A stretch of 64,000 bases of DNA, taken from Argyresthia goedartella. Taxonomy: Eukaryota; Arthropoda; Insecta; Lepidoptera; Argyresthiidae. The stretch spans positions 19,237,201 to 19,301,200 of the forward strand of contig OX463835.1 of the NCBI GenBank assembly GCA_949825045.1. The letters run 5' to 3'. Both the position numbers and the translations under genes were made by a program. Below the pieces are notes generated by a model that worked only from the letters and a program-made list of their open reading frames with translations, did not search any database and had not been told where the DNA came from. This document shows, in pieces, positions 1 through 64,000 of the stretch. Position 1 is the stretch's first letter. Every line of letters begins with the position of its first letter.

Positions 1-2
1 AT

Positions 3-458
3 TCTATACAAACCGATGATGTTTATAGTGATTTGAAATTACATTTTCATCAATACTTTGATACAAGTAATTATCCTGTAAACAACATTTATGGTATCCA
101 ACCAAGAAACAAAAAAGTACCAGGGTTATTTAAAGACGAGCTTGGTGGTCAAAATATAGAAGCGTTTATTGGTTTGCGATCCAAGCTTTACTGTATTAAG
201 ACAAGAAACGATGTAATTAAAAAAGCAAAGGGTGTCCAAAAAGCTGCAGTTCGCAGTTTAAATTTCTCAGAATATAAAAGAGTACTAAAGACTGGGGAAT
301 TAATTCGCAAAAAAAATGTATTTTTTAAATCACTGCGACATCAGTTATTTACCCAGGAACTATGTAAAGTAGCGTTATCATCTAACGATGATAAACGGAT
401 AATTTTAAAGAATAAGATAGAAACAATGTCATGGGGACATTTCGAATCATTGTTTTAG
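3..458 (+). CDS. Protein-primed DNA polymerase B, C-terminal part (Maverick 1)
   Basis: The open frame enters from the left edge and ends at 458, giving about 151 C-terminal residues. It matches the polymerase tail of Maverick/adintovirus elements: the short motif KVPGLFKDELGG, a lysine-rich stretch, and an end around SSNDDKRIILKNK followed by SWGH. The same tail recurs at 33264-33596 in the second copy, where the upstream polymerase motifs are visible, which fixes the identity. In these elements PolB replicates linear DNA using a terminal protein. No internal stops are present here. The catalytic palm motifs lie to the left of the window. Confidence 0.85.
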   Translation, partial: SIQTDDVYSDLKLHFHQYFDTSNYPVNNIYGIQPRNKKVPGLFKDELGGQNIEAFIGLRSKLYCIKTRNDVIKKAKGVQKAAVRSLNFSEYKRVLKTGELIRKKNVFFKSLRHQLFTQELCKVALSSNDDKRIILKNKIETMSWGHFESLF

Positions 459-1418
459 TTAGTCTTAGTATAATTACTAATTTTAAGTGAAGTGATGTCA
501 AATTATTAGCAATAAACACATAAAACGTATAACTCGTTTTTTTTATTTTTTTATAAACCCTCACCTCCAACTCATTGCAGTCTAGAAAGGTATACTTATA
601 TGGAACACGCTTACAATAACATTTTACCATGCGAGATGTAGAGCCACAACCAACTCAACCGCTATACCACAAAGGTTGTAACAGTTGTTACATAGAAGGA
701 TTATAGTAGTACATTTCATAATGGCTTGAAAAAAGCGTAGCTTAATAGATGACTACTTACATATCAAGCAAAAGAATTGCAAACTATTCACGTGTTTGAC
801 AAAAGTAAAGATTCTAGAGGTAAGGTCGAGTTCATTAATATATAGGGTGTTGGGAATGAAATATGCAATCCTTAAGGGGGTGATAGCCGACACAATTCCG
901 AACAAATGTACATGGAAGGGTACATATTTATCTGAGCAAATTCTCATAGGTTTTATTGTAGAATCTGCTCAGATATTTATGAACCATTCCATGTAGATTC
1001 CATATTTGAAGCCTTGGATTTGCTCATATATTTATGAACTCGACTGTACTTACAAACCTTTACCTCGTCTCCGATTACTTACTTGTGGGAACAAGAATAT
1101 GACGTGAAAGTAATACTATTCTTGATATCAAATTAAAAACCTAACTTAGGCGGCATTGTTGTAATGTGACTCCAAAATGCATTTACCTTCTTTGATGAGC
1201 AAATGAACATGCATCATTCCATCGCAAAAAGTGCACTTGATCACACATAAATCTGCTACTCTCAAGCATTGCAAGAACTTAGCTCAGGTATGTTTTACTT
1301 TAATTTCTTTATTTATACTTTAACACCATTAGCCTCGACCAGGGATGTGAGTCTCGTATAGAATTGTGTGTCAGTAGCTAATAGCCAGGGCGCAAAAAAA
1401 AAAAAAAAAAATAAGTAA

Positions 1419-1750
1419 CCTGTTTTGACTTGAGCACGGTGTTGGTCGAGACGCGCCGCGCGGGCTACAAATAAACAGGGTTTTGCGCTCTCGATATAGC
1501 TATCGCTGTCTTTTTAATACCTGGGTGACTAGTCGCATACGGCCGCGGCTAAGAGCGGGGTACAAGAAAACTTGTTTTGACTTGTCGGCGATGTGTTGAG
1601 AAGCGCCGCGCATGCTATTAACAAAATAATTTCGGACCCGTTATTAGCTGCTGCCGTACGCGACTCCCTGTCCTGTACGTGACTCGCGGCCCAGAGTGAT
1701 GCGCTTGCGCGGTGGGCGCGGTGGGTGTAAAATATCAAACATATGAAAAC
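1419..1750. repeat. CpG-rich block with a diverged direct duplication
   Basis: In an otherwise AT-rich element this stretch is markedly GC/CpG-rich. A segment starting TGTTTTGACTTG near 1420 recurs near 1569, each followed about 25-30 bases later by a GCGCCGCGC core, so it is a diverged duplication about 150 bp apart. It lies upstream of the small + strand ORF and could be a promoter region or an inserted repeat. No credible coding frame was seen. The remainder of 459-1863 holds only AT-rich sequence, a poly-A run near 1394, and the splice acceptor at 1851-1862. Confidence 0.45.
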
Positions 1751-1850
1751 ACTGCTTGCATCCATAGTAAAGTAGCAAGGAGGGTAATGTTAATGTAAGT
1801 GTGGTCTACACCACCGCTTTTATTTTATTTTAACTTAAGTATTTATTTTT

Positions 1851-1862
1851 TATTGTTCACAG
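1851..1862 (+). promoter_or_regulatory. Probable 3' splice acceptor in the leader of the small + strand ORF
   Basis: A pyrimidine-rich run ending in CACAG lies one base before the ATG at 1864. The homologous ORF in the second Maverick (ATG at 34238) also has a pyrimidine tract ending TTTTACAG three bases before its ATG. Retention of an acceptor at the same place in two diverged copies suggests a spliced 5' leader. The donor was not located. Confidence 0.5.
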
Positions 1863-1863
1863 G

Positions 1864-2301
1864 ATGTCATCAAACAGCTTGAACAACCCCTTCTACTACG
1901 CCCAAAATATTTTAGAGGGTTTTGACAGCGAAGACGAAGAAATACGACAACCTTTTATATCTCCACCTCCTCCATTATCGGCATACAGTCCGCCACCACC
2001 ACCACCACCACCACCACCACCACTACCACAACTAACCCCCTACTGCACTTCACCACCAAACAATGCGAAGAAAGAATCGAAGAAGCGGGGGTTAGAAGAT
2101 GAGGGCTCATACGTGGTGGTAAAAAAAGCGCGCAAAGGGTTGCGTCTAATAAAGATCGAGGTTTATGACCTGACCGATAAAACAAATAGTGACCTGTATC
2201 TGAAAGCGCAACACGTGGTTGTGGATGGGCTGGATGATGTCCTGGATATGACAGAGAATGTTATTAAAAAAATTTCAAAAACAATAAGTGATACGTATTA
2301 A
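1864..2301 (+). CDS. Conserved small Maverick protein of unknown function, proline-rich
   Basis: A 145-aa protein. An acidic N-terminus (SEDEEIRQP near residue 30) is followed by a proline tract of about 10 residues (from a CCA repeat near 1990-2020) and a basic patch KKSKKRG. The C-terminal third is conserved in the second Maverick (34238-34600): LIKIE, then V-D or V-V-D, then a leucine/isoleucine helix ending KKISK. I do not recognise the family. Conservation of its C-terminal helix, its place between PolB and the convergent - strand genes, and a shared upstream splice acceptor argue that it is a real gene. The N-terminal proline tract is not shared and probably varies freely. Confidence 0.65.
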   Translation: MSSNSLNNPFYYAQNILEGFDSEDEEIRQPFISPPPPLSAYSPPPPPPPPPPPLPQLTPYCTSPPNNAKKESKKRGLEDEGSYVVVKKARKGLRLIKIEVYDLTDKTNSDLYLKAQHVVVDGLDDVLDMTENVIKKISKTISDTY

Positions 2302-2339
2302 TTGTTTATTAATACGTATCACTAATAGTTTTTGAAATT
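2271..2339. terminator. Large inverted repeat between the convergent gene blocks
   Basis: Arms at 2271-2302 and 2308-2339 are 32 nt each with two mismatches and a 5-nt loop; the inner 16 bp are perfect. The left arm contains the last codons and stop of the small + strand ORF. It lies at the point where + and - transcription converge, so a bidirectional transcript-end or RNA-processing structure is plausible; a replication role is possible. The second copy has a smaller inverted repeat (TTTTATTTA / TAAATAAAA) around 34590-34618, also overlapping the stop. Confidence 0.55.
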
Positions 2340-2522
2340 ATGATCTATTGTTACCGTGTAATAAACTTGTTATCATAGTGTTTTTGTGAGTTTAGTTAGT
2401 TATTTAGTTGTAATTACATTTTCTACATGAAAATAAAAATATTTTTCTTAAAATTCTTGTTTTTTTCTTATCCGCTTTGCATAACTATTAGGAGTAGTTA
2501 ATCAATTAAAAAAGTGGTTATT

Positions 2523-3089
2523 TCAAAATACACCTTTATTAAATTGATACTCTTCCATCCAATTTCGTATAAGTAATACATGTTTTAATGCACATATTTT
2601 TTTGTGATTTATACACATCAAATCATTAAATTTAAGAATAGGATGATCCCACCAAACATCACCATTGACATGAATATTAGACTTAACATTATTATTATTA
2701 TTCTTATATCTTATTTCATCGAGAGTTTTTAAATTAGGACAACCCATTTCCTCAATATTAGTCACATTACAATCGATACAAAAATCCTTTACCCACTGGA
2801 TTTTTTCATTACCCTTCACAAATATTTCACAATTTTGTAGATATGGTTTTACAACTTTTTTGAACACGTGCATGTCAATAAATCCTTCTCTCCAGTAAAT
2901 ACCTCGATTTCTCTCAATCCAATTAACATGTTTTTTTTCAGCAGGTGTTAAAGATGAATAAGCAAAAGGTGGCTTAACTAAAAACATTTGTGTATAGTTG
3001 TTAGTAGCTAATGCGAATTCCTTCACGATAAAATCATTTTTATAGTCTTTGAATCCTTGCAAATCAACCACTAAGTATTGTTTCATCAT
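2523..3089 (-). CDS. Putative RNase H-fold/DEDDh exonuclease-like Maverick protein
   Basis: 188 aa, starting at the first of two adjacent ATGs. The start overlaps the stop of the capsid-like gene by ATGA. Visible features: N-terminal VVDLQGF, FIVKE at residues 24-28, KPPF, a VKPYL block followed by FVKGNEKIQWVKDF, and a C-terminal Cys/His-containing segment (MCINHKKICAL). Insect genomes contain many relatives of this type. The layout resembles a DEDDh exonuclease or Maelstrom-like fold, but the first acidic pair reads D-x-Q here, so catalysis is uncertain. A decayed homologue lies at 36000-36463. The function call is an inference from motif layout only. Confidence 0.5.
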   Translation of the reverse strand: MMKQYLVVDLQGFKDYKNDFIVKEFALATNNYTQMFLVKPPFAYSSLTPAEKKHVNWIERNRGIYWREGFIDMHVFKKVVKPYLQNCEIFVKGNEKIQWVKDFCIDCNVTNIEEMGCPNLKTLDEIRYKNNNNNVKSNIHVNGDVWWDHPILKFNDLMCINHKKICALKHVLLIRNWMEEYQFNKGVF

Positions 3090-4294
3090 GATATTTTCTT
3101 TACAATGCTCGTCAAAGGTTTATATTCAATCAAACAGTCGTTTATTATAAGACAGTAGGCACTAGTTTTAGCAGGTATTTCAGCTGTGGATTCAATTTCC
3201 ACACGTACATCTACTGGTCCAGTTTTAAGAGTTTCGTTTTGACGACAACAGTCAATTACAAATAAAGGTGCTTTAGTTTTGAACTCAGATGGACTAAGCA
3301 ACGGTTCACTCCGACGACCGTAATACGACTGTTGAAAGTTTATATATGCTTCATATATTAACGAGAACTTATCATGATTGAAATCCGTATTTAAACTCTC
3401 ATACGGATAATATACAGAATTAAGTAATACTTTAACATCACGTAGATTACAGTGATCGAATCGAGAAGCATCGACTGATCCGTTATTTCTCCGATTGGTT
3501 TGTAATCCTATTATTACATAGCGTGGCTTTTCTAATTGTGATGAAGTTTTTATTGCCCATGTATGTTTCGTAGTATTTGGTAAGAGTGGGTATTCATATA
3601 GATCCCAATTTCTAAACGAGATATTAATAGAACGATCTTTTTCCAAATATTTTAGTAAGTTGATTCTTTCTCTGTCTGATACCTTGATATGTGGGATTCG
3701 CCATAGTATTTTAGTAAGATCAAACTTTTCTAAAACTTCGTTGGTACTAAGCTGCATGGAATTCAAATTAGTATTACTTCTCAAAAGAACTAGTTCATGT
3801 TTACAATTGATCATTATTTTCTTATAGTCTTCAGCGAATCCTAAGATTTTGTTGAGTGGAATGTTAGCTGCGAAAGTTCCTCCTTTTACCTTGTTGCTAT
3901 CAACACTCCACCCCCAATTCTTGTTAGCATTGTTTTCCAACTCACTTAATGACAATAAAGACTTCATAGTTGTTGTGACACCCACATTTTTTACCTTGTC
4001 TATCTCAACTCCGTTTAACTCATATCGAATATCTTGGAAAAGGAATAGAAATGGATTATTTGTAAAATCCACGGATGGCATTACTTCTTTGGTAGAACTG
4101 TTAGTGACCTTAAGTGACCCTTCGATATAAAGTGAACTTTCGGATGGCAAAAGGTATAGATCTTGTTGATTGACAGGTATGCGGATTTCATCATTATTGT
4201 TGAAGCTGGCGATGTACGGTTTGTATGAATGAAACTGATAATTTTCGATACTATTATCGTATGTTAAAGGTTCCGATATGTTTAAAATATTCAT
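3086..4294 (-). CDS. Major capsid-like protein (F54H12.2-like family) of Maverick 1
   Basis: 402 aa, intact. It belongs to the family often labelled F54H12.2-like in animal genomes, carried by Maverick/adintovirus elements; its place in the virion gene block suggests a jelly-roll capsid subunit. Recognisable blocks are RIPVNQQDLYLLPSES, a region rich in beta-type segments, FRNWDLYEYPLLP, and a C-terminal IEYKPL. The second copy keeps the C-terminal half (36460-37226) with the same blocks. The start codon overlaps the stop of the 46-codon ORF (ATGA) and the stop overlaps the next start (ATGA). The alternative is a minor virion protein; no fold could be computed. Confidence 0.65.
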   Translation of the reverse strand: MNILNISEPLTYDNSIENYQFHSYKPYIASFNNNDEIRIPVNQQDLYLLPSESSLYIEGSLKVTNSSTKEVMPSVDFTNNPFLFLFQDIRYELNGVEIDKVKNVGVTTTMKSLLSLSELENNANKNWGWSVDSNKVKGGTFAANIPLNKILGFAEDYKKIMINCKHELVLLRSNTNLNSMQLSTNEVLEKFDLTKILWRIPHIKVSDRERINLLKYLEKDRSINISFRNWDLYEYPLLPNTTKHTWAIKTSSQLEKPRYVIIGLQTNRRNNGSVDASRFDHCNLRDVKVLLNSVYYPYESLNTDFNHDKFSLIYEAYINFQQSYYGRRSEPLLSPSEFKTKAPLFVIDCCRQNETLKTGPVDVRVEIESTAEIPAKTSAYCLIINDCLIEYKPLTSIVKKIS

Positions 4295-4431
4295 TTTATA
4301 ATTTTTAGTAATTTTAAAAAAATTTTATTTTCTTTCGACAGATTTCTTTGACGAGATGGTTTTTTCGTTATTTCTCGAGTGATACTAGATCGTTTTGGTG
4401 GTTGTGCAGGCTTTTTATTGAAATCAATCAT
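4291..4431 (-). CDS. Small basic ORF (46 codons) wedged between penton-like and capsid-like genes
   Basis: A 46-codon frame from the ATG at 4431 to a TGA at 4291-4293. It begins MIDFNKKP and is rich in Lys, Arg and Pro, with an IFLKLLKI hydrophobic tail. The ATG overlaps the penton-like stop and its TGA overlaps the capsid-like start, both as ATGA. The frame stays open about 20 codons upstream of the ATG inside the penton-like ORF. The size and charge recall small core or cement peptides of DNA viruses, but no family is recognised. The corresponding part of the second Maverick is deleted, so conservation cannot be tested here. Confidence 0.5.
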   Translation of the reverse strand: MIDFNKKPAQPPKRSSITREITKKPSRQRNLSKENKIFLKLLKIIK

Positions 4432-5099
4432 CTTTTCTTCAGGTGTAAATAGAGCTGGATCCCTTCTTTCCGGAAATTTATTAGATCGTTATTACCATCC
4501 AATATTCTAATAGTGATATTGTTCACACTCGTATGATTAACAGGAAAGTAAATAATATTTTTTGGGGTTTCTATAATTCTATAGCCTGGTGGTACGTTAG
4601 GCGCAAATTCATATATAATATGACTTGGTTCTCCGTTCACAAAAGATCCGCTTACGATATCACATTCGATTCGTACTATGGTTGTGGGTAGAATGCTGAT
4701 AGGAAAGTGCGAGTCATGCCATATATTGCTTTTTAACATCTCTTTCCCAAAACCTAAAATAGATCCAATAGAATTTTCTCTTTCAAAATGAATATCTTTA
4801 GAACAAAACAATTTTGTTGTTAAGGTATTATTGTTGCAGGTTAATTTTAAATCACAGTCTTTCACATTTTGTTTTAGAAAATCATTTATATCTTCAAGTT
4901 CATAGGAACCTTCAGGTATTTTAACATTTTCATCTTTACCATAGGAGAATGTATTGTTTCTATCATCTATATTTGGGATAGAATTAAATGTTGAAAAATA
5001 TAAAAGACCACATTCATAATTGCTATTGAGCTGCAAAGGTGGTGAATAGTATGTTGATAGAAAAGAATCATTTCCCGTAATAGATACTGTAAAGGACAT
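4428..5099 (-). CDS. Penton-like minor capsid protein of Maverick 1
   Basis: About 223 aa from the ATG at 5099 (MSFTVSI); an in-frame GTG 18 nt upstream is less likely as a start. The N-terminal pattern (TVSITGNDS, then PPLQL and YECGL) and the order protease, penton, capsid match the single-jelly-roll penton of adintoviruses and Mavericks. Mid-protein EGSYELEDINDFL is a typical block in this family. The stop TGA overlaps the ATG of the next small ORF. No counterpart survives in the second copy. Confidence 0.62.
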   Translation of the reverse strand: MSFTVSITGNDSFLSTYYSPPLQLNSNYECGLLYFSTFNSIPNIDDRNNTFSYGKDENVKIPEGSYELEDINDFLKQNVKDCDLKLTCNNNTLTTKLFCSKDIHFERENSIGSILGFGKEMLKSNIWHDSHFPISILPTTIVRIECDIVSGSFVNGEPSHIIYEFAPNVPPGYRIIETPKNIIYFPVNHTSVNNITIRILDGNNDLINFRKEGIQLYLHLKKR

Positions 5100-5135
5100 G
5101 ATGACAGTGATCACCAAAGTTTTGATACACGTTTT

Positions 5136-5507
5136 TTATAAATGTTTACTCCAAAATTGACGTAAAAATTTTATACATAAATGTCCACAATTTGAAGTGT
5201 TGTACGTCTGATACTGATTAAAGTTATAACAAATATTAACGTTTTGTAAATAATTTAAAAGTTCAAGTGGTGGTCTCAGATCACCAAAACTATCAAAATA
5301 TTCACAGTAGTTATTTATTTTTGCGTAAGCTACCCAATGAGTTCCAGGTCTATCTGAACTGTCTAAGTTAACAACTGCACATTCATATTTATATGTTTTT
5401 TCCGGAAGTCCATCCCTCATGAACACGCCTCGAAAAAACGGAATTTCCAATGTGAAGTCAATGATGTCCAGATTAGATAGTGGGCGAGATGGTAGCCTTT
5501 TCCTTAG
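5136..5507 (-). CDS. Adenain-like cysteine protease, probably made by -1 frameshift from the PLA2 ORF
   Basis: Catalytic landmarks of the adenovirus-type (C5) protease are present: His in GTHWVAY, Asp in YFDSFG, and Gln then Cys in QTYNTSNCGHLC. The first ATG of the frame is in FRGVFMRDG, yet sequence I recognise as conserved in this family (RPLSNLDIIDF, then EIPFFRGVF) lies upstream of it. That sequence is open back to 5507, inside the slippery heptamer of the upstream ORF. In adenoviruses this enzyme matures virion proteins. The frame is short (about 123 codons from the slip site) compared with roughly 200 for adenain, so it may depend on fusion to the upstream protein. Confidence 0.8.
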   Translation of the reverse strand, partial: LRKRLPSRPLSNLDIIDFTLEIPFFRGVFMRDGLPEKTYKYECAVVNLDSSDRPGTHWVAYAKINNYCEYFDSFGDLRPPLELLNYLQNVNICYNFNQYQTYNTSNCGHLCIKFLRQFWSKHL

Positions 5508-6229
5508 TTTTTTGTCTGACGAACAAACAATCCTTCACCTTTTTTATATGGTTTTATATAAAGACCTTTACCAATTGCAATAGATTCCATCATTTTATTA
5601 TGACGTTCGGATTCTTGTATTTTTTTTTTAGTTGATTGGTAATCGTTAACAGCTTTCGCTATACCAGCCGCACCGCCAGCTAATGATCCCAATGCTGAGA
5701 GTCCCGCAAATATCGGAATAAGAGGTAATATTCCACCAGTTTTTGGTATTGGTATAATTCTAGGTAGTTTCACTTGACAATTTTTTGGGAAACATTTTTT
5801 TGCTGCTAAATACATATATTTGATTGCAGATTTATTGCTCTTAGGTTTATATTTTTTTAATTTCGCTGTCAAACCTTTAACAATTTTTTTGAAGTGTTTA
5901 ACACCACCTCCTACTTTGACCTTAGTTTTCATCACTTTATTAACGAGCCAAGAAGCGATTTTTTCTCCTTTACTAGCATCTTTGGATCGCATCCGTTTCT
6001 TTGCCATATCGATTAATTGAATGTCAGCCTGTCTTCGATCTTCACTATTATTAGAAATGTATGCAATATCGTGTTGCATACAAGCGTTATCTAATTTGTT
6101 AACCCCCCTTTCTCCTCTGGCTAAACGTTTCCGTAAGCGTGTACCTGGACCACAGTACTGATAACCAGGTATATGTAACTCGAAAGGTAAATTATTTATT
6201 AAACTGTTAACAAGTCCTTCACTTTTCAT
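5504..6229 (-). CDS. Parvovirus-type phospholipase A2 / pVI-like minor capsid protein
   Basis: Start at the ATG 6229 (MKSEGLV); an in-frame GTG 9 nt upstream is less likely. Residues about 20-65 form a parvoviral VP1-type PLA2 domain: the calcium loop in CGPGTRL and the catalytic pair in ACMQHDIAY. A strongly basic stretch follows, then a glycine/alanine-rich hydrophobic segment around GLSALGSLAGGAAG as in adenovirus pVI-like proteins, and a terminal GLYIKPYKKGEGLF repeat-like motif. In related elements that last motif directly precedes the protease domain in one protein (from memory of the family), which fits the frameshift signal here. The likely role is membrane breach during entry. Confidence 0.75.
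   Translation of the reverse strand: MKSEGLVNSLINNLPFELHIPGYQYCGPGTRLRKRLARGERGVNKLDNACMQHDIAYISNNSEDRRQADIQLIDMAKKRMRSKDASKGEKIASWLVNKVMKTKVKVGGGVKHFKKIVKGLTAKLKKYKPKSNKSAIKYMYLAAKKCFPKNCQVKLPRIIPIPKTGGILPLIPIFAGLSALGSLAGGAAGIAKAVNDYQSTKKKIQESERHNKMMESIAIGKGLYIKPYKKGEGLFVRQTKN
5507..5513 (-). promoter_or_regulatory. -1 ribosomal frameshift heptamer A AAA AAC, directly before a TAA stop
   Basis: Read in the frame of the PLA2 ORF the - strand is ACA AAA AAC TAA. This contains the canonical X XXY YYZ heptamer A AAA AAC, the type used at the MMTV gag-pro junction, with the zero-frame stop as the next codon. Slipping back one base continues as CTA AGG AAA, which is exactly the protease frame and stays open to 5136. 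A downstream pseudoknot was not assessed. A simple one-base indel in the six-A run would give the same picture. Confidence 0.6.
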
Positions 6230-6282
6230 TATCCACACATTAATGTTAATAATACAAAGATCCTTATTCTTTTATATTCATA

Positions 6283-7215
6283 CTAATGTACTAAATCACA
6301 TTTTTTTATCCAACTGTTTTCATTCTCACCTAACCCTAACCATTTTACAAATAGTTTATTACCCTTTCTTTTGAGAACTCTTTCAATCAAATACATATTA
6401 GCATGTTTTGTTTTAAGAAGTTCTTTTTCATAAAAACAACCTTTAATTAAGTTTTGTCTTTTATCTTGTAAATTATAGGTTATGGGGTTAGTTTTATTAA
6501 TACTTTTAATAACAAATATTTCTGTAGACCAATTTGGTGTATATCCTTTATCAAAACAACTTTTATATTTGCTCACACGCACGTGATCACCCACTTTTAA
6601 ATTATTATTGTTTTGGGGTGGTAATTTCTTTTGAGACTTTAATATGTTGTTTGCAACAATACTCGTATTCTGTTGATTTACGTCTATTGGCTTAAATCCA
6701 ATCGTTCTATGTTTAGAAGCATTGTATGTATTAATCACGTTCTTTATGGGGTCACCTAACCATTTATAATTACCAGCCATACTGAAATGCTTATATAATT
6801 TGGTTTTTAGAGTTCTAATTAATCTTTCAACAATTGAAGCTTTTTTTACTGAAAATGAGGAGTAATGGTTAATATCATACAATTTCATAAGTTTCTGAAA
6901 GTTTTGGTTATAAAACTCTGTTCCTTGATCAGTTTGCAAATTAGTAGGTGATCTTCCACTTTTTAGTATATCATGGAAAGAAGACACAACATCCATCATC
7001 GATTTCGTTTTAAGTGGTTTTACCCATGCAAATTTTGAGAAAGCATCTATGATAACCAAAATAAACTTATGTCCTCTATTTTGATGGGAAAACGATCTAA
7101 TATCTATTAAATCAGCTTGCCACAAATCATCTATTCCTTTTAAGACCACATGTCTACGTAGAAAATTTCTACGTGCTTGTTTATGAATCTCATCAACGAT
7201 TTGCTGTTTGCTCAT
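6283..7215 (-). CDS. Retroviral-type integrase with C-terminal chromodomain
   Basis: 310 aa. The rve core carries the D,D-35-E set: D in WQADLID, D in QTDQGTEF, E in SIVERLIRTLK. A C-terminal chromodomain-like stretch runs from YLIERVLKRK to the end, including FVKWLG and the tryptophan of SWI. This is the hallmark Maverick/Polinton integrase that inserts the linear genome. The ATG at 7215 follows the upstream stop by one base (TAG T ATG). All catalytic residues are intact. The gene is absent from the second Maverick. Confidence 0.88.
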   Translation of the reverse strand: MSKQQIVDEIHKQARRNFLRRHVVLKGIDDLWQADLIDIRSFSHQNRGHKFILVIIDAFSKFAWVKPLKTKSMMDVVSSFHDILKSGRSPTNLQTDQGTEFYNQNFQKLMKLYDINHYSSFSVKKASIVERLIRTLKTKLYKHFSMAGNYKWLGDPIKNVINTYNASKHRTIGFKPIDVNQQNTSIVANNILKSQKKLPPQNNNNLKVGDHVRVSKYKSCFDKGYTPNWSTEIFVIKSINKTNPITYNLQDKRQNLIKGCFYEKELLKTKHANMYLIERVLKRKGNKLFVKWLGLGENENSWIKKCDLVH

Positions 7216-7216
7216 A

Positions 7217-7522
7217 CTATTGTGATGTAACTTTCTTTAAAATATTGATGAGTTCGTCTTTTGTATAATAATTTGTAGTAAGTTTTACCACTAAGATATC
7301 AATTTCTTTTTTTAATGTTGTAAGTTCATCATGCATTTCATCCCGTGTTGGTATTAACTTTATCAATCTATCAACGTATGCTTTATTAACAGCTTCGTCC
7401 GAAGTTCGAGGTGATTTCAAACCTTTTAATCGAGCATGACGTAAATCTATATCACCCTCTATATTTTCCGATTGTCGCAATCGCTTATGTACGTGATGAC
7501 CAAATTTATCAATATTCATCAT
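7217..7522 (-). CDS. Small fiber-like Maverick protein
   Basis: 101 aa, starting at the first of two ATGs at 7522. It opens NIDKFGHHVHKRLR, and the middle reads ARLKGLKSPRTSDEAVNKAYVD, a pattern very like the glycine-loop and DA-NKAYVD repeats of phage tail fibers. The C-terminal half is heptad-like with charged residues, so a trimeric coiled coil is plausible. A homologue at 38613-38818 keeps both the NIDKFG start and the DAVNKEFVD motif. A virion spike or fiber stalk is my inference. Confidence 0.55.
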   Translation of the reverse strand: MMNIDKFGHHVHKRLRQSENIEGDIDLRHARLKGLKSPRTSDEAVNKAYVDRLIKLIPTRDEMHDELTTLKKEIDILVVKLTTNYYTKDELINILKKVTSQ

Positions 7523-7588
7523 AAGTGTGTTTACTGGATGAATGGTAATGATACACTGGTATAATCACACTGATTTGTAGATATTTAT

Positions 7589-8560
7589 TTAACCAATAAT
7601 ACCACTTTCCTGCAACTCGTTTAAAATTGAGATTATTTCACCATCAAGACCGGTATTGCCAGCATCACGAGATGCTACAAGTAATTTTAGTCTTTCAACT
7701 AGTTCATTAGGGTCATCCCAATAAACATAATCAGTATTTTTTTTCAGTCGTTTCATTAAAGGTAATCCAGAACCTTTACTTAAATTTTCAACACTGGTGG
7801 AAATGCTTTTACTATTCTTGAATAGTGGTTTGATGATACTAAGATATCTAAAGCCTTTGTTTGATTTAATTGGTTTCTTTGAATCAAAATCTCTCCGATG
7901 CGCATTAGTGATCAGCAGTAGTTGTTTATAGTTTTCCATATCTCTTGTGGTAATCTGTTTCATATCTGGAGTTTTTTTAAACAACAGTTCTGTCAATCCA
8001 GGTGTTGACACATATTTCTCTCCATTGACTATAATAGATTTATCTTTTAGAATAACTCGACATGATCCTAACATGTGTTTCCCACGAACAATTCTTACAC
8101 CAAAAGGAATGTCTTGATACACATTGGAACCCATTGACCGGGAGATGGAGCTGTCGGGACTTGTATTAGTATCCGTTGCAGTGTTATACGAGATATTAGA
8201 TAAATTTGCATTATTTTTTTCGTTTTCTGATTCACACGAACTGCTTCTAGATTCTGATGTGATTAATGGTTTCGTTGGATTTTCGAAAACGGGTTTTTCT
8301 TGCATTATATCGCTCTCGTTAGAAGATAGGTCATCAGTGCTGTAGTGCTTACGCTTTTTAATTGGATGTGAGGTTTTATCCATAAGATTGTCTGACGCTT
8401 TTTGTTTAGAAATCTGGTTTAAGGAATCAGTTATTGGTTTAAACATCGTTTGTAAAACTAAGTTATTGTTATCACTATATTCTTGAATCTGTTTTATTTT
8501 TCTTCGAACTGCATCAGCAGATTTAATTATCTCTTTTTTTAAAGTCTTTTCAAGCTGCAT
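7589..8560 (-). CDS. Conserved Maverick protein of unknown function (YWDDPNELVERL C-terminus)
   Basis: About 323 aa from the ATG at 8560 (MQLEKTLKKEI); an upstream in-frame GTG at 8578 is less likely. The N-terminus is a charged helix (SADAVRRKIKQIQEY), followed by a serine-rich, acidic, probably disordered segment with a basic patch PIKKRKH. A folded C-terminal half contains FGVRIVRGKHMLGS, TNAHRRDFD and the terminal YWDDPNELVERLKLL ... IISILNEL block. This C-terminal block is common to Maverick-type elements of many animals. The second copy is at 38905-39865. The function is not known to me; a virion core or DNA-binding role is only a guess. Confidence 0.65.
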   Translation of the reverse strand: MQLEKTLKKEIIKSADAVRRKIKQIQEYSDNNNLVLQTMFKPITDSLNQISKQKASDNLMDKTSHPIKKRKHYSTDDLSSNESDIMQEKPVFENPTKPLITSESRSSSCESENEKNNANLSNISYNTATDTNTSPDSSISRSMGSNVYQDIPFGVRIVRGKHMLGSCRVILKDKSIIVNGEKYVSTPGLTELLFKKTPDMKQITTRDMENYKQLLLITNAHRRDFDSKKPIKSNKGFRYLSIIKPLFKNSKSISTSVENLSKGSGLPLMKRLKKNTDYVYWDDPNELVERLKLLVASRDAGNTGLDGEIISILNELQESGIIG

Positions 8561-8653
8561 ATTGTGTCTTATCTCCACAACAACATTAGGGTTAGTGATG
8601 AAATTGTTTATTTTTTAGACATAAATACTATGTGTGGTAATATAGCTTTTATT

Positions 8654-9340
8654 TTACTCAACAATAAATGTATCAAATTTCAACCTATAACAACCATTGT
8701 TTTTTTCACAATCTTTGTTAATAACAAGATAACTATATGGTTCACACCAAATTTTGGAACACATATTTCTAAAATCTTTCCAACTCATGTCTACATTGAC
8801 GTGTTCATCATAAACATGCTTCATATTTATCTCATCCTGCTTGAATAGTACAATAAGATTAGCATTATCACGAATAAGTTGTTTGGGTACTTTACTATAA
8901 GTTTGATTGAGATAAAAAGAATCTATATTTTTATGTCTTCCCATAGCAAAGTAGTCCCTAATACTGGTTTGATTTTCACATGCAACGTCATCAAATATCA
9001 TGATTGAATTAGGGAGAGCCTCTTCTGGCTTCAGTACGTCTTCTTTTTCATGGTATTTTGCGAATCCGATAGATGGAACTAAACTCAATACATGTTGTAA
9101 ATATAAATATTTAGGTTGAAATAAGGTTTTGCAGTAAATGTAGACATTTTTAAAGCGGAGTCCTTTTTCATGTAGTAAAAGACCTATCATCAAATTTGTT
9201 TTACCACAGTTTGATGGACCACAAATAATACAACGAATAGAGTTTGGTAGAAGAGAGCCATGACGTCTTCCTTGTTTTATATTTTTAAAACAATATTTAT
9301 CAAATTCTAGGGAATGCTTTTGTTTAACAAACCTCATCAT
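8654..9340 (-). CDS. FtsK/HerA (A32-like) genome-packaging ATPase
   Basis: About 229 aa. I place the start at ATG 9340 (MMRFVKQKHS); the frame is open upstream only through a TTG. Walker A is GPSNCGKTN, and Walker B is the hydrophobic run ending IMIFDDV. An arginine-containing motif FAMGRHKN and sensor-like FYLNQTY follow. This is the Maverick/adintovirus packaging ATPase that pumps DNA into the capsid. It is the outermost gene on the right of the element. The homologue at 46806-47410 is mutated. Confidence 0.85.
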   Translation of the reverse strand: MMRFVKQKHSLEFDKYCFKNIKQGRRHGSLLPNSIRCIICGPSNCGKTNLMIGLLLHEKGLRFKNVYIYCKTLFQPKYLYLQHVLSLVPSIGFAKYHEKEDVLKPEEALPNSIMIFDDVACENQTSIRDYFAMGRHKNIDSFYLNQTYSKVPKQLIRDNANLIVLFKQDEINMKHVYDEHVNVDMSWKDFRNMCSKIWCEPYSYLVINKDCEKNNGCYRLKFDTFIVE

Positions 9341-9559
9341 GAATATAAGTGAAAGGTTCAAACTCTACCAGTGTTTGGAATACAATGACATTGTTAGCTA
9401 TTTATCAATTAATTTAAAGTATCCAAAATGTATTTTGAATTCAATATTTTTTAATGATTATTATATATTTCAGTAGGTTTTCTCTGGTCATCTAAACAAA
9501 TGGTAGTAACGGTAACTGTACTAAAGTTTACTGGCGTTATACGTGTAGTGAAGTGGAAC

Positions 9560-9829
9560 GATTTGTTCGTTTTCAAAACACACGAAGCCTTTCTCTCTTC
9601 ACGTCTTTCAACCCAGATCAATGCATATACCCTTTCCATGCATTACAGTTCAATTTAAACACGTTCAAGCCTGAAGCGGCAACGCAAAGCGTTGCGCGAC
9701 GCGGAGCGGAGCAGAGCAGGCTTGAACGTGTTTAAATTGAACTGTAATGCATGGAAAGGGTATATGCATTGATCTGGGTTGAATGACGTGAAGAGAGAAA
9801 GGCTTCGTGTGTTTTGAAAGGAACAAATC
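9560..9829. repeat. Near-perfect foldback (270 bp) with GC-rich loop
   Basis: The left arm 9560-9673 pairs with the right arm 9717-9829 over about 113 bp, with one mismatch and one one-base gap noted. The loop of 43 bp contains a second small palindrome (CAACGCAAAGCGTTG). It lies between the Maverick ATPase and the first hAT exon. It could be a foldback MITE or a recent local inverted duplication. Arm near-identity means it is young. No coding sequence is supported. Confidence 0.8.
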
Positions 9830-11545
9830 TTCCCTACTCATACTGTTTGAATGAAAATTATATTTTGCAGGTCTGATATTCAAAGGCACGCACTAACTGC
9901 AAAACATCAGGCTAAAATTAGAGCTTGCGCCCCAGGCGCCCAAAAAAGCGTCGTAGACATGTTTAGTAAAAAAACTACTCCTTTGGAGGACAAATTAAAA
10001 CATGCAGAAATAAAACTTGGAGGTTACTTTGCAGCCCATGACGAACCCTTTTCACGCATGGATCATCTTGTCGAGGTGTTAAAAGATATGTTTCCGGACT
10101 CAGATATAGCAAAATCTCTGGCTATGAAACGCACCAAAATAAAAGGCGTAATAATCAACGTTATTGGTGACGATGAAAAAGCGGTACTTACGGAAACATT
10201 ACGAAAAACAAAGTTTTCAATTTTAACTGATGAGTCAACAGATATTGCTTGTGTAAAGACAGCATGTATAATGGTACGGTTTTATGACGAATTCCAAGGG
10301 AGAATTGTAAGTCGTTTTTGGGAGCTGGAACAAGTTTTTAGTAAAAATGATCCGGCGGGCGCTGAAGTAGGTGCAACTGCTGCCCGACTTTATGAAGCAA
10401 TGATTACCACCTTCAAAAAACAACATTCCAATAGATAACATTATTGGTTTTGGATCCGATGGGTGCAATGTTATGATGGGAAATACAAATTCGGTTAAGA
10501 CCCGTATGATGGAGTTATGTCCTGGAATTCGCATTATGAAATGCATATGCCACTCCTTACACTTATGCGCAAGCGAAGCATGTAAAGGACTGCCGAGAAC
10601 TTGTGAAGACTTGGCAAGAAATTGTTACAATTTTTTGAAAAATTCTGCCAAACGACAGGCACAGTTTGCACAATTCCAAAAGTTTTTTCAGTTGGATGTG
10701 CTCAAATTGTTGCATCCAAGTCGGACAAGATGGCTTTCACTTACTTCAGTCATAGACCGCATGCTGGAAATGTGGGAACCACTGAAGTTATTTTTCGCTG
10801 ACAAATGTCTTACGGAGCGTCTGAAAATATCTGAAGATATTCATCGTGCTTTGTGTGACCCATTCGTGAAAGGATACTATTTGTTTTTACAATGGGTACT
10901 TCCAAAATTTACTCGGTTGAATGAATACTTCCAGTCTGAAAAAACTGTTGTAACAGTTGTACACGAAAGGATGGCGACTACATACACTTGAGTTTTTAAT
11001 GATGTATATGAAAAGTGATTATGTCTACCAGACTCCGATATCAGAAATCCAGCCGGATGATAGCAGCAAGTTCCTAGACATGAATCAGATTTACTTAGGA
11101 GTAGCCACTATGAGACAAATATCTACACCCGACGCAATGCAGAGAAGCGATATCATAGCCGATTTTCGGATGAAATGCCAAAAATTTCTCATTACATCCT
11201 GTCTTCAAATTAAAGCGAGGTTACACATATCCTGTTTTGTTTCTTTACTATATTTTTATTTAAAAAGAACACGTTCCACAATTCAAGTTTTTTTTTCAGA
11301 TATGATTTCGGGGATCCTGTCAAACTCAAACTCAAACTCAAAAGTACTTTATTACTGTAGATATTTACATATTCTTAGCAAACGTCATTTTTTGCCTCTT
11401 CTCTACATTGGACCACTGTGGGAGAAGAAGGGCGTAGAAACTCACACAGATTGATTTTTAGATCTCTTTTAAAAATAGGTTGTGCTTAACTAATACAATT
11501 ATGATTTATTTTTATTTAATAAGCTGGAATAAATAATTACAAAAT

Positions 11546-12090
11546 TGTTCAGGCTTCTCAGCACCTAATGACCTCGTAGGGGCCCATCAGCTACGAGGTA
11601 GCGTAACGATCAGTTGCCAAGAAGTGTGAACGTCGGCGATTCACCGAGCTGAAGTAATTGGGGTCGATCTAACCTGGTCTGTGCTTCGGTCCCGTCAACC
11701 TCCTGTCTCTCTGCAAGGCCCGGGTGCACCCTAGGCTCTTCTTGGTAGACAGGTTCTTCAGCCAACCTCCTATGACTGGCGGGCCAGCTTCAATGAGCAC
11801 AGTGTTCCAACACAGGTTATGTTACGTGGTAAAAACCAATCGGCCACGTAAATGCGAACTTTATCTGGTTCGGGGAACCACAACACACTCAGCTATATAG
11901 ACAATCCTGAGGGAAACCCGAATACATTCCAGATGGCTTGCGATTTAATTTCAATACCCTAACCAAAACGCGTTTACATTGCGAGGGCTTTCGTCTGTCA
12001 GTTGTCAAAAAACTGCTAGGTTGGCAGCAACGTCAAATTCAAAATGGCCGTTCAGAAACCATCGATCGAATATCGATTTGGAATCGAACA
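11546..12090 (-). repeat. BEL 3' LTR (left copy)
   Basis: 545 bp, same length as the right copy. Differences include TT/CT near 11555, G/T near 11573, a 4-base cluster near 11765-11772, and G/A near 12019. Preceded by the AAAAT duplication. Confidence 0.93.
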
Positions 12091-12122
12091 ATCACCCGCC
12101 CGGACAGGCACCCACCTGTCCC

Positions 12123-14168
12123 CTAATCTACGGGCAGCCGAGACAACGTTGCTACCGCTCGTTTTAGAACCGAGCCTCCTACTAGAACCTCTGCAGACCG
12201 GGGGGTCCCGTCCTTGCCAGGGAACAAGTTAACAATGCGCCCCCTGCGCCAACGTAGTGGCGGTAGGTTAGCATCCTTAACCAGAACGAGGTCACCAACA
12301 CTAGGGGGGCTGGTTTTGTCAGTCCACTTAAGGCGCTGTTGTAAGATATGCAGATACTCGAGCGACCAACGCTTCCAGAAATTCTGAGTAAACTGCTGCA
12401 ACATCTGATACCTTGACAACCGATACAATTTCACTCCCTCGAAGGGGTGCTCGGGCAACGCGTTAAGTGGCTGTCCTATCAAGAAATGGCCTGGGGTCAG
12501 AGCCTCCAGGTCATTTGGATCCGAGCTGAGCGGACACAACGGTCGCGAATTGAGAACGGCCTCGATCTTACAAAACAATGTCGCGAGCTCCTCAAAAGTC
12601 AGCGCGGTCTGACCTACTATACGCCCCAAGTGCGTCTTAGCTGACTTAACTACGGCCTCAAAAATCCCACCCCAGTGGGGGCAAATCGGTGGGCTGAAGG
12701 TCCACTGTATACCCCGACGGGAGAGGGCCGTTCCAATATCCACTTTATTTACATTCAAAAAGTTGACTATCTCTCGTAAGTATCGTTCCGCACCGATGTA
12801 GTTAGTGCCGTTATCAGAGCGGATCAAAGTTGGAAGTCCCCTTCGAGAAACAAACCTATCCAAACAAGCAATGAAAGCTTCTGTCGAGAGATCAGCAACG
12901 AGCTCGAGATGTACCGCCTTGGTGGATAAACAAACAAACACACATAGGTACGCCTTGTATTGCCTAGCGGTACGCAATCGTGAACTCTTCACCATAAACG
13001 GTCCTGCAAAATCCGTACCAACACCTGAAAACGGTCTGACCTCATTCACACGATCAGGGGGCAAGTCCCCCATGAGAGGTTGCATCGTGGCAGCCTTAAG
13101 TCGATAACAAGGCATGCACCGAAACACGATGTTCCGTATGACACGGCAGGCAGATAAGATCCAAAACTCCCGCTGGAGCGTGGCCAACAACGCGTTACAG
13201 CCGGCATGCGCGTTTTTAATATGACGATCAGTCACCAGCAATTCAACTAACTGTCCCCCCTTGGGGAGCAGAAGTGGGTGAAGAGCCGAATACGACAGAT
13301 TCGCATTGCGCAATCTCCCTCCTACCCGAAGTAACCCGGTCGAATCAACAAAGGGGTTGAGACGCGCGACGGCTCCCTTCATCCTACGCTCCATCGACAT
13401 CAATCTCGTCTCAGCCATCTTCCTAGATTCTCCTAGTGGCGGTCGATCGGCCCTGAAAGGCAGTCGAGTTACAAAACGACCAGAACGAAGGCGACCAGTA
13501 CTATTCTGGTAAAACAACTCGCACTCTTCTTCGTCTGCGTCGACTCGACGAACGGTGGGAGGTTCCTCTATCTCCCAGAAACGTTGGATAGCGTCTGACA
13601 ACGCTGAGCCAATAAGTATGCCATCTGACTCGGCAGGCCTAACCATTGGCAATGCCGGACCCATGATCACGTGACCAAACTTAGTATCCACAGCAATCAA
13701 CCCGTCCGGCTGAAGAACTCGCCGATCCGACAACAGAAACCTACCCAGAACGTCTGCTCCCAGTAGCAGGTCGACCGGGGCTGGAGTGTCAAAATCGGGA
13801 TCCGCCAACTTGAGTCCTGATGTCAGGAATCGAACGGCCGGATTCAACTTCACCAAGGGGTGTCTGCCCATGACATGCGTCATTACTAAAGCTTGCAAGG
13901 ATGTTTTTGTCAAAATGTCATAACGTGGAGAGAACGTGATCACCGATTGACCAACTACATTCGTAACCGTAACATTCCCCACGCCCCGTATTGATTTATT
14001 ATACCTATTTACCTTGAGGCCCAACCATTTTGCTAAATCATTCGATACAATGCAGCCCTGAGCTCCAGAATCTAATAGGGCGCGAACGTATGTTGGGTTG
14101 CCCGCCAAATCCCAAACAAGCACAGAGGCGATCGGTAACACCACCGTCTCCGGTTGGGGGGCAACCAA
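12123..14168 (-). CDS. BEL/Pao pol: aspartic protease and integrase with RT/RNase H deleted in frame
   Basis: A 681-residue frame following gag after one UAG. The aspartic protease carries LLDSGAQGC; GADVLGRF follows. A linker with LGESRKMAETRL, which in intact BEL elements precedes the RT, is followed within a few residues by ARLNPFVDSTGLLRVGGRL, which normally comes after RNase H, just before the integrase. Roughly 700 residues are therefore missing without breaking the frame. The integrase keeps its zinc motif (H and H near NAHAG, CMPCY), D in GTDFAGP, D in RSDNGTNY and E in IFEAVVK. It could not reverse transcribe itself and would need help from an intact relative. Confidence 0.85.
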   Translation of the reverse strand: MVAPQPETVVLPIASVLVWDLAGNPTYVRALLDSGAQGCIVSNDLAKWLGLKVNRYNKSIRGVGNVTVTNVVGQSVITFSPRYDILTKTSLQALVMTHVMGRHPLVKLNPAVRFLTSGLKLADPDFDTPAPVDLLLGADVLGRFLLSDRRVLQPDGLIAVDTKFGHVIMGPALPMVRPAESDGILIGSALSDAIQRFWEIEEPPTVRRVDADEEECELFYQNSTGRLRSGRFVTRLPFRADRPPLGESRKMAETRLMSMERRMKGAVARLNPFVDSTGLLRVGGRLRNANLSYSALHPLLLPKGGQLVELLVTDRHIKNAHAGCNALLATLQREFWILSACRVIRNIVFRCMPCYRLKAATMQPLMGDLPPDRVNEVRPFSGVGTDFAGPFMVKSSRLRTARQYKAYLCVFVCLSTKAVHLELVADLSTEAFIACLDRFVSRRGLPTLIRSDNGTNYIGAERYLREIVNFLNVNKVDIGTALSRRGIQWTFSPPICPHWGGIFEAVVKSAKTHLGRIVGQTALTFEELATLFCKIEAVLNSRPLCPLSSDPNDLEALTPGHFLIGQPLNALPEHPFEGVKLYRLSRYQMLQQFTQNFWKRWSLEYLHILQQRLKWTDKTSPPSVGDLVLVKDANLPPLRWRRGRIVNLFPGKDGTPRSAEVLVGGSVLKRAVATLSRLPVD

Positions 14169-14186
14169 TGGTTGGGCCGCAAATTC

Positions 14187-15902
14187 CTAGCGAGGACCCC
14201 CGGGGCCCCACTGTGCCTGTAACCGATCAGGTATGCAGCTATACGCCAGAGGGTCCCATTGTACAAATGGCCCACGCGCCGGTTCCATTCCCAACCTACG
14301 ATTCCCCGTAAAGGGGGGTGGGCGTGAATTCAACCGTGGCCGCTCCATGAGCGGGGGGGACATCACATGTGACCGACGAGGACGAGGCGACGAGCGGGGC
14401 GACAACTGAGGCGGCGTCCGAACCGCACCCGCATAGCTCGAAGGTGTCCCATGCCACCCGCCCGTTACGGCCTGCTCAACACACCCAATGTCCCACTGGG
14501 TCGGATGCTGAGTCGCAACCGAAAACTCAGGGCCCCCCATGTAATGGTCCTGAGTGCGGCCCTGCACCCTGGTACTGCCCTGTGCACGTGGGGACGTTGG
14601 CCCCTGAGTTGCGCTCCGAGTCGCAAACGAATTCTCAGGGCCCCATGCCGTGTCACCCTGGATACGGCCCTGTGGAGGCTGTTGGCCGGACCGGTTCATG
14701 CACAACAGATTGTTGTGGGCCCCACCACAATATCCGCACATTTTTGTGCCCGTGCAGTCCCTAGTCATGTGTGGCCCGAGGCACAGGAAACACCAGCTCC
14801 GCTGCTTGGCCATCCGGCGCCGTCCCTGAACCCTAAGTTCCCCGAACTTATTGCAATTGGCCACAGCATGGCCAATCTGCCTACAACATGGGCAGGTCTC
14901 ACCATGTGGGGTCAATTCACTCACAGTCCCATACGACTGCCGGTTGGTGCGGTCCTTCTTCGTCGGAGGGCCCCTACTCACAGCGCTCCCGGCAGCTCTC
15001 TGTGGCTCCGAAGGATGGGTGACCGTCAACCCCAAATTCTCTGCCCGTCGAGCCTCCTCTTCCAAGAATCCGACCAAGTCGGAGAAGGCGGGCAGGTCCT
15101 CGGCCGACCTCCCGTGAGACTGTTCGAAACGAGTCTGCACGTCAGCGGGTAGGCGGGAAAGTACAATGTACAACAGTAGGTACGACCATTCACCAACCGG
15201 AAGTCCAAGATTCTCTAGAGCCTTGGTGACGGACAACAATGGGTTCAAAACCTCCGTCTGTATGGCCCCGACCTTGTTCACAACCGGGATACTAAACAAA
15301 CGGTTCAGTTGGGCATCGGCCAACCTCCGTTTGTTATGGTAACGTCTGACCAACAATTGTCTGGCCGTTTCATAGTTACCCTCCGTAACTGTCAAATGAG
15401 CGACCAGCTCCCTAGGCTCACCCCTCAATGCTGCCACCAGCTGAGCCATCTTGACAGACTTGGTAATGTCCGATCGCATGTGCACCAAACTGTCGAACAG
15501 ATTGATGAAGCTCATCCATTCACCGGACACTCCGTCAAAAGTAGGCATAGTTATGGCAGGTAACCTGGACCCCGAACCCTGAAGCGGCAGAGGTGCTTCA
15601 ATGTCACCACCATGGCTGGACTCGCGCTGTCTACGTATGTCCGCAGCCTTCTGCGTATTAGCAGCTGCCATCTCCATACATTGGTCGACATCCCCTATCA
15701 ACCGTGACAGCCTGTCAGGTGCGCAGCCATCAACTGATTCCGCCTGCGCGGACAATTCGAGCACCCTATTGTAACGTTCCTTAACGTCCATAGACCGCTC
15801 CAATACCACATCATGCCTATCTAAACGGTCTATCAGACCGTGTGCGGAGGAAAACCATCTGAGTTCCTTAGAAACACCCTTCTGGATTTCAGATAACGAC
15901 AT
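14187..15902 (-). CDS. BEL/Pao gag with zinc knuckles
   Basis: 571 aa, intact. The N-terminal half has the DUF1759-type capsid pattern of BEL gags (ALPLQG region, ITMPTFDGV, WMSFINLFDSLVH). A Cys/His cluster at about residues 335-400 includes CFLCLGPHMTRDC and CGYCGGAHNNLLC. The C-terminus is Pro/Gly/Arg-rich. It ends with UAG, and pol continues in the same frame six codons before its first counted residue, so gag and pol differ by a single in-frame stop. Confidence 0.85.
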   Translation of the reverse strand: MSLSEIQKGVSKELRWFSSAHGLIDRLDRHDVVLERSMDVKERYNRVLELSAQAESVDGCAPDRLSRLIGDVDQCMEMAAANTQKAADIRRQRESSHGGDIEAPLPLQGSGSRLPAITMPTFDGVSGEWMSFINLFDSLVHMRSDITKSVKMAQLVAALRGEPRELVAHLTVTEGNYETARQLLVRRYHNKRRLADAQLNRLFSIPVVNKVGAIQTEVLNPLLSVTKALENLGLPVGEWSYLLLYIVLSRLPADVQTRFEQSHGRSAEDLPAFSDLVGFLEEEARRAENLGLTVTHPSEPQRAAGSAVSRGPPTKKDRTNRQSYGTVSELTPHGETCPCCRQIGHAVANCNKFGELRVQGRRRMAKQRSWCFLCLGPHMTRDCTGTKMCGYCGGAHNNLLCMNRSGQQPPQGRIQGDTAWGPENSFATRSATQGPTSPRAQGSTRVQGRTQDHYMGGPEFSVATQHPTQWDIGCVEQAVTGGWHGTPSSYAGAVRTPPQLSPRSSPRPRRSHVMSPPLMERPRLNSRPPPFTGNRRLGMEPARGPFVQWDPLAYSCIPDRLQAQWGPGGPR

Positions 15903-16433
15903 GATCGGAACGATACTTACTCACAATTTGCAGTAACTCAATTTTATTGGACCCTACAGTCTACAACCCAAACGAGGGAACCCTAAACCACAACTTAAAC
16001 AATGTTGTTTTCTTTAAACAATAGGAACCGAGTTTTATATCTATATAAATTCTGTAAATACAATTTAGTTTCCCTTTATCATTATAACACACACAGATAG
16101 TCAATATTAGTTCAAGTTATAAATTGCTATAAACTGAAAACAATGTAATAGCCTGCTATCAATAGATGTAACTACCTATGTTAACCAAACATTCATTCAA
16201 TAGCACTACTAGACCACTAATAGATTGACTAACTGGTAATTCAATTCAATATCTGTCTATCTACTACCAGCAATAGACCTATAGCTTACAATACTACCAA
16301 TCTATGTGGATATAGGAACACAACCAAGTTACCTAATAACCGCCTATACCTACAGATTGATAGTCCCAAATCGTGCCTTCCTGGAGCCCTTGACGGCTGA
16401 AAATCTCAGGAAGCCACGCTCTAGCTACCAAAC

Positions 16434-16978
16434 TGTTCAGGCTCCTCAGCACCTAATGACCTCGTAGTGGCCCATCAGCTACGAGGTAGCGTAACGATCA
16501 GTTGCCAAGAAGTGTGAACGTCGGCGATTCACCGAGCTGAAGTAATTGGGGTCGATCTAACCTGGTCTGTGCTTCGGTCCCGTCAACCTCCTGTCTCTCT
16601 GCAAGGCCCGGGTGCACCCTAGGCTCTTCTTGGTAGACAGGTTCTTCAGCCAACCAGGTACGACTGGCGGGCCAGCTTCGATGAGCACAGTGTTCCAACA
16701 CAGGTTATGTTACGTGGTAAAAACCAATCGGCCACGTAAATGCGAACTTTATCTGGTTCGGGGAACCACAACACACTCAGCTATATAGACAATCCTGAGG
16801 GAAACCCGAATACATTCCAGATGGCTTGCGATTTAATTTCAATACCCTAACCAAAACGCGTTTACATTGCGAGGGCTTTCGTCTGTCAGTTGTCAAAAAA
16901 CTGCTAGATTGGCAGCAACGTCAAATTCAAAATGGCCGTTCAGAAACCATCGATCGAATATCGATTTGGAATCGAACA
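16434..16978 (-). repeat. BEL 5' LTR (right copy)
   Basis: 545 bp, matched to the left LTR at about 98.5% by eye. It is followed by the AAAAT duplication at 16979-16983 and then by LINE1 3'UTR. Confidence 0.93.
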
Positions 16979-17013
16979 AAAATTATTAACAGCAAGGTCT
17001 GTGTTGAGCCAGA

Positions 17014-19730
17014 TTAACCCCATACAGTCCTGTCATTTAAGTAATCTTGAACATTGTAATATCCCTTTTTCGACAAAGTCGCTTTAACATGCTTTTTAAA
17101 TTGCTCAAATGGCAAATTCAAAATCTCCAGAGGTATCTTATTGTAGTAGAGAATGCACTGACCCTTGAAAGAATTGCTAACCTTCGCGAGTCTAAAACGG
17201 GGCGCACATAGTCTATGATTATTTCTTAGGTAAACATTACAGCTATCGCTAAGTTTGGAAAATGTTGTAAGGTTCTTGCGTACATACATTATATTTTCGA
17301 AAATAAATTGACTAGCTACTGTTAGTATGTCAATTTCTTTAAAAAGCTCTCTTAAGGAGTCTGTTCGTTTTAAATTATAAATTGCTCGAATAGCTCTTTT
17401 CTGTAAAATAAAAATAGTTTGAATATCCGCTGCTTTCCCCCACAACAAGATATATAGGACATCACACTATGAAAGTAACTAAAATATACTAGCCTAGATG
17501 TAGCCACATCCGTGCTTTGTCTGATGTTCCTAACAGCGTAAGCCGCAGAACTTAATTTACCAGCCAATTTATCTATGTGGGGTCCCCACTGCAATTTGCT
17601 ATCAATGGTTATTCCAAGAAACTTCGTATCATTTACTAATTCTAACGTGCTGTTGTCTAACACTAAACTGGTCTCAACTTGCCTGACATTTGGAAGTGAA
17701 AATTTGATACACTTGGTTTTACCAGCGTTTAACAATAAATTATTAACTGTGAACCAATTCAAGGTTAAAGACAATACACCATTAACATCATCAAATTCTC
17801 CTTTTTGTCTTTCAATTTTGAAGACCAGTGAAGTATCATCAGCAAACAACACTATGTCAGTTAATTTCTCCACCATGAAAGGCAGATCATTAATATATAC
17901 CAGGAATAAGAAAGGGCCTAATATGGAACCTTGTGGAACGCCCATTTTAACACCCGATCCATCAGATTTTATGCCGTTAACTTCTGCCTTTTGAATTCTA
18001 TTGCTTAGGTATGATCTTAGTAGATCCAACGCTTTATTTCTAACTCCGTAATGATTTAATTTAATTAATAGCGTATTATGATCAACACAATCAAACGCCT
18101 TCGACAGGTCGCAAAAAACTCCGATAGCATCCTGTCCGGCCTCCCATGCAGAATAAATATGAGATATAAGGGTAATACCTGCATCCGTAGTCGATTTACC
18201 CCTAGTGAAACCGTATTGTTTGGCATGGAGTTATTTTGTACGGTTGAAGTGTGAGAGCATTTGATTGAGTATAATCTTTTCAAATATTTTACTTAGTGTT
18301 GGAAGAACAGATATTGGTCTGAAATTTGAAGGATCACCCTTATCTCCCGACTTGAACAGAGGTATCAGTTTACTGTGTTTCATGAGGTCTGGGAAAGCCC
18401 CATCGTCAACACATTTATTGAATATATAAGCTAAGTGTGGGGCTATAACTAGAATTACTGAACCAATGACTTTGACTGATATACCCCACAGGTCTTCCGT
18501 ATTTTTTAAGTTAAGTAATTTAAACGTTTTGACAATGTCCTGGGGATATACATGATGAAATTTTAAATGTACATCACTGGCGCTAGTGTTATTTTTTAAT
18601 AAAGTCTCTGCTTCATATGGAGATGAATTTAGACGGTCTGTTGTGAGTAAGGGTACATTGGTGAAGAATGTTTCAAAAGCTCGAGCAACATCAGCGCTGG
18701 ATTTAACAACATCATCACCTATCTTTAGGCAGAAATCATTGTCCCTTGGTATAACTTTGCCAGTTTCGCGGTTTATTATTTGCCAAACTGTTTTCATTCT
18801 ATTATTTGAATTTTGAATTTTTCTATTAATGTGTAAAGTTTTTGCAGTTCTACAAACCAACTTGAAAGTTTGGGAATATTTTTTAACGTAGTCATGAAAT
18901 TTTCGATCAAAGTTATAGGTTTTTTGTTCATAAAGGTCATATAAGATAACTCTACTTTTACGAATTCCAAACGTTGCCCAGTCATTAAATTTAGATTTAC
19001 CGTTGTAGTCACTGACTTTCTTTAATTTAAAAACTTTATTGAATTCTGTCTGAATAATGCTGAAGAAGTCTGAGTAGATTTTGTTTGGGTTCTGTTCATC
19101 AAAATCCGGTACTGGCAAATTTATATCTAACTTTTTCATATACGTCTCTAGTCTATGGGATGTAATAGGCCTATAAAATGATAGATCAGTCCTATTTTTA
19201 CTGGCAATTGGAAATGAAACTGTTTGACCACTGTGATCGGAGGGTAAGCAGTTAATTACATTTTTACTTCTGAATGCACAGTCACAAAATACGTTATCTA
19301 AGCAAGTTTGGCTGGTAAGTGTAATTCTAGTCGGCTCTAGAAATATATGACATAAATTAAATGATTTGAACAGAGTTATTAATCGTTGTTTCAATGTTGT
19401 ATCTACAAGCAAATCTACATTAAAATCGCCACAAATAATTAACTTTTTTCTGTTATTACAAAGTATAATGAGGGCATCCTCCATAATTTTCTCGAACATT
19501 TCAAAATTGACATGGCCGTTTTCATCTCTCGGAGGTCTTTAGACACAAACAATAATATGGCTATCCAACTCAACACAGGATACCTCTATTTGTCTTTCTA
19601 CAGTAAGTGCAAGAATATCTTTCCGTTGTTTCACCTTAATATTATTTTTTACTAAGATTAAAGAACCACCTCTATCGGCAGTCTTTCTATTGTAACAACT
19701 GACAATTTTGTAATTATTTATGTCAAAAAA
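17014..19730 (-). pseudogene. LINE1 ORF2: endonuclease (part) and reverse transcriptase, CR1-group
   Basis: The EN part (19730 to about 19230) shows RGGSLILVKNN and CGDFNVDLL, followed by NVFCDCAF and LPSDHSG. RT motifs follow: FRPISVLPTLSKIFEK, VPQGSILGPFLF, and the catalytic LFADDTSLVF. The C-terminus reads RAIYNLKRTDSLRE and ends before 17014. Disabling changes include a stop in EN near 19541 (just before RPPRDENG), a frameshift around 18230, and one near 17450. The frame meets the LINE2 insertion at 19730. Confidence 0.8.
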
Positions 19731-21905
19731 TCAAAATCAAAAAATCAAAATCAAAAATCATTTATTTCCATAGGATGTTGTTACATCACTTAGATCCGTC
19801 ATTACATTTTTTTGGGTGAGTTCACTAACCCAATGGCGGAATCTGTGGAGAAGAGCTCACCGAAGAAACTCCACAGTCGTCGCATCTTTTGCGTTTCCTT
19901 TTTTAAATAAAATATTGTCAAATTACAAAATGAATGCTAATTATATATCGAAACAGCCTGTTACTCAAACAATCTATTCCCATGGACATCTGTCCTCTAA
20001 GTAGTCAGATATCCTGTAGTAACCTTTTTTTTACAATTTCTGTTTTATTATTATTTTAAACTTGTCTAAAGGTAAGTTTTTAATATCAGTAGGGACCTTA
20101 TTGTAATAGCGTATACAATTGCCTTTAAAAGAATTACTAATTTTATGTAGTCGGCTTACATAAGCAACCAACTTGTCTTTATTTCTAGTATTAAAATTGT
20201 GTATATCACTGTACTTCTGAAAATTAATTATATTTCTTTTTACATACACAAGATTGTCATAGATATATTGAGACACAAATGTCAGAATATTGATTTCTTT
20301 AAACTTTTCCCTCAGTGACACTCTAGGCCCTAATCTATAAATTGCACGAACAGCCCGTTTCTGCAGAATAAATATACTATTAGCATTCGCAGCGTGACCC
20401 CACAATAAAATACCATAGGTCATTAGACTATGAAAGTAACTAAAGTAGACTAGTCTAGCGGTGTCTACGTCGGTAAGAGCTCTAATTTTTTTAACTGCGA
20501 ACGCTGCCGAACTCAGTCTGTTCGACAATTTATTTATATGAGGATCCCATTGTAGTTTGGCGTCTAAAGTAATGCCCAAAAAGACAGTCGACTGCACAAG
20601 GTCCAATCTCTGTCCTTTTATAAATATGTCTGTAGTTACCGGGTTCACATTGGGTAACACGAATTTAATACATTTAGTTTTCTTTTCATTAAGTAATAAA
20701 TTGTTAACAGTAAACCAGTTCACTATACTAGAGATAGCATTGTTTACCTCGTCATAATTTGATTGCTGTCTTTTAACTTTAAATATCAAAGAAGTATCAT
20801 CGGCAAACAATACTAACCCATGTTTTGCTTTAACAAGGTAAGGTAAATCATTAATATATACTAAAAACAAGAAAGGACCAAGAATTGAACCTTGCGGTAC
20901 GCCCATACTTATTGAAGACCCAGGTGATCTTTTCCCATTAACATCGACCATCTGAACCCTATCTGTTAGATATGACTCCAGAAGGCCAAGTGCCTGATCT
21001 TTTACACCATAATGGCGTAACTTCCTGACAAGAGTGTCATGATGGACGCAATCAAAAGCCTTGGATAGATCGCAGAAGACACCTATTGCATCCATTGCGT
21101 CTTCCCAGGCATCAAAAATATTGTCGATTAGTTCAACACCAGCATCGGCTGTTGAACGACCCTTTGTGAAACCAAACTGAGCAATATGAATTAAATTATT
21201 GAGATAAAAATGACTTTGCAATTGATTAAGTATGAGTTTTTCAAATATTTTGCTAAGCGTTGGTAGTATCGATATGGGCCTAAAATTGGTGGGGTCTGAT
21301 GTACTACCAGCTTTGAATAAAGGTATAACTTTACTTAGTTTCATCAAGTCAGGAAACACACCACTATCTATACATTGATTAAATATACAACAAAGGTGAG
21401 GTGCAATACAATCTACAATGGAACTAATAATTTTTACTGATAGACCATGGGCGTCAGCTGTCTTTTTCATTTCCAGGGATTTAAACGCTTTTACAATGTC
21501 TTCATTATTTACGTGCCTAAATTTAAAATCTGTTTTACATTCCTCAAAGTTTTGTTTAAGTATAGATTCAGCAGCAGCGGGAGATGAATTTAAAGACTTG
21601 GTTGTTGAAACTGGAATGTCCGTAAAGAAATTTTCGAAAGCTTTTGCTACTTCTAGGTCTGTACTTAGCAATTGATTATCTATCTTAAGCTTGAAGTTAT
21701 TATGTGTAGCTTTGGCCTTTCCAGTCTCTCTGTTTATAATTTGCCAAGTCGTTTTCATTACATTGCTACTAGATTCAATTTTGTTTTTAATGAAATTAGA
21801 TTTAGCTACGGCACAAACGCGTTTAAACATTTTTGAATAACTACGAACATAATCTAGAAAGGCCGTATTTTTGTTATATGATTTCTCTTCATAGAGTTCA
21901 TTCAT
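19731..21905 (-). mobile_element. LINE2: 5'-truncated CR1-group LINE inserted in LINE1 endonuclease
   Basis: Its 3' end is a GATTTT-type repeat (19731-19767). Its 5' end lies in the EN-RT linker near 21905, and it holds one long RT frame. Insertion split LINE1 between TCTTTT and GACATA, with only a short T-run shared at the junctions, so no clear target duplication. Between 19768 and 20030 is its 3'UTR, with no credible coding. Confidence 0.78.
20031..21905 (-). CDS. LINE2 reverse transcriptase (endonuclease missing)
   Basis: 624 codons, uninterrupted. RT landmarks: FRPISILPTLSKIFEK, FTKGRSTADAG, VFCDLSKAFDCV, MGVPQGSILGPF, the catalytic LVLFADDTSLIF, and FLGITLDAKLQW. The C-terminal region has GILLWGHAANANSIF and RAIYRLG. 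The open frame indicates a younger insertion than LINE1. Without EN it is a dead-on-arrival copy. Clade CR1/Daphne-like is inferred from motif wording. Confidence 0.8.
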   Translation of the reverse strand: MNELYEEKSYNKNTAFLDYVRSYSKMFKRVCAVAKSNFIKNKIESSSNVMKTTWQIINRETGKAKATHNNFKLKIDNQLLSTDLEVAKAFENFFTDIPVSTTKSLNSSPAAAESILKQNFEECKTDFKFRHVNNEDIVKAFKSLEMKKTADAHGLSVKIISSIVDCIAPHLCCIFNQCIDSGVFPDLMKLSKVIPLFKAGSTSDPTNFRPISILPTLSKIFEKLILNQLQSHFYLNNLIHIAQFGFTKGRSTADAGVELIDNIFDAWEDAMDAIGVFCDLSKAFDCVHHDTLVRKLRHYGVKDQALGLLESYLTDRVQMVDVNGKRSPGSSISMGVPQGSILGPFLFLVYINDLPYLVKAKHGLVLFADDTSLIFKVKRQQSNYDEVNNAISSIVNWFTVNNLLLNEKKTKCIKFVLPNVNPVTTDIFIKGQRLDLVQSTVFLGITLDAKLQWDPHINKLSNRLSSAAFAVKKIRALTDVDTARLVYFSYFHSLMTYGILLWGHAANANSIFILQKRAVRAIYRLGPRVSLREKFKEINILTFVSQYIYDNLVYVKRNIINFQKYSDIHNFNTRNKDKLVAYVSRLHKISNSFKGNCIRYYNKVPTDIKNLPLDKFKIIIKQKL

Positions 21906-22140
21906 TCATTAAAAGACATCATATTTTCCTTTAACCAGTGTTCTGTAATACAAATAACATCGGTGTCTGAATGATTAAGAAATAATTCTAATACAAGTTC
22001 TTTGCCAGGTAGCCCCTGCATGTTTTGATGGGAAATATTTAAGTGGGGCTTACCCTTTGTCCTAGTATTTTTCATTTGATTGCCAGAAAACCCCTGCTTA
22101 TTTTGTAAAATTTTCTTATGTTTTGAGGGGTCCTCTTTTG
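21906..22140 (-). pseudogene. LINE1 endonuclease start
   Basis: On - this reads an apurinic-endonuclease N-terminus: HQNMQGLPGKELVLELF, then VICITEHWLKE. It stops abruptly at the LINE2 boundary and continues in the LINE1 sequence at 19730. The strand and order show that ORF1 at 22150-24232 and ORF2 at 17014-19730 are one element. Confidence 0.75.
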
Positions 22141-22149
22141 TCGAACTAT

Positions 22150-24232
22150 CTAGTTTAAAACACTACTATTAGTACTAATACTAACTAAAACTGAAGGCGA
22201 CTGCGTTATAGTATTTACAACTGTGTCGCATATATTATACGCTAACAATGTAGCTACTCGTTTTTTTGTTTTATGAGACAGGTACATAGTATCCTGAGTC
22301 AAAGTAAAGTTATGAATAAAATTATTCATGTCGAAATATAAAATAGCATCACTATGATGACACGTTATATTGTATAGATGCATGTTCATTCTATGTACAC
22401 TTTTATTTTGTTTCCCCGATAAATTAGAACAATAAGGAAAGTTACATAGAATAAACTTGCACTTCGTCTTATTATATAAATTGAGCAGTACCTCTATACC
22501 GGTATCTAATGCACTCCGACTAATGTTTGAGTGGTTTCCTACCATAATAACAATGGTAGTATTTTCATCAAAATTCCCTACAGCTACCTTTTTTATAATA
22601 TCCTCAAAGGACAATTAGGACAACAATTATTTGTCACTTGTTGCTTAAGGCCATAATGCAAAAACATACCAAAATCTACACCTATCTTATCTGAACTACA
22701 GTTCTTTTGTTTGCTATTGTTCTTCTCGGAGCACGATTTGAGGTGAGTGGCGGGACACTCGTGTTGGAGTGCGGTGCGATGCACGTGCCAGCGGGCGGCG
22801 CGGCAGTCGCGGTAGCGAGCGGTGCAACGCGTGTAACGGCGAGCGGCGCGGCCCTCGCGGCAGCGTGCAGCATGACACACGACTCAGCAGGCAGCGCGAC
22901 ACGCGCGTCACTTAACGGCGCGGCGCTCGCGCTGATGAGCTGTGAGGTGCCTCCTCGACGACGACGGTGACGCTGTTTCTTGGTCGGGACAGCAGTGGGC
23001 GTTGCAACACTCACGTTGAGGGGGGTCAAGACCAGAGTTTGTGATGTGGGCTCATCCTTCTTGCTGGTGTCATCCTCCTTGCTGGTCTCATCCTCCTCGT
23101 CCTCAATTAGAATGCCTACCAATTCCGCGTTCTGGCGTTGTAGTTGTAGCAGCTCAGATGTTGCAGCTCTGAGTTCGACTAGCTCACTCTGTTCTTTGGC
23201 ATAACATTGGAGTGCGTTTGACAGGAGGTCACGTAGATGCTGGATTTCTATTCGGGCATCTTGGAGCTCTGACTGTAAACCTACATTTTCAGCCTCCAAC
23301 TCCACCGGTGGTGTGTTACCTGTGTCAGATGTGATGATGGTGACCTCTCTGGCGGTAATCTCGAAGGGAGCGGTGTTAGGCTCGACCTCAGATACCGGGC
23401 AGTTCTTGTGAAGGCATTGTTGTGATTGTTGCGAAAGCTCGTGTACTCTCTGTAAATTTGTGTTGCTGTCTGCTATTATTTTATCTAGTTCTATTATTTG
23501 TTCTGCTTCTGATTGTGAGTAAGCAGTAGCCATATTTTGCATTTCAATCTCGAGTTGCGATATTTTCAGCTCTAAATCAGTGACTATTTTCTGATACTCT
23601 TCAGTTCTTTCCTGTAGCAATCTTGAAAATCCTGATTTTTTATTATTTTCCGGTGTCTGGCAACTGTTAAGCTTCTGTAGCCGGTTCCGGGTCTGGACAA
23701 TAGCTTAACTTATTTTTCTGGATTTTTTAAAGTATTTTCTTGTTTTTAACAGCGGTGTAGTTTTCTTATTAGTACTTGTTAAGTCATTTATTATTGGTTT
23801 TGGCTGCTGTGTTGGAGTCAAATGAATTTGCCCGACCAACTCATGGTACAGAGAGATATTTTTTTCTGTGTCTTCCTCAGCCTTTTGGTCTATCAGCTGT
23901 TGTATACTTTGATTTGCTTCTTGTAACTGTTGTTCAAGCGATGATATTCTCTGAAGGCTCAACTCGTGAGTATGGTAGCACTCGTCAAGTGAGTCTAACA
24001 GATTTCTAAACTGGTCTCTTTCCGCACAGGCATCGACCCAATCACTATGCAGCTGGCTTAACTGGCTTTTAAGATTCTTATTTGAGATAAGAATTTTCTC
24101 AATCTCAAGTTCACTGTCAGCTCTCTCTTGTTCATATTTAGCATTTAGTTCTCTTGAGGCCAAAAGATCTTGAAGAGCGTTGTGAAGCTGCAGTGCGAAC
24201 TCAGCTCTGCGCGTTGTCATCTTGGACACCAT
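22150..24232 (-). pseudogene. LINE1 ORF1: coiled coil plus SGNH/esterase-like domain, frameshifted
   Basis: Three frames form one gene. 23705-24232 starts MVSKMTTRRAEF and is a long coiled coil ending near LHLTPTQQ. 22682-23620 continues a glutamate/glutamine-rich coiled coil and then a basic RHRRRRGG patch and an alanine/proline-rich part. 22150-22614 contains an SGNH-like block with VGNHSNIS and ILYFDMNNFIH. A coiled coil with an esterase domain is typical of some CR1-group ORF1 proteins. The start is shared in pattern with the ORF1 at 63155. Frame breaks near 23700 and 22650 disable it. Confidence 0.68.
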
Positions 24233-25140
24233 GCTGGAACCGAGAGACAGGGTAATACAATATAGTTCTAATAAAGAGAGGCGATTTGTGTATGTGCTGT
24301 GTGTTTATATTGTTTTAGTACCGGCAACCAATTCATGTGAAAAATAATTTACCTAATAACTACACAAAAACTTTAATGTATATATTTATTATAAAATAAT
24401 AATCAGTCAGTCTAGGTAGAATTTAATAAATGGACTTTATTCTTAATATATACTAAGTAGTTTATTGTTATTCTATTACCTAACTAAATCAAAGTGGTGT
24501 TATTAAATTTAGGTACTTATTTATTCTTATCAGTACACTATTCAATTTTTATTCTAATTAGTCTTAATGTTGCTATTTTTATACTACCTATGTTGTGTAT
24601 GATGACCTCAGAAGGGATAGTGAAACTTTGAAACCAGGTGATTAAGTTCTGCAGTGATAGTTTACAACAATTCTGCTAGCCTTGTAGGTGTGACAGCTGA
24701 TATATATTTATTTAAACAGGTGTGTACAAGTTCAGAGAACTGTAGAACCATAGAACTACCTCAGGCTCCGCGCATCTACTTTACACAATTTACATTGACA
24801 CTAGGTTGGTCGGTATTCAATTTGCATTGTACTACACTGATTTTGAGGTATTTGTGATATGGAATGCGCGTGGTTCTGGTTAGTTCTGTCAAAAATATGT
24901 GTTGAGCGTGATTAGATTATGAAACAAAAATACTCAGCTGGTAAATTCCTTTGTGTTATTCAAATTCACATTCGAGTAGGTAACGGCTCGGTGGATGATG
25001 CAATCTTGAGAAAACTGGCCGCAAACACTTGTCCCCCTTTTATAAACACTAACAATGATTCTTACGTAGTAAATTATATACTCTTTGGATAATGTTGCAC
25101 TATATATATGGCCTAAATACAAATAAAATTACAATCATAC
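24233..25140. other. Unassigned AT-rich stretch between LINE1 5' end and hAT exon
   Basis: It holds no credible ORF. It probably combines the LINE1 5'UTR with a hAT intron, since a polypyrimidine-poor but usable acceptor CATACAG ends at 25140 immediately before hAT coding resumes. The LINE1 boundary cannot be placed. Confidence 0.5.
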
Positions 25141-25826
25141 AGTTACCACTACTGAGTCCAAATCAGGCTTTATCCCAAAAAACAAGGGAACAAACGACCA
25201 GTTTATTGCCATTGGCTATACATTTGAGTCGCTGCGAATACGAATGGCGAAGATTACCGATTATTAAACATACTCTTCCAACCGAAATATTAACTTCTCA
25301 AGAAGCTGACCACTTTTTAAAGACTCTTAATCACGTATAAATGTGTTTATTGACATCTTCTTTTAGCAGTTATTACGATTTGGTATCTCACATTTTTAAT
25401 AAACTATGAGATACCAAATCTAAAGATTTAATATTTCTCTCTACAGATTGCGCAACACAAAGATGAAATTGGAGAACGACTGTTCACACATCTTCCGGAT
25501 TTTGCGCTCACAGTTTTGTCCATTCCTATTTCCAATGCTGATTGTGAGAGGAAATTCTCAAAAATAAATAATATAAAAACCGACAAGCGAAATCGTTTAA
25601 TAACGTCAACTGTAAATGGAGTTCTCTTGGCAGATCAAGCTGTTAGAAAAAATGAGGGCTGCTGCAAAAATTTCAGTTTCTCAAAGCATGTTATCACAAA
25701 TGACTACCAAACAAATTTACAACTTCCCAAAAGCGGAGTTCGGAGATTCTAGAGACGATGCTGAGGATGTGTTTTCCTTCGAATGATTTATTTATGGTTT
25801 GATGATTTGTATACGGCACACTTACC

Positions 25827-25954
25827 GGAAAATAACTTGGCCAGAATAAATGAATTAAATGAGATTAAAATAATTAAATGTCTGCAACGATGAGACTATT
25901 TTTAAAACATTGTTTAGATTAATTCATTCACTCATTCTGGCCAAGATATTTTCC
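25827..25954. repeat. Short inverted repeat downstream of the hAT gene
   Basis: 25827-25858 pairs with 25919-25954 (core GGCCAGAAT / ATTCTGGCC) with a few mismatches and a 60-nt loop. It may be a small MITE or a subterminal structure of the hAT element. From 25955 to about 26240 I see no gene. Confidence 0.5.
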
Positions 25955-26239
25955 AGCAACTGTACCTTTCCGCTGATACTTTCTTCGACTTTATAAAAAA
26001 AACTGCCTGCCATATGTGTTTTAGTCTTAAATTTGTAAATTCTCATGTCGCTGTATGACCAAACAATAGAACATCAATAAAATATATATGAATTGAGATA
26101 GAAAAAGTAATGTAGAAGTTAAAACAAAAAAACACCGCTTTTTTTTTTTAAATCCGCTTTTTTGTAGCACGCCTACCGCATTTTCAACTTTCCCATCTGG
26201 CAACACTGATCAGCTCATTTCCGCAGCACTGTACACAAG

Positions 26240-29193
26240 AATAACAATGCTGTTATTAAGGGTGACGGTCTTGAGAAGATATCTAGTGCTTTCCGCAGTC
26301 GAATCGCGTCGTACAGACTAGGCAAGGCGGACTCGGCGGACAGCGGCGCGGGCTCTAATGCTTGCCCTCCGAACATCTATCTGCGCTCGCTGCGGTCACG
26401 CGTACGTGATCTGATAGAGGCGCGGGTCGGCTCCTTTAACAGCGTTAAGGTAAATTTGAACTGTTTGAGTTCTCGTTACCTAAGGATGATGAGTGGGAGA
26501 TTAAATCGTTCGCCACGCCTAATATAGTCATTCACAAATATTATGATTTTGAAGATATTTACAAAAGCGCTATAAATGTAATTGTTGCAAAAATCGATGA
26601 ATTTCAGGAGAGAGACAGTGGTTGGAGTTTTGTAGCAAATTCGTATCTGGAAGTCAACATCAACAAATATAATCCGCTGAGAGGTTCAGGGTTTATCGAT
26701 CTTCCTAGACCTATTAAATTAAAACGGCCTTGTGTCAATATTCAGAACACAGGTAACTTTTGTTTTCTATGGTGCATAATGGCAGCTTTATTTCCTGCAC
26801 AACAAAATTCACACCGAACGAGTTCATATCCTCATTTCGATACTGTGCTGAACACAAAAAACATGACGTTTCCGGCAGGCTTCAGGGATGTAAAGATCTT
26901 TGAAAAGAATAACGATAACATACGTATTAATATTTATGGTCTCAGTGAAAAGTCTGTTATTATAGGACCTTTATACAAATCTGTTCACAAGGGGCGGAAG
27001 CATCGTATAAATTTATTGTTTTTGGAATCGGGTGCGCTAACACATTATTGTCTTATTAAGGATTTGAGTAGACTGGTAAGATCTCAGATAACTAAACATG
27101 ATGCTAGAATATTTTTTTGTGATGATTGCTTGTTATTTTTTTCTAATGATAAAAAGCGTAATGAGCATGTGTGCAGTATTGTTAAAACGTCATTGCCTGA
27201 TAAAGGGACGTTGATACAGTTCAAAAATTTCGAACGCATGCATGATATGCCATTTGTCATTTACGCAGATTTTGAGTCTATGTTACAACCCTGTTCGGAG
27301 AAAAACTCAAATTTTACGGAAACGATTCAAAAACACATTCCAGTAGCGTTCGGATATTATATTGTTTGCTCCTACGATGCATCTTTAAATCGATATCGAT
27401 CATACCGAGGTCCGGTCTGTGTTCAACAGTTTTTAAAAATTTTGGGCGATGACGTTGAAACGATAAGTAAAATACTAAACGATCCAATCGACATGTTACC
27501 TTACTGAAAATGAGCTCAAAAGCTTTTTAGAGTCAAAATATTGTTACCTCTGTAATAAGTTAATGTTTGAAGGAAAGGTAAGAGATCATTGTCATTTGAC
27601 TGGACGCTACCGCGGGGCAGCACATGATTATTGTAACCTTCGATTTAAGCTCCCTAAATCATTTGTCCCAATTTTTTTCCACAATCTGTCAGGCTATGAC
27701 TGTCATTTGTTTATACGAGAGCTAGGTGAAATGCACGGAAACATAAATGTTATCGCAAAAACAAAAGAAAATTATGTGTCTTTTACAAAGTTCTTTCCTG
27801 TTAACAATAATGACTATATGGCTGTTCGTCTTGTCGACTCATTCGCATTTTTAGGTACTAGTTTAGAAAAAGTTGCAGAAAATTTAGCAATTGAAGATTT
27901 TATTCACCTCTCTCGTTGCTACCCCGATAAATAGCAATTCGACTTATTAAGACGTAAATTTATTTATCCTTACGAGTACATGAATAAGTGGAAACGTTAT
28001 GATGAAAATAAATTACCGCCGCGTGAGTGTTTCTACAGCAGTTTAACTTATCAGGTTATTTCAGAGTCAGATTATGCTCACGCACATTGTGTGTGGCGAC
28101 TGTTCCATTTGTCAAACCTTGGTCAATATACCGATCTATACTTACAATCAGATGTAATGCTGTTGACGGATATTTTTGAGAGTTTTAGAAAGATGTGTAA
28201 AAATAATGATAGGTTAGACCCAGCCTTTTACATAACGGCTCCCAACTTAAGCTAAGCTAAGCGGAGGTATTTGTTTATGTTCTACTCGCTATGCCAATGC
28301 TAATAATAAGTACCTCTCGAACTACAATCCCTCGGATTCTGATAATTACTTACTGTATATAGATTGTAATAATTTGTACGGATTTGCTATGTGTAGTTAT
28401 TTACCGCACTCTGATTTTGAATTGATTGAAAATCCTGTGTTTCATTCAAGTTTCTGACATTCTCTGTTTACAAGACAATTCAGATGTAGGTTACATTTTT
28501 GATGTCGATCTAAAATATCCCGAATCTCTGCATGAATATCATAACGATTTACCTTTCTTCCCACAAAAATTTGTACCGCCTGGATCGAAAACGAGTAAAC
28601 TGATACCGAATTTGTATGATAAATATAATTATGTCATACACTATATTCATATTTGAAACAATATATTGATTTAAATACGGAATTGAGGCAAAAAGCTAAA
28701 TCACAATTTGAACAAGACTTTTTTAAATTATTAAATAACAGCATTTTTGGTAAAACCCTAGAAGATACGGAAAAAAGGTTAAATGTTAAATTAGTAAATC
28801 AGTGGTCTGATAAAAATAACAAAACGAAAAAACATTTAGGCGCAGAGCAACTAATAGCTCGACCTAATTGCCATAGCTCAACTATTTTTACTGAAAATTT
28901 TGTAGCGGTCCAGATGAATCCTGAAAAAATTTACTCTCGATAAACCGATTTACATTGGTTTTTCTGGTTTGGAAATATCTAAGAGTCATATGTACGACTT
29001 TCACTATTCTGTTATGAAACCTTTTTATGGCCCTTATATAAAAATGTGTTATACAGACACTGACAGTTTTCTGTATTCCATAACAACGAAAGATGTCGTA
29101 CAAAGACATAAAATACAATTTCCCTCAATACTTCGACACTAGCAACTACGCGGGTAATAATATGTACGGTATAAGAAGGCATAATAAAAAAGT
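26240..29193 (+). pseudogene. DNA polymerase B of Maverick 2, 5' and middle part
   Basis: The N-terminal region is typical of Maverick PolB (SAFRSRIASYRLG; ERDSGWSF; INKYNPLRGSGFI; NTGNFCFLWCIMAAL). Exonuclease motifs follow: VIYADFESML, then the zinc-type DHCHLTGRYRGAAH, FHNLSGYDCHLF, and YLQSDVMLL. Polymerase motifs: IDCNNLYGFAM, NSIFGKT, and CYTDTDSFLYSI. Several frameshifts and stops are present, near 26460, 27505, 27932, 28255, 28455, 28655, 28940 and 29130. The coding sequence is cut at 29197 by the Sola-like transposon and resumes at 33264. Confidence 0.82.
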
Positions 29194-29380
29194 GCCTGGG
29201 TCATTGTCATAACCCTAAAAAAAAGTGTTACAGCTTGTTTAAAAGTGAAAACATAAATTACAGAATAAAAACTATGTTAATCTTGAAGTTAATGTATTCC
29301 AAATCTCTATAACGTATTCGTTATTAAAACCATAATAATAATAAAACGATATTTACAGAACAATTTCAACCTAAAAGTCC

Positions 29381-29985
29381 ACTTCGGTGGTCTGTTACCG
29401 ATCACTCTCTTTGTATAAAAGTAAACGCACAAAAAAAAGTAATTGGTTGTGCTACCTCACATTATGATTTTCCTAAAGTAGACATTTGATTTCTTCTAAT
29501 GTATAAAGGACAATAATGAAGGATTCATATAAATACACTTTTTGCACATTCAAACATTGTTACGGAAACAAACGTCTACTTGGTGGACTTTTTTTAATCG
29601 AACCAATTATTTAGTAAACAATGAAATTTCCGGACCGTAGTGTAATTTACGAACGCACCCAATACTGCATTACTCTCACTCAGCGCCATCTTTCCGTGAG
29701 TCGAGCGCGCAAAACATTAAAGCTAATCTTTAAAAAACAATTGGCAGTGTCAAAGTTCCGTGCATCTTTTCGGTTCCATTCGTGTTTTGGTAAGTAAAAC
29801 CTTGAAAATTGGTTGCCATTAATTATTTTATAAACAAATAGGTCCATAATAATTATAGTCTTTGAATTTTGACATAACCTCAAAATGTTGCGTGATAAAT
29901 GATATTTCCTGTGAAAAGTCTATTCGGTGGACGTCTTTTCGGTGGTATTTAAGTACACCGAAAAGATTAATGTCCACCGAATGGA
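29381..29985. repeat. Left subterminal CGGTGG box cluster of the Sola-like transposon
   Basis: Boxes of consensus TTCGGTGGAC occur at 29381-29390, 29921-29932 and 29936-29945 in direct orientation, and as reverse complements at 29954-29965 and 29972-29985. Repeated boxes near both ends of a DNA transposon are often transposase binding sites; that role is inferred. Confidence 0.6.
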
Positions 29986-30551
29986 TCGCTTAGTGAAATG
30001 TGTTTGTTTTTGGGCAACTTAAGGATGAATGAGTGTGACTTAATCCAAAGTAAGTATATTCAACTGCAATTATAGACACGCTGCAAATTGGCTATACAAA
30101 TTGAATTATGCATTTTTCTCTTTTGTACTTCTAATCCAGTGAATAGAAGAGATTCTGCTTACAAACGGTCCGGTAGTTCTAAATTACCGATATTTTCAAT
30201 ATGGCTGCGGGGGCGGAGGGAGAGGAATTGTGCATTTTGCTTTTTAAATACTTAATAACCATCCTAGACACCATATCAAAAATGTATAACTACCAGACCG
30301 TTTGCGACCAAAAGAAGACGAGCAGAATAATTTCTCATGTTTCAACACGTCTTTGTAAGCAAACCCCTTCAGTGGTAGTCTCTATTTACTGGGTTATTAG
30401 TTCTTCACTAATATCTATGGGTTGGACGTGCTAGCAGTGCTACTTATGTATGTTTGGATTATAATAAAAAAATGTTCCTTCACCTTCCTTTTCCATTTAT
30501 TTCTTTGCTTTTTACTTTGGTTCAGGTGCACGTTCCATTTGTCCGCAGAAT

Positions 30552-32897
30552 ATGGCAAAAACCAGGAAAAAACCTACCGAAGAAGAAAAAAATAAAAAGC
30601 GACGTGAGCAAAAGAAGTTAAGCATGAGGAAAGCAAGGGAAAAACTTAGGAAAAATCCAATAGCCTTAGAAGAAAAAAGAAGAAAAGATAGAGAATACTA
30701 CTATAGACAGAAGTCGCAAGGAAAAATTAAGAAAATTCAGGATTTAGCAGAAAGAGAGCAAAGATATCTACGAAATAAATGGGCAAAAGACGCAAAATTA
30801 CGTAGAGACAGATTGAAAGCACAAAAACAAGCTTTGCTATCAATTGATCAGGAAACTCCTCCATCCAGTCCAGCGCCTTCGTCGGTGTCGTCACTCAGAT
30901 CGAGGTCTGAATCAGGCCGAGCTGTTGCAGAGAAAAACAAACGACGACTTAAAAATGAAAATTTCCTGCTCAAATCTCAACTTAAGGTTCTAGCAAACAA
31001 GCTTGCTAAGTATAAGATGCGTTGCAATAGACTGCGGAAGGAGAAGAAACACAAACAAACAAAAACAACAACAAGAACAAAAGAAAGTAAAGACGTGTCC
31101 AGTGCTGTCCGTGAATTTCTTCTCAGTGACGATTCTAGTCGTTCAACAGCCGGAAAAAAAGAAACTATCACTAGATTTAAACAGAAAAAACAGATTCGCT
31201 TACTCAATGAGTCCCTCATCAATTTGCACAAAAAATTTGTGACCCAAACAAACCTGAAAATATCGTATAAAACTTTTTGTCGATATAGACCTTTTTGGGT
31301 GTTGAACCCTAAAGTTGCAGCACGTGAGACTTGTTTGTGTGCAATACATACCAACATGGAATTATTAGTGAAATCACTGAAAAATTCTCACGTGATAAAT
31401 GAAAACTCCCCCATGGCAGTAAGCAAATCTATTTGCTGTGAAGAGATGACAGAAAAATGTCTAGAACGGACATGTTTGGCGTGTAGGTTCAAGAAGATCG
31501 CATTCAACCAATTCACCTCAAATGATACGGTAAAGTATGAGCGATGGGTCACCAAAAAGATTATGCAAACGATCAAAGGCCAAGAGAAACTCTGTCAGAA
31601 GACTATTAAAGAAGTTGTCGTAACATCTAAACAACAACTGGCAATTCACCTGACGAACAGCATCGGACGATTCATGAAACATGTCTGTATTACGTTTCAC
31701 CAGTTTAATGTCGTCAAGGATATTAAAACAAATATGTCTCCGAGCGAAGGTCTACTGCACATAGACTTTTCCGAAAATTACAACTGTAAGTACTCTTCAG
31801 AAATACAGTCTGCTCACTTTGGTGGGTCAAAAGATCAGCTGTCGCTTCATACTGTGGTATTTTACTATGTTGATGAAAACACAGAGGAGAAGCGTATCAT
31901 CGCAAAGTCTTTTTGTACGGTCAGTGACATCTTGAACCATGGACCTATATACATTTGTGCACACTTGAAGCCCATTATTGCCACGATAAAGACATTGGTC
32001 CCGACTCTTAAACGTCTCCATATTTTAAGCGACGGACCATCGACACAGTACAAAAATAAGACTATGTTTCACTTGATAGCTGCATACTTAAGCGAAGAAA
32101 CGCAAGCGAGTAGTATACTGTGGCACTATAGTGCGAGTGGACACGGTAAGGGAGCCCCTGATGGTGTAGGAGGGTGCCTCAAGCGAACGGCTGATAAGCA
32201 TGTTGCCAAAGGAAACGACGTCAATAACATAGACGCTTTCATTGAATGTGTACATCAAGACTGTAAGGGCATCAATGTTATAAAAATTGACGATGCGGCA
32301 GCGAAAGACATTGAAAGACTGATTGAAAACAGCAAAATCTGCCCTTTCCGCGGTACCATGCAAGTGCATCAAGTAACATGGGACAAGCGAGAACCAAAAA
32401 TCCTCCAATTCCGAAGACTGAGCTGCACTACTTGTGCCCCAGGAGCTACGTGCGTGCACTACAATTTGGGCCATATAACACTTGACCTAAAACCACGTAA
32501 CGAGATACCTGCTCCCTCACCAACTTCGAGTTCTCTTCCCAGTCCCTTGCTGAGCATAGCAAGTCCGCTGCTTAGTTCTAACTGGAGCCCAATAGTAAGC
32601 CAATTGCTAGATCCAAGAGATAACCAGACATCGAGAACAATGTCTAGTCCATCGATTTTTGAGCCCCAAATCAATGACTCTGAAGAACCAACTTGTTCCA
32701 AGACCCTTCGTGGAATACAAAGTCGAAAGCGCATTCGTTATAACGATGTTTATTCCGATAGCTCAAGATCGCCACCTCTTACACGAGCTGAAACTCCAAA
32801 GAATACCGTGCGCACGAAGAAATCTCGAGAAAACTGGAAACAAAGTTTTTGGGACTCATCAGACGATGAAGAAATTTTTTCCAACAAAAAGACATAG
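30552..32897 (+). CDS. 781-aa DDE-type transposase of the Sola-like transposon
   Basis: Intact, starting at ATG 30552. The N-terminal 110 residues are very basic with heptad-like charge (KKRREQKKLSMRKAREKL). A second charged coil follows at residues 135-180. A Cys-rich segment (CCEEMTEKCLERTCLAC) lies near residue 300. An RNase H-fold core is indicated by HIDFSENY, then LHILSDGPSTQYKNK, then SGHGKGAPDGVGGCLKR with conserved acidic residues. A further Cys motif, CTTCAPGATC, lies near 630, and the C-terminal tail is Ser/Pro-rich. I know the core as a widespread uncharacterised animal family. Which acids are catalytic is inference. Confidence 0.72.
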   Translation: MAKTRKKPTEEEKNKKRREQKKLSMRKAREKLRKNPIALEEKRRKDREYYYRQKSQGKIKKIQDLAEREQRYLRNKWAKDAKLRRDRLKAQKQALLSIDQETPPSSPAPSSVSSLRSRSESGRAVAEKNKRRLKNENFLLKSQLKVLANKLAKYKMRCNRLRKEKKHKQTKTTTRTKESKDVSSAVREFLLSDDSSRSTAGKKETITRFKQKKQIRLLNESLINLHKKFVTQTNLKISYKTFCRYRPFWVLNPKVAARETCLCAIHTNMELLVKSLKNSHVINENSPMAVSKSICCEEMTEKCLERTCLACRFKKIAFNQFTSNDTVKYERWVTKKIMQTIKGQEKLCQKTIKEVVVTSKQQLAIHLTNSIGRFMKHVCITFHQFNVVKDIKTNMSPSEGLLHIDFSENYNCKYSSEIQSAHFGGSKDQLSLHTVVFYYVDENTEEKRIIAKSFCTVSDILNHGPIYICAHLKPIIATIKTLVPTLKRLHILSDGPSTQYKNKTMFHLIAAYLSEETQASSILWHYSASGHGKGAPDGVGGCLKRTADKHVAKGNDVNNIDAFIECVHQDCKGINVIKIDDAAAKDIERLIENSKICPFRGTMQVHQVTWDKREPKILQFRRLSCTTCAPGATCVHYNLGHITLDLKPRNEIPAPSPTSSSLPSPLLSIASPLLSSNWSPIVSQLLDPRDNQTSRTMSSPSIFEPQINDSEEPTCSKTLRGIQSRKRIRYNDVYSDSSRSPPLTRAETPKNTVRTKKSRENWKQSFWDSSDDEEIFSNKKT

Positions 32898-32900
32898 TCC

Positions 32901-33092
32901 TTTCGGTGGACAAAGACAAAATATTTTTTTTCTCTATAAATGTTCCTTGCCAACCATAACTGTGTTCTGTTGATTTGTTCGTAAGAAGAGGTTCTATGTT
33001 ATAATGCAAAAGAATTTAATTATTTTTGTCTTTTTCATGTTGTAATTGCATTTTTAGTCTATTCGGTGGACAGCCTCGTCTTTTCGGTGGAA
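32901..33092. repeat. Right subterminal CGGTGG boxes of the Sola-like transposon
   Basis: TTTCGGTGGAC occurs at 32901, ATTCGGTGGAC at 33061 and TTTTCGGTGGA at 33081. The pair GTCTATTCGGTGGAC then GTCTTTTCGGTGG matches the pair at 29919-29945 in the same direction, with six extra bases between boxes. Direct rather than inverted placement is unusual for transposon ends. Confidence 0.6.
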
Positions 33093-33263
33093 CCATAAAA
33101 TGATTTTTAATATATAACTTATTTAAATCTTAAGTTTGATCTCTGGTTGTATCTTGTTTATCTTTAAATGCATGTATGTGTACTAAATAAATGTCGAATT
33201 TCATAAAAAGTCAAACTTTCATTTTTGCTTAAATTTGGATCAAGCTTTGACAATGACCCGCCT

Positions 33264-33596
33264 GGGTTATTTAAAGACGAGCTAGCAGGTCAGCTTATAG
33301 TTGAGTTTGTAGGCCTACGGTCTAAACTTTATTCTATAAAAACTGAAGATACTGAATTAAAAAAAGCTAAAGGAACCAAAACATCTGTTGTAAAAACATT
33401 GAGTTTTAAGGACTATAAAGGTGTGTTATTGGATAATAATTTAGTTAGGAAAAAAAATATGGTATTTAGGTCATTAAAACATGAAATTTTCACAAAGTCG
33501 CTAAATAAAATAGCTCTCTCAAGTAATGATGATAAGCGCATCATTCTAAAAAATAAAATATCAACTCTTTCATGGGGTCATGAAACAGCATTTTAA
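33264..33596 (+). pseudogene. DNA polymerase B of Maverick 2, C-terminal exon after the transposon
   Basis: Coding resumes at GGG TTA TTT and reads LFKDELAGQ to the end SWGHETAF. This part has no internal stops. It aligns along its length with 120-458. Confidence 0.85.
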
Positions 33597-34223
33597 GCTG
33601 TATATGTATGAATATAATTAGTCTCTAAACTATAGCTTTTAAGTGAATGTTGTTATATTAAAAATAAAATATGAACTTTTGACGACATTTTGACCTGATA
33701 ACTAGACTCTAAACTACTACTACTCTAAACTAGCTTTTAAGTGAATATTGTCATATTAAAATAAATAATGTGTTCTCGGATTATATTTTGTTTCTTTCTA
33801 AGCTTATTGCTACAGCATACCCTACTGAATTACAAACATAGTTAGGTACAGTCGTCAGATTATCAGCCGGAGTGGACTTGTATGTAGAGGTTACTTCAGA
33901 ATTATTTCTAAAAGATGGAACATAAGCGATAACGTTGAAATGATTATGATGACTAATCGCAACGTGACTATTACACGTGTTGCGTGCAATGAACTCAATT
34001 TAAAAAATATGATAACGTAAGCATAATTTTATGAAGAAATGCAAGCTTAGGTGATTTGTTTAATTACAACGTAACAATGACCATTTCTAAAGGTAACTAA
34101 AGAAGAGGACGCGGTTCATTACACCAAGATAATATGTCTATATTAAACGAGGTAAAAAACGTACTGACTATTTTTATATGATTATTATAAAGTTTAGTTT
34201 CACAGGAAACTATATCATGTTTT

Positions 34224-34234
34224 TCGTTTTACAG
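34224..34234 (+). promoter_or_regulatory. Probable 3' splice acceptor before the small + strand ORF (Maverick 2)
   Basis: The TTTCGTTTTACAG tract ends at 34234, three bases before ATG 34238, matching the placement in element 1 (1851-1862). Confidence 0.5.
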
Positions 34235-34237
34235 TCA

Positions 34238-34600
34238 ATGGATCCCTCCGACTTGTGGTTCCAACACGCTCAGCCTCAAAATTATGAGGACGTTCTGCAA
34301 GATTCTACACCCAGTCAAGACACTAAGGAAAAGAAAAAGAAGAAAAATAACAGATTGGACAGAAATAAATTAAATCCTGCAGTGTTATCATCACACGTAA
34401 TAACAAAGGCCCCGAAAAGAGCTCTTTGTTTGATTAAGATAGAAATTCATGACTTAAATGGATCTCAGACTTCTACAAATTCAGGTGATAGTGTTGTAAG
34501 CGTACAGTACATACAATCGGAAGTAGTTGATGAAATAATGGACTTGTCAGAGAATTTAGTGAATAAAATAAGTAAAAAAATATGCAATGATTTTATTTAA
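34238..34600 (+). CDS. Conserved small Maverick protein, second copy
   Basis: 120 codons from ATG 34238. The N-terminus is acidic (MDPSDLWF), a KEKKKKKNN basic patch sits mid-protein, and the C-terminal half matches the element 1 protein (LIKIEIHDL; EIMDLSENLVNKISKKI). It lacks the proline tract. The frame is still open although most neighbouring genes are broken. Function unknown. Confidence 0.55.
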   Translation: MDPSDLWFQHAQPQNYEDVLQDSTPSQDTKEKKKKKNNRLDRNKLNPAVLSSHVITKAPKRALCLIKIEIHDLNGSQTSTNSGDSVVSVQYIQSEVVDEIMDLSENLVNKISKKICNDFI

Positions 34601-34799
34601 ATAAGTGTATAAATAAAAGTTCCTATTAATTTATTTTGATGTTTCATTTATGCTCTTGTGTAGTTTAAAGAGATGATGTAATAAAATCAATAATTTAAGT
34701 AAACAAACACATTTATTAATAATCATTTTTAAAACTAATCGGTAAGAAATCATACACTCTTATAACAATAGTTATACCAACAATATATAACATCTTCTT

Positions 34800-35975
34800 A
34801 TCATCTTTACGCGGATGACTTACAAATCTATCGCCACTTCTCTCCCGATAATGTAAACTCCGCTGTGGAGGCGATAAACGCTGACTTAGAGGGTATTGGA
34901 GGATGGGCCTCGTCATTTGGGCTACTGGTTAACCCAAACAAGTCCCAGGCCATGATTATAGGTACCAGACACTCACTATGTTTGTTGAAGCAACAGTCTG
35001 TCCGTCCTGTATCTTATAACGGTACCGTAATCATGTATAGCGACACAGCGAAAAACCTGGGTGTTGTTTTCGATAACCAGTTAACCTGATCAACGCATAT
35101 CAGCGAGGTCAGCAGGCGAGTTTACGCTACCTTTCACTCTCTCAGGAGACTTCAGAACTTTCTTCCTCGTCAGACCAAAATTATTCTCGCCCAGTCTCTT
35201 TTACTTCCCCTCATTGACTATGCTGATGTTTGCTGGGTAAGCGCAAATGAAGAGCAACTGAACAAACTCGAACGACTTCAAAACCTCGGGATTGGTTCAT
35301 CTTCGGACTGCGAAAATATGATCACGTTTCTCAACATCGCAGGGAGTTGAATTGGCTTCCGATTCGTCTTCGACGGGACTCTCATATCCTATGCCTGCTC
35401 TACAATATTTTGTGGAACCCTCGGTACCCTAACTTCCTGCGTGATCGCTTCGAATTTCTTTCTTCAGGCAGGCCTCGGAGAACTCACATGGCCACTATGC
35501 TTTAAGCCCCACAACGCTCCACTGCAACCTACGAGCACGGGTTTAAAATCCGCGCTATACGGCTGTGGAATGAACTTCCCTGCACCATCAGGGACAGTCC
35601 ATCACTTTATATCTTTAAGAACCGACTAAAGAAGCACTATCTTTCACTTTCTATTTAGCTATATAATGTATTAGTATTAGTATATTTGTAAGATATTTAT
35701 TGATATGCTGTATTTATGTAACTGTGTATGTAGTCTATATTTCTTAGCAATAGGGTTTTATGTATGTGTAATATGTATTATATTAGAATATAGTCTTAAT
35801 TGTACGCGCAATTCTTTCCCTTACCTATCATCTCCGTCTCCTATCCAACTTGGTTTGCTGGAAGAAATCTCTTATTTAGAGATAAGCTCGCCTTTGTACA
35901 CTTCTTTTATATCATAAGCTATTTTTACAGTCATGTGAGTGCAATAAAGAATTACGAATTACGAAATAGTAAAAT
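34800..35975 (+). mobile_element. 5'-truncated LINE fragment (L2/CR1 group): RT C-terminus and 3' tail
   Basis: It begins inside the catalytic region (YADDLQIY at about 34811) and continues with VNPNKSQAMIIGT, NLGVVFDNQLT, FLPRQTKII and SLLLPLIDYADVCW. A terminal block (IRLWNELPCTIRDSPSLY) ends near 35655, and the 3' tail has GAATTAC repeats near 35948-35965. Internal stops are present. It lies between the small ORF and the exonuclease-like gene of Maverick 2. Confidence 0.72.
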
Positions 35976-35999
35976 AATTACATAGCTATTTGGTTATCT

Positions 36000-36463
36000 T
36001 TAAACCATTTTTAATACACATTACGTTTCGTAGAGCACAATTGGACTTATGAGTTATACAACTGAAATCATTGAGATGCGATTTAAACATTTCTAACAAC
36101 TGTTTTAAATTTGGACACCCTTTTTCTTCTGTTTGTTATTGCACAGTTCTCACACAATTCTTTAAGCCATTTTACCTTTTCTAAACCTTTAACTATTTAA
36201 AGTTTGTTCTCTAGATATGGTTTGATAATACTTTTGAATTGAAGAAAGTCTATGTGTCCCTCGGCCCATCTGTACCCAAGATTGTTTTGAATCCATTTCA
36301 CGTGCTTTTTTTCCACATCAGTTAAACATCGATAAGGACACGGAGGCTTAACGAGAAATACTTGAGTGTATTCAGCAGTAGCTATCGCAAGTTCTTTAAC
36401 AATAAAATCATTTTCGTTACTTTTAAATCTATGTATATCGACAAATAAAGTTTCCGAATTCAT
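36000..36463 (-). pseudogene. Exonuclease-like gene of Maverick 2 (broken)
   Basis: From ATG 36463: FVDIHRF, FIVKELAIATAEYTQ, LVKPPCPY and IKPYLENKL, then a stop. Beyond it, in another frame, IVKGLEKVKWLKELC follows, matching the FVKGNEKIQWVKDF block of the intact copy. The ATG overlaps the capsid-like stop by ATGA as in element 1. Confidence 0.65.
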
Positions 36464-37226
36464 GATAGTTTTCTAACGATATTACTTAATGGTTTATATT
36501 CAATTCAGCAATCATTCAGAATAAGGCAATACGCAGAGGTTTGATCTGGTATTTCTACTTCACTCTCGAGCTCCAAGCGCACATTAACTACGGGCCCCGA
36601 TTTCAGGTTATCGGTTTGTCTTGAACAGTCTATAAAGAATAGAGGAGCTACCTCTTTAAAATCTTTTGCACTTAACAATGGTTCAGTTCTTCTGCCATAA
36701 TAAGGCTGCTGAAATCGAACGTATTGCTCGTATAATATAGCTATATTAATGTTCGAGAAACTTACGTTCATATTATCGTATGGAAAGTAGGTCGAGTTTA
36801 GATACACTTTTACATCACGTAAATTACAATGATCGAATTCTGACATGTCCATGTAAGCATCATTTTTGCGATTGGTCTGTAACCCTAGTATGACATATCT
36901 AGGTTTTTCAATCTGAGAAGACGTTTTGATTGACCATGTATGCTTTGTAGTTCTAGGCAGCAAAGGATATTCGTACAAATCCCAATTTCTAAATGGAACT
37001 TGAATAGATCTATCATTTTCTAACAAACGAAGAAGATTGATTCTTTCTGCGTCGGATACTTTTACATGTGGAACTCGCCATATAATTTTATGAATTTCAA
37101 CGTCTTCTACGACTTCTCCAGTATTTAATTTTAATGTATTAAGGTTTGTCTTACTGCGAAGCAGAACGAGTTCATGTTTACAGTTGATTACAACTTTTTT
37201 ATATTCTTCTGCAAATCCTAGGATAT
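36460..37226 (-). pseudogene. Capsid-like gene of Maverick 2, C-terminal half only
   Basis: It retains VSDAERINLL, FRNWDLYEYPLLP, CNLRDVKVYLNS and a C-terminal IEYKPL, with one nonsense codon (TGA at about 36505-36507) where element 1 has Leu. The N-terminal half is replaced at 37227 by a LINE fragment. The final TCA TGA overlaps the next start. Confidence 0.75.
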
Positions 37227-38612
37227 TACTTCGTCAATATTACAGGATATTACAGACGCTAATCCAACTCAGTGTCGGACGCACGTCGCTCCCGCTCTTA
37301 TCCACCCAACTTGCCAGCGGAAACGCATTTAACCCCATTGTGCGCGCGCGCAAATTATTCGCGATTATGGTTAAATGTTTCAAGTGCACCAAGACAGTTA
37401 CCAAAAAAAGCCCTGGAGTGCAGTGTGGAAAGTGCAGTAAGTGGATCCATGGTGTTTGTGCATCCATTACCACGGAACAATTGAGCGCGCTCGTGGCTAC
37501 TGACTCGGTGGACTGGAAATGTCGCAACTGTACGGGAGGTGTAAACCCTAAACGCCTCTCCTGCATCCTACCTGACGCGGACGAAGAAGACAATACAGAT
37601 AACGAATCCTTATCAAATATGGCGCAAAACAAAGTAATACAGAAGATACTAAACGACATACGGCGAGAGGTCAGAGAAATTATCACTTCGGAGCTGCAGT
37701 CTACCCTATAATTCTACTCTGATAAAATCGACGAGTATGAGGAGAAAATTGCGGTATATGAATCCAGCATCAAAGTGGTCGAAAATCAGTGCCAGGACCT
37801 GAAAAATTCTGTAAAAAATGCAATGCTCAAATATGAGACTTTGGAACATAAAATGAATGCTTTGGAGCAATCACAAATGTCAAATTACATTGAAATATGC
37901 GGTGTCAAGGAAGCTACCGATGAGGAACCCCTTGATATATCCAGTAAAATCTGCTCCAAGCTGCAACAAAATCCTAAAGCCATAATAAAGGCATACAGGA
38001 AGTCTGGGAAAAAAAACGGGCCGCGGACGCCGGAAACGAACCCTCCCCCCCCCCCCCCATAGTTGTTGCTATACAGGATGGATGCCGTGGCTCGAGGCTG
38101 CAAGGACGATCCAGCTCAACAGAACCGACCTAGGAAGAGAGGATACCTCCAAGATTCGTGAAGCCCTGACTCCCAGCTCGGCCTTTCTTTTATGGAAAGC
38201 TAAAAAAGAACTGAAAGAGAGAAGCTTATTAAGTTTGTTTGGATTAAAAATGGCCAAACATTGGCAAAAAAGGAAGAAAAGGAAAAACCAACATCATCAG
38301 GTCAATCAGCGACATCGAAAGGTTGAAATTTAACTTTTCCAAGTAAGTCTATACCCTATTACCTTAACAATAACATGCCTTAGTTATTTACAACAAAAAT
38401 GGATGACACCATAGACAAATCGATTCAAGAACTAAGTCACAACTCATAGAATGATTTTACACAAGACATAAAAATACTACGATTAGAAAACCAACTAACA
38501 ATATTAAGCGTAAACATCAGATCTCTTATCAAATAGTTTGCACAACTTGAACTGATACTGACAAGCAGCAGCAGCATCGTTCATGTTGTGGTGATAACGG
38601 AGGCAAACATCT
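37227..38612 (+). mobile_element. LINE fragment with PHD-finger ORF1 and endonuclease start (CR1/Zenon-like)
   Basis: ORF1 from ATG 37367 begins with a PHD-type C4HC3 finger (CFKCTKTV, CGKCSKWIHGVC, WKCRNC). A frameshift near 37711 precedes a coiled coil, then a segment like the baculovirus FP25K/LINE ORF1 domain (LWKAKKELKE). ORF2 starts with LTILSVNIRSL near 38490 and breaks off at about 38612. The RT is absent, and the right boundary joins Maverick 2 far downstream of where the left boundary left it. The window therefore shows a deletion that removed LINE ORF2 plus about 3 kb of Maverick genes. Confidence 0.7.
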
Positions 38613-38818
38613 TTCCGTAGATCATTAATCTTTTTATCAACGAATTCCTTATTGACGGCGTCGTGTGATTCGTGTGGTGACTGTAAACCTTTTATTCGAG
38701 ACGATTGAAGATCAAAATGTCCCTCTTCGTTTTTAGTCAACGCATTATCAGTAAAATCAAACAATTTGGATAAACGTAAACGTTTATGAACATGCTGACC
38801 GAATTTATCAATATTCAT
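38613..38818 (-). pseudogene. Fiber-like gene of Maverick 2, N-terminal part
   Basis: It starts MNIDKFGQHVHKRLR and keeps IKGLQSPHESHDAVNKEFVD. The C-terminus is lost at the deletion junction with the LINE fragment. Confidence 0.65.
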
Positions 38819-38904
38819 AATACCGAGCTAGGATACTCGAGTTATTAGTATAGAGGTTGAAAATGAAGTACACAGCAATAATTAAGGCAGGATTATTTAT
38901 TCTA

Positions 38905-39865
38905 ACTAAGCAGACCACTTTCCTTTAGTTCTTCTATGATGGAAATTATTTCATTATCAAGTCCAGTGTTTCCAGCGCCACGAGATGCAATAAGTAGTTT
39001 TAACCTTCCACTAGCTCGTTTGGATCATCCCAGTAGACATAGTCAACATTTTTCTTCCATTTTTTCAGTATTCGTAAACCAGAACCTTGGATGTTATTGC
39101 TATCATGTTTAACATTAAAGACAGGTTTAATAATATTCAAGTATTTTATTCCTTTGTTGCTCTTTATTGATTTACTTGGATCATAATCTCGTCTGTGCGC
39201 ATTTGTCTCTAGCAACATTAACTTACAATTCATCAGGTCTTCCTTGGTTACACCTACTAAGTCTGGTGTTTGGTTAGTTAGCAACTCCATCAATTCGCGG
39301 GTCTTATTGTAACCATGTGTTCCCACTGCAATGTTTTTTTCAGTAATAGTAACCTTGGCTGACCCCATCATAAGTTTTCCTCGGTCGACTCTTATCCCAA
39401 AAGGAGTATTCTTTAAGTACTTGGATATAAGTGACCAATACGAACAATTTTGGTCATGACTGCTGTTATCAGACTCGAGAGACTTTTCTGATATATGATT
39501 TATTTCCATCACTACAGTCTTTTTCAGAAATATCGTCTTCCATTTCCATTGAACGATCTATGTTTTGTGTGGATGTCATAAATTGATCCGAATGTCTGTT
39601 TTTTTGTATGGTTTCATCGGCTATATCAGTCAATAGGTTCATCAACTTCATTGTCAGAGTTCGACTCTTCATTTTTAATTGTTTTTTTAATTTCTTTACT
39701 CTCTGTTTGTCTCATAGCATTTGTAAGTTTATTAAGGGGGCTAAGAACTGGCTTGAAAACGTTTTCTTAAACCTTTCCGTATTCTGATTTAACGTTACGC
39801 ATTTTTTTAAACTTTTTCTTCACTGCTTCGGCAGCAGTTACGATTTCCTTTAAGTTTTTCTCCAT
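38905..39865 (-). pseudogene. Conserved unknown gene (YWDDPNELVE) of Maverick 2, frameshifted
   Basis: The N-terminal charged helix starts near 39865 (MEKNLKEI). The middle contains FGIRVDRGKLMMGS and TNAHRRDYD; YWDDPNELVE is followed by a frame break near 39000, after which the terminal NEIISII-type block continues. It aligns with 7589-8560. Confidence 0.68.
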
Positions 39866-40213
39866 ATCCTGTGTGCTTGTCCTCTTGAAGAGCTAGTGTA
39901 ATTTTATCGAATTAACCTGCATTTATATGTATATATACTACTCAAAAGAAAATAAGGGCCACTTACATATTTCTGTTTTTGAGTAAATTTTTAGATGTAA
40001 ACTAATTAATAAGTGACCAATTAATGATGTCCGGCCTCCTTCAGTATCCAACCTCTTTAATGCTGGTGTTTAAGTCTTACAGCTGGCCAGAAATTGAAGC
40101 AAATAAAAAAAACGAGTTTCAGGTCAAATTCCTTTCAGATGGAATCACAATTTTATTCTGTTAAAAAACTATTTCTGTCCATCTTTTGCTTCTTTTAACA
40201 TCTTTTGTTAATA

Positions 40214-41248
40214 ATGCCACGTCAACGAAGGCATGTGGATACCATTACTGCCACCAGAGCCGTTACATTGATTGCTGAAGGTCATTCACAGCGGTCTGTA
40301 GCTTTTTCGTTGGGTTTCTCTCGCCGAGCCATCCAAAATGTGTGGGATCGGTTCCAAGAGACTGGCAGTGTTGCAAGAAGGCCTGGATCGGGCAGGGTGC
40401 GAGCGACTACGGCACAAGAGGATCGCTACATCCGATTGAGTGCCCGTCGAGAGCGCTCTGTGACGGCACGTAAGTTACAAAATCGCCTACGGTTGACAAC
40501 GGGGACTCGTGTTTGTGACCAAACGATACGTAATCGACTGCATGAAGACCAGCAAAGGTCCAGATGCCGAGTAGTACGAATTCCTTTATCTAGGGTTCAA
40601 CGTGGAAATCGTTTAAGTTTTTGCCGCGAACATTCAGATTGGAGCATGAATCAATGGGGTATGGTGCTCTTCACAGATGAGTGTAAAGTGAAGCTTTGTA
40701 GTGATGATCGGCGGATTAGAGTATGGAGACGACAGGGTGAGAGATTTTCCGATGTCTGCATCAAGGAAGTTGACCGCTTTGGAGGTCCTAGTGTGATGGT
40801 TTGGGCTGGGATTAGCTTGCAAGGCAAAACTGAGCTGGTTTTTTTATATAAAGGCACAGTAACTGCACAACGGTACATCGATGAAGTCATCAGGCCTCAT
40901 GTGATTCCATTCTCACAGAGAGTGGGGCCAGGGTTTTGGTTAATGCATGACAATGCCCGCCCACACACAGCTCGGGCCACTCAGACTGTACTGGATGACT
41001 CCCATATTCGTGTCCTACCATGGCCAGCGTATAGTCCGGATTTAAATCCAATAGAGCATATGTGGGACCAATTGAAACGAAGGGTTAGGGAGCATGAGCA
41101 AGAGGTTCACAACCAGCAACAGCTTATGGATGCTCTGAAACGTGCGTGGGAAGAGATACCTGATGAAAACATCAGAAACTTAATCGAGAGTATGCATTCA
41201 AGGCTCCAGGAGTGTGAAAACAGGAGAGGAGGACCCACCCGTTACTAA
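40214..41248 (+). CDS. Tc1-family DD34E transposase, apparently intact
   Basis: 344 aa from ATG 40214. Two helix-turn-helix DNA-binding segments occupy about residues 10-110 (QRSVAFSLGFSRRAIQNVW). The DDE core is complete: D in LFTDECKV, D in LMHDNARPH, and E in PDLNPIEHMWD, with GGPSVMVWAGI between. No frameshifts. Cut-and-paste transposition into TA is expected. Confidence 0.92.
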   Translation: MPRQRRHVDTITATRAVTLIAEGHSQRSVAFSLGFSRRAIQNVWDRFQETGSVARRPGSGRVRATTAQEDRYIRLSARRERSVTARKLQNRLRLTTGTRVCDQTIRNRLHEDQQRSRCRVVRIPLSRVQRGNRLSFCREHSDWSMNQWGMVLFTDECKVKLCSDDRRIRVWRRQGERFSDVCIKEVDRFGGPSVMVWAGISLQGKTELVFLYKGTVTAQRYIDEVIRPHVIPFSQRVGPGFWLMHDNARPHTARATQTVLDDSHIRVLPWPAYSPDLNPIEHMWDQLKRRVREHEQEVHNQQQLMDALKRAWEEIPDENIRNLIESMHSRLQECENRRGGPTRY

Positions 41249-41353
41249 ACCATAAAAAAACAGCTTGTGTCATTTTTTTTTTTTTTTTTTATTTATTTAT
41301 TTAAGATCGCTCAAACAGCTAAGGTCATTAGCGACCACTATAGGGATACAATA

Positions 41354-42502
41354 TTAAATCAAGTCGTAGTAGTTGATAAGCTTGAGAAATTTAACAGATT
41401 TTTTTGAATTATTTAAACAATCCTTCAGATTATTAGGAAGATTAACAGTTAATCGTTCTGTGTTATACATTGGACAATCAATAAACAAGTGTTTGACAGA
41501 TAAATCACTACTACACCTTAGACATTTTTTCTTAGGTTCCTTAGTTATCAGATACAAATGAGTAACATTACAATGACCTATTCTTAATCTATTCATAACT
41601 ACTTGGTCTTTTCTATTGTTTACATGGAATTTACTCTTTTCGAATACTGATTTTCTTATCTCATATAAGGCACTATTGTTATTTTTTACCCAACAGCTGT
41701 TCCATAATCTTTTAATATTCAGTTTAAGGTATTTCTTAAGGTCTGGGTTATTAATAGTCGTATAATTGCATTGCTCATATCTCGTAGCGTTTTTGGCTGC
41801 GGTGTCCGCCCTTTCATTTCCGGGAATACCCTGATGACTAGGTATCCAGAATAATTCTACAACGCATTGTTTATCCATTAGATCTAGTAGGTTTTCTCTT
41901 ATTAAATTAACCAAAGGGTCATTATTATTAATATTAGATATTGCTTTGAGGGATGACATTGAATCGGAAAAGATAATGTGTTTTTTTGAATTCGAGTAGT
42001 CATTAATTACCTCTAGGCATTTTAGGATTGCAACGGCTTCGCATGTGAAAATAGATGCATAGTTTTGTAATCTGTACCTATATGTATCGTTTGTTGTCAC
42101 GATCGCGCAACCGGTTCTACCCTCACAAACGGAGCCATCCGTATAGTATAGCATAAACTCTGGGTACCTATCTTTAATTTCATAAAAAAGGTTCTTATAA
42201 ATATAATCAGGAGTGGAATCTCTGGGGTACTTGTAAGCTAGATCTAGGTTAATTTTAGGTTCGATTTTTGTCCATGGCGGATACGTGGGATGTTTACGTG
42301 GGAATACGGTAGGTAATTCAAAATTAATTTCGGATAGATATTTTTTAAGTCTAAGTCTTAAGGGGACGGGGAGAGATGGCAGTAGGTTGTATTCAATATC
42401 AGACGGTAGTGAAGTTTTCGAGAGAAATGTCTTGTTATTGTTGGTTATATGGTTAATCGCGTATGAAAGGCACAATTCTTTTCTTCGAAAAATTAAAGGC
42501 AT
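41354..42502 (-). pseudogene. I-like LINE ORF2, RNase H and C-terminal domain
   Basis: RNase H motifs: YTDGSVCEG, FTCEAVAIL, IIFSDSMSSL, and WIPSHQGIPGNERADTAAK. A terminal Cys/His finger (CLRCSSDLSVKHLFIDC) follows. It is out of frame with the RT block to the right (break near 42550), so ORF2 is disabled by at least one indel. Confidence 0.82.
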
Positions 42503-42595
42503 TTCGTTTGCCTCAGCAAGGATACTGCTTACTGGGCTAGTTCTAAAGGCTCCTAAACTTAACCTTAGACAGGTGTTATGTGTACTATCTAGAAG

Positions 42596-44362
42596 TTATA
42601 AAATACTGGGAGAGGCTGAATCATAAATAATTGAACCATAATCGATTTTCTGTCTAATTAATGCTTTGTACGTATTTTTAATGCATGTGCTATCTGAACC
42701 CCATTTATTGGATGATAAAATTTTTACAATATTCATTCTGTTATAACACTCGGACTTTAACTTTTTTATGTGGTTTACCCAATTCATTTTTGGATCAAAC
42801 GTTAAGCCTAAAATTTTCAAATTATTAACTTCTTTAATTTTATGATTGTTCATAGTTAAGTTAATTTTACCTTTTTTTTTTCGTTTTGATAGAATCATTG
42901 ATTCTGTTTTTGATACTGAAAATTTAAATCCAGTATTTATACACCATTCACTAAGTTTATCTAAGGTGTTTTGCAAGAGTTTCTCAGTAGGTTTAAGATT
43001 GTTACCGCTACATAATATTGTAAAGTCATCTGCAAATAAACATCCCTTTACAGGTCGTTCTATAACATCTAGCACATTATTTATCGAGATCAAAAACAGG
43101 ATAACACTTAAAACAGATCCTTGGGGTAGGCCATTTTCAGTAACGAATGGATCCGAGATTGTATTTTCAATTTTAACCCTTATAGTTCTATTAGTTAAAA
43201 AATTGATAACAAAGGAGAGGATGTTGCCTTTTATATTAAATTGTTCCAGGAGTGATATAACTCTGTGTTTCCATACCATCTCATATGCTTTTTCTAAATC
43301 TAGAGCGACAGCTACCACACTATTTTTGTTTGCAAAAGATGTTAGAATTTCGTTTTCTAAAAAGGATAAATGGTCTGAAGTTGACCTAAACTTTCTAAAT
43401 CCAAATTGGTAAGGTAATAGAAGTTGATTATGTTCCAGGTACCATCTCAATCTATTACTTACAATTTTTTCAAACAATTTACAAAGATTACATGTAAGAG
43501 ATATAGGTCTATAGCTTGCGGTAGTAGTGGGAGGTTTACCTGGTTTTGGGATAGGTATAACAGTAGCTTCTCTCCACTGATCCGGGAAGACTTGGTTTGA
43601 CCAGATGTAATTATAAATGTCCAAGAGTCTTTCAAGAGCTACCAATGGAAGTTTTTTGATTAAACTATTGGATATTTGATCAGGACCTGGACTTGAGTCT
43701 CCTAATATATGTAAAACTGAGTAAAGTTCATGTAGAGTAATGGGCTCGTTAATTGAATTACTATTATCTTGTAAATTAAATACGGTGTTTGCGCCTTCTA
43801 TTAGATTTTTATATTGTAAAAAGTCATTATTATAATTACTTGAGCTAGATTTTTTGGCAAAAGCTGTTACTAATAATTCTGAGTGTATTTTTGGGTCACA
43901 ACATAATTCCCCTTCATTGTTTTTTAAAATTATTGTTTCTTTTTTTCTTTTTTGGCCGTTAATAGAATTAATTTTTCGCCATATGATTCCTATGTGAGTA
44001 TGACTATTAATCGACGCTATAAAATTTTCCCAATCAGTTTTACTGCTTTCTTTAAATAGTCTTCTAGTTCTAGATCTATTTTTACGGTATTCTATTTTTA
44101 GTAATTCTTGATTATGTTGGTGTTCTTGCTTAAAAAGTTCGTTATCCTGGTTATCTTGGTTCTTCCTCGATTCCTTAAGGTATTTTCTATAAGCTTTTTT
44201 TGTTTGCTTTAGTGACTTGGAACATTCTTCGTTCCACCATGGAACTTGTTTCTTTTTTAATTTTCCAGAGGTTTTTGGTATGTGTTTTTCGGCTGAACTG
44301 ATTATTGTTTGATTAAATTCAATCACTACATCGTTAATACGGATATTGGAAGAGAGATTCAA
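42596..44362 (-). pseudogene. I-like LINE ORF2, reverse transcriptase
   Basis: RT motifs in order: PDQISNSLIKKLP, YRPISLTCNLCKLFEK, GFRKFRSTSDHL, VALDLEKAYEMVW, LPQGSVLSVILF, and the catalytic CLFADDFTIL. The frame is open for 588 codons. It continues in other frames into EN on the right and RNase H on the left. Confidence 0.85.
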
Positions 44363-44469
44363 TTTATCTAATTGTTTAATGTTACATTCTATTTCACAAC
44401 GAAAGTTGGGCCAATCTGCGCTCTGATATTTCCAATGTTGTGGGATTTTAAGAGCAGTTGGGTTTAAAT

Positions 44470-45150
44470 CTATTTGTGATGTAATGATAATAGGAAAGTG
44501 GTCACTGTCGTAAAGATCTTCAAATGCATTCCAATCGAAATAAGATGATATACTTCGTGAAGCAGAGTTAAATCAATACTACTTGTATGGCCGTTACTGT
44601 TATTGAAGTGCGTAGGCTGGTAGGAGTTGAGAAGAATAATATCCTCATTTACATCTAACCAATCAGCTATCATTTTACCCCTCTGGTCACAGCGATTTGA
44701 ACTCCAATAGAAATGGTGACCATTAAAGTCTCCCAATAAAACGAAAGGGATTGGTAGTTGTTTAACTAAATCATTTAAGTCATTTTCATTAAAGGAACAG
44801 CTGTTGGGTAAGTACAAGTTACAGATAGTTACAGCCAGTGGAAATTTAATTCTTATCGCTATTACTTCTAGATTACTGATAATATCGATACGTTCAGGGA
44901 GTGTGTGAGGTTTTACATATGTAGCTACTCCACCACTAGCTATATTGCTGTGTGTACGATTTTTGTAAAAGTAATCATAATTCTTTAACTTAGCACAATA
45001 ATTGTTTTTAAAATTGGTTTCTTGTATACAGAAGCATAATGGATCAACCTCGTTTAGTATAAGTTTTATGTTTTCAAATCTGACGTGGAACCCATTAACG
45101 TTCCACTGTAATTTTTTTTTAAGGTAAAACTACCTAACTATATATATATA
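44470..45150 (-). pseudogene. I-like LINE ORF2, apurinic endonuclease domain
   Basis: From about 45150: LQWNVNGFHVRFENIKLIL, CFCIQETNF, and SGGVATYVK. Then, from 44817 downward, LLGDFNGHHFYWSS and SSIDLTLL. The C-terminal end is frameshifted near 44550 before the RT block. Confidence 0.78.
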
Positions 45151-45166
45151 TGTATAATAAGGATTG

Positions 45167-46411
45167 TTACTGAGTCTTCCCCGAGTTAATATCTTGCAGT
45201 TTTCTGGAAAATCTTGAGCATCTGTTTTTTAAATTCTTATTCATTTTAGGATGGAGGAATAAGCACATATCAATTAATTCAGGAATATTTTCGGAGTAGT
45301 CCATGATTATTTCTTGAATATTTTGTTTATTGCGTGATCTATCTAAAAGACTGATGAATTGGTCCAACGTAATGGGGAAGCGAGATGTGTTTTCAGATTC
45401 TTTCAATTCTATTTGTATATCGTTCCAAACTTGTTCTTCTGTCCTGTTGTCTAAAGTTTTCTTCTTCTTTTTAAGCGACTTGTTGTTTGGCGATTCTTCT
45501 TCAACAGAATAGTTACTATCGGTGTCATCTGTACAGTCACTCAATGGTAGGGAGGTAAAAGGAGATTCCGAAATAAAATCAGTTTGTTTGTTATCTGATT
45601 CTGAAAGCTCCGATTTGGTGGTTGAGTGGATGCGCTTATTGCCTTTGTTGAAATCTGGCTTGCTGGGTGGTTGATTGGTGTTGGTGGATTGAGTCTGAGG
45701 TTTGTTAAACTTTATAGGAAGAAAGCTGGAAGTTTCTTTATTTTCTTGTGTGTGACTCTGACTATAAATGGGCTGTGTCGACATAGGAGGTTGATTACTT
45801 TGTGGACAGTGTTTAGCTAAATGTCCCATACCATTGCATACAAAGCACTTCATTGATTCATTTGTGATGTAAATCCAGTAGTTGGTATCGTCATAATTGA
45901 TAAGCATCGATTCTGGTAGTCTTTTTTCATCCTCCGGGGAAACGTACACTTGACGTCGGAAACTCATAATATGTGAAAAGCCAGGGTCGGATATTCCGAC
46001 TTTCATGTAAGTAATGGGAGACATGATTTTAATACTCATTTCATTGAATTTTTCCTCTATTACTTCATGTGGAATGACGGGGCAAACATTGGATTGAACA
46101 ATTCGTTTGTTTCTTGTTAATAGTGGTCGAATTTCCAGTAGATGGTCTTTGACTTTGACTTTTTTGACTACATCAACAAGTTCGTCTGTTGTTTGCTTTG
46201 AATCCAAATAAACACATATTCTGGAATTGGATATACGTGATATAAAACGGATTGACGATGATTTGGTAACCTTTGACAGCGATAGTAGATAGTCTCTTAT
46301 CATGATTCCGTCTATAGAATCTATTATAATGGCTTGATGTTTTGTGGGGTGGGTACTTTTAGAAGTAACATTGGCGTAACCTACATTGGGGCTGGGAGTT
46401 GGTTCTTCCAT
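45167..46411 (-). CDS. I-like LINE ORF1 (gag-like, CCHC knuckle)
   Basis: 415 codons from ATG 46411 (MEEPTPSPN). An RRM/PRE-C2HC-like middle region leads to a single CCHC knuckle, CFVCNGMGHLAKHC, near residue 200. A Gln/Ser/Thr-rich stretch, an acidic stretch and a basic KKKKK patch follow. The frame is intact, in contrast to ORF2. Confidence 0.75.
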   Translation of the reverse strand: MEEPTPSPNVGYANVTSKSTHPTKHQAIIIDSIDGIMIRDYLLSLSKVTKSSSIRFISRISNSRICVYLDSKQTTDELVDVVKKVKVKDHLLEIRPLLTRNKRIVQSNVCPVIPHEVIEEKFNEMSIKIMSPITYMKVGISDPGFSHIMSFRRQVYVSPEDEKRLPESMLINYDDTNYWIYITNESMKCFVCNGMGHLAKHCPQSNQPPMSTQPIYSQSHTQENKETSSFLPIKFNKPQTQSTNTNQPPSKPDFNKGNKRIHSTTKSELSESDNKQTDFISESPFTSLPLSDCTDDTDSNYSVEEESPNNKSLKKKKKTLDNRTEEQVWNDIQIELKESENTSRFPITLDQFISLLDRSRNKQNIQEIIMDYSENIPELIDMCLFLHPKMNKNLKNRCSRFSRKLQDINSGKTQ

Positions 46412-46805
46412 GTTAAAATGAGGTGCTCCTGTTGCCAGGAGCACCCTCCAAAACTAGAAGTATTCCCTCTAATGTGATATTGAATAATTACTCGCGGCGA
46501 GACAGCGCATTTATCGAATTACGATAAGACGCGTGAACCGAATGGCGGCCGCGGGGTAACTGAGTTTTTGTTTTGTTTTGCAAAGAGTTTCTGTTTAGTT
46601 TTTGCTGTTGACAATGAACTAATTTCATGTTAATTGAAATAAGTGAAACAATTGACTACACAATTAAATGGTTATTAGCATAAGTTAAAACAAAAGCCTT
46701 GTTACATGTTATTTTAATAAATAAACATTACTGTTTACTATATTTTTCACGTAGCAATCAAAATACTTAGTGGCCCCTATTTTCTTTTGAGTAGTATACT
46801 TTCAC

Positions 46806-47410
46806 TTAGGTAAAAACAACGAACGTGTCAAACTGTTTGAAATTCGTTCCATGTCATATCCGTGTTAACACGTTCGTCATATATATGTCGTAAATTAATG
46901 TCATCTTGTTTAAAAAGTACAAGTAGGTTTGCATTGTCTCTAACAAGTTGTTTAGGTATTTTAGTATAAGTCTGGTTTAAATAAAAACAATCAAGATTAT
47001 TGTGTCTGCCCATTGCGAAATAATTGCGCATGTTGTTTTGATTTTCACATGCGACATCATCAAATATGATGTCGCGTGTAAGTTGATTTCGCTTCCTCCG
47101 TGCTGAGTACTTGCTGATTAGCATGGTATTTAAAGAACGATACACTCGGAACTAAACTTAGGACCTTCTCAAGAAATTCGTATTTTGGTTGATGTATGGT
47201 TTTTGGATAAACATAAACATTCTGGAAGTGAAGCCCATTTTCATGTAATAGAAGATCGACCATCAGATTTTTTTTCCCGCAGTTTGACGGCCCGCATATC
47301 AGGCATCGTATGGAATTTGGTAACAGGTCACCATGGAGAAGTATTTTAGTTGTGTCAGAAGTACATAATTTATCTAAGTGTAATGTACTTTTTTGCTTTA
47401 AAATTTTCAT
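46806..47410 (-). pseudogene. Packaging ATPase of Maverick 2 (disabled)
   Basis: From ATG 47410 (MKILKQKS). The Walker A region reads GPSNCGKKN, so the Thr/Ser that should follow the catalytic Lys is Lys. A frameshift near 47090 precedes IFDDVACEN, FAMGRHNN and FYLNQTY. About 25 codons are missing near the end, after which the last codons (FDTFVV) match the end of the intact ATPase. Confidence 0.8.
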
Positions 47411-47544
47411 CTTGAAATCGGTATGATTCACTTGGGAATCTGTATAAGACTACACATATATTGAATATTGATAACATTATATTGTGTAGCAGAATGTAAA
47501 CAGCGTGGTTCTGGATCAAGAAACATCCGATCCCGGACTTAGGC

Positions 47545-47830
47545 TTTCCGTCGTGAAATGAATTTGAACTGCCAATCAATAGGTTTTTCGATCCATCTGT
47601 CGACTCTTTCCGTCGTGAAATGAATTTGAACTGTCAATAGGTTTTTCGATCCATCTGTCGAGCCCATAGGCCTGAACGATCGTGAAATGAATTTGAACTG
47701 TCAATAGGTTTTTCGATCCATCTGTCGACTCTTTCCGTCGTGAAATGATTTTGAACTGTCAATAGGATTTTCGATCCACCTGTCGAGCCCGTAAGCCCGA
47801 ACTATCGTTAAGTGAATTTAAGCTGTCAAT
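47545..47830. repeat. Tandem repeat, five units of about 58-67 bp
   Basis: Units marked by CGTGAAATGAATTTGAACTG begin at 47552, 47614, 47681, 47739 and (diverged) 47806. Spacings 62, 67, 58 and 67 suggest a two-part higher-order unit of about 125-130 bp. It lies between the Maverick 2 ATPase and Tc1 element B. No ORF is supported. Confidence 0.8.
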
Positions 47831-48021
47831 ATCTACCTACTCATGTACACAGTATCTTACCTCTCTCTCTCCACCATATTTTGCATCGCTTGCGAGGCAC
47901 CGGGTACGGGGTTCACAGCAGGTATAAAAGGGTAAATTTCCCAAATTAGCCATTATTCATCAATTAGCTCTCTACCTACACACTCGCTCACGAACAATAC
48001 GGGTCTTGAAAAAGCCGAAGA

Positions 48022-48115
48022 ATGGATACAACACCAGAACAAGCTGCCCAAGCTGTGGCCCTTATTCAAGCAGGGTTTAATCATGCTCAAGTGGCTCGGC
48101 AGCTGAACCTCAGTC
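48022..48115 (+). pseudogene. Tc1 element B transposase, N-terminal piece
   Basis: From ATG 48022: MDTTPEQAAQAVALIQ and then ARQLNLS, the first helix-turn-helix. It is cut by a LINE at 48115 and continues at 50034. Confidence 0.75.
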
Positions 48116-50033
48116 GTGTGGTCTGCGGAGTGTGTTCTCGCGCGCGCGAGAACCACTACGGTTGCGGGGTCGAGGACTTATGGTTGCCTCATGCCCGCGG
48201 CGTCAACTCGGGGGGTAACGTCCCCCCCGGTCTTGGGTGGCCCCTACTTGTCAGGGGCCTCGCGTGGTCTTCGTTGTGCTGTGCTTTCGCCGTCTATTGG
48301 CATACACTGGCGAGAACGGTGCGGGAGCTTCTTCTTCTTCACTGCGCCGTGCTTTCGCCCTCTTCTGCGGGCTTACACTGGCGACAGTGGGATGAGCAGC
48401 AACTCTCTTGGGAGTGGTCTGCCTTCAGGCGGAGTGCGTGATGCGGAGCAATGTCGTGGAGATGTGCGTGGCGGCTGTTGTCGGCGCAATCGTACATGCG
48501 CCGTGCCAGCCGCGCGACGAATTTCTCCACTGTGGGCATCCGGGTATCCCTCATGATGGTGGTGTTGCGCACGTACCGCCCGGCTCCTGTGATCACCCGC
48601 AGGGAGATGTTCTGGAACCGCTGCAGCCGTGCCTTCTGGGTCTTCGACAGCAGGGCGTACCATGCTGGAGCCGCGTAGGTGAGCCGCGAGCGCACATAGG
48701 CCTTGTACACCCGCAGCTTGGCTCTCAGAGGCAGGCTGGACGACAGGACAGGCCGGAGCATTGCCCGCGCGGCTTTGGCCCGGTTGATGCAGTGTTGCAC
48801 CATCGGGACCATGCGCAGCGAGCAGTCGATGTTGCAACCGAGGTATTTCACCGTCGATTGCCACTCGATGTCCCGGCCCCTCAGCTGTAGCGGGGTCGGA
48901 CGGCGGGAGCGGGTGGTCAACAGGGCTGTTGTCTTCCCGACGTTCACCGCGGTCCGCCACTTGTCCAGCCAGGGCGGCAGCAGGTCCAGGAGTCGCTGCA
49001 TCTTCCTGCAGGCGAGCTCAATTTTGCGCGACGACGCGAAGTAGGCGCTGTCGTCTGCGTAGAGGGCGAGCACAACGTCTTCCACCCCCTCCTCGAGATG
49101 GCCCTCGAGTGTGGGGATGTCGTTGGTGTAGAGCGCGTAGAGCACCGGCGAAAGGCAGCTGCCTTGCGGGACTCCTGCGCTGATGGCCTTCGTCTGGGAG
49201 TGTGCATTCTCGACCGAGACGAAGAACCGCCGGTCTTCCAGGAAGGAGGCCACGATCTGCCCGATCATTGGGGGCACACCTGCGTCCAGGAGCTTGAAGA
49301 GGAGCCCCTCGTGCCACACTCGGTCAAAGGCCTTCTCGATGTCAAGAAAGACCCCGACGGTGTATCGGCCCCTGTTCAGCTCCGACGCCAGGTAGTGTAG
49401 GACTCTCGCCAACTGGAGCGTCGTGCTGTGGCTGTCACGGAAGCCATGTTGCTCTGCCCTCAGCTGGATGTGGGGCAGGATTCTCCGTAACAGCAGGCGC
49501 TCAAACAGCTTGGCGATATGAGGCAGCAGGGTGATCGGGCGGTAGCCTCCCGGGTGTCTTCTGTCCTTCCCCGGCTTGGGGATGACGATCACCTTGCCCT
49601 CCTTCCAGAGGGCGGGGAAGTGACCGGTACGCAGGATGCCTTTGAACAGCCGCGTCAGCGAGACGACGGCTTTCCTTGGCAGCTGTACTAGGGCCCCCGC
49701 GACGACTCCGTCCGGGCCCGGGGCCTTCCGCTGGTTCAGCTTCAGGGCCACCTTCCGGACTTCGCGGGGCGACATGAAGTAGTCGCCGGCGAGGGGAGGC
49801 GCGGGGGCCGCCAGGAAGCGCTCTACGCGCTCCACAACAGCGGCGTTGTGCTCGTAGTCGGCGATGGGGTTGGGCTGGAACTGCCCAGCGAAGTGGTCCG
49901 CCAGGATGGCGGCTCGATCTCGTGCGGCGTAGCGGCGCCTGCCCGTGTGATCAAACATGGGGCAGACCGGCTCGGGAGTTGATGTCAGGCTGCGGTTCAG
50001 GCGGTGAAGGGCGGTGTCATCTTGGGAGGCCTG
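48116..50033 (-). mobile_element. 5'-truncated Jockey/R1-type LINE with 11-bp target duplication
   Basis: GAACCTCAGTC occurs at 48105-48115 and again at 50034-50044, a perfect 11-bp duplication. The insert is GC-rich, unlike its surroundings. The 3'UTR (48116-48338) contains two related 40-bp units (GTGCTTTCGCC ... ACACTGGCGA). Coding starts inside the EN-RT linker, so the endonuclease is absent. Confidence 0.85.
48339..49958 (-). CDS. Jockey/R1-type LINE reverse transcriptase
   Basis: 539 codons without a stop. Motifs: YRPITLLPHIAKLFE, HGFRDSHSTTLQLA, VFLDIEKAFDRVWH, VPQGSCLSPVLYALYTND, and the catalytic ALYADDSAYFAS, then VKYLGCNID. Codon use is strongly GC-biased compared with all neighbours. 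It ends without an RNase H. Confidence 0.85.
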   Translation of the reverse strand: MFDHTGRRRYAARDRAAILADHFAGQFQPNPIADYEHNAAVVERVERFLAAPAPPLAGDYFMSPREVRKVALKLNQRKAPGPDGVVAGALVQLPRKAVVSLTRLFKGILRTGHFPALWKEGKVIVIPKPGKDRRHPGGYRPITLLPHIAKLFERLLLRRILPHIQLRAEQHGFRDSHSTTLQLARVLHYLASELNRGRYTVGVFLDIEKAFDRVWHEGLLFKLLDAGVPPMIGQIVASFLEDRRFFVSVENAHSQTKAISAGVPQGSCLSPVLYALYTNDIPTLEGHLEEGVEDVVLALYADDSAYFASSRKIELACRKMQRLLDLLPPWLDKWRTAVNVGKTTALLTTRSRRPTPLQLRGRDIEWQSTVKYLGCNIDCSLRMVPMVQHCINRAKAARAMLRPVLSSSLPLRAKLRVYKAYVRSRLTYAAPAWYALLSKTQKARLQRFQNISLRVITGAGRYVRNTTIMRDTRMPTVEKFVARLARRMYDCADNSRHAHLHDIAPHHALRLKADHSQESCCSSHCRQCKPAEEGESTAQ

Positions 50034-50044
50034 GAACCTCAGTC

Positions 50045-50909
50045 ATTCTGCTGTTCGACGTGTCTACAGACGGTTTCAAGAAACTGGTGGCTATGTTCGG
50101 AGAAGAGGATCTGGCCGACATCGCGTCACCAGTGAGCGAGATGATCGATTTCTCGTAACGACTGCGTTATCAAATCGTCACCTTGACACGGTTCAGCTGC
50201 GACAAAGGCTTCAAGAAGCACGCCATGTTACTGTTAGTCGTTGGACAGTGAGAAGAAGACTTGCAGAAGGCGGCTTGACTGCACACAGGCCAGCTACAGG
50301 TCCGAAATTGACCCCAGCACATCGGCAAGCCAGACTCCGATTTGCAAGACAACATTTGAATTGGACTATGGATCAATGGAGGACTGTATTGTTCTCGGAT
50401 GAATGCAGAATTTGCCTGCATGATGACGGGAGGGGAGAGTATACCGAAGATCTACAGAGCGATTTGCACAATGCTGCATCCGTGAACGCGTTGCATATGG
50501 CGATGGATCTTGGATGGTCTGGGGAGGAATTTATCTTGAAGCAAAGACGGAGATTGTGTACATCGTCGGCCCGGACAACAATAACAGAAGGGGTCTTACT
50601 GCTCAGCGCTACATTGAAGAAGTTCTGGAAGACCATGTGATGCCGTTTGGAGGTCTTATTGGAGATAATTTTCTCTTTATGCAAGACAATGCCCGACCCC
50701 ACACTGCAGCGGCTACGCGTCAATATCTTCAGGAGGTCAACATTCCAGTGATGGAGTGGCCAGCGCGGAGTCCTGACATGAACCCAATTGAACACATGTG
50801 GGCAGAGTTGAAACGGAGAGTTATGGCCAGAGATGCCCCTCCCACAAATCTCCGTGACCTGCAAATCGCTGTGCAAGAAGAATGGGAGGCGATACCTCGT
50901 CTTTCGTCG
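50045..50909 (+). pseudogene. Tc1 element B transposase, main piece with frameshift
   Basis: The second helix-turn-helix (VRRVYRRFQETGGYVRRRGSGR) is followed by LFSDECRI (first D), a frame break near 50430, GSWMVWGGIY, LFMQDNARPHTAA (second D) and PDMNPIEHMWAE (E). All DD34E residues exist, but the gene is broken by the LINE and the indel. Confidence 0.85.
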
Positions 50910-51505
50910 TGAGGTTGATCAGATCGATGAGAAACCGAATGAGAGACATTATTAGAGCAAGAGGAGGCAATACTTTTTATTAAAAAACTGATTCAGTCTT
51001 TTTATTTTAATAAATGTCAATTTTGTTTTACCTTTACCATGACTTTTATTTGATCACTTAATTACCCAGATTGTACGACCCATCCTAACACTGTGTACAT
51101 ACACACCATATACGCTTGTTTGATACCATTAGATAGGTAAGAGAGCAAGCTTTCCAGTATTACCAAACAATAATATGAAAAAGGCCAGTCCATTCCATAA
51201 ATACGCTATAAGGTCATGATGGACGGGTTCGTCGATTTTATTGCTCTCAAGTGTATATACTGGAAATGATGGAGACAGAGTGGAAGACAATGACATATTC
51301 ATGCTACCGGCACGGTGCGTAGGCACAGGGCAGATTTACCTAAAATTGTGAAAAGCAAAAGAAAACTGAAATTGCAAAAGGGGCAATATAAATGGAGAGT
51401 CAAAGGAGATGTAGCTTTTGTGATCTGGCAATATTCAATGGAAGTTCTATTTTTGACCAATGCATTCCATCCAACAGTCAATAAAACAAACGTAACTAGA
51501 ACAAA

Positions 51506-51906
51506 AAACCGGTCAAGTGCGAGTCTAAATCGCGCACGAAGGGTTCCGTACCACCGTTCAATGGAAGCGATGGTGTGGAGTGAATAGTTTGGATTTTACA
51601 CAGCAAAATATTGTTTACAAAGTTATTGGTGCGATTACTTTCACACTCCATGTACGTAACCAGGTGCATCCATAAGTTTGTATGTGGTATTGAAAGAATT
51701 GTTGTATGGGAGCCCCCTTAAATATTTCTTTTATCCTGTTTTTTAGTATTTGTTGTTATAGCGGCAACAGCGGCAACAACATAATCTGTGAAAATTTCAA
51801 CTCTCTAGCTAGCTAGGTTCTTGAGATACAGCCTGGTGACAGACGGACGGACAGCGAAGTCTTAGTAATAGGGTTCCGTTCTTACCCGTTGGGTACGGAA
51901 CCCTAA
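51506..51906. repeat. Interspersed repeat of the type common in moth genomes
   Basis: It starts near GGTCAAGTGCGAGTC and ends GGGTACGGAACCCTAAAAA, with a mid-part carrying ACAGACGGACGGACAGC. AGGGTTCCGTACC at 51540-51552 is the reverse complement of the end block at 51892-51904. I recognise this wording from Lepidoptera; class (SINE-like or other) is not certain. The stretch 51096-51505 holds nothing I can support. Confidence 0.55.
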
Positions 51907-51916
51907 AAAGGATGTG

Positions 51917-52798
51917 TTGTATATCATGTAGGTAGTTGGGTGTGGGCATCTCGTCTATGGCCTTAAGCTTCTGCTTATCAATTTGCATGCCATTCTCGCT
52001 AAAGGTGTGCCCTAAATACGTTACCTTTCGCACACAAAATTCACTTTTGTCGCGATTGAATTAGATGCCTACTTCCCGCGCTCTGTCCAGTAAACACCTC
52101 AGCCTCGTATCATGTTCTTCTCTCGTCGAGCCCCAGCAGATAATGTCGTCGACGAAGGAGTCCACACCGTCGAGGTCCTCCAGCAGTTGCCTAACTTTGG
52201 CATGGAATACTTCCGATGCAGAATTTATGCCGTACGGCAAACGCAAAAACTGGTACCTACCAAAAGGTGTTCCGAATGTGCATAAGTCCGCACTCTCTTG
52301 GTCGATGCTGATCATCCAGAAGCCTGACCTGGCGTCCATCTTACTGAAGAAACGAGCTCCATGCAGCTTAGTCGCGATCTCCGTGAGTGTCGGCAGCGGG
52401 TAGTGCGCTCGCCATATAACTCGGTTCAATGGCCGGGGATCGAGGCACACGCGCAACTCGCCATTCTTGTTAGCCGCCAACACGATCGCGTTTACCCATG
52501 GTGTAGGGTGCGAAACGTTGCGAATGACACCCATCCGCAACATACTATTTAATGTTTCAAATAGTTTATCCCTAACACCGATAGGTATTTTTCTGACAGG
52601 ACATACGGTCGGGCTCGCATCTTGTTCCAACACTATTCTATGTGAACCGGGTAATTTACCTAGCCCCGTAAACAAGTCTTCATATTCATCTATCGCTAAA
52701 GATAACACTCGTTTAACTAGGTCTAACTCCTCACATGTATACTTCCCTAAGACGCTTTGACAATTGTTTGTTGTAATAACAAATGTAATTTGGTACAA
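51917..52798 (-). pseudogene. Gypsy reverse transcriptase (palm part)
   Basis: RT motifs: PVRKIPIGVRDKL, MLRMGVIRNVSHPTPWVNA, LRVCLDPRPLN, FFSKMDARSGFWMI, and FGRYQFLRLPYGI. The catalytic box is FVDDI. A break near 52050 precedes KVTYLGHTFSENGM and LKAIDEMPTPN, where the block ends. Confidence 0.83.
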
Positions 52799-52815
52799 TT
52801 TTTTTTATACATGCA

Positions 52816-53316
52816 TCAAATATCAGAAGTACCTTCTATTGGGATATAATTACCACAAAATGACTGGGCTTTAATACACCTCCTTTTAATGTCACTTGAA
52901 ATAAAACCCAAACTTATAAATGTTGACATTGAAATTATATTTAAGTCAGAGCCCGTGTCTAATTTAAAATTATTTTTTGAACCATTCCTAGCTAGATACA
53001 ATGACTCATACCACTTACTACTATTGTTCTGTCCCTTTCCGCCTTCGTCAATGGTGGACACGTAAAATAAACTGTCATCGTCTTCACATATTTCATAGAC
53101 CTTTTTACCGTTACGCTCTGGACACATAATTTTGTAATGGCCACGCATATCACACACAAAACACTTAGCAGATCTAGCTGGGCACCGTTGCCTGTCATCA
53201 CACCTTGAGCCGCCACAATCAGCACGGCACCCGCCTGCCGAGCCAGCCTCGTCGCGCCGCGGTGAAACGAAGTGAAACGCACACGCAAGCTGGATGACGA
53301 CTGACTTTATTGTCAA
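52816..53316 (-). pseudogene. Gypsy gag C-terminus and aspartic protease
   Basis: A zinc knuckle, CFVCDMRGHYKIMC, is preceded by other cysteines (CGGSRCDDRQRC). The protease active site is KLDTGSDLNII. A stop at 52816 separates it from the RT. Upstream to 53590 the - strand holds Ser/Arg-rich coding-like sequence without a recognised domain. Confidence 0.72.
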
Positions 53317-53595
53317 CTACCTACCTCTCCGGCGGTACCTAGACTTGCACGCGACTCATCTGTGATGCTATCCACCATCTCACTCGGTTCATAGGTGAGA
53401 TCGAGAGTCGCCTCCCCACGTACGTGAGTGCGTCTCCACCTTCGCGTCGTCGCGTCCGAGAACCACTCCTGGCTACTGTTACTGTCGCTGTCGGATTGAT
53501 ACTCACCGGTCTCCGTTCTCTCGTGGTTGGATGCAGAGGGAGTTGATACTGACGGCGATTGCTCAGCTGCGATCTCTTCAACTTTAATTAGATGT

Positions 53596-54242
53596 CTTCA
53601 CACCCAATGACAGGACCTCGTTGGAAAGGTTTCTGGGCATGGTGAACTATCTGTCGAAATTTATTCCCAACTATTCGGAGACAGTGGCTCCACTCAGGTG
53701 TTTGCTGAAGAAGGAGGTCACGTGGTGCTGGGACGCTGGGCACGAGGCGGTGGTGAAGTCGCTGAAGCAGGCGCTGTGTAGCGCGCAGGTGCTGGCGCTG
53801 TACTCGAGCTCGGCGCCGGTGCTGCTGTCGGTGGACGCAAGCTCCCACGCGCTGGGCGCGGTGCTGCTGCAGGGCGGGCGGCCGGTCGAGTTCGCCTCGC
53901 TCACGCTCACTCCGGCGCAGAGCAGGTCTGCTCAGATTGAAAAGGAACTGCTCGCGATCGTGTTCGCGCTCGAGCGTTTCCACCCATATGTATTCGGCAT
54001 ATCTGACGTCACAGTGGAAACGGATCATAAGCCATTAGAGTCGCTGTTTCTCAAGTCGCTCAATTCCGTGCCATCGCGACTCCAGAGAATGATGCTTCGC
54101 ATACAGTGCTACCAGTTTAAAGCAGTATACAAACCGGGAAAGTATATGTTTGTGGCGGACACTTTATCCCGGATGGCATTACCGCAGACAATGCACGAAA
54201 AAGTCACTAATGAGCTAGAAGAGCAGTCGTGTTTTGTTATAA
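53596..54242 (+). pseudogene. Gypsy RT connection and RNase H, forward strand
   Basis: FLGMVNYLSKFIPN, then the RNase H landmarks VLLSVDASSHALGAVL, QIEKELLAIVFALERFH, TVETDHKPLE, and the ending KYMFVADTLSRMAL. No stop from 53606 onward. It is GC-richer than the inverted half. The integrase is missing: coding continues straight into the 98-bp tandem array. Confidence 0.83.
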
Positions 54243-54271
54243 AGAACGTGCGATTCAATCACACCATGCGC

Positions 54272-54568
54272 GCACACCGAGCCGCCACCAAGAAGGTCAC
54301 GGCGGGCTCGGACGTGGAGGCGAGTGCGCTGGCGCCGGCCCAGGGGAGTGCGCCGGCCCAGGAGAGTGCGCGCGCCGAGCCGCCACCAAGAAGGTCACGG
54401 CGGGCTCGGACATGGAGGCGGGTGCGCTGGCGCCGGCCCAGGGGAGTGCGCCGGCCCAGGAGAGTGCGCGCGCCGAGCCGCCACCAAGAAGGTCACGGCG
54501 GGCTCGGAAGTGGAGGCGAGTGCGCTGGCGCCGGCCCAGGGGAGTGCGCCGGCCCAGGAGAGTGCGCG
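54272..54568 (+). repeat. 98-bp tandem array, three copies, read in all three frames
   Basis: GCCGCCACCA marks starts at 54281, 54379 and 54477, exact 98-bp spacing, with only a few substitutions between copies. Because 98 is not a multiple of three, one frame passing through the array shows each of three different peptide readings in turn, and no copy contains a stop in any + frame used. The array is cut by the LTR at 54569. Confidence 0.9.
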
Positions 54569-54792
54569 AGTTAAGTGTGACAACCCCTCCGATGTTACCT
54601 TTGTCAGCTGCCCTAGTTAAACACATACATACCAAATTGGGTAACGTCATAGCTGACTTAGACAATATTTTAATATTAATAGCTAATAAGTTTTAGATTA
54701 AGATGACTATTGTTTGATCAATCTTAGTGGTTACTCTGTTCAATTAATAATAAAATATTTCTTTTAAATCAAATCAGTGTCGATTACTTAAT
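54569..54792 (+). repeat. Gypsy (errantivirus-type) 5' LTR
   Basis: The block begins AGTTAAGTG and ends CTTAAT directly before a primer site. AGT starts and AAT-type ends are usual in Gypsy-clade insect LTRs. No 3' LTR remains in the window, so the boundaries rest on these ends only. Confidence 0.6.
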
Positions 54793-54810
54793 TGGCGCAG
54801 CCGGTAGGAT
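54793..54810 (+). promoter_or_regulatory. Primer-binding site, tRNA-Ser type
   Basis: TGGCGCAGCCGGTAGGAT follows the LTR immediately. It is the insect Gypsy/17.6-type primer site (TGGCGCAGTCGG family) with one change, complementary to a tRNA-Ser 3' end by established knowledge. Confidence 0.75.
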
Positions 54811-55173
54811 CTCAGTAGTTGGATTGTCGTAGAAATCGTCATCGAAAGTGCATAACTTACGTCGTCCATCGTCCGTCTCTACGGTTAAGCTGGGATCGCC
54901 GAACAAACAAATTCATTGGGTATCGATCGAGCCAACGACGGAATTCACAAGAGATCATCAACAATAGTACACTTCAGAAGGACATGGGAGCAGCTACGGG
55001 TCTGTGAGTAAATCTTTTTCACCTTCCTTGTATCTTTCCTCTATAATCCTTTTTGATAAATATACGTGTGTTATTAGGGATTAGACAACGCCTTAATAAT
55101 ACTTAACTTTTCCTTGATTAACATTTCAAGAAAGTTAACTAGGTAAATAAGATTTTGAGTTTTTTGTTCTATA

Positions 55174-56244
55174 ATGGACAACATTACTCGTGTACCAATG
55201 GAGATGGTGAAGATCATCCCGGTATTTGAGGGTGATTCTAGACAATTACCTCTGTTTATTAAGAAATGCGAGTATATTCTACAAACATATCGGGGTAACG
55301 ACGCCCAAAATGAGTACCTATTCCACGTAATAACGAGTAGATTAGCGGGGGAAGCAGCGAATCTTGTCGGTGAAACTGACCAGATTACTACCTGGACTGA
55401 GCTAAGATCACTACTTAGCCAACATTTTGGGGACCCACGGTCCGAAGAGTGCTTGTCAATGGAGCTTGAATCAGTTAAGAGTAATAGGAACGAAAGTTAT
55501 CTAGAACTTTGTCATAGAATTCAGCAACTAAAAAGTATTATATTTGCGAAAATTAACGAAAGTATAAATGACGTGAATGTGCGACTGGCAAAACAACAAA
55601 TTTATAACAATACTGCATTTAATGTTTTTCTATACAATTTGCCAGCTTACATGGTCAGGTTAGTACGATTGCGTAGTGTTAACACCTTGGAGGACGCCCT
55701 AAAAATTGTTCTGGAGGAACAGAACTTCCAAAATGTTTATAACTCAAGGAATAACAATCGCAGTACGAACTCCCAAAACCAACAGGAACAGGAACTATAA
55801 TGACCCACCAAGGTACAACCCACAAGGATTACCAAGTGCACATGCACCAAATAACGCTAGGTTTCCTTCCGAATTAGCGACACCGAGCAGTTCTTTCTAA
55901 TCTCGTTTTAACAACAATAGCAGAGCGAGTAATAATTCGAACAATTACGCAAGTCAACCGAACAATAGCCAGTGGCAGCAAGGCACTAGGTCATATCAAC
56001 AGCCTAGTCAGCATTGCACGGGCAATGCACCTCGCATGACGCAACGTTACTCATCACATGTGGCACCGTCGTCAGATTCGAACACTGACGTCACGATGCG
56101 CACAGCCAGCTCGAGGCGAGTGAATAATACTGATAACAGCCAGGAACCGATGAACTATAGAAATGTGAATAATTATAACGAGCAAGTTGAGCACTCAGCG
56201 GCGGAGCAAATTGTTGAAATTTTTTTCCTTGCGGCCTCCCCAAC
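55174..56244 (+). pseudogene. Gypsy gag
   Basis: 208 intact codons starting MDNITRVPMEMVKIIP, with the typical insect Gypsy capsid pattern (FEGDSRQLPLFIKKCEYIL; TWTELRSLLSQHFGD; NESYLELCHRIQQL). A frame change follows at 55800, then an Asn/Gln/Ser-rich C-terminal part with a stop near 55898. No zinc knuckle was seen. Confidence 0.75.
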
Positions 56245-56649
56245 ATGGAAAGGCTAACTTTAAACTTTAATAAAAGATTAAACCTGCCACATATTTATGT
56301 GCCGGAGCTACAAGCCGTTTTTATGATAGATACGGGCAGTACGAGGTCGTTCATTAGCCCGCGTTTAGCGGAGCGATTTTACAAAAACTATAAGCGGAAT
56401 GAACCTTTTGAAGTTATTAGCACCCATGCATCGAGTAGACATAACGTTGTCGCTACAATTCCATTACCGAGTATTTTTCAATCACCGGAACACTACAAAT
56501 TCTATATTTACAGCGTAGATGAAAGGTACGACGGGCTTATAAGGTTCGATCTAATACAGCTTTTAGGGGCCAGAATTGACGCGAGATCTATTTCATTAAT
56601 TACTAGGGATGCACAAATTCCTATAATTTATGAACCTCCTATGAGGTAA
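56245..56649 (+). pseudogene. Gypsy aspartic protease
   Basis: From ATG 56245: LPHIYVPELQAVFMIDTGST with the D-T-G active site, followed by SFISPRLAERF. A TAA at 56647 separates it from the next block (YHLPPRSE), which continues the same polyprotein. Confidence 0.78.
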
Positions 56650-57640
56650 ATGTACCATTTGCCTCCCCGCAGTGAGTTACGGGTCAAACTTCCGGTAAAC
56701 TTATTAGACGGAGAAGCAATCCTAGATTATAAACAGTTTGGAGAAGGGATTCGAATGCCTGCCGCGATAGTGCGATGTGTGAAAGGGTATGCCACCACGT
56801 TGATTCAGAATTATAGTGAAAATAATGGCACATTGATGGTCACAGCTCCATTCCAGGTAGAGCCCTATGATCAGTTAGAAAATATTAACGTGAATAATAC
56901 TAACGATAGAGGAGTAACCGATAGACTGCTTACGGAAAATTTATCAAAGTTAAGATTAAACCACATGAATGAGGAAGAGAGAAGAATGATTGAAGATGTT
57001 TCCAAGGAATACAAAGATATTTTTATTGCGAGGACATTCCATTAAGCTTTACGAATCAAGTGAATAATCTCAACATAAATCTCAAAGCTCATAGGTTACC
57101 CCCTTCACAAACGACTGAAATAAAAAACAGGTAGATAAAATGTTAAAAGACGACGTGATTACAGAATCACATTCTTCTTGGAGTGCCCCAGTACCAAAAA
57201 AGATGGATGCTTCAGGTCAGAGAAAATGGAGAATGGTAGTAGACTACCGAAGATTGAACGAGATTACTGTAGACGACAAATATCCCTTACCTAATATTAA
57301 TGATTTATTCGACATGCTAGTAAAAAGTGTGTACTTCACCACACTTGATTTGGCCAGTGGGTATCACCAAATTGAAGTTTCAAAAGAGGATAGGGCTAAA
57401 ACTGCATTTAGCACTCCGTTTGGGCACTAAAAATTCAACAGAATGCCATTCGGACTGAAAACAGCACCTGCAACATTCCAAAGAGCAATGGATAATGTAC
57501 TTAGAGGCTTGCAGGGCCTACATTGCCTTATTTACTTGGATGACGTCATAATTTTCTCAAAAAGCCTACAGGAACATATAGCAAAACTAAAGGCAGTTTT
57601 CCAAAGATTTAGGAAAACAAATTTAAAAAAACAAATTTAA
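56650..57640 (+). pseudogene. Gypsy reverse transcriptase
   Basis: MYHLPPRSELRVKLP leads to EEERRMIEDVSKEYKDIF, a frameshift near 57030, then MLKDDVITESHSSWSAPV, WRMVVDYRRLNEIT, FTTLDLASGYHQIEV, a TAA at 57428 in place of the usual aromatic codon, MPFGLKTAPATFQRAMD, and the catalytic CLIYLDDVIIF. Confidence 0.85.
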
Positions 57641-57660
57641 AAATACAGCTTTATAAATCC

Positions 57661-58059
57661 GACTTTTTGAGAAAAGAATTACTGTATCTTGGTCATACAA
57701 TAACTAGCGAGGGTTTAAAACCAAATGATGATAAAATTGAAGCCATCCTGAAATTTCCGATACCAGAGACAGTAACCCAAATTAAAAGCTTTTTGGGTTT
57801 AATTGGGTATTATAGGAAATTCATCAAAGATTTCGCTAAAATCACCAAGCCACTTACAGTATGTTTGAAGAAAGGACGAAAGATAATAATGAATGAAGAA
57901 TACAAGGAAGCTTTTGAAACTTGCAAGAAACTTTTGACGAATGCACCAATATTACAGTTTCCAGACTTCGACAAACCCTTTATCTTAACAACAGATGCAT
58001 CAAATTTTGCTATTGGAGCGGTATTGTCCCAGGGCACCTTAGGGTCAGATTTACCCGTG
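57661..58059 (+). pseudogene. Gypsy RT thumb and RNase H start
   Basis: ELLYLGHTITSEGLKP, FLGLIGYYRKFIKDFAKI, then RNase H TTDASNFAIGAVLSQG. It ends abruptly at GSDLPV, where a different element begins. Confidence 0.8.
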
Positions 58060-59640
58060 TGTTCGGCCTTGTTGGATTGTTTTTGGAGAATTGAAACAAG
58101 ATGTTAACGTTGTGGGTTTAATTTTGCGACCTATGGCGAATACAAATTTTGACAACTAAAATTGCACAGATTAAATAGGATCTAGGCATAGATTGATCGT
58201 TATCGGTTTTCTTAGTGCTGCCAACTTAAAACAATCGGAACTTTCATCTCAAATGATATTAATGCGTGAACATTCCGCCCACCAAGAGCAGTATGATCTT
58301 ACTACCGCCCACCATGACAGTATAGGATAACAAACAAGATTTATATAATACTAAGGCAGCACTACAAGTAAACTTCTTCAAAAAATACAATTTAAACAAA
58401 GGAAGCAATTAGACAATATAACATAACCACTATGTTATATAGACTTTAAAAACAAGACTTAAGGATAGATCATATCACAAAGTAACAAAAATAAGATCGA
58501 TAATTGAGATCCAAGGATTAAACTTAAACTAAGCAATTTTAAAGACAACATTGGTCTGAAAATTAAACTTACATTACACATTTCAAAACTATGTCTTGTA
58601 TGTTACACATCAGTGCAGATATCACATCTAAGGAATGAATAAACTTTACAGAGACCATAAATTCAAACAAAAAAAATATAACACTTAAGTCATAGCAATA
58701 GAGTACACAAACTTAACCTTATCACTACATATTTGGTGAACTTTGGCAATACCTTCTTGCACATAGTTACTTGAGAACAGTAATACTGATATGTTCACAC
58801 TTACATAAAGAACAAAAAAATTGGTAACCTTATACCTACAAAAATTTTGTAACAGTATACAGAATTACTAATCTGAAACAAACATTATCTATACCTGGAC
58901 GGATAAATTCACAATATTTAATACTAATTAGCTACAGGCAGTATAATCAGTTTGGATACAGGTCTGACAAGTTTGGCATTTTTACATTTTAATGTCACTA
59001 CTCTTGTGACATTATCTGGACCAGGGTGTTTCTCCTCTATTAAACCGAATAACCATTTTGAGGGTGGGATATCATCCTCCTTGATAAGAACAACGTCACC
59101 TACCTTTGGTTCAGGAGTGATTTTTGTCCATTTGTACCTCTGATAGAGTGTCGTCAGATACTCATGGGACCACTTGCGCCAAAACTGTTGCATCAGTTTT
59201 TGAGTCAGCTGCCATCTGTGTAATGGGCTGATTACACAATCTTCATAGCTGCGATCTGGAGCTGTAACCAGGGCCTCGCCAACTAGAAAGTGAGCTGGAG
59301 TGAGAGGATTAGCATCGATTTGATTTGAGGGTAACTGGTACATGGGTCGTAAATTAAGACAAGCCTCGATTTGTACTAAGACTGTGGACAGTTCTTCGAA
59401 AGTGAGAGTGGTGCCATCTAGGACACGTTTCATGTGATATTTTGTCGAAGCAACGCCACGTTCCCACAAGCCTCCAAAATTGGGAGCCCGGGGTGGAATG
59501 AAGTGCCACTCGGTACCTTCAGTTGCTTAGGCCTCCGCGACTTCTTTTATGACGCACGACTCTCCCTGCTGGAAGAGTACACGTAGCTCTTTTGCAGCTC
59601 CAACGAAATTACTCCCGTTGTCACTCCAAATCTCTCTACA
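58060..59640 (-). mobile_element. BEL/Pao remnant: integrase end and LTR-like 3' region
   Basis: The left edge starts TGTTCGGCCTTG, resembling the TGTTC start of the other BEL LTR. 58100-58920 is AT-rich with no ORF and is probably 3' LTR and UTR. Integrase coding lies at 58924-59640. The rest of pol and all of gag are missing. Confidence 0.6.
58924..59640 (-). pseudogene. BEL/Pao integrase C-terminal part with DUF5641-type tail
   Basis: From the right: WSDNGSNFVGA (catalytic D), an in-frame stop near 59527, PPRAPNFGGLWERGV (catalytic E region), then VQIEACLNLRPM, DANPLTPAHFLVGEAL, QQFWRKWSHEYL, and the terminal KVGDVVLIKEDDIPPSKWLFG block. It matches the tail of the BEL integrase at 12123-13000 in pattern. 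Confidence 0.83.
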
Positions 59641-60683
59641 GGGTCAACGAGAAAAAACAAACATCGAAAATGGCGGATATGAAAAAATGCAATACGGCAA
59701 GCATACAATACACAGGAATTGATTTTTCGATAAAATCAACTTCAGGTCGATAACTTATTAGTCCAATAGGAACGCAGATAACTAAGTAGTCCAATAGAAA
59801 CGCACAGATTCGCTAACCCGGAAGCGCAATACCGCTTCGTGATTGGTTGTTGCAGAATGTAGAAGATGGTCTATGCCGCTCGCGTTCCGTTACACTCAGT
59901 TACACAATTTCTTACGCAGAGTTTACCACGAAGTTGCTAGCAGGCGAACACCGGACCGTGCGTGATGCCCTCTTCTCTTTTCCTTTGCGAAAAAACGCGA
60001 TGAACCTTTGCTGCCGTCTCGCTCGCACCACTACGATGATGCGTCGATGATGAGTTTGCGAATTTGATGAATGATGACTCGCTGGTATGACTTTTGTTAA
60101 TGGTAAAATACCTTTTTGGAAAGTTGGGAGTTTACTTTCTTTACTTTTCTTCTTGGCTTCTTATGACCATGATCGCACCTGGGTAGTAGCACTGTGTAAG
60201 TCCGAAGTACTGCGTACGTGGGAAGTCCGCAACGCCACCGCAGTAATATTTCTTCGCAATGCACTTCCAAGAAATTAAAACTCACGATTACAATTTTGTA
60301 GGTAACTCTCTTCCGAAGTCGGGGTATGGAGCTCGCTAGTTAGTTCTTCTTCGCCGCCGCCAATTTTTGGTGCTTTACGAAGAAGACGCCACGCCGGGAA
60401 GGAAGTAATGCAGCAGCTTGGCACGCCACACGAAGAATATACTTCACCCTCTCTTCACCAAACGGACTTTTTTATTATTTTAGGTTCGAAGGACCATTTT
60501 CTTCTGTACGAGACAGAAGAAAAGGCTTTGGTGCAATTTTTACACGTTTATTTTAATTTTAGTATTTTTACAGACACCTTATGTTGGCGCCATCTTTCTT
60601 TCACTCTTTTCGTCCATAGACTACTACCAACTCAATACTATTACGTTCCGATAACCTAAATATCTGTGTTGGTATTAAACACC
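59641..60683. other. No supported feature
   Basis: Mixed-composition sequence. The short frames present show no recognisable domain, motif or repeat. It may be unique host intergenic DNA or an old unrecognised repeat. Confidence 0.4.
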
Positions 60684-60850
60684 GGCTATGAAGCTGCTTC
60701 AGGGTCTGGCTATGGACCCACCTCAGGATCTGGCTATGAAGCTGCTTCAAGGTCTGGCAATGGAACCTCCTCAAGATCTGGCTATGAAGCTGCTTCGGGG
60801 TCTGGCTATAAAACTGTTTCAGGTTCTGAGTACGAAACTAATTTAGACTA
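60684..60850 (+). repeat. 24-bp minisatellite with coding-like Gly-Ser-Gly-Tyr repeat
   Basis: Six units of 24 bp (60684-60827), starting GGCTATGAAGC with alternation of two unit types (GAAGCTGCTTCA and GGACCCACCTCA forms), then a diverged unit. A + frame through it reads SGSGYEAA-type octapeptides and ends at 60851. Substitutions keep the frame and the Gly/Ser/Tyr positions. No gene context was found; 60852-61454 holds nothing else I can support. Confidence 0.7.
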
Positions 60851-61454
60851 GTACTCTGAATTGAATAGTACCGAAACGAATAAAGATCCAAGGTTCTTAT
60901 CAGTGAAAAAACTATTGTACATCTAAGTTTTGCAATATAACGAATTATAAAAAAACACTTATAATTTTATTTACCTACTTACCTCAAACACAGGGATAAT
61001 CTTTGTTGTGCATCAATGGGCTTGCGAAAATTGGTTCTCTGTTTTTCGATAAATGGTCGACACATATTCAACAGTGCTTTAAATTTCTCGTAATCCATGC
61101 TGTGATAGTCATAAAATTTTTGCACATCGTATCTTAGTCATTAAATAAATTATTGAATTCACCCTTTGATTCTCTTTCTTTCCATAGATTATCAACCCAA
61201 AATCTTCTTCCACCCCTATTTGCATGTGCATATTGTGCATCTTCTTCGTCTGCAATAATCGATATTAACACCAAATCCCAATCTACCATTATAAAACTTA
61301 GGCACGTCAATAGTCGATCAAATGCAACTGAAGACTAATATGTGTATTATTTTTTTTAAGTTTTACGGCTTTGGATGCTAGTCCTTACAGCCAGTCTATA
61401 TTTAAATAGTCTTTCACCAGATTTTATTTCATGTCCACTGTTCACTTATATTTA

Positions 61455-62100
61455 TTATAATTCCTTGACTGTATTTAAAATGTATTTGTACACAGGCATA
61501 AAACACTTTGGACTTGCCAATATATCTTCAGTGCGGCGGGGTACATCTCTACTAATGTCATTTGAGTTTGACTTATCCGTTGATGGCGTTTCTAATTCTT
61601 TCATAATTTCACTTATCAAAATAAGTCTTTGTATCGAAAAGGTATTACATTCTTCTATATAATGTTTCAAGTCCGCTTTTTCGGAATCACAGTGAGGACA
61701 CCTGCTGCTAGGCACTATCTTCATTCTGTTGAGGTGAGCTGGAGTCAGGAAATGTCCAAATCTCATTCTGTTGATGACTGTTATAAATTTTCTTTCATTA
61801 CAAGCCTTATGTTTCTTGTACCACGGTGAAATTGGTAATTCTTTTTGTATAGAGGCATAACAGCTGCCTTTTTCTTTCGACTCCTCTTTCCAGTACTCTT
61901 CCCATATCTGTTTATAGGACTCCTTCAACACGACATGGTAATCTGTATATGGAACCATCAGTACATCTCGATGATCTTCGTCATATCCTGAAGCCGCAGC
62001 CCGATCGACTACTTCATTTCCCTTAATGCCACGGTGCGAAGGTACCCATCTAAATTCTACTACTTTGCCTTCAGTACTCAGTGTATGAAAAATAATTTTA
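61455..62100 (-). pseudogene. LINE RNase H and C-terminal domain fragment
   Basis: On -: VEFRWVPSHRGIKGNEVVDRAA (RNase H end), then WYKKHKACNERKFIT, INRMRFGHFLTPAHLNR, and a Cys/His finger CPHCDSEKADLKHYIEEC. This is the end of an RNase H-bearing LINE (I/R1-type). It is 5'-truncated near 62100. From 62101 to 62597 I see no gene. Confidence 0.72.
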
Positions 62101-62597
62101 ATATTAGATACAATGTAATTTACTTTTTATGACACCTGCTCTGAAAATACATACTAATTATACCAATTAGAGGGAAGAAACGCCTTTATCCCGCCCTTCA
62201 AATCCTTTCATCCCAAGGTATGGAAGTTGGTATGAAAATCCTTCCGACCCAAGGGTGGGAAGTATGTATGAAATTCCATTACATACCCGGTTTTTTTTTT
62301 ATTTGTCAGCAGTCATACTGCAAAGAGACTTTAACTGTCTACTAATTAAATTTCAAGTAAATTGTTACTGGCCACATACAGTTTTTTTTACCAGTTACCA
62401 ACCTCCTTGGTGCATACAGAAAATTAAAAACGAAATTATTTTTGTATATAAAACGTGCGGAATCACGGAAGAAGTGGCTGCATGACCTTATGATCTTAGC
62501 CTACTCCAGAAATGGGCGAATAAAAAAAGGAAAAGCCCGCGCATTTTCGCAAAAACTTCGATTGATTTAGCATTTATCTTTGTGTTTTTTGTAAAAT

Positions 62598-62903
62598 ATG
62601 GATACTTCGAGCGACAGTGATGATGTTATCCCTAACACACCGCCAGTACTATTAGAGACGGACCAAGAAGTTGTTGATAATCTGTTGCCGGAAAAATCTA
62701 AATGCAGATACAACAGTACTTATGAAAATTTCATACGTTGGCAAAAGGAAAAGAAAACGACTTCATTTTCTGAAAATGTTTTGCTCTCGTATTTTAGTGA
62801 GAAAGCAAAACAATATAAGCCGAGCACGTTATGGGCTATGCATTCTATGCTAAGAACCACGATTTTAACAAAAAATAACATCAACATAAACACACACCCG
62901 TTC
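62598..62903 (+). pseudogene. N-terminal part of a tyrosine-recombinase-like (Crypton-type) protein
   Basis: It starts MDTSSDSDD; NLLPEKSKCRYNSTYENFIRW and LLSYFSEKAK, KPSTLWAMHSMLRTT resemble the SAM-like N-terminal domain of insect Crypton-type tyrosine recombinases. Similarity ends near 62890 where a LINE 5' end follows. The catalytic R-H-R-Y part is not in the window. Confidence 0.5.
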
Positions 62904-63154
62904 ACACCCGTAACAAACTAAACAAACCTTAATATACGTGAAACACTTGCCGTACACTCACTCAGGTACCGTTTTGTCTCTCTTTAATTGGCAAAAGCGG
63001 AAGCAAAGTTGAAGACGCAACATTCTGCCACATTCAACAAAAACACACACTTAACACCTTCATTGTGCAATAAACTCCCTAGTGTTCGCTAGTATTCCAC
63101 CCGGTCATACACTGACACCTATTCGCGGTTTTTTTTCAGGCGAAAAAGGGTGCA

Positions 63155-63733
63155 ATGCTGACACGAAGCAAGATGAGCACACGCGATGTGGAGTTGAAGC
63201 TGAAAGCGACCTTGCTGGAGCTCAAGAAGAGCCAAGAGCTTTGTGAAATACTTCTACGAGAGCGAGATGAGTGTGAAGAGGAGATAGAAAAGCAAATTAA
63301 GAAAAATTCGGCGCTAAAAGAAGAGCTCAGTGAGTTGGACATCCTATGCCAGGATCTCAGTGCCCAGAGAGATGAACTACAACACCAAGTCGACTCATTT
63401 TACAAGTGTCATGATGTGCACCACGTAGCATTGCAACACATAAAATCACTTGAACAACAGCTTGCAGAGGCACACCACGAGCTTCAAGTTTTCAGCGAGC
63501 GGGAGGAACAGCAAGACAGTGCTACAACCAGGGCCTTATATAATGAGGTCATGAGCCAAACTGGCATACCAACTATTGACCTAACAGCTTGTGATCTCAC
63601 GTGTGATAGTCCTAATAGATCGCAATCAGTAACCACTATGAGCTGTAGTAAAAATAAATTAAAGAAATATGTTAAATTGTGTATTAATAATGACATGTAC
63701 TCCTTGGAATCTGTTCCAAGCTCTTTAAATTAA
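63155..63733 (+). CDS. LINE3 ORF1, coiled coil
   Basis: 192 aa. A basic start (MLTRSKMSTRDVELKLK) is followed by an almost continuous coiled coil to about residue 120 (LEQQLAEAHHEL). A hydrophilic tail ends KLKKYVKLC. The layout matches the first part of LINE1 ORF1 (M-TTR start, SLEQQL, LYHE/LYNE). The esterase-like second half of LINE1 ORF1 is not present before ORF2, so the family may exist with and without it. Confidence 0.65.
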   Translation: MLTRSKMSTRDVELKLKATLLELKKSQELCEILLRERDECEEEIEKQIKKNSALKEELSELDILCQDLSAQRDELQHQVDSFYKCHDVHHVALQHIKSLEQQLAEAHHELQVFSEREEQQDSATTRALYNEVMSQTGIPTIDLTACDLTCDSPNRSQSVTTMSCSKNKLKKYVKLCINNDMYSLESVPSSLN

Positions 63734-63839
63734 CCCATAGGACAACAGAGAGTAACTCTGGCAGTAATATTAATATTTGTATAAATATACCTTCATCTTG
63801 CCCATTAAATCAAGTTACTGGTAATGAAAAATGTAAAAG

Positions 63840-64000
63840 TAAGAATATTTTAAACGTGGTTCATCAAAATATACAGGGCATGTTAAGTAAAGAACTGGAA
63901 ATTGAGTTATTCATGAACTGTAATAATATTGATATTTTATGTATAACAGAGCACTTTTTAAAGAGTTATCAGTTCATGTTCAACTTTAATAACCACCACG
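63840..64000 (+). CDS. LINE3 ORF2 endonuclease, N-terminal start
   Basis: The + frame reads NVVHQNIQGMLSKELEIELF, then DILCITEHFLKSYQF, the APE-type endonuclease N-terminus seen also in LINE1 (21906-22140). It runs off the right edge. Confidence 0.7.

Follow-up and report, generated by a model that had tools for sequence, protein, structure and literature searches.

A conserved candidate site for programmed -1 frameshifting between the PLA2X-like and adenain-like protease genes of Mavericks in the genome of Argyresthia goedartella

The retroviral gag-pro and gag-pol junctions offer the closest described parallel to the locus reported here, and MMTV gag-pro is a -1 frameshift using the same heptamer, A_AAA_AAC. 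The junction between the PLA2X-like gene and the protease gene of a Maverick resembles them in the kind and phase of its heptamer, in a stop at or near that heptamer, and in a structural gene upstream with a maturation protease downstream in the -1 frame. It differs in that the Maverick is a dsDNA element, its protease is an adenain-type cysteine rather than an aspartic protease, the upstream protein is PLA2X rather than the major capsid protein, and no structure was found downstream. In adenoviruses pVI and adenain are separate genes, the tail of pVI serving as a cofactor, whereas in the Maverick the two genes are joined by frame overlap.

Frameshifting has been raised for the same virus group in a few sentences of a preprint, where slippery sequences are predicted by KnotInFrame for some Penton ORFs of adintoviruses, and "a similar relationship" is proposed for potential Hexon-Adenain ("Hexain") fusions (PMC11071296). 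In the second pair adenain again comes downstream; the upstream genes are others, and PLA2X-adenain is absent from the section concerned. For the same two genes in insect Mavericks, the passages on Sf Mavericks treat CAP (PLA2) and PRO as separate ORFs, and both mentions of "frameshift" there concern errantiviruses (PMC5803895); P0220, labelled Spodoptera frugiperda CAP, ends PKN. The module order given for vertebrates (integrase, minor capsid protein, PW, major capsid protein, protease; PMC8097293) would place the protease elsewhere than beside PLA2X, its neighbour here. In the relevant passages of PMC10120064, PMC8363768 and PMC12567637 the word "frameshift" has other senses. In the papers covered by a full-text literature search, the original adintovirus description not among them, no report of PLA2X-protease frameshifting was found. 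An earlier note on this DNA had known of no such case in Mavericks; this stands for the present gene pair and needs qualifying for adintoviruses, where the passages of PMC11071296 raise frameshifting for other pairs.

The junction and its element

The window, by which we mean the whole analysed stretch of 64,000 nucleotides, carries on its minus strand a Maverick block comprising an A32-like ATPase, small ORFs, an integrase, a PLA2X-like ORF, an adenain-like protease, a penton-like ORF and a double-jelly-roll (DJR) MCP. An rve integrase with a chromodomain (the Chromo match lies below cut-off), a DJR capsid protein, an A32-like ATPase and an adenain together mark it as a Maverick/Polinton of the adintovirus type. 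The penton-like ORF has no Pfam match, and our name for it is presumptive, taken from its position in the block. Between this ORF and the MCP lies a basic small ORF of 46 aa (4291-4431, minus strand), whose ATG overlaps the penton stop as ATGA and whose stop overlaps the MCP ATG; the MCP stop and the start of the next ORF again overlap as ATGA (3086-3089, minus strand). Beyond the Maverick block, ORFs at 9851-24232 resemble other transposable elements. The features of the junction are as follows.

5504..6229, minus strand: PLA2X-like ORF, ATG at 6229-6227 (PF08398, E 9.5e-13)
5515 to 5504, minus strand: PLA2X-protease junction ACA AAA AAC TAA, the end of the PLA2X ORF
5513-5507, minus strand: slippery heptamer A_AAA_AAC in zero-frame phase
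5506-5504, minus strand: zero-frame stop TAA of PLA2X, adjoining the heptamer
5535..5537, minus strand: stop closing the protease (-1) frame upstream of the heptamer, the frame being open from 5534
5136..5507, minus strand: adenain-like cysteine protease in its putative post-shift reading, first codon CTA at 5507-5505
5421..5507, minus strand: coding stretch from the heptamer to the first in-frame ATG, with selection on the -1 frame and structured in the model
5420-5418, minus strand: earliest ATG in the protease frame, within the conserved FRGVFM motif and 22 residues into the predicted domain
5138-5136, minus strand: protease stop codon

The sequence ACA AAA AAC at 5515-5507 has the X_XXY_YYZ form of a -1 frameshift signal. 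The earlier note had placed the heptamer directly before the zero-frame stop, with the -1 frame leading into an adenain-like protease, and both statements are borne out, the frame running open from 5534 to the stop at 5138-5136. The PLA2X-like ORF consists of a phospholipase A2-like domain and a C-terminal part that we assume to be pVI-like; a relative, P0360, is the named PLA2X of Spodoptera moth adintovirus 2.

Conservation among host copies and database relatives

Taken singly, the heptamer is only mildly unusual in such AT-rich DNA: AAAAAAC occurs 55 times in the window against 36 expected, slippery-looking in-phase heptamers are present in all nine scanned ORFs of the gene block, and a Markov-1 simulation gives a 0.7% chance of an in-phase A_AAA_AAC within the 33-nt overlap zone. 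The evidential weight therefore lies in conservation, and copies in the host genome (1.1 Gb, 89 contigs) settle the question of chance or decay. Out of 585 candidate matches to the junction DNA, 40 were scored, and 17 of the 40 (the window copy among them) are identical across 1,105 nt. All 40 (L002-L041) were read through the junction, together with 70 further loci (L042-L111), mostly picked to span families from protein searches with P0220, P0211 and P0066 (150 scored in each, of 787, 780 and 655 candidates respectively), a sample neither random nor independent.

A_AAA_AAC is found in 108 of the 110 junctions fetched, across about eight lineages. It stands in register with the protease anchor in 102 of the 108; in four (L019, L022, L026, L035) the first anchor pattern missed, and two (L106, L107) have a later indel. 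The two copies without it have lost one A (L023) or the whole junction by deletion (L099), and L033 keeps the heptamer and has lost the stop. A recognisable protease start is present in 109 of the 110 copies, and only L099 is fused, through its deletion across the junction. Grouped by eye on open-frame length and sequence, the lineages read at the junction as follows.

Family A (the window): ACA AAA AAC TAA or TGA
Family G: ATA AAA AAC TAA
Family B: TCA AAA AAC TGT TAA
Families B' and C: TCA AAA AAC TAA TG, giving TAATG
Family D: TCA AAA AAC TAA TAA
Family E: TCA AAA AAC TAA TAA
Family F: CAA AAA AAC TAA
L109: GCA AAA AAC TAA

The codon before the heptamer-phase AAA varies by lineage yet always ends in A, the heptamer following six different NNA codons among the fetched copies. 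The zero-frame stop in relatives is TAA, TGA or, in family B, where it is shifted and the heptamer retained, TGT TAA; CAA occurs in L033 alone. The heptamer is kept although AAC is the rarer Asn codon: counted over ten representatives, the PLA2X ORF has AAT 72 times and AAC 30 times for Asn, and AAA 209 times and AAG 54 times for Lys. Several Maverick families are present in the host genome, with tens of equal-score rows that suggest recent activity of more than one lineage. In family F the ORF (429-947 of L092, minus strand) has no phospholipase part, the C-terminal part and the heptamer being retained; among its listed database relatives, many likewise measure about 150-195 aa and have no PF08398.

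Database relatives of PLA2X carry the same signature at the protein level. Among the best 120 of 2,263 for the window query and the best 120 of 832 for the family F query, 227 of 240 end in Lys-Asn-stop, that is, 116 and 111 in the two sets (the remaining four of the window set read SKNVQ, SKNM, SKNC and SKNL). In P0314, P0328, P0352 and P0353 the KN is present with its stop displaced, and five of the 240 (P0252, P0313, P0341, P0351, P0359) have no terminal KN. KN falls within the last eight residues in 232 of the 240 listed, and in all 232 the residue before it is one that has an NNA codon; at the seven positions further upstream, residues without such a codon number 62, 44, 18, 189, 13, 7 and 52 of 232. 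A nucleotide-level constraint is thus visible through the proteins. None of these 240 listed relatives exceeds 279 aa, so that there is no continuous PLA2X-protease ORF among them, with ORFs of up to 420 aa listable in the window set and up to 301 aa in the family F set, the latter a bound that would miss most fusions containing the phospholipase part. The earlier note had looked to related copies for a decision, a kept heptamer with separate frames speaking for a frameshift and a continuous ORF in most of them against it; the comparison came out for the former, in the host copies and the listed relatives alike.

An M-x-G-x-G start, which to our eye resembles the adenain cleavage consensus, was seen in 93 of the 120 listed window-set relatives and in none of the 120 of the family F set; the window PLA2X itself starts M-K-S-E-G (6215-6229, minus strand). 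Scans of viral contigs with single proteins or alignments, and a tblastn search of phage records, found no relative. A scan of genome contigs gave one broken PLA2X fragment, 50% identical, accompanied by integrase-like ORFs in a contig labelled as an Oscillospiraceae MAG (L001), with no junction seen in the part examined; this is probably eukaryotic contamination.

A second candidate, at the 3' end of the penton ORF (4428-5102, minus strand), did not fare as well. An in-phase A_AAT_TTC lies 45 nt before its stop with the -1 frame open beyond, and L121, of the window family, has a similar A_AAT_TTT and a -1 frame that stays open as far as the penton stop. The penton end was matched in 11 of 16 stretches (the window, L002, L042, L071, L112-L117 and L121) and unmatched in L118-L120, L122 and L123. 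Because the -1 frame is stopped before the penton end in families B, D and F, and family E has an open frame without the heptamer, a frameshift here is unsupported outside family A. In families A, B, D, E and F, the copies examined all have a small ORF starting with an ATG that overlaps the stop of the penton ORF.

The protease frame and the routes into it

The protease matches PF00770 (peptidase C5) at 21.3 bits, equal to the cut-off, and its predicted structure has the adenain fold. H66, Q109 and C116, which we take to be the catalytic His, Gln and Cys of adenain, are invariant in 53 protease sequences. Mean pLDDT in the model is 53 over residues 1-10, which end with the heptamer-coded KKL, and 83-97 in the blocks that follow. 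Model residue 17 aligns with residue 1 of adenain, and model residue 39 is the first ATG; on this model, a protease begun at that ATG would lack 22 residues at the beginning of the fold. The stretch at 5421..5507 (minus strand) encodes helix 1 and most of strand 1 of the predicted fold.

The -1 frame is under coding selection from the heptamer onward. Twelve representatives were named for this comparison; the motif pattern, which required the heptamer, dropped L021 and L077. Between heptamer and first ATG (87 nt), the -1 frame of the ten has no stops, as against 1-5 in each of the other frames, and mean pairwise amino-acid identity is 0.638 in the -1 frame, 0.353 in the 0 frame and 0.328 in the +1 frame. 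Pairwise differences at codon positions 1, 2 and 3 of the -1 frame number 327, 230 and 744, the pairs not being independent. A rougher tally that took in copies of every age, decayed ones and L042-L071 included, agrees in direction, with 16, 17 and 32 distinct changes by codon position. The -1 codons before the heptamer differ between lineages; only A, G and L101 resemble one another there, as do B and B' in part.

How ribosomes reach this frame admits several explanations. Next to a frameshift, the strongest, though we consider it improbable, is that of a plain overlapping gene or of termination-reinitiation, with the protease starting at an ATG near the PLA2X stop that the window family would have lost. 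TAATG stands exactly at the PLA2X stop in B', C and L101, and family E has a protease-frame ATG five codons before the A-run. The earlier note had held that the conserved N-terminal region lies upstream of every ATG in its frame; this is so in the window family, D and G, and fails in B', C, E, L101 and, far upstream, F, where an in-frame ATG precedes the region. The best evidence for reinitiation comes from database proteases, where 49 of the 120 listed (of 1,072) are recorded as starting within four residues of LPxR. A further 29 are recorded from an internal MRD-type methionine and 17 from a methionine between LPxRxL and FRGVFM; 25 start further upstream, and 23 of these contain Lys-Lys-Leu, the -1 reading of the heptamer. 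Such scatter fits chance ATGs in a region normally entered another way. The ATGA overlaps at the penton/small ORF, small ORF/MCP and MCP/next ORF junctions also speak for reinitiation in this element, a stop-start layout of this kind being typical of coupled termination-reinitiation. These junctions are at the same time an internal control for the frameshift reading: at the PLA2X-protease junction of the window the genes overlap without a start codon, and the heptamer is in its place.

Against reinitiation, families A, D and G have no ATG ahead of the FRGV[FY]M motif, yet A has its 17 identical copies and D makes up 77 of the 150 rows scored in one protein search (nine D copies were read). In family D a TAA stands in the protease frame two codons before the A-run, so that the frame can be reached only at ATC AAA AAA; in L108, whose PLA2X frame has decayed, a protease-frame stop directly precedes the run. 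A start at the first ATG would sacrifice the opening of the fold, and the conservation of A_AAA_AAC would be left without a reason. The TAATG lineages may use both frameshifting and reinitiation.

Somewhat less probable again is transcriptional slippage, by which RNA polymerase would add or drop an A in the run and some mRNAs would encode the fusion directly. The same A-run would yield the same fused product, and the run is seven As long in family F and eight in L108; many listed family F relatives end KKN or KKKN, consistent with longer runs. In the window family, however, the run amounts to just six As with a C on either side, and the kept codon phase and following C (AAC, not AAT) in the fetched copies fit tRNA slippage better, since a polymerase does not read phase. 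We give little credence to non-AUG initiation of the protease inside the short -1 stretch: family D would have one codon only before the A-run in which to begin, and the sequence preceding the run is unlike between lineages. An indel artefact or pseudogene, in which a single ORF is broken by a one-base change or an assembly error, would suit the often degraded state of Maverick copies and the decayed singles L023, L033 and L099, and is dismissed because of the 17 identical copies and the heptamer in 108 of 110 junctions, to which the KN-stop of 227 of 240 listed relatives may be added.

Downstream stimulatory structures are usual for -1 frameshift signals, though not universal, and the earlier note had suggested folding the downstream sequence for a pseudoknot. 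Neither a pseudoknot nor a conserved stem was found there by comparison with shuffles, helix search or RNAalifold, pseudoknots not being energy-modelled. Folding downstream of the heptamer gave z of 0.02, 0.69 and -0.14 at three lengths in the window copy and 1.85 in L020, not unusual against shuffles or other windows of the element. No conserved helix of at least 4 bp was present (control mean 0.76), and RNAalifold gave -1.9 kcal/mol with no two-sided changes. A stop adjoining a slip site may itself cause a ribosome to pause, and such a pause could stand in for a pseudoknot.

Proposed mechanism and its implications

We read the junction as a programmed -1 ribosomal frameshift site producing a PLA2X-protease fusion, in the manner of gag-pro and within a dsDNA element, and on the sequence comparisons above we put the probability of this at roughly 87%. 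Most ribosomes would terminate PLA2X at the stop adjoining A_AAA_AAC. A minority would slip back by one base on the A-run, with the Lys and Asn codons in the ribosome, bypass the stop and continue through the protease in the -1 frame. The fusion would supply small amounts of the maturation protease, presumably at a low protease-to-capsid ratio, and, through its link to a virion protein, would bring it into the particle. The sequence analysis itself gives the sites, the frames, their conservation, the selection on the -1 frame and the predicted protease fold; the slippage, its rate, the presence of PLA2X in the virion and the purpose of the fusion are what we infer from this arrangement.

More tentatively, and at somewhat short of even odds, insect Mavericks and adintoviruses may as a group follow a retrovirus-like gag-pro strategy, in which a conserved A_AAA_AAC slip yields a minority PLA2X-adenain fusion that delivers the protease in cis on the pVI-like tail. 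Delivery, dose and possibly activation would then be set by one frameshift.

The immediate consequence concerns annotation: 29 of the 120 protease relatives listed have an internal ATG as their recorded start, and these records, which lack the first helix and strand, are to be corrected. To our knowledge, programmed -1 frameshifting has rarely been documented in eukaryotic dsDNA viruses. A conserved site of this kind would mean that retroviruses and an adenovirus-like lineage have converged on one way of dosing and packaging the maturation protease, and the junction bears on whether Mavericks form particles.
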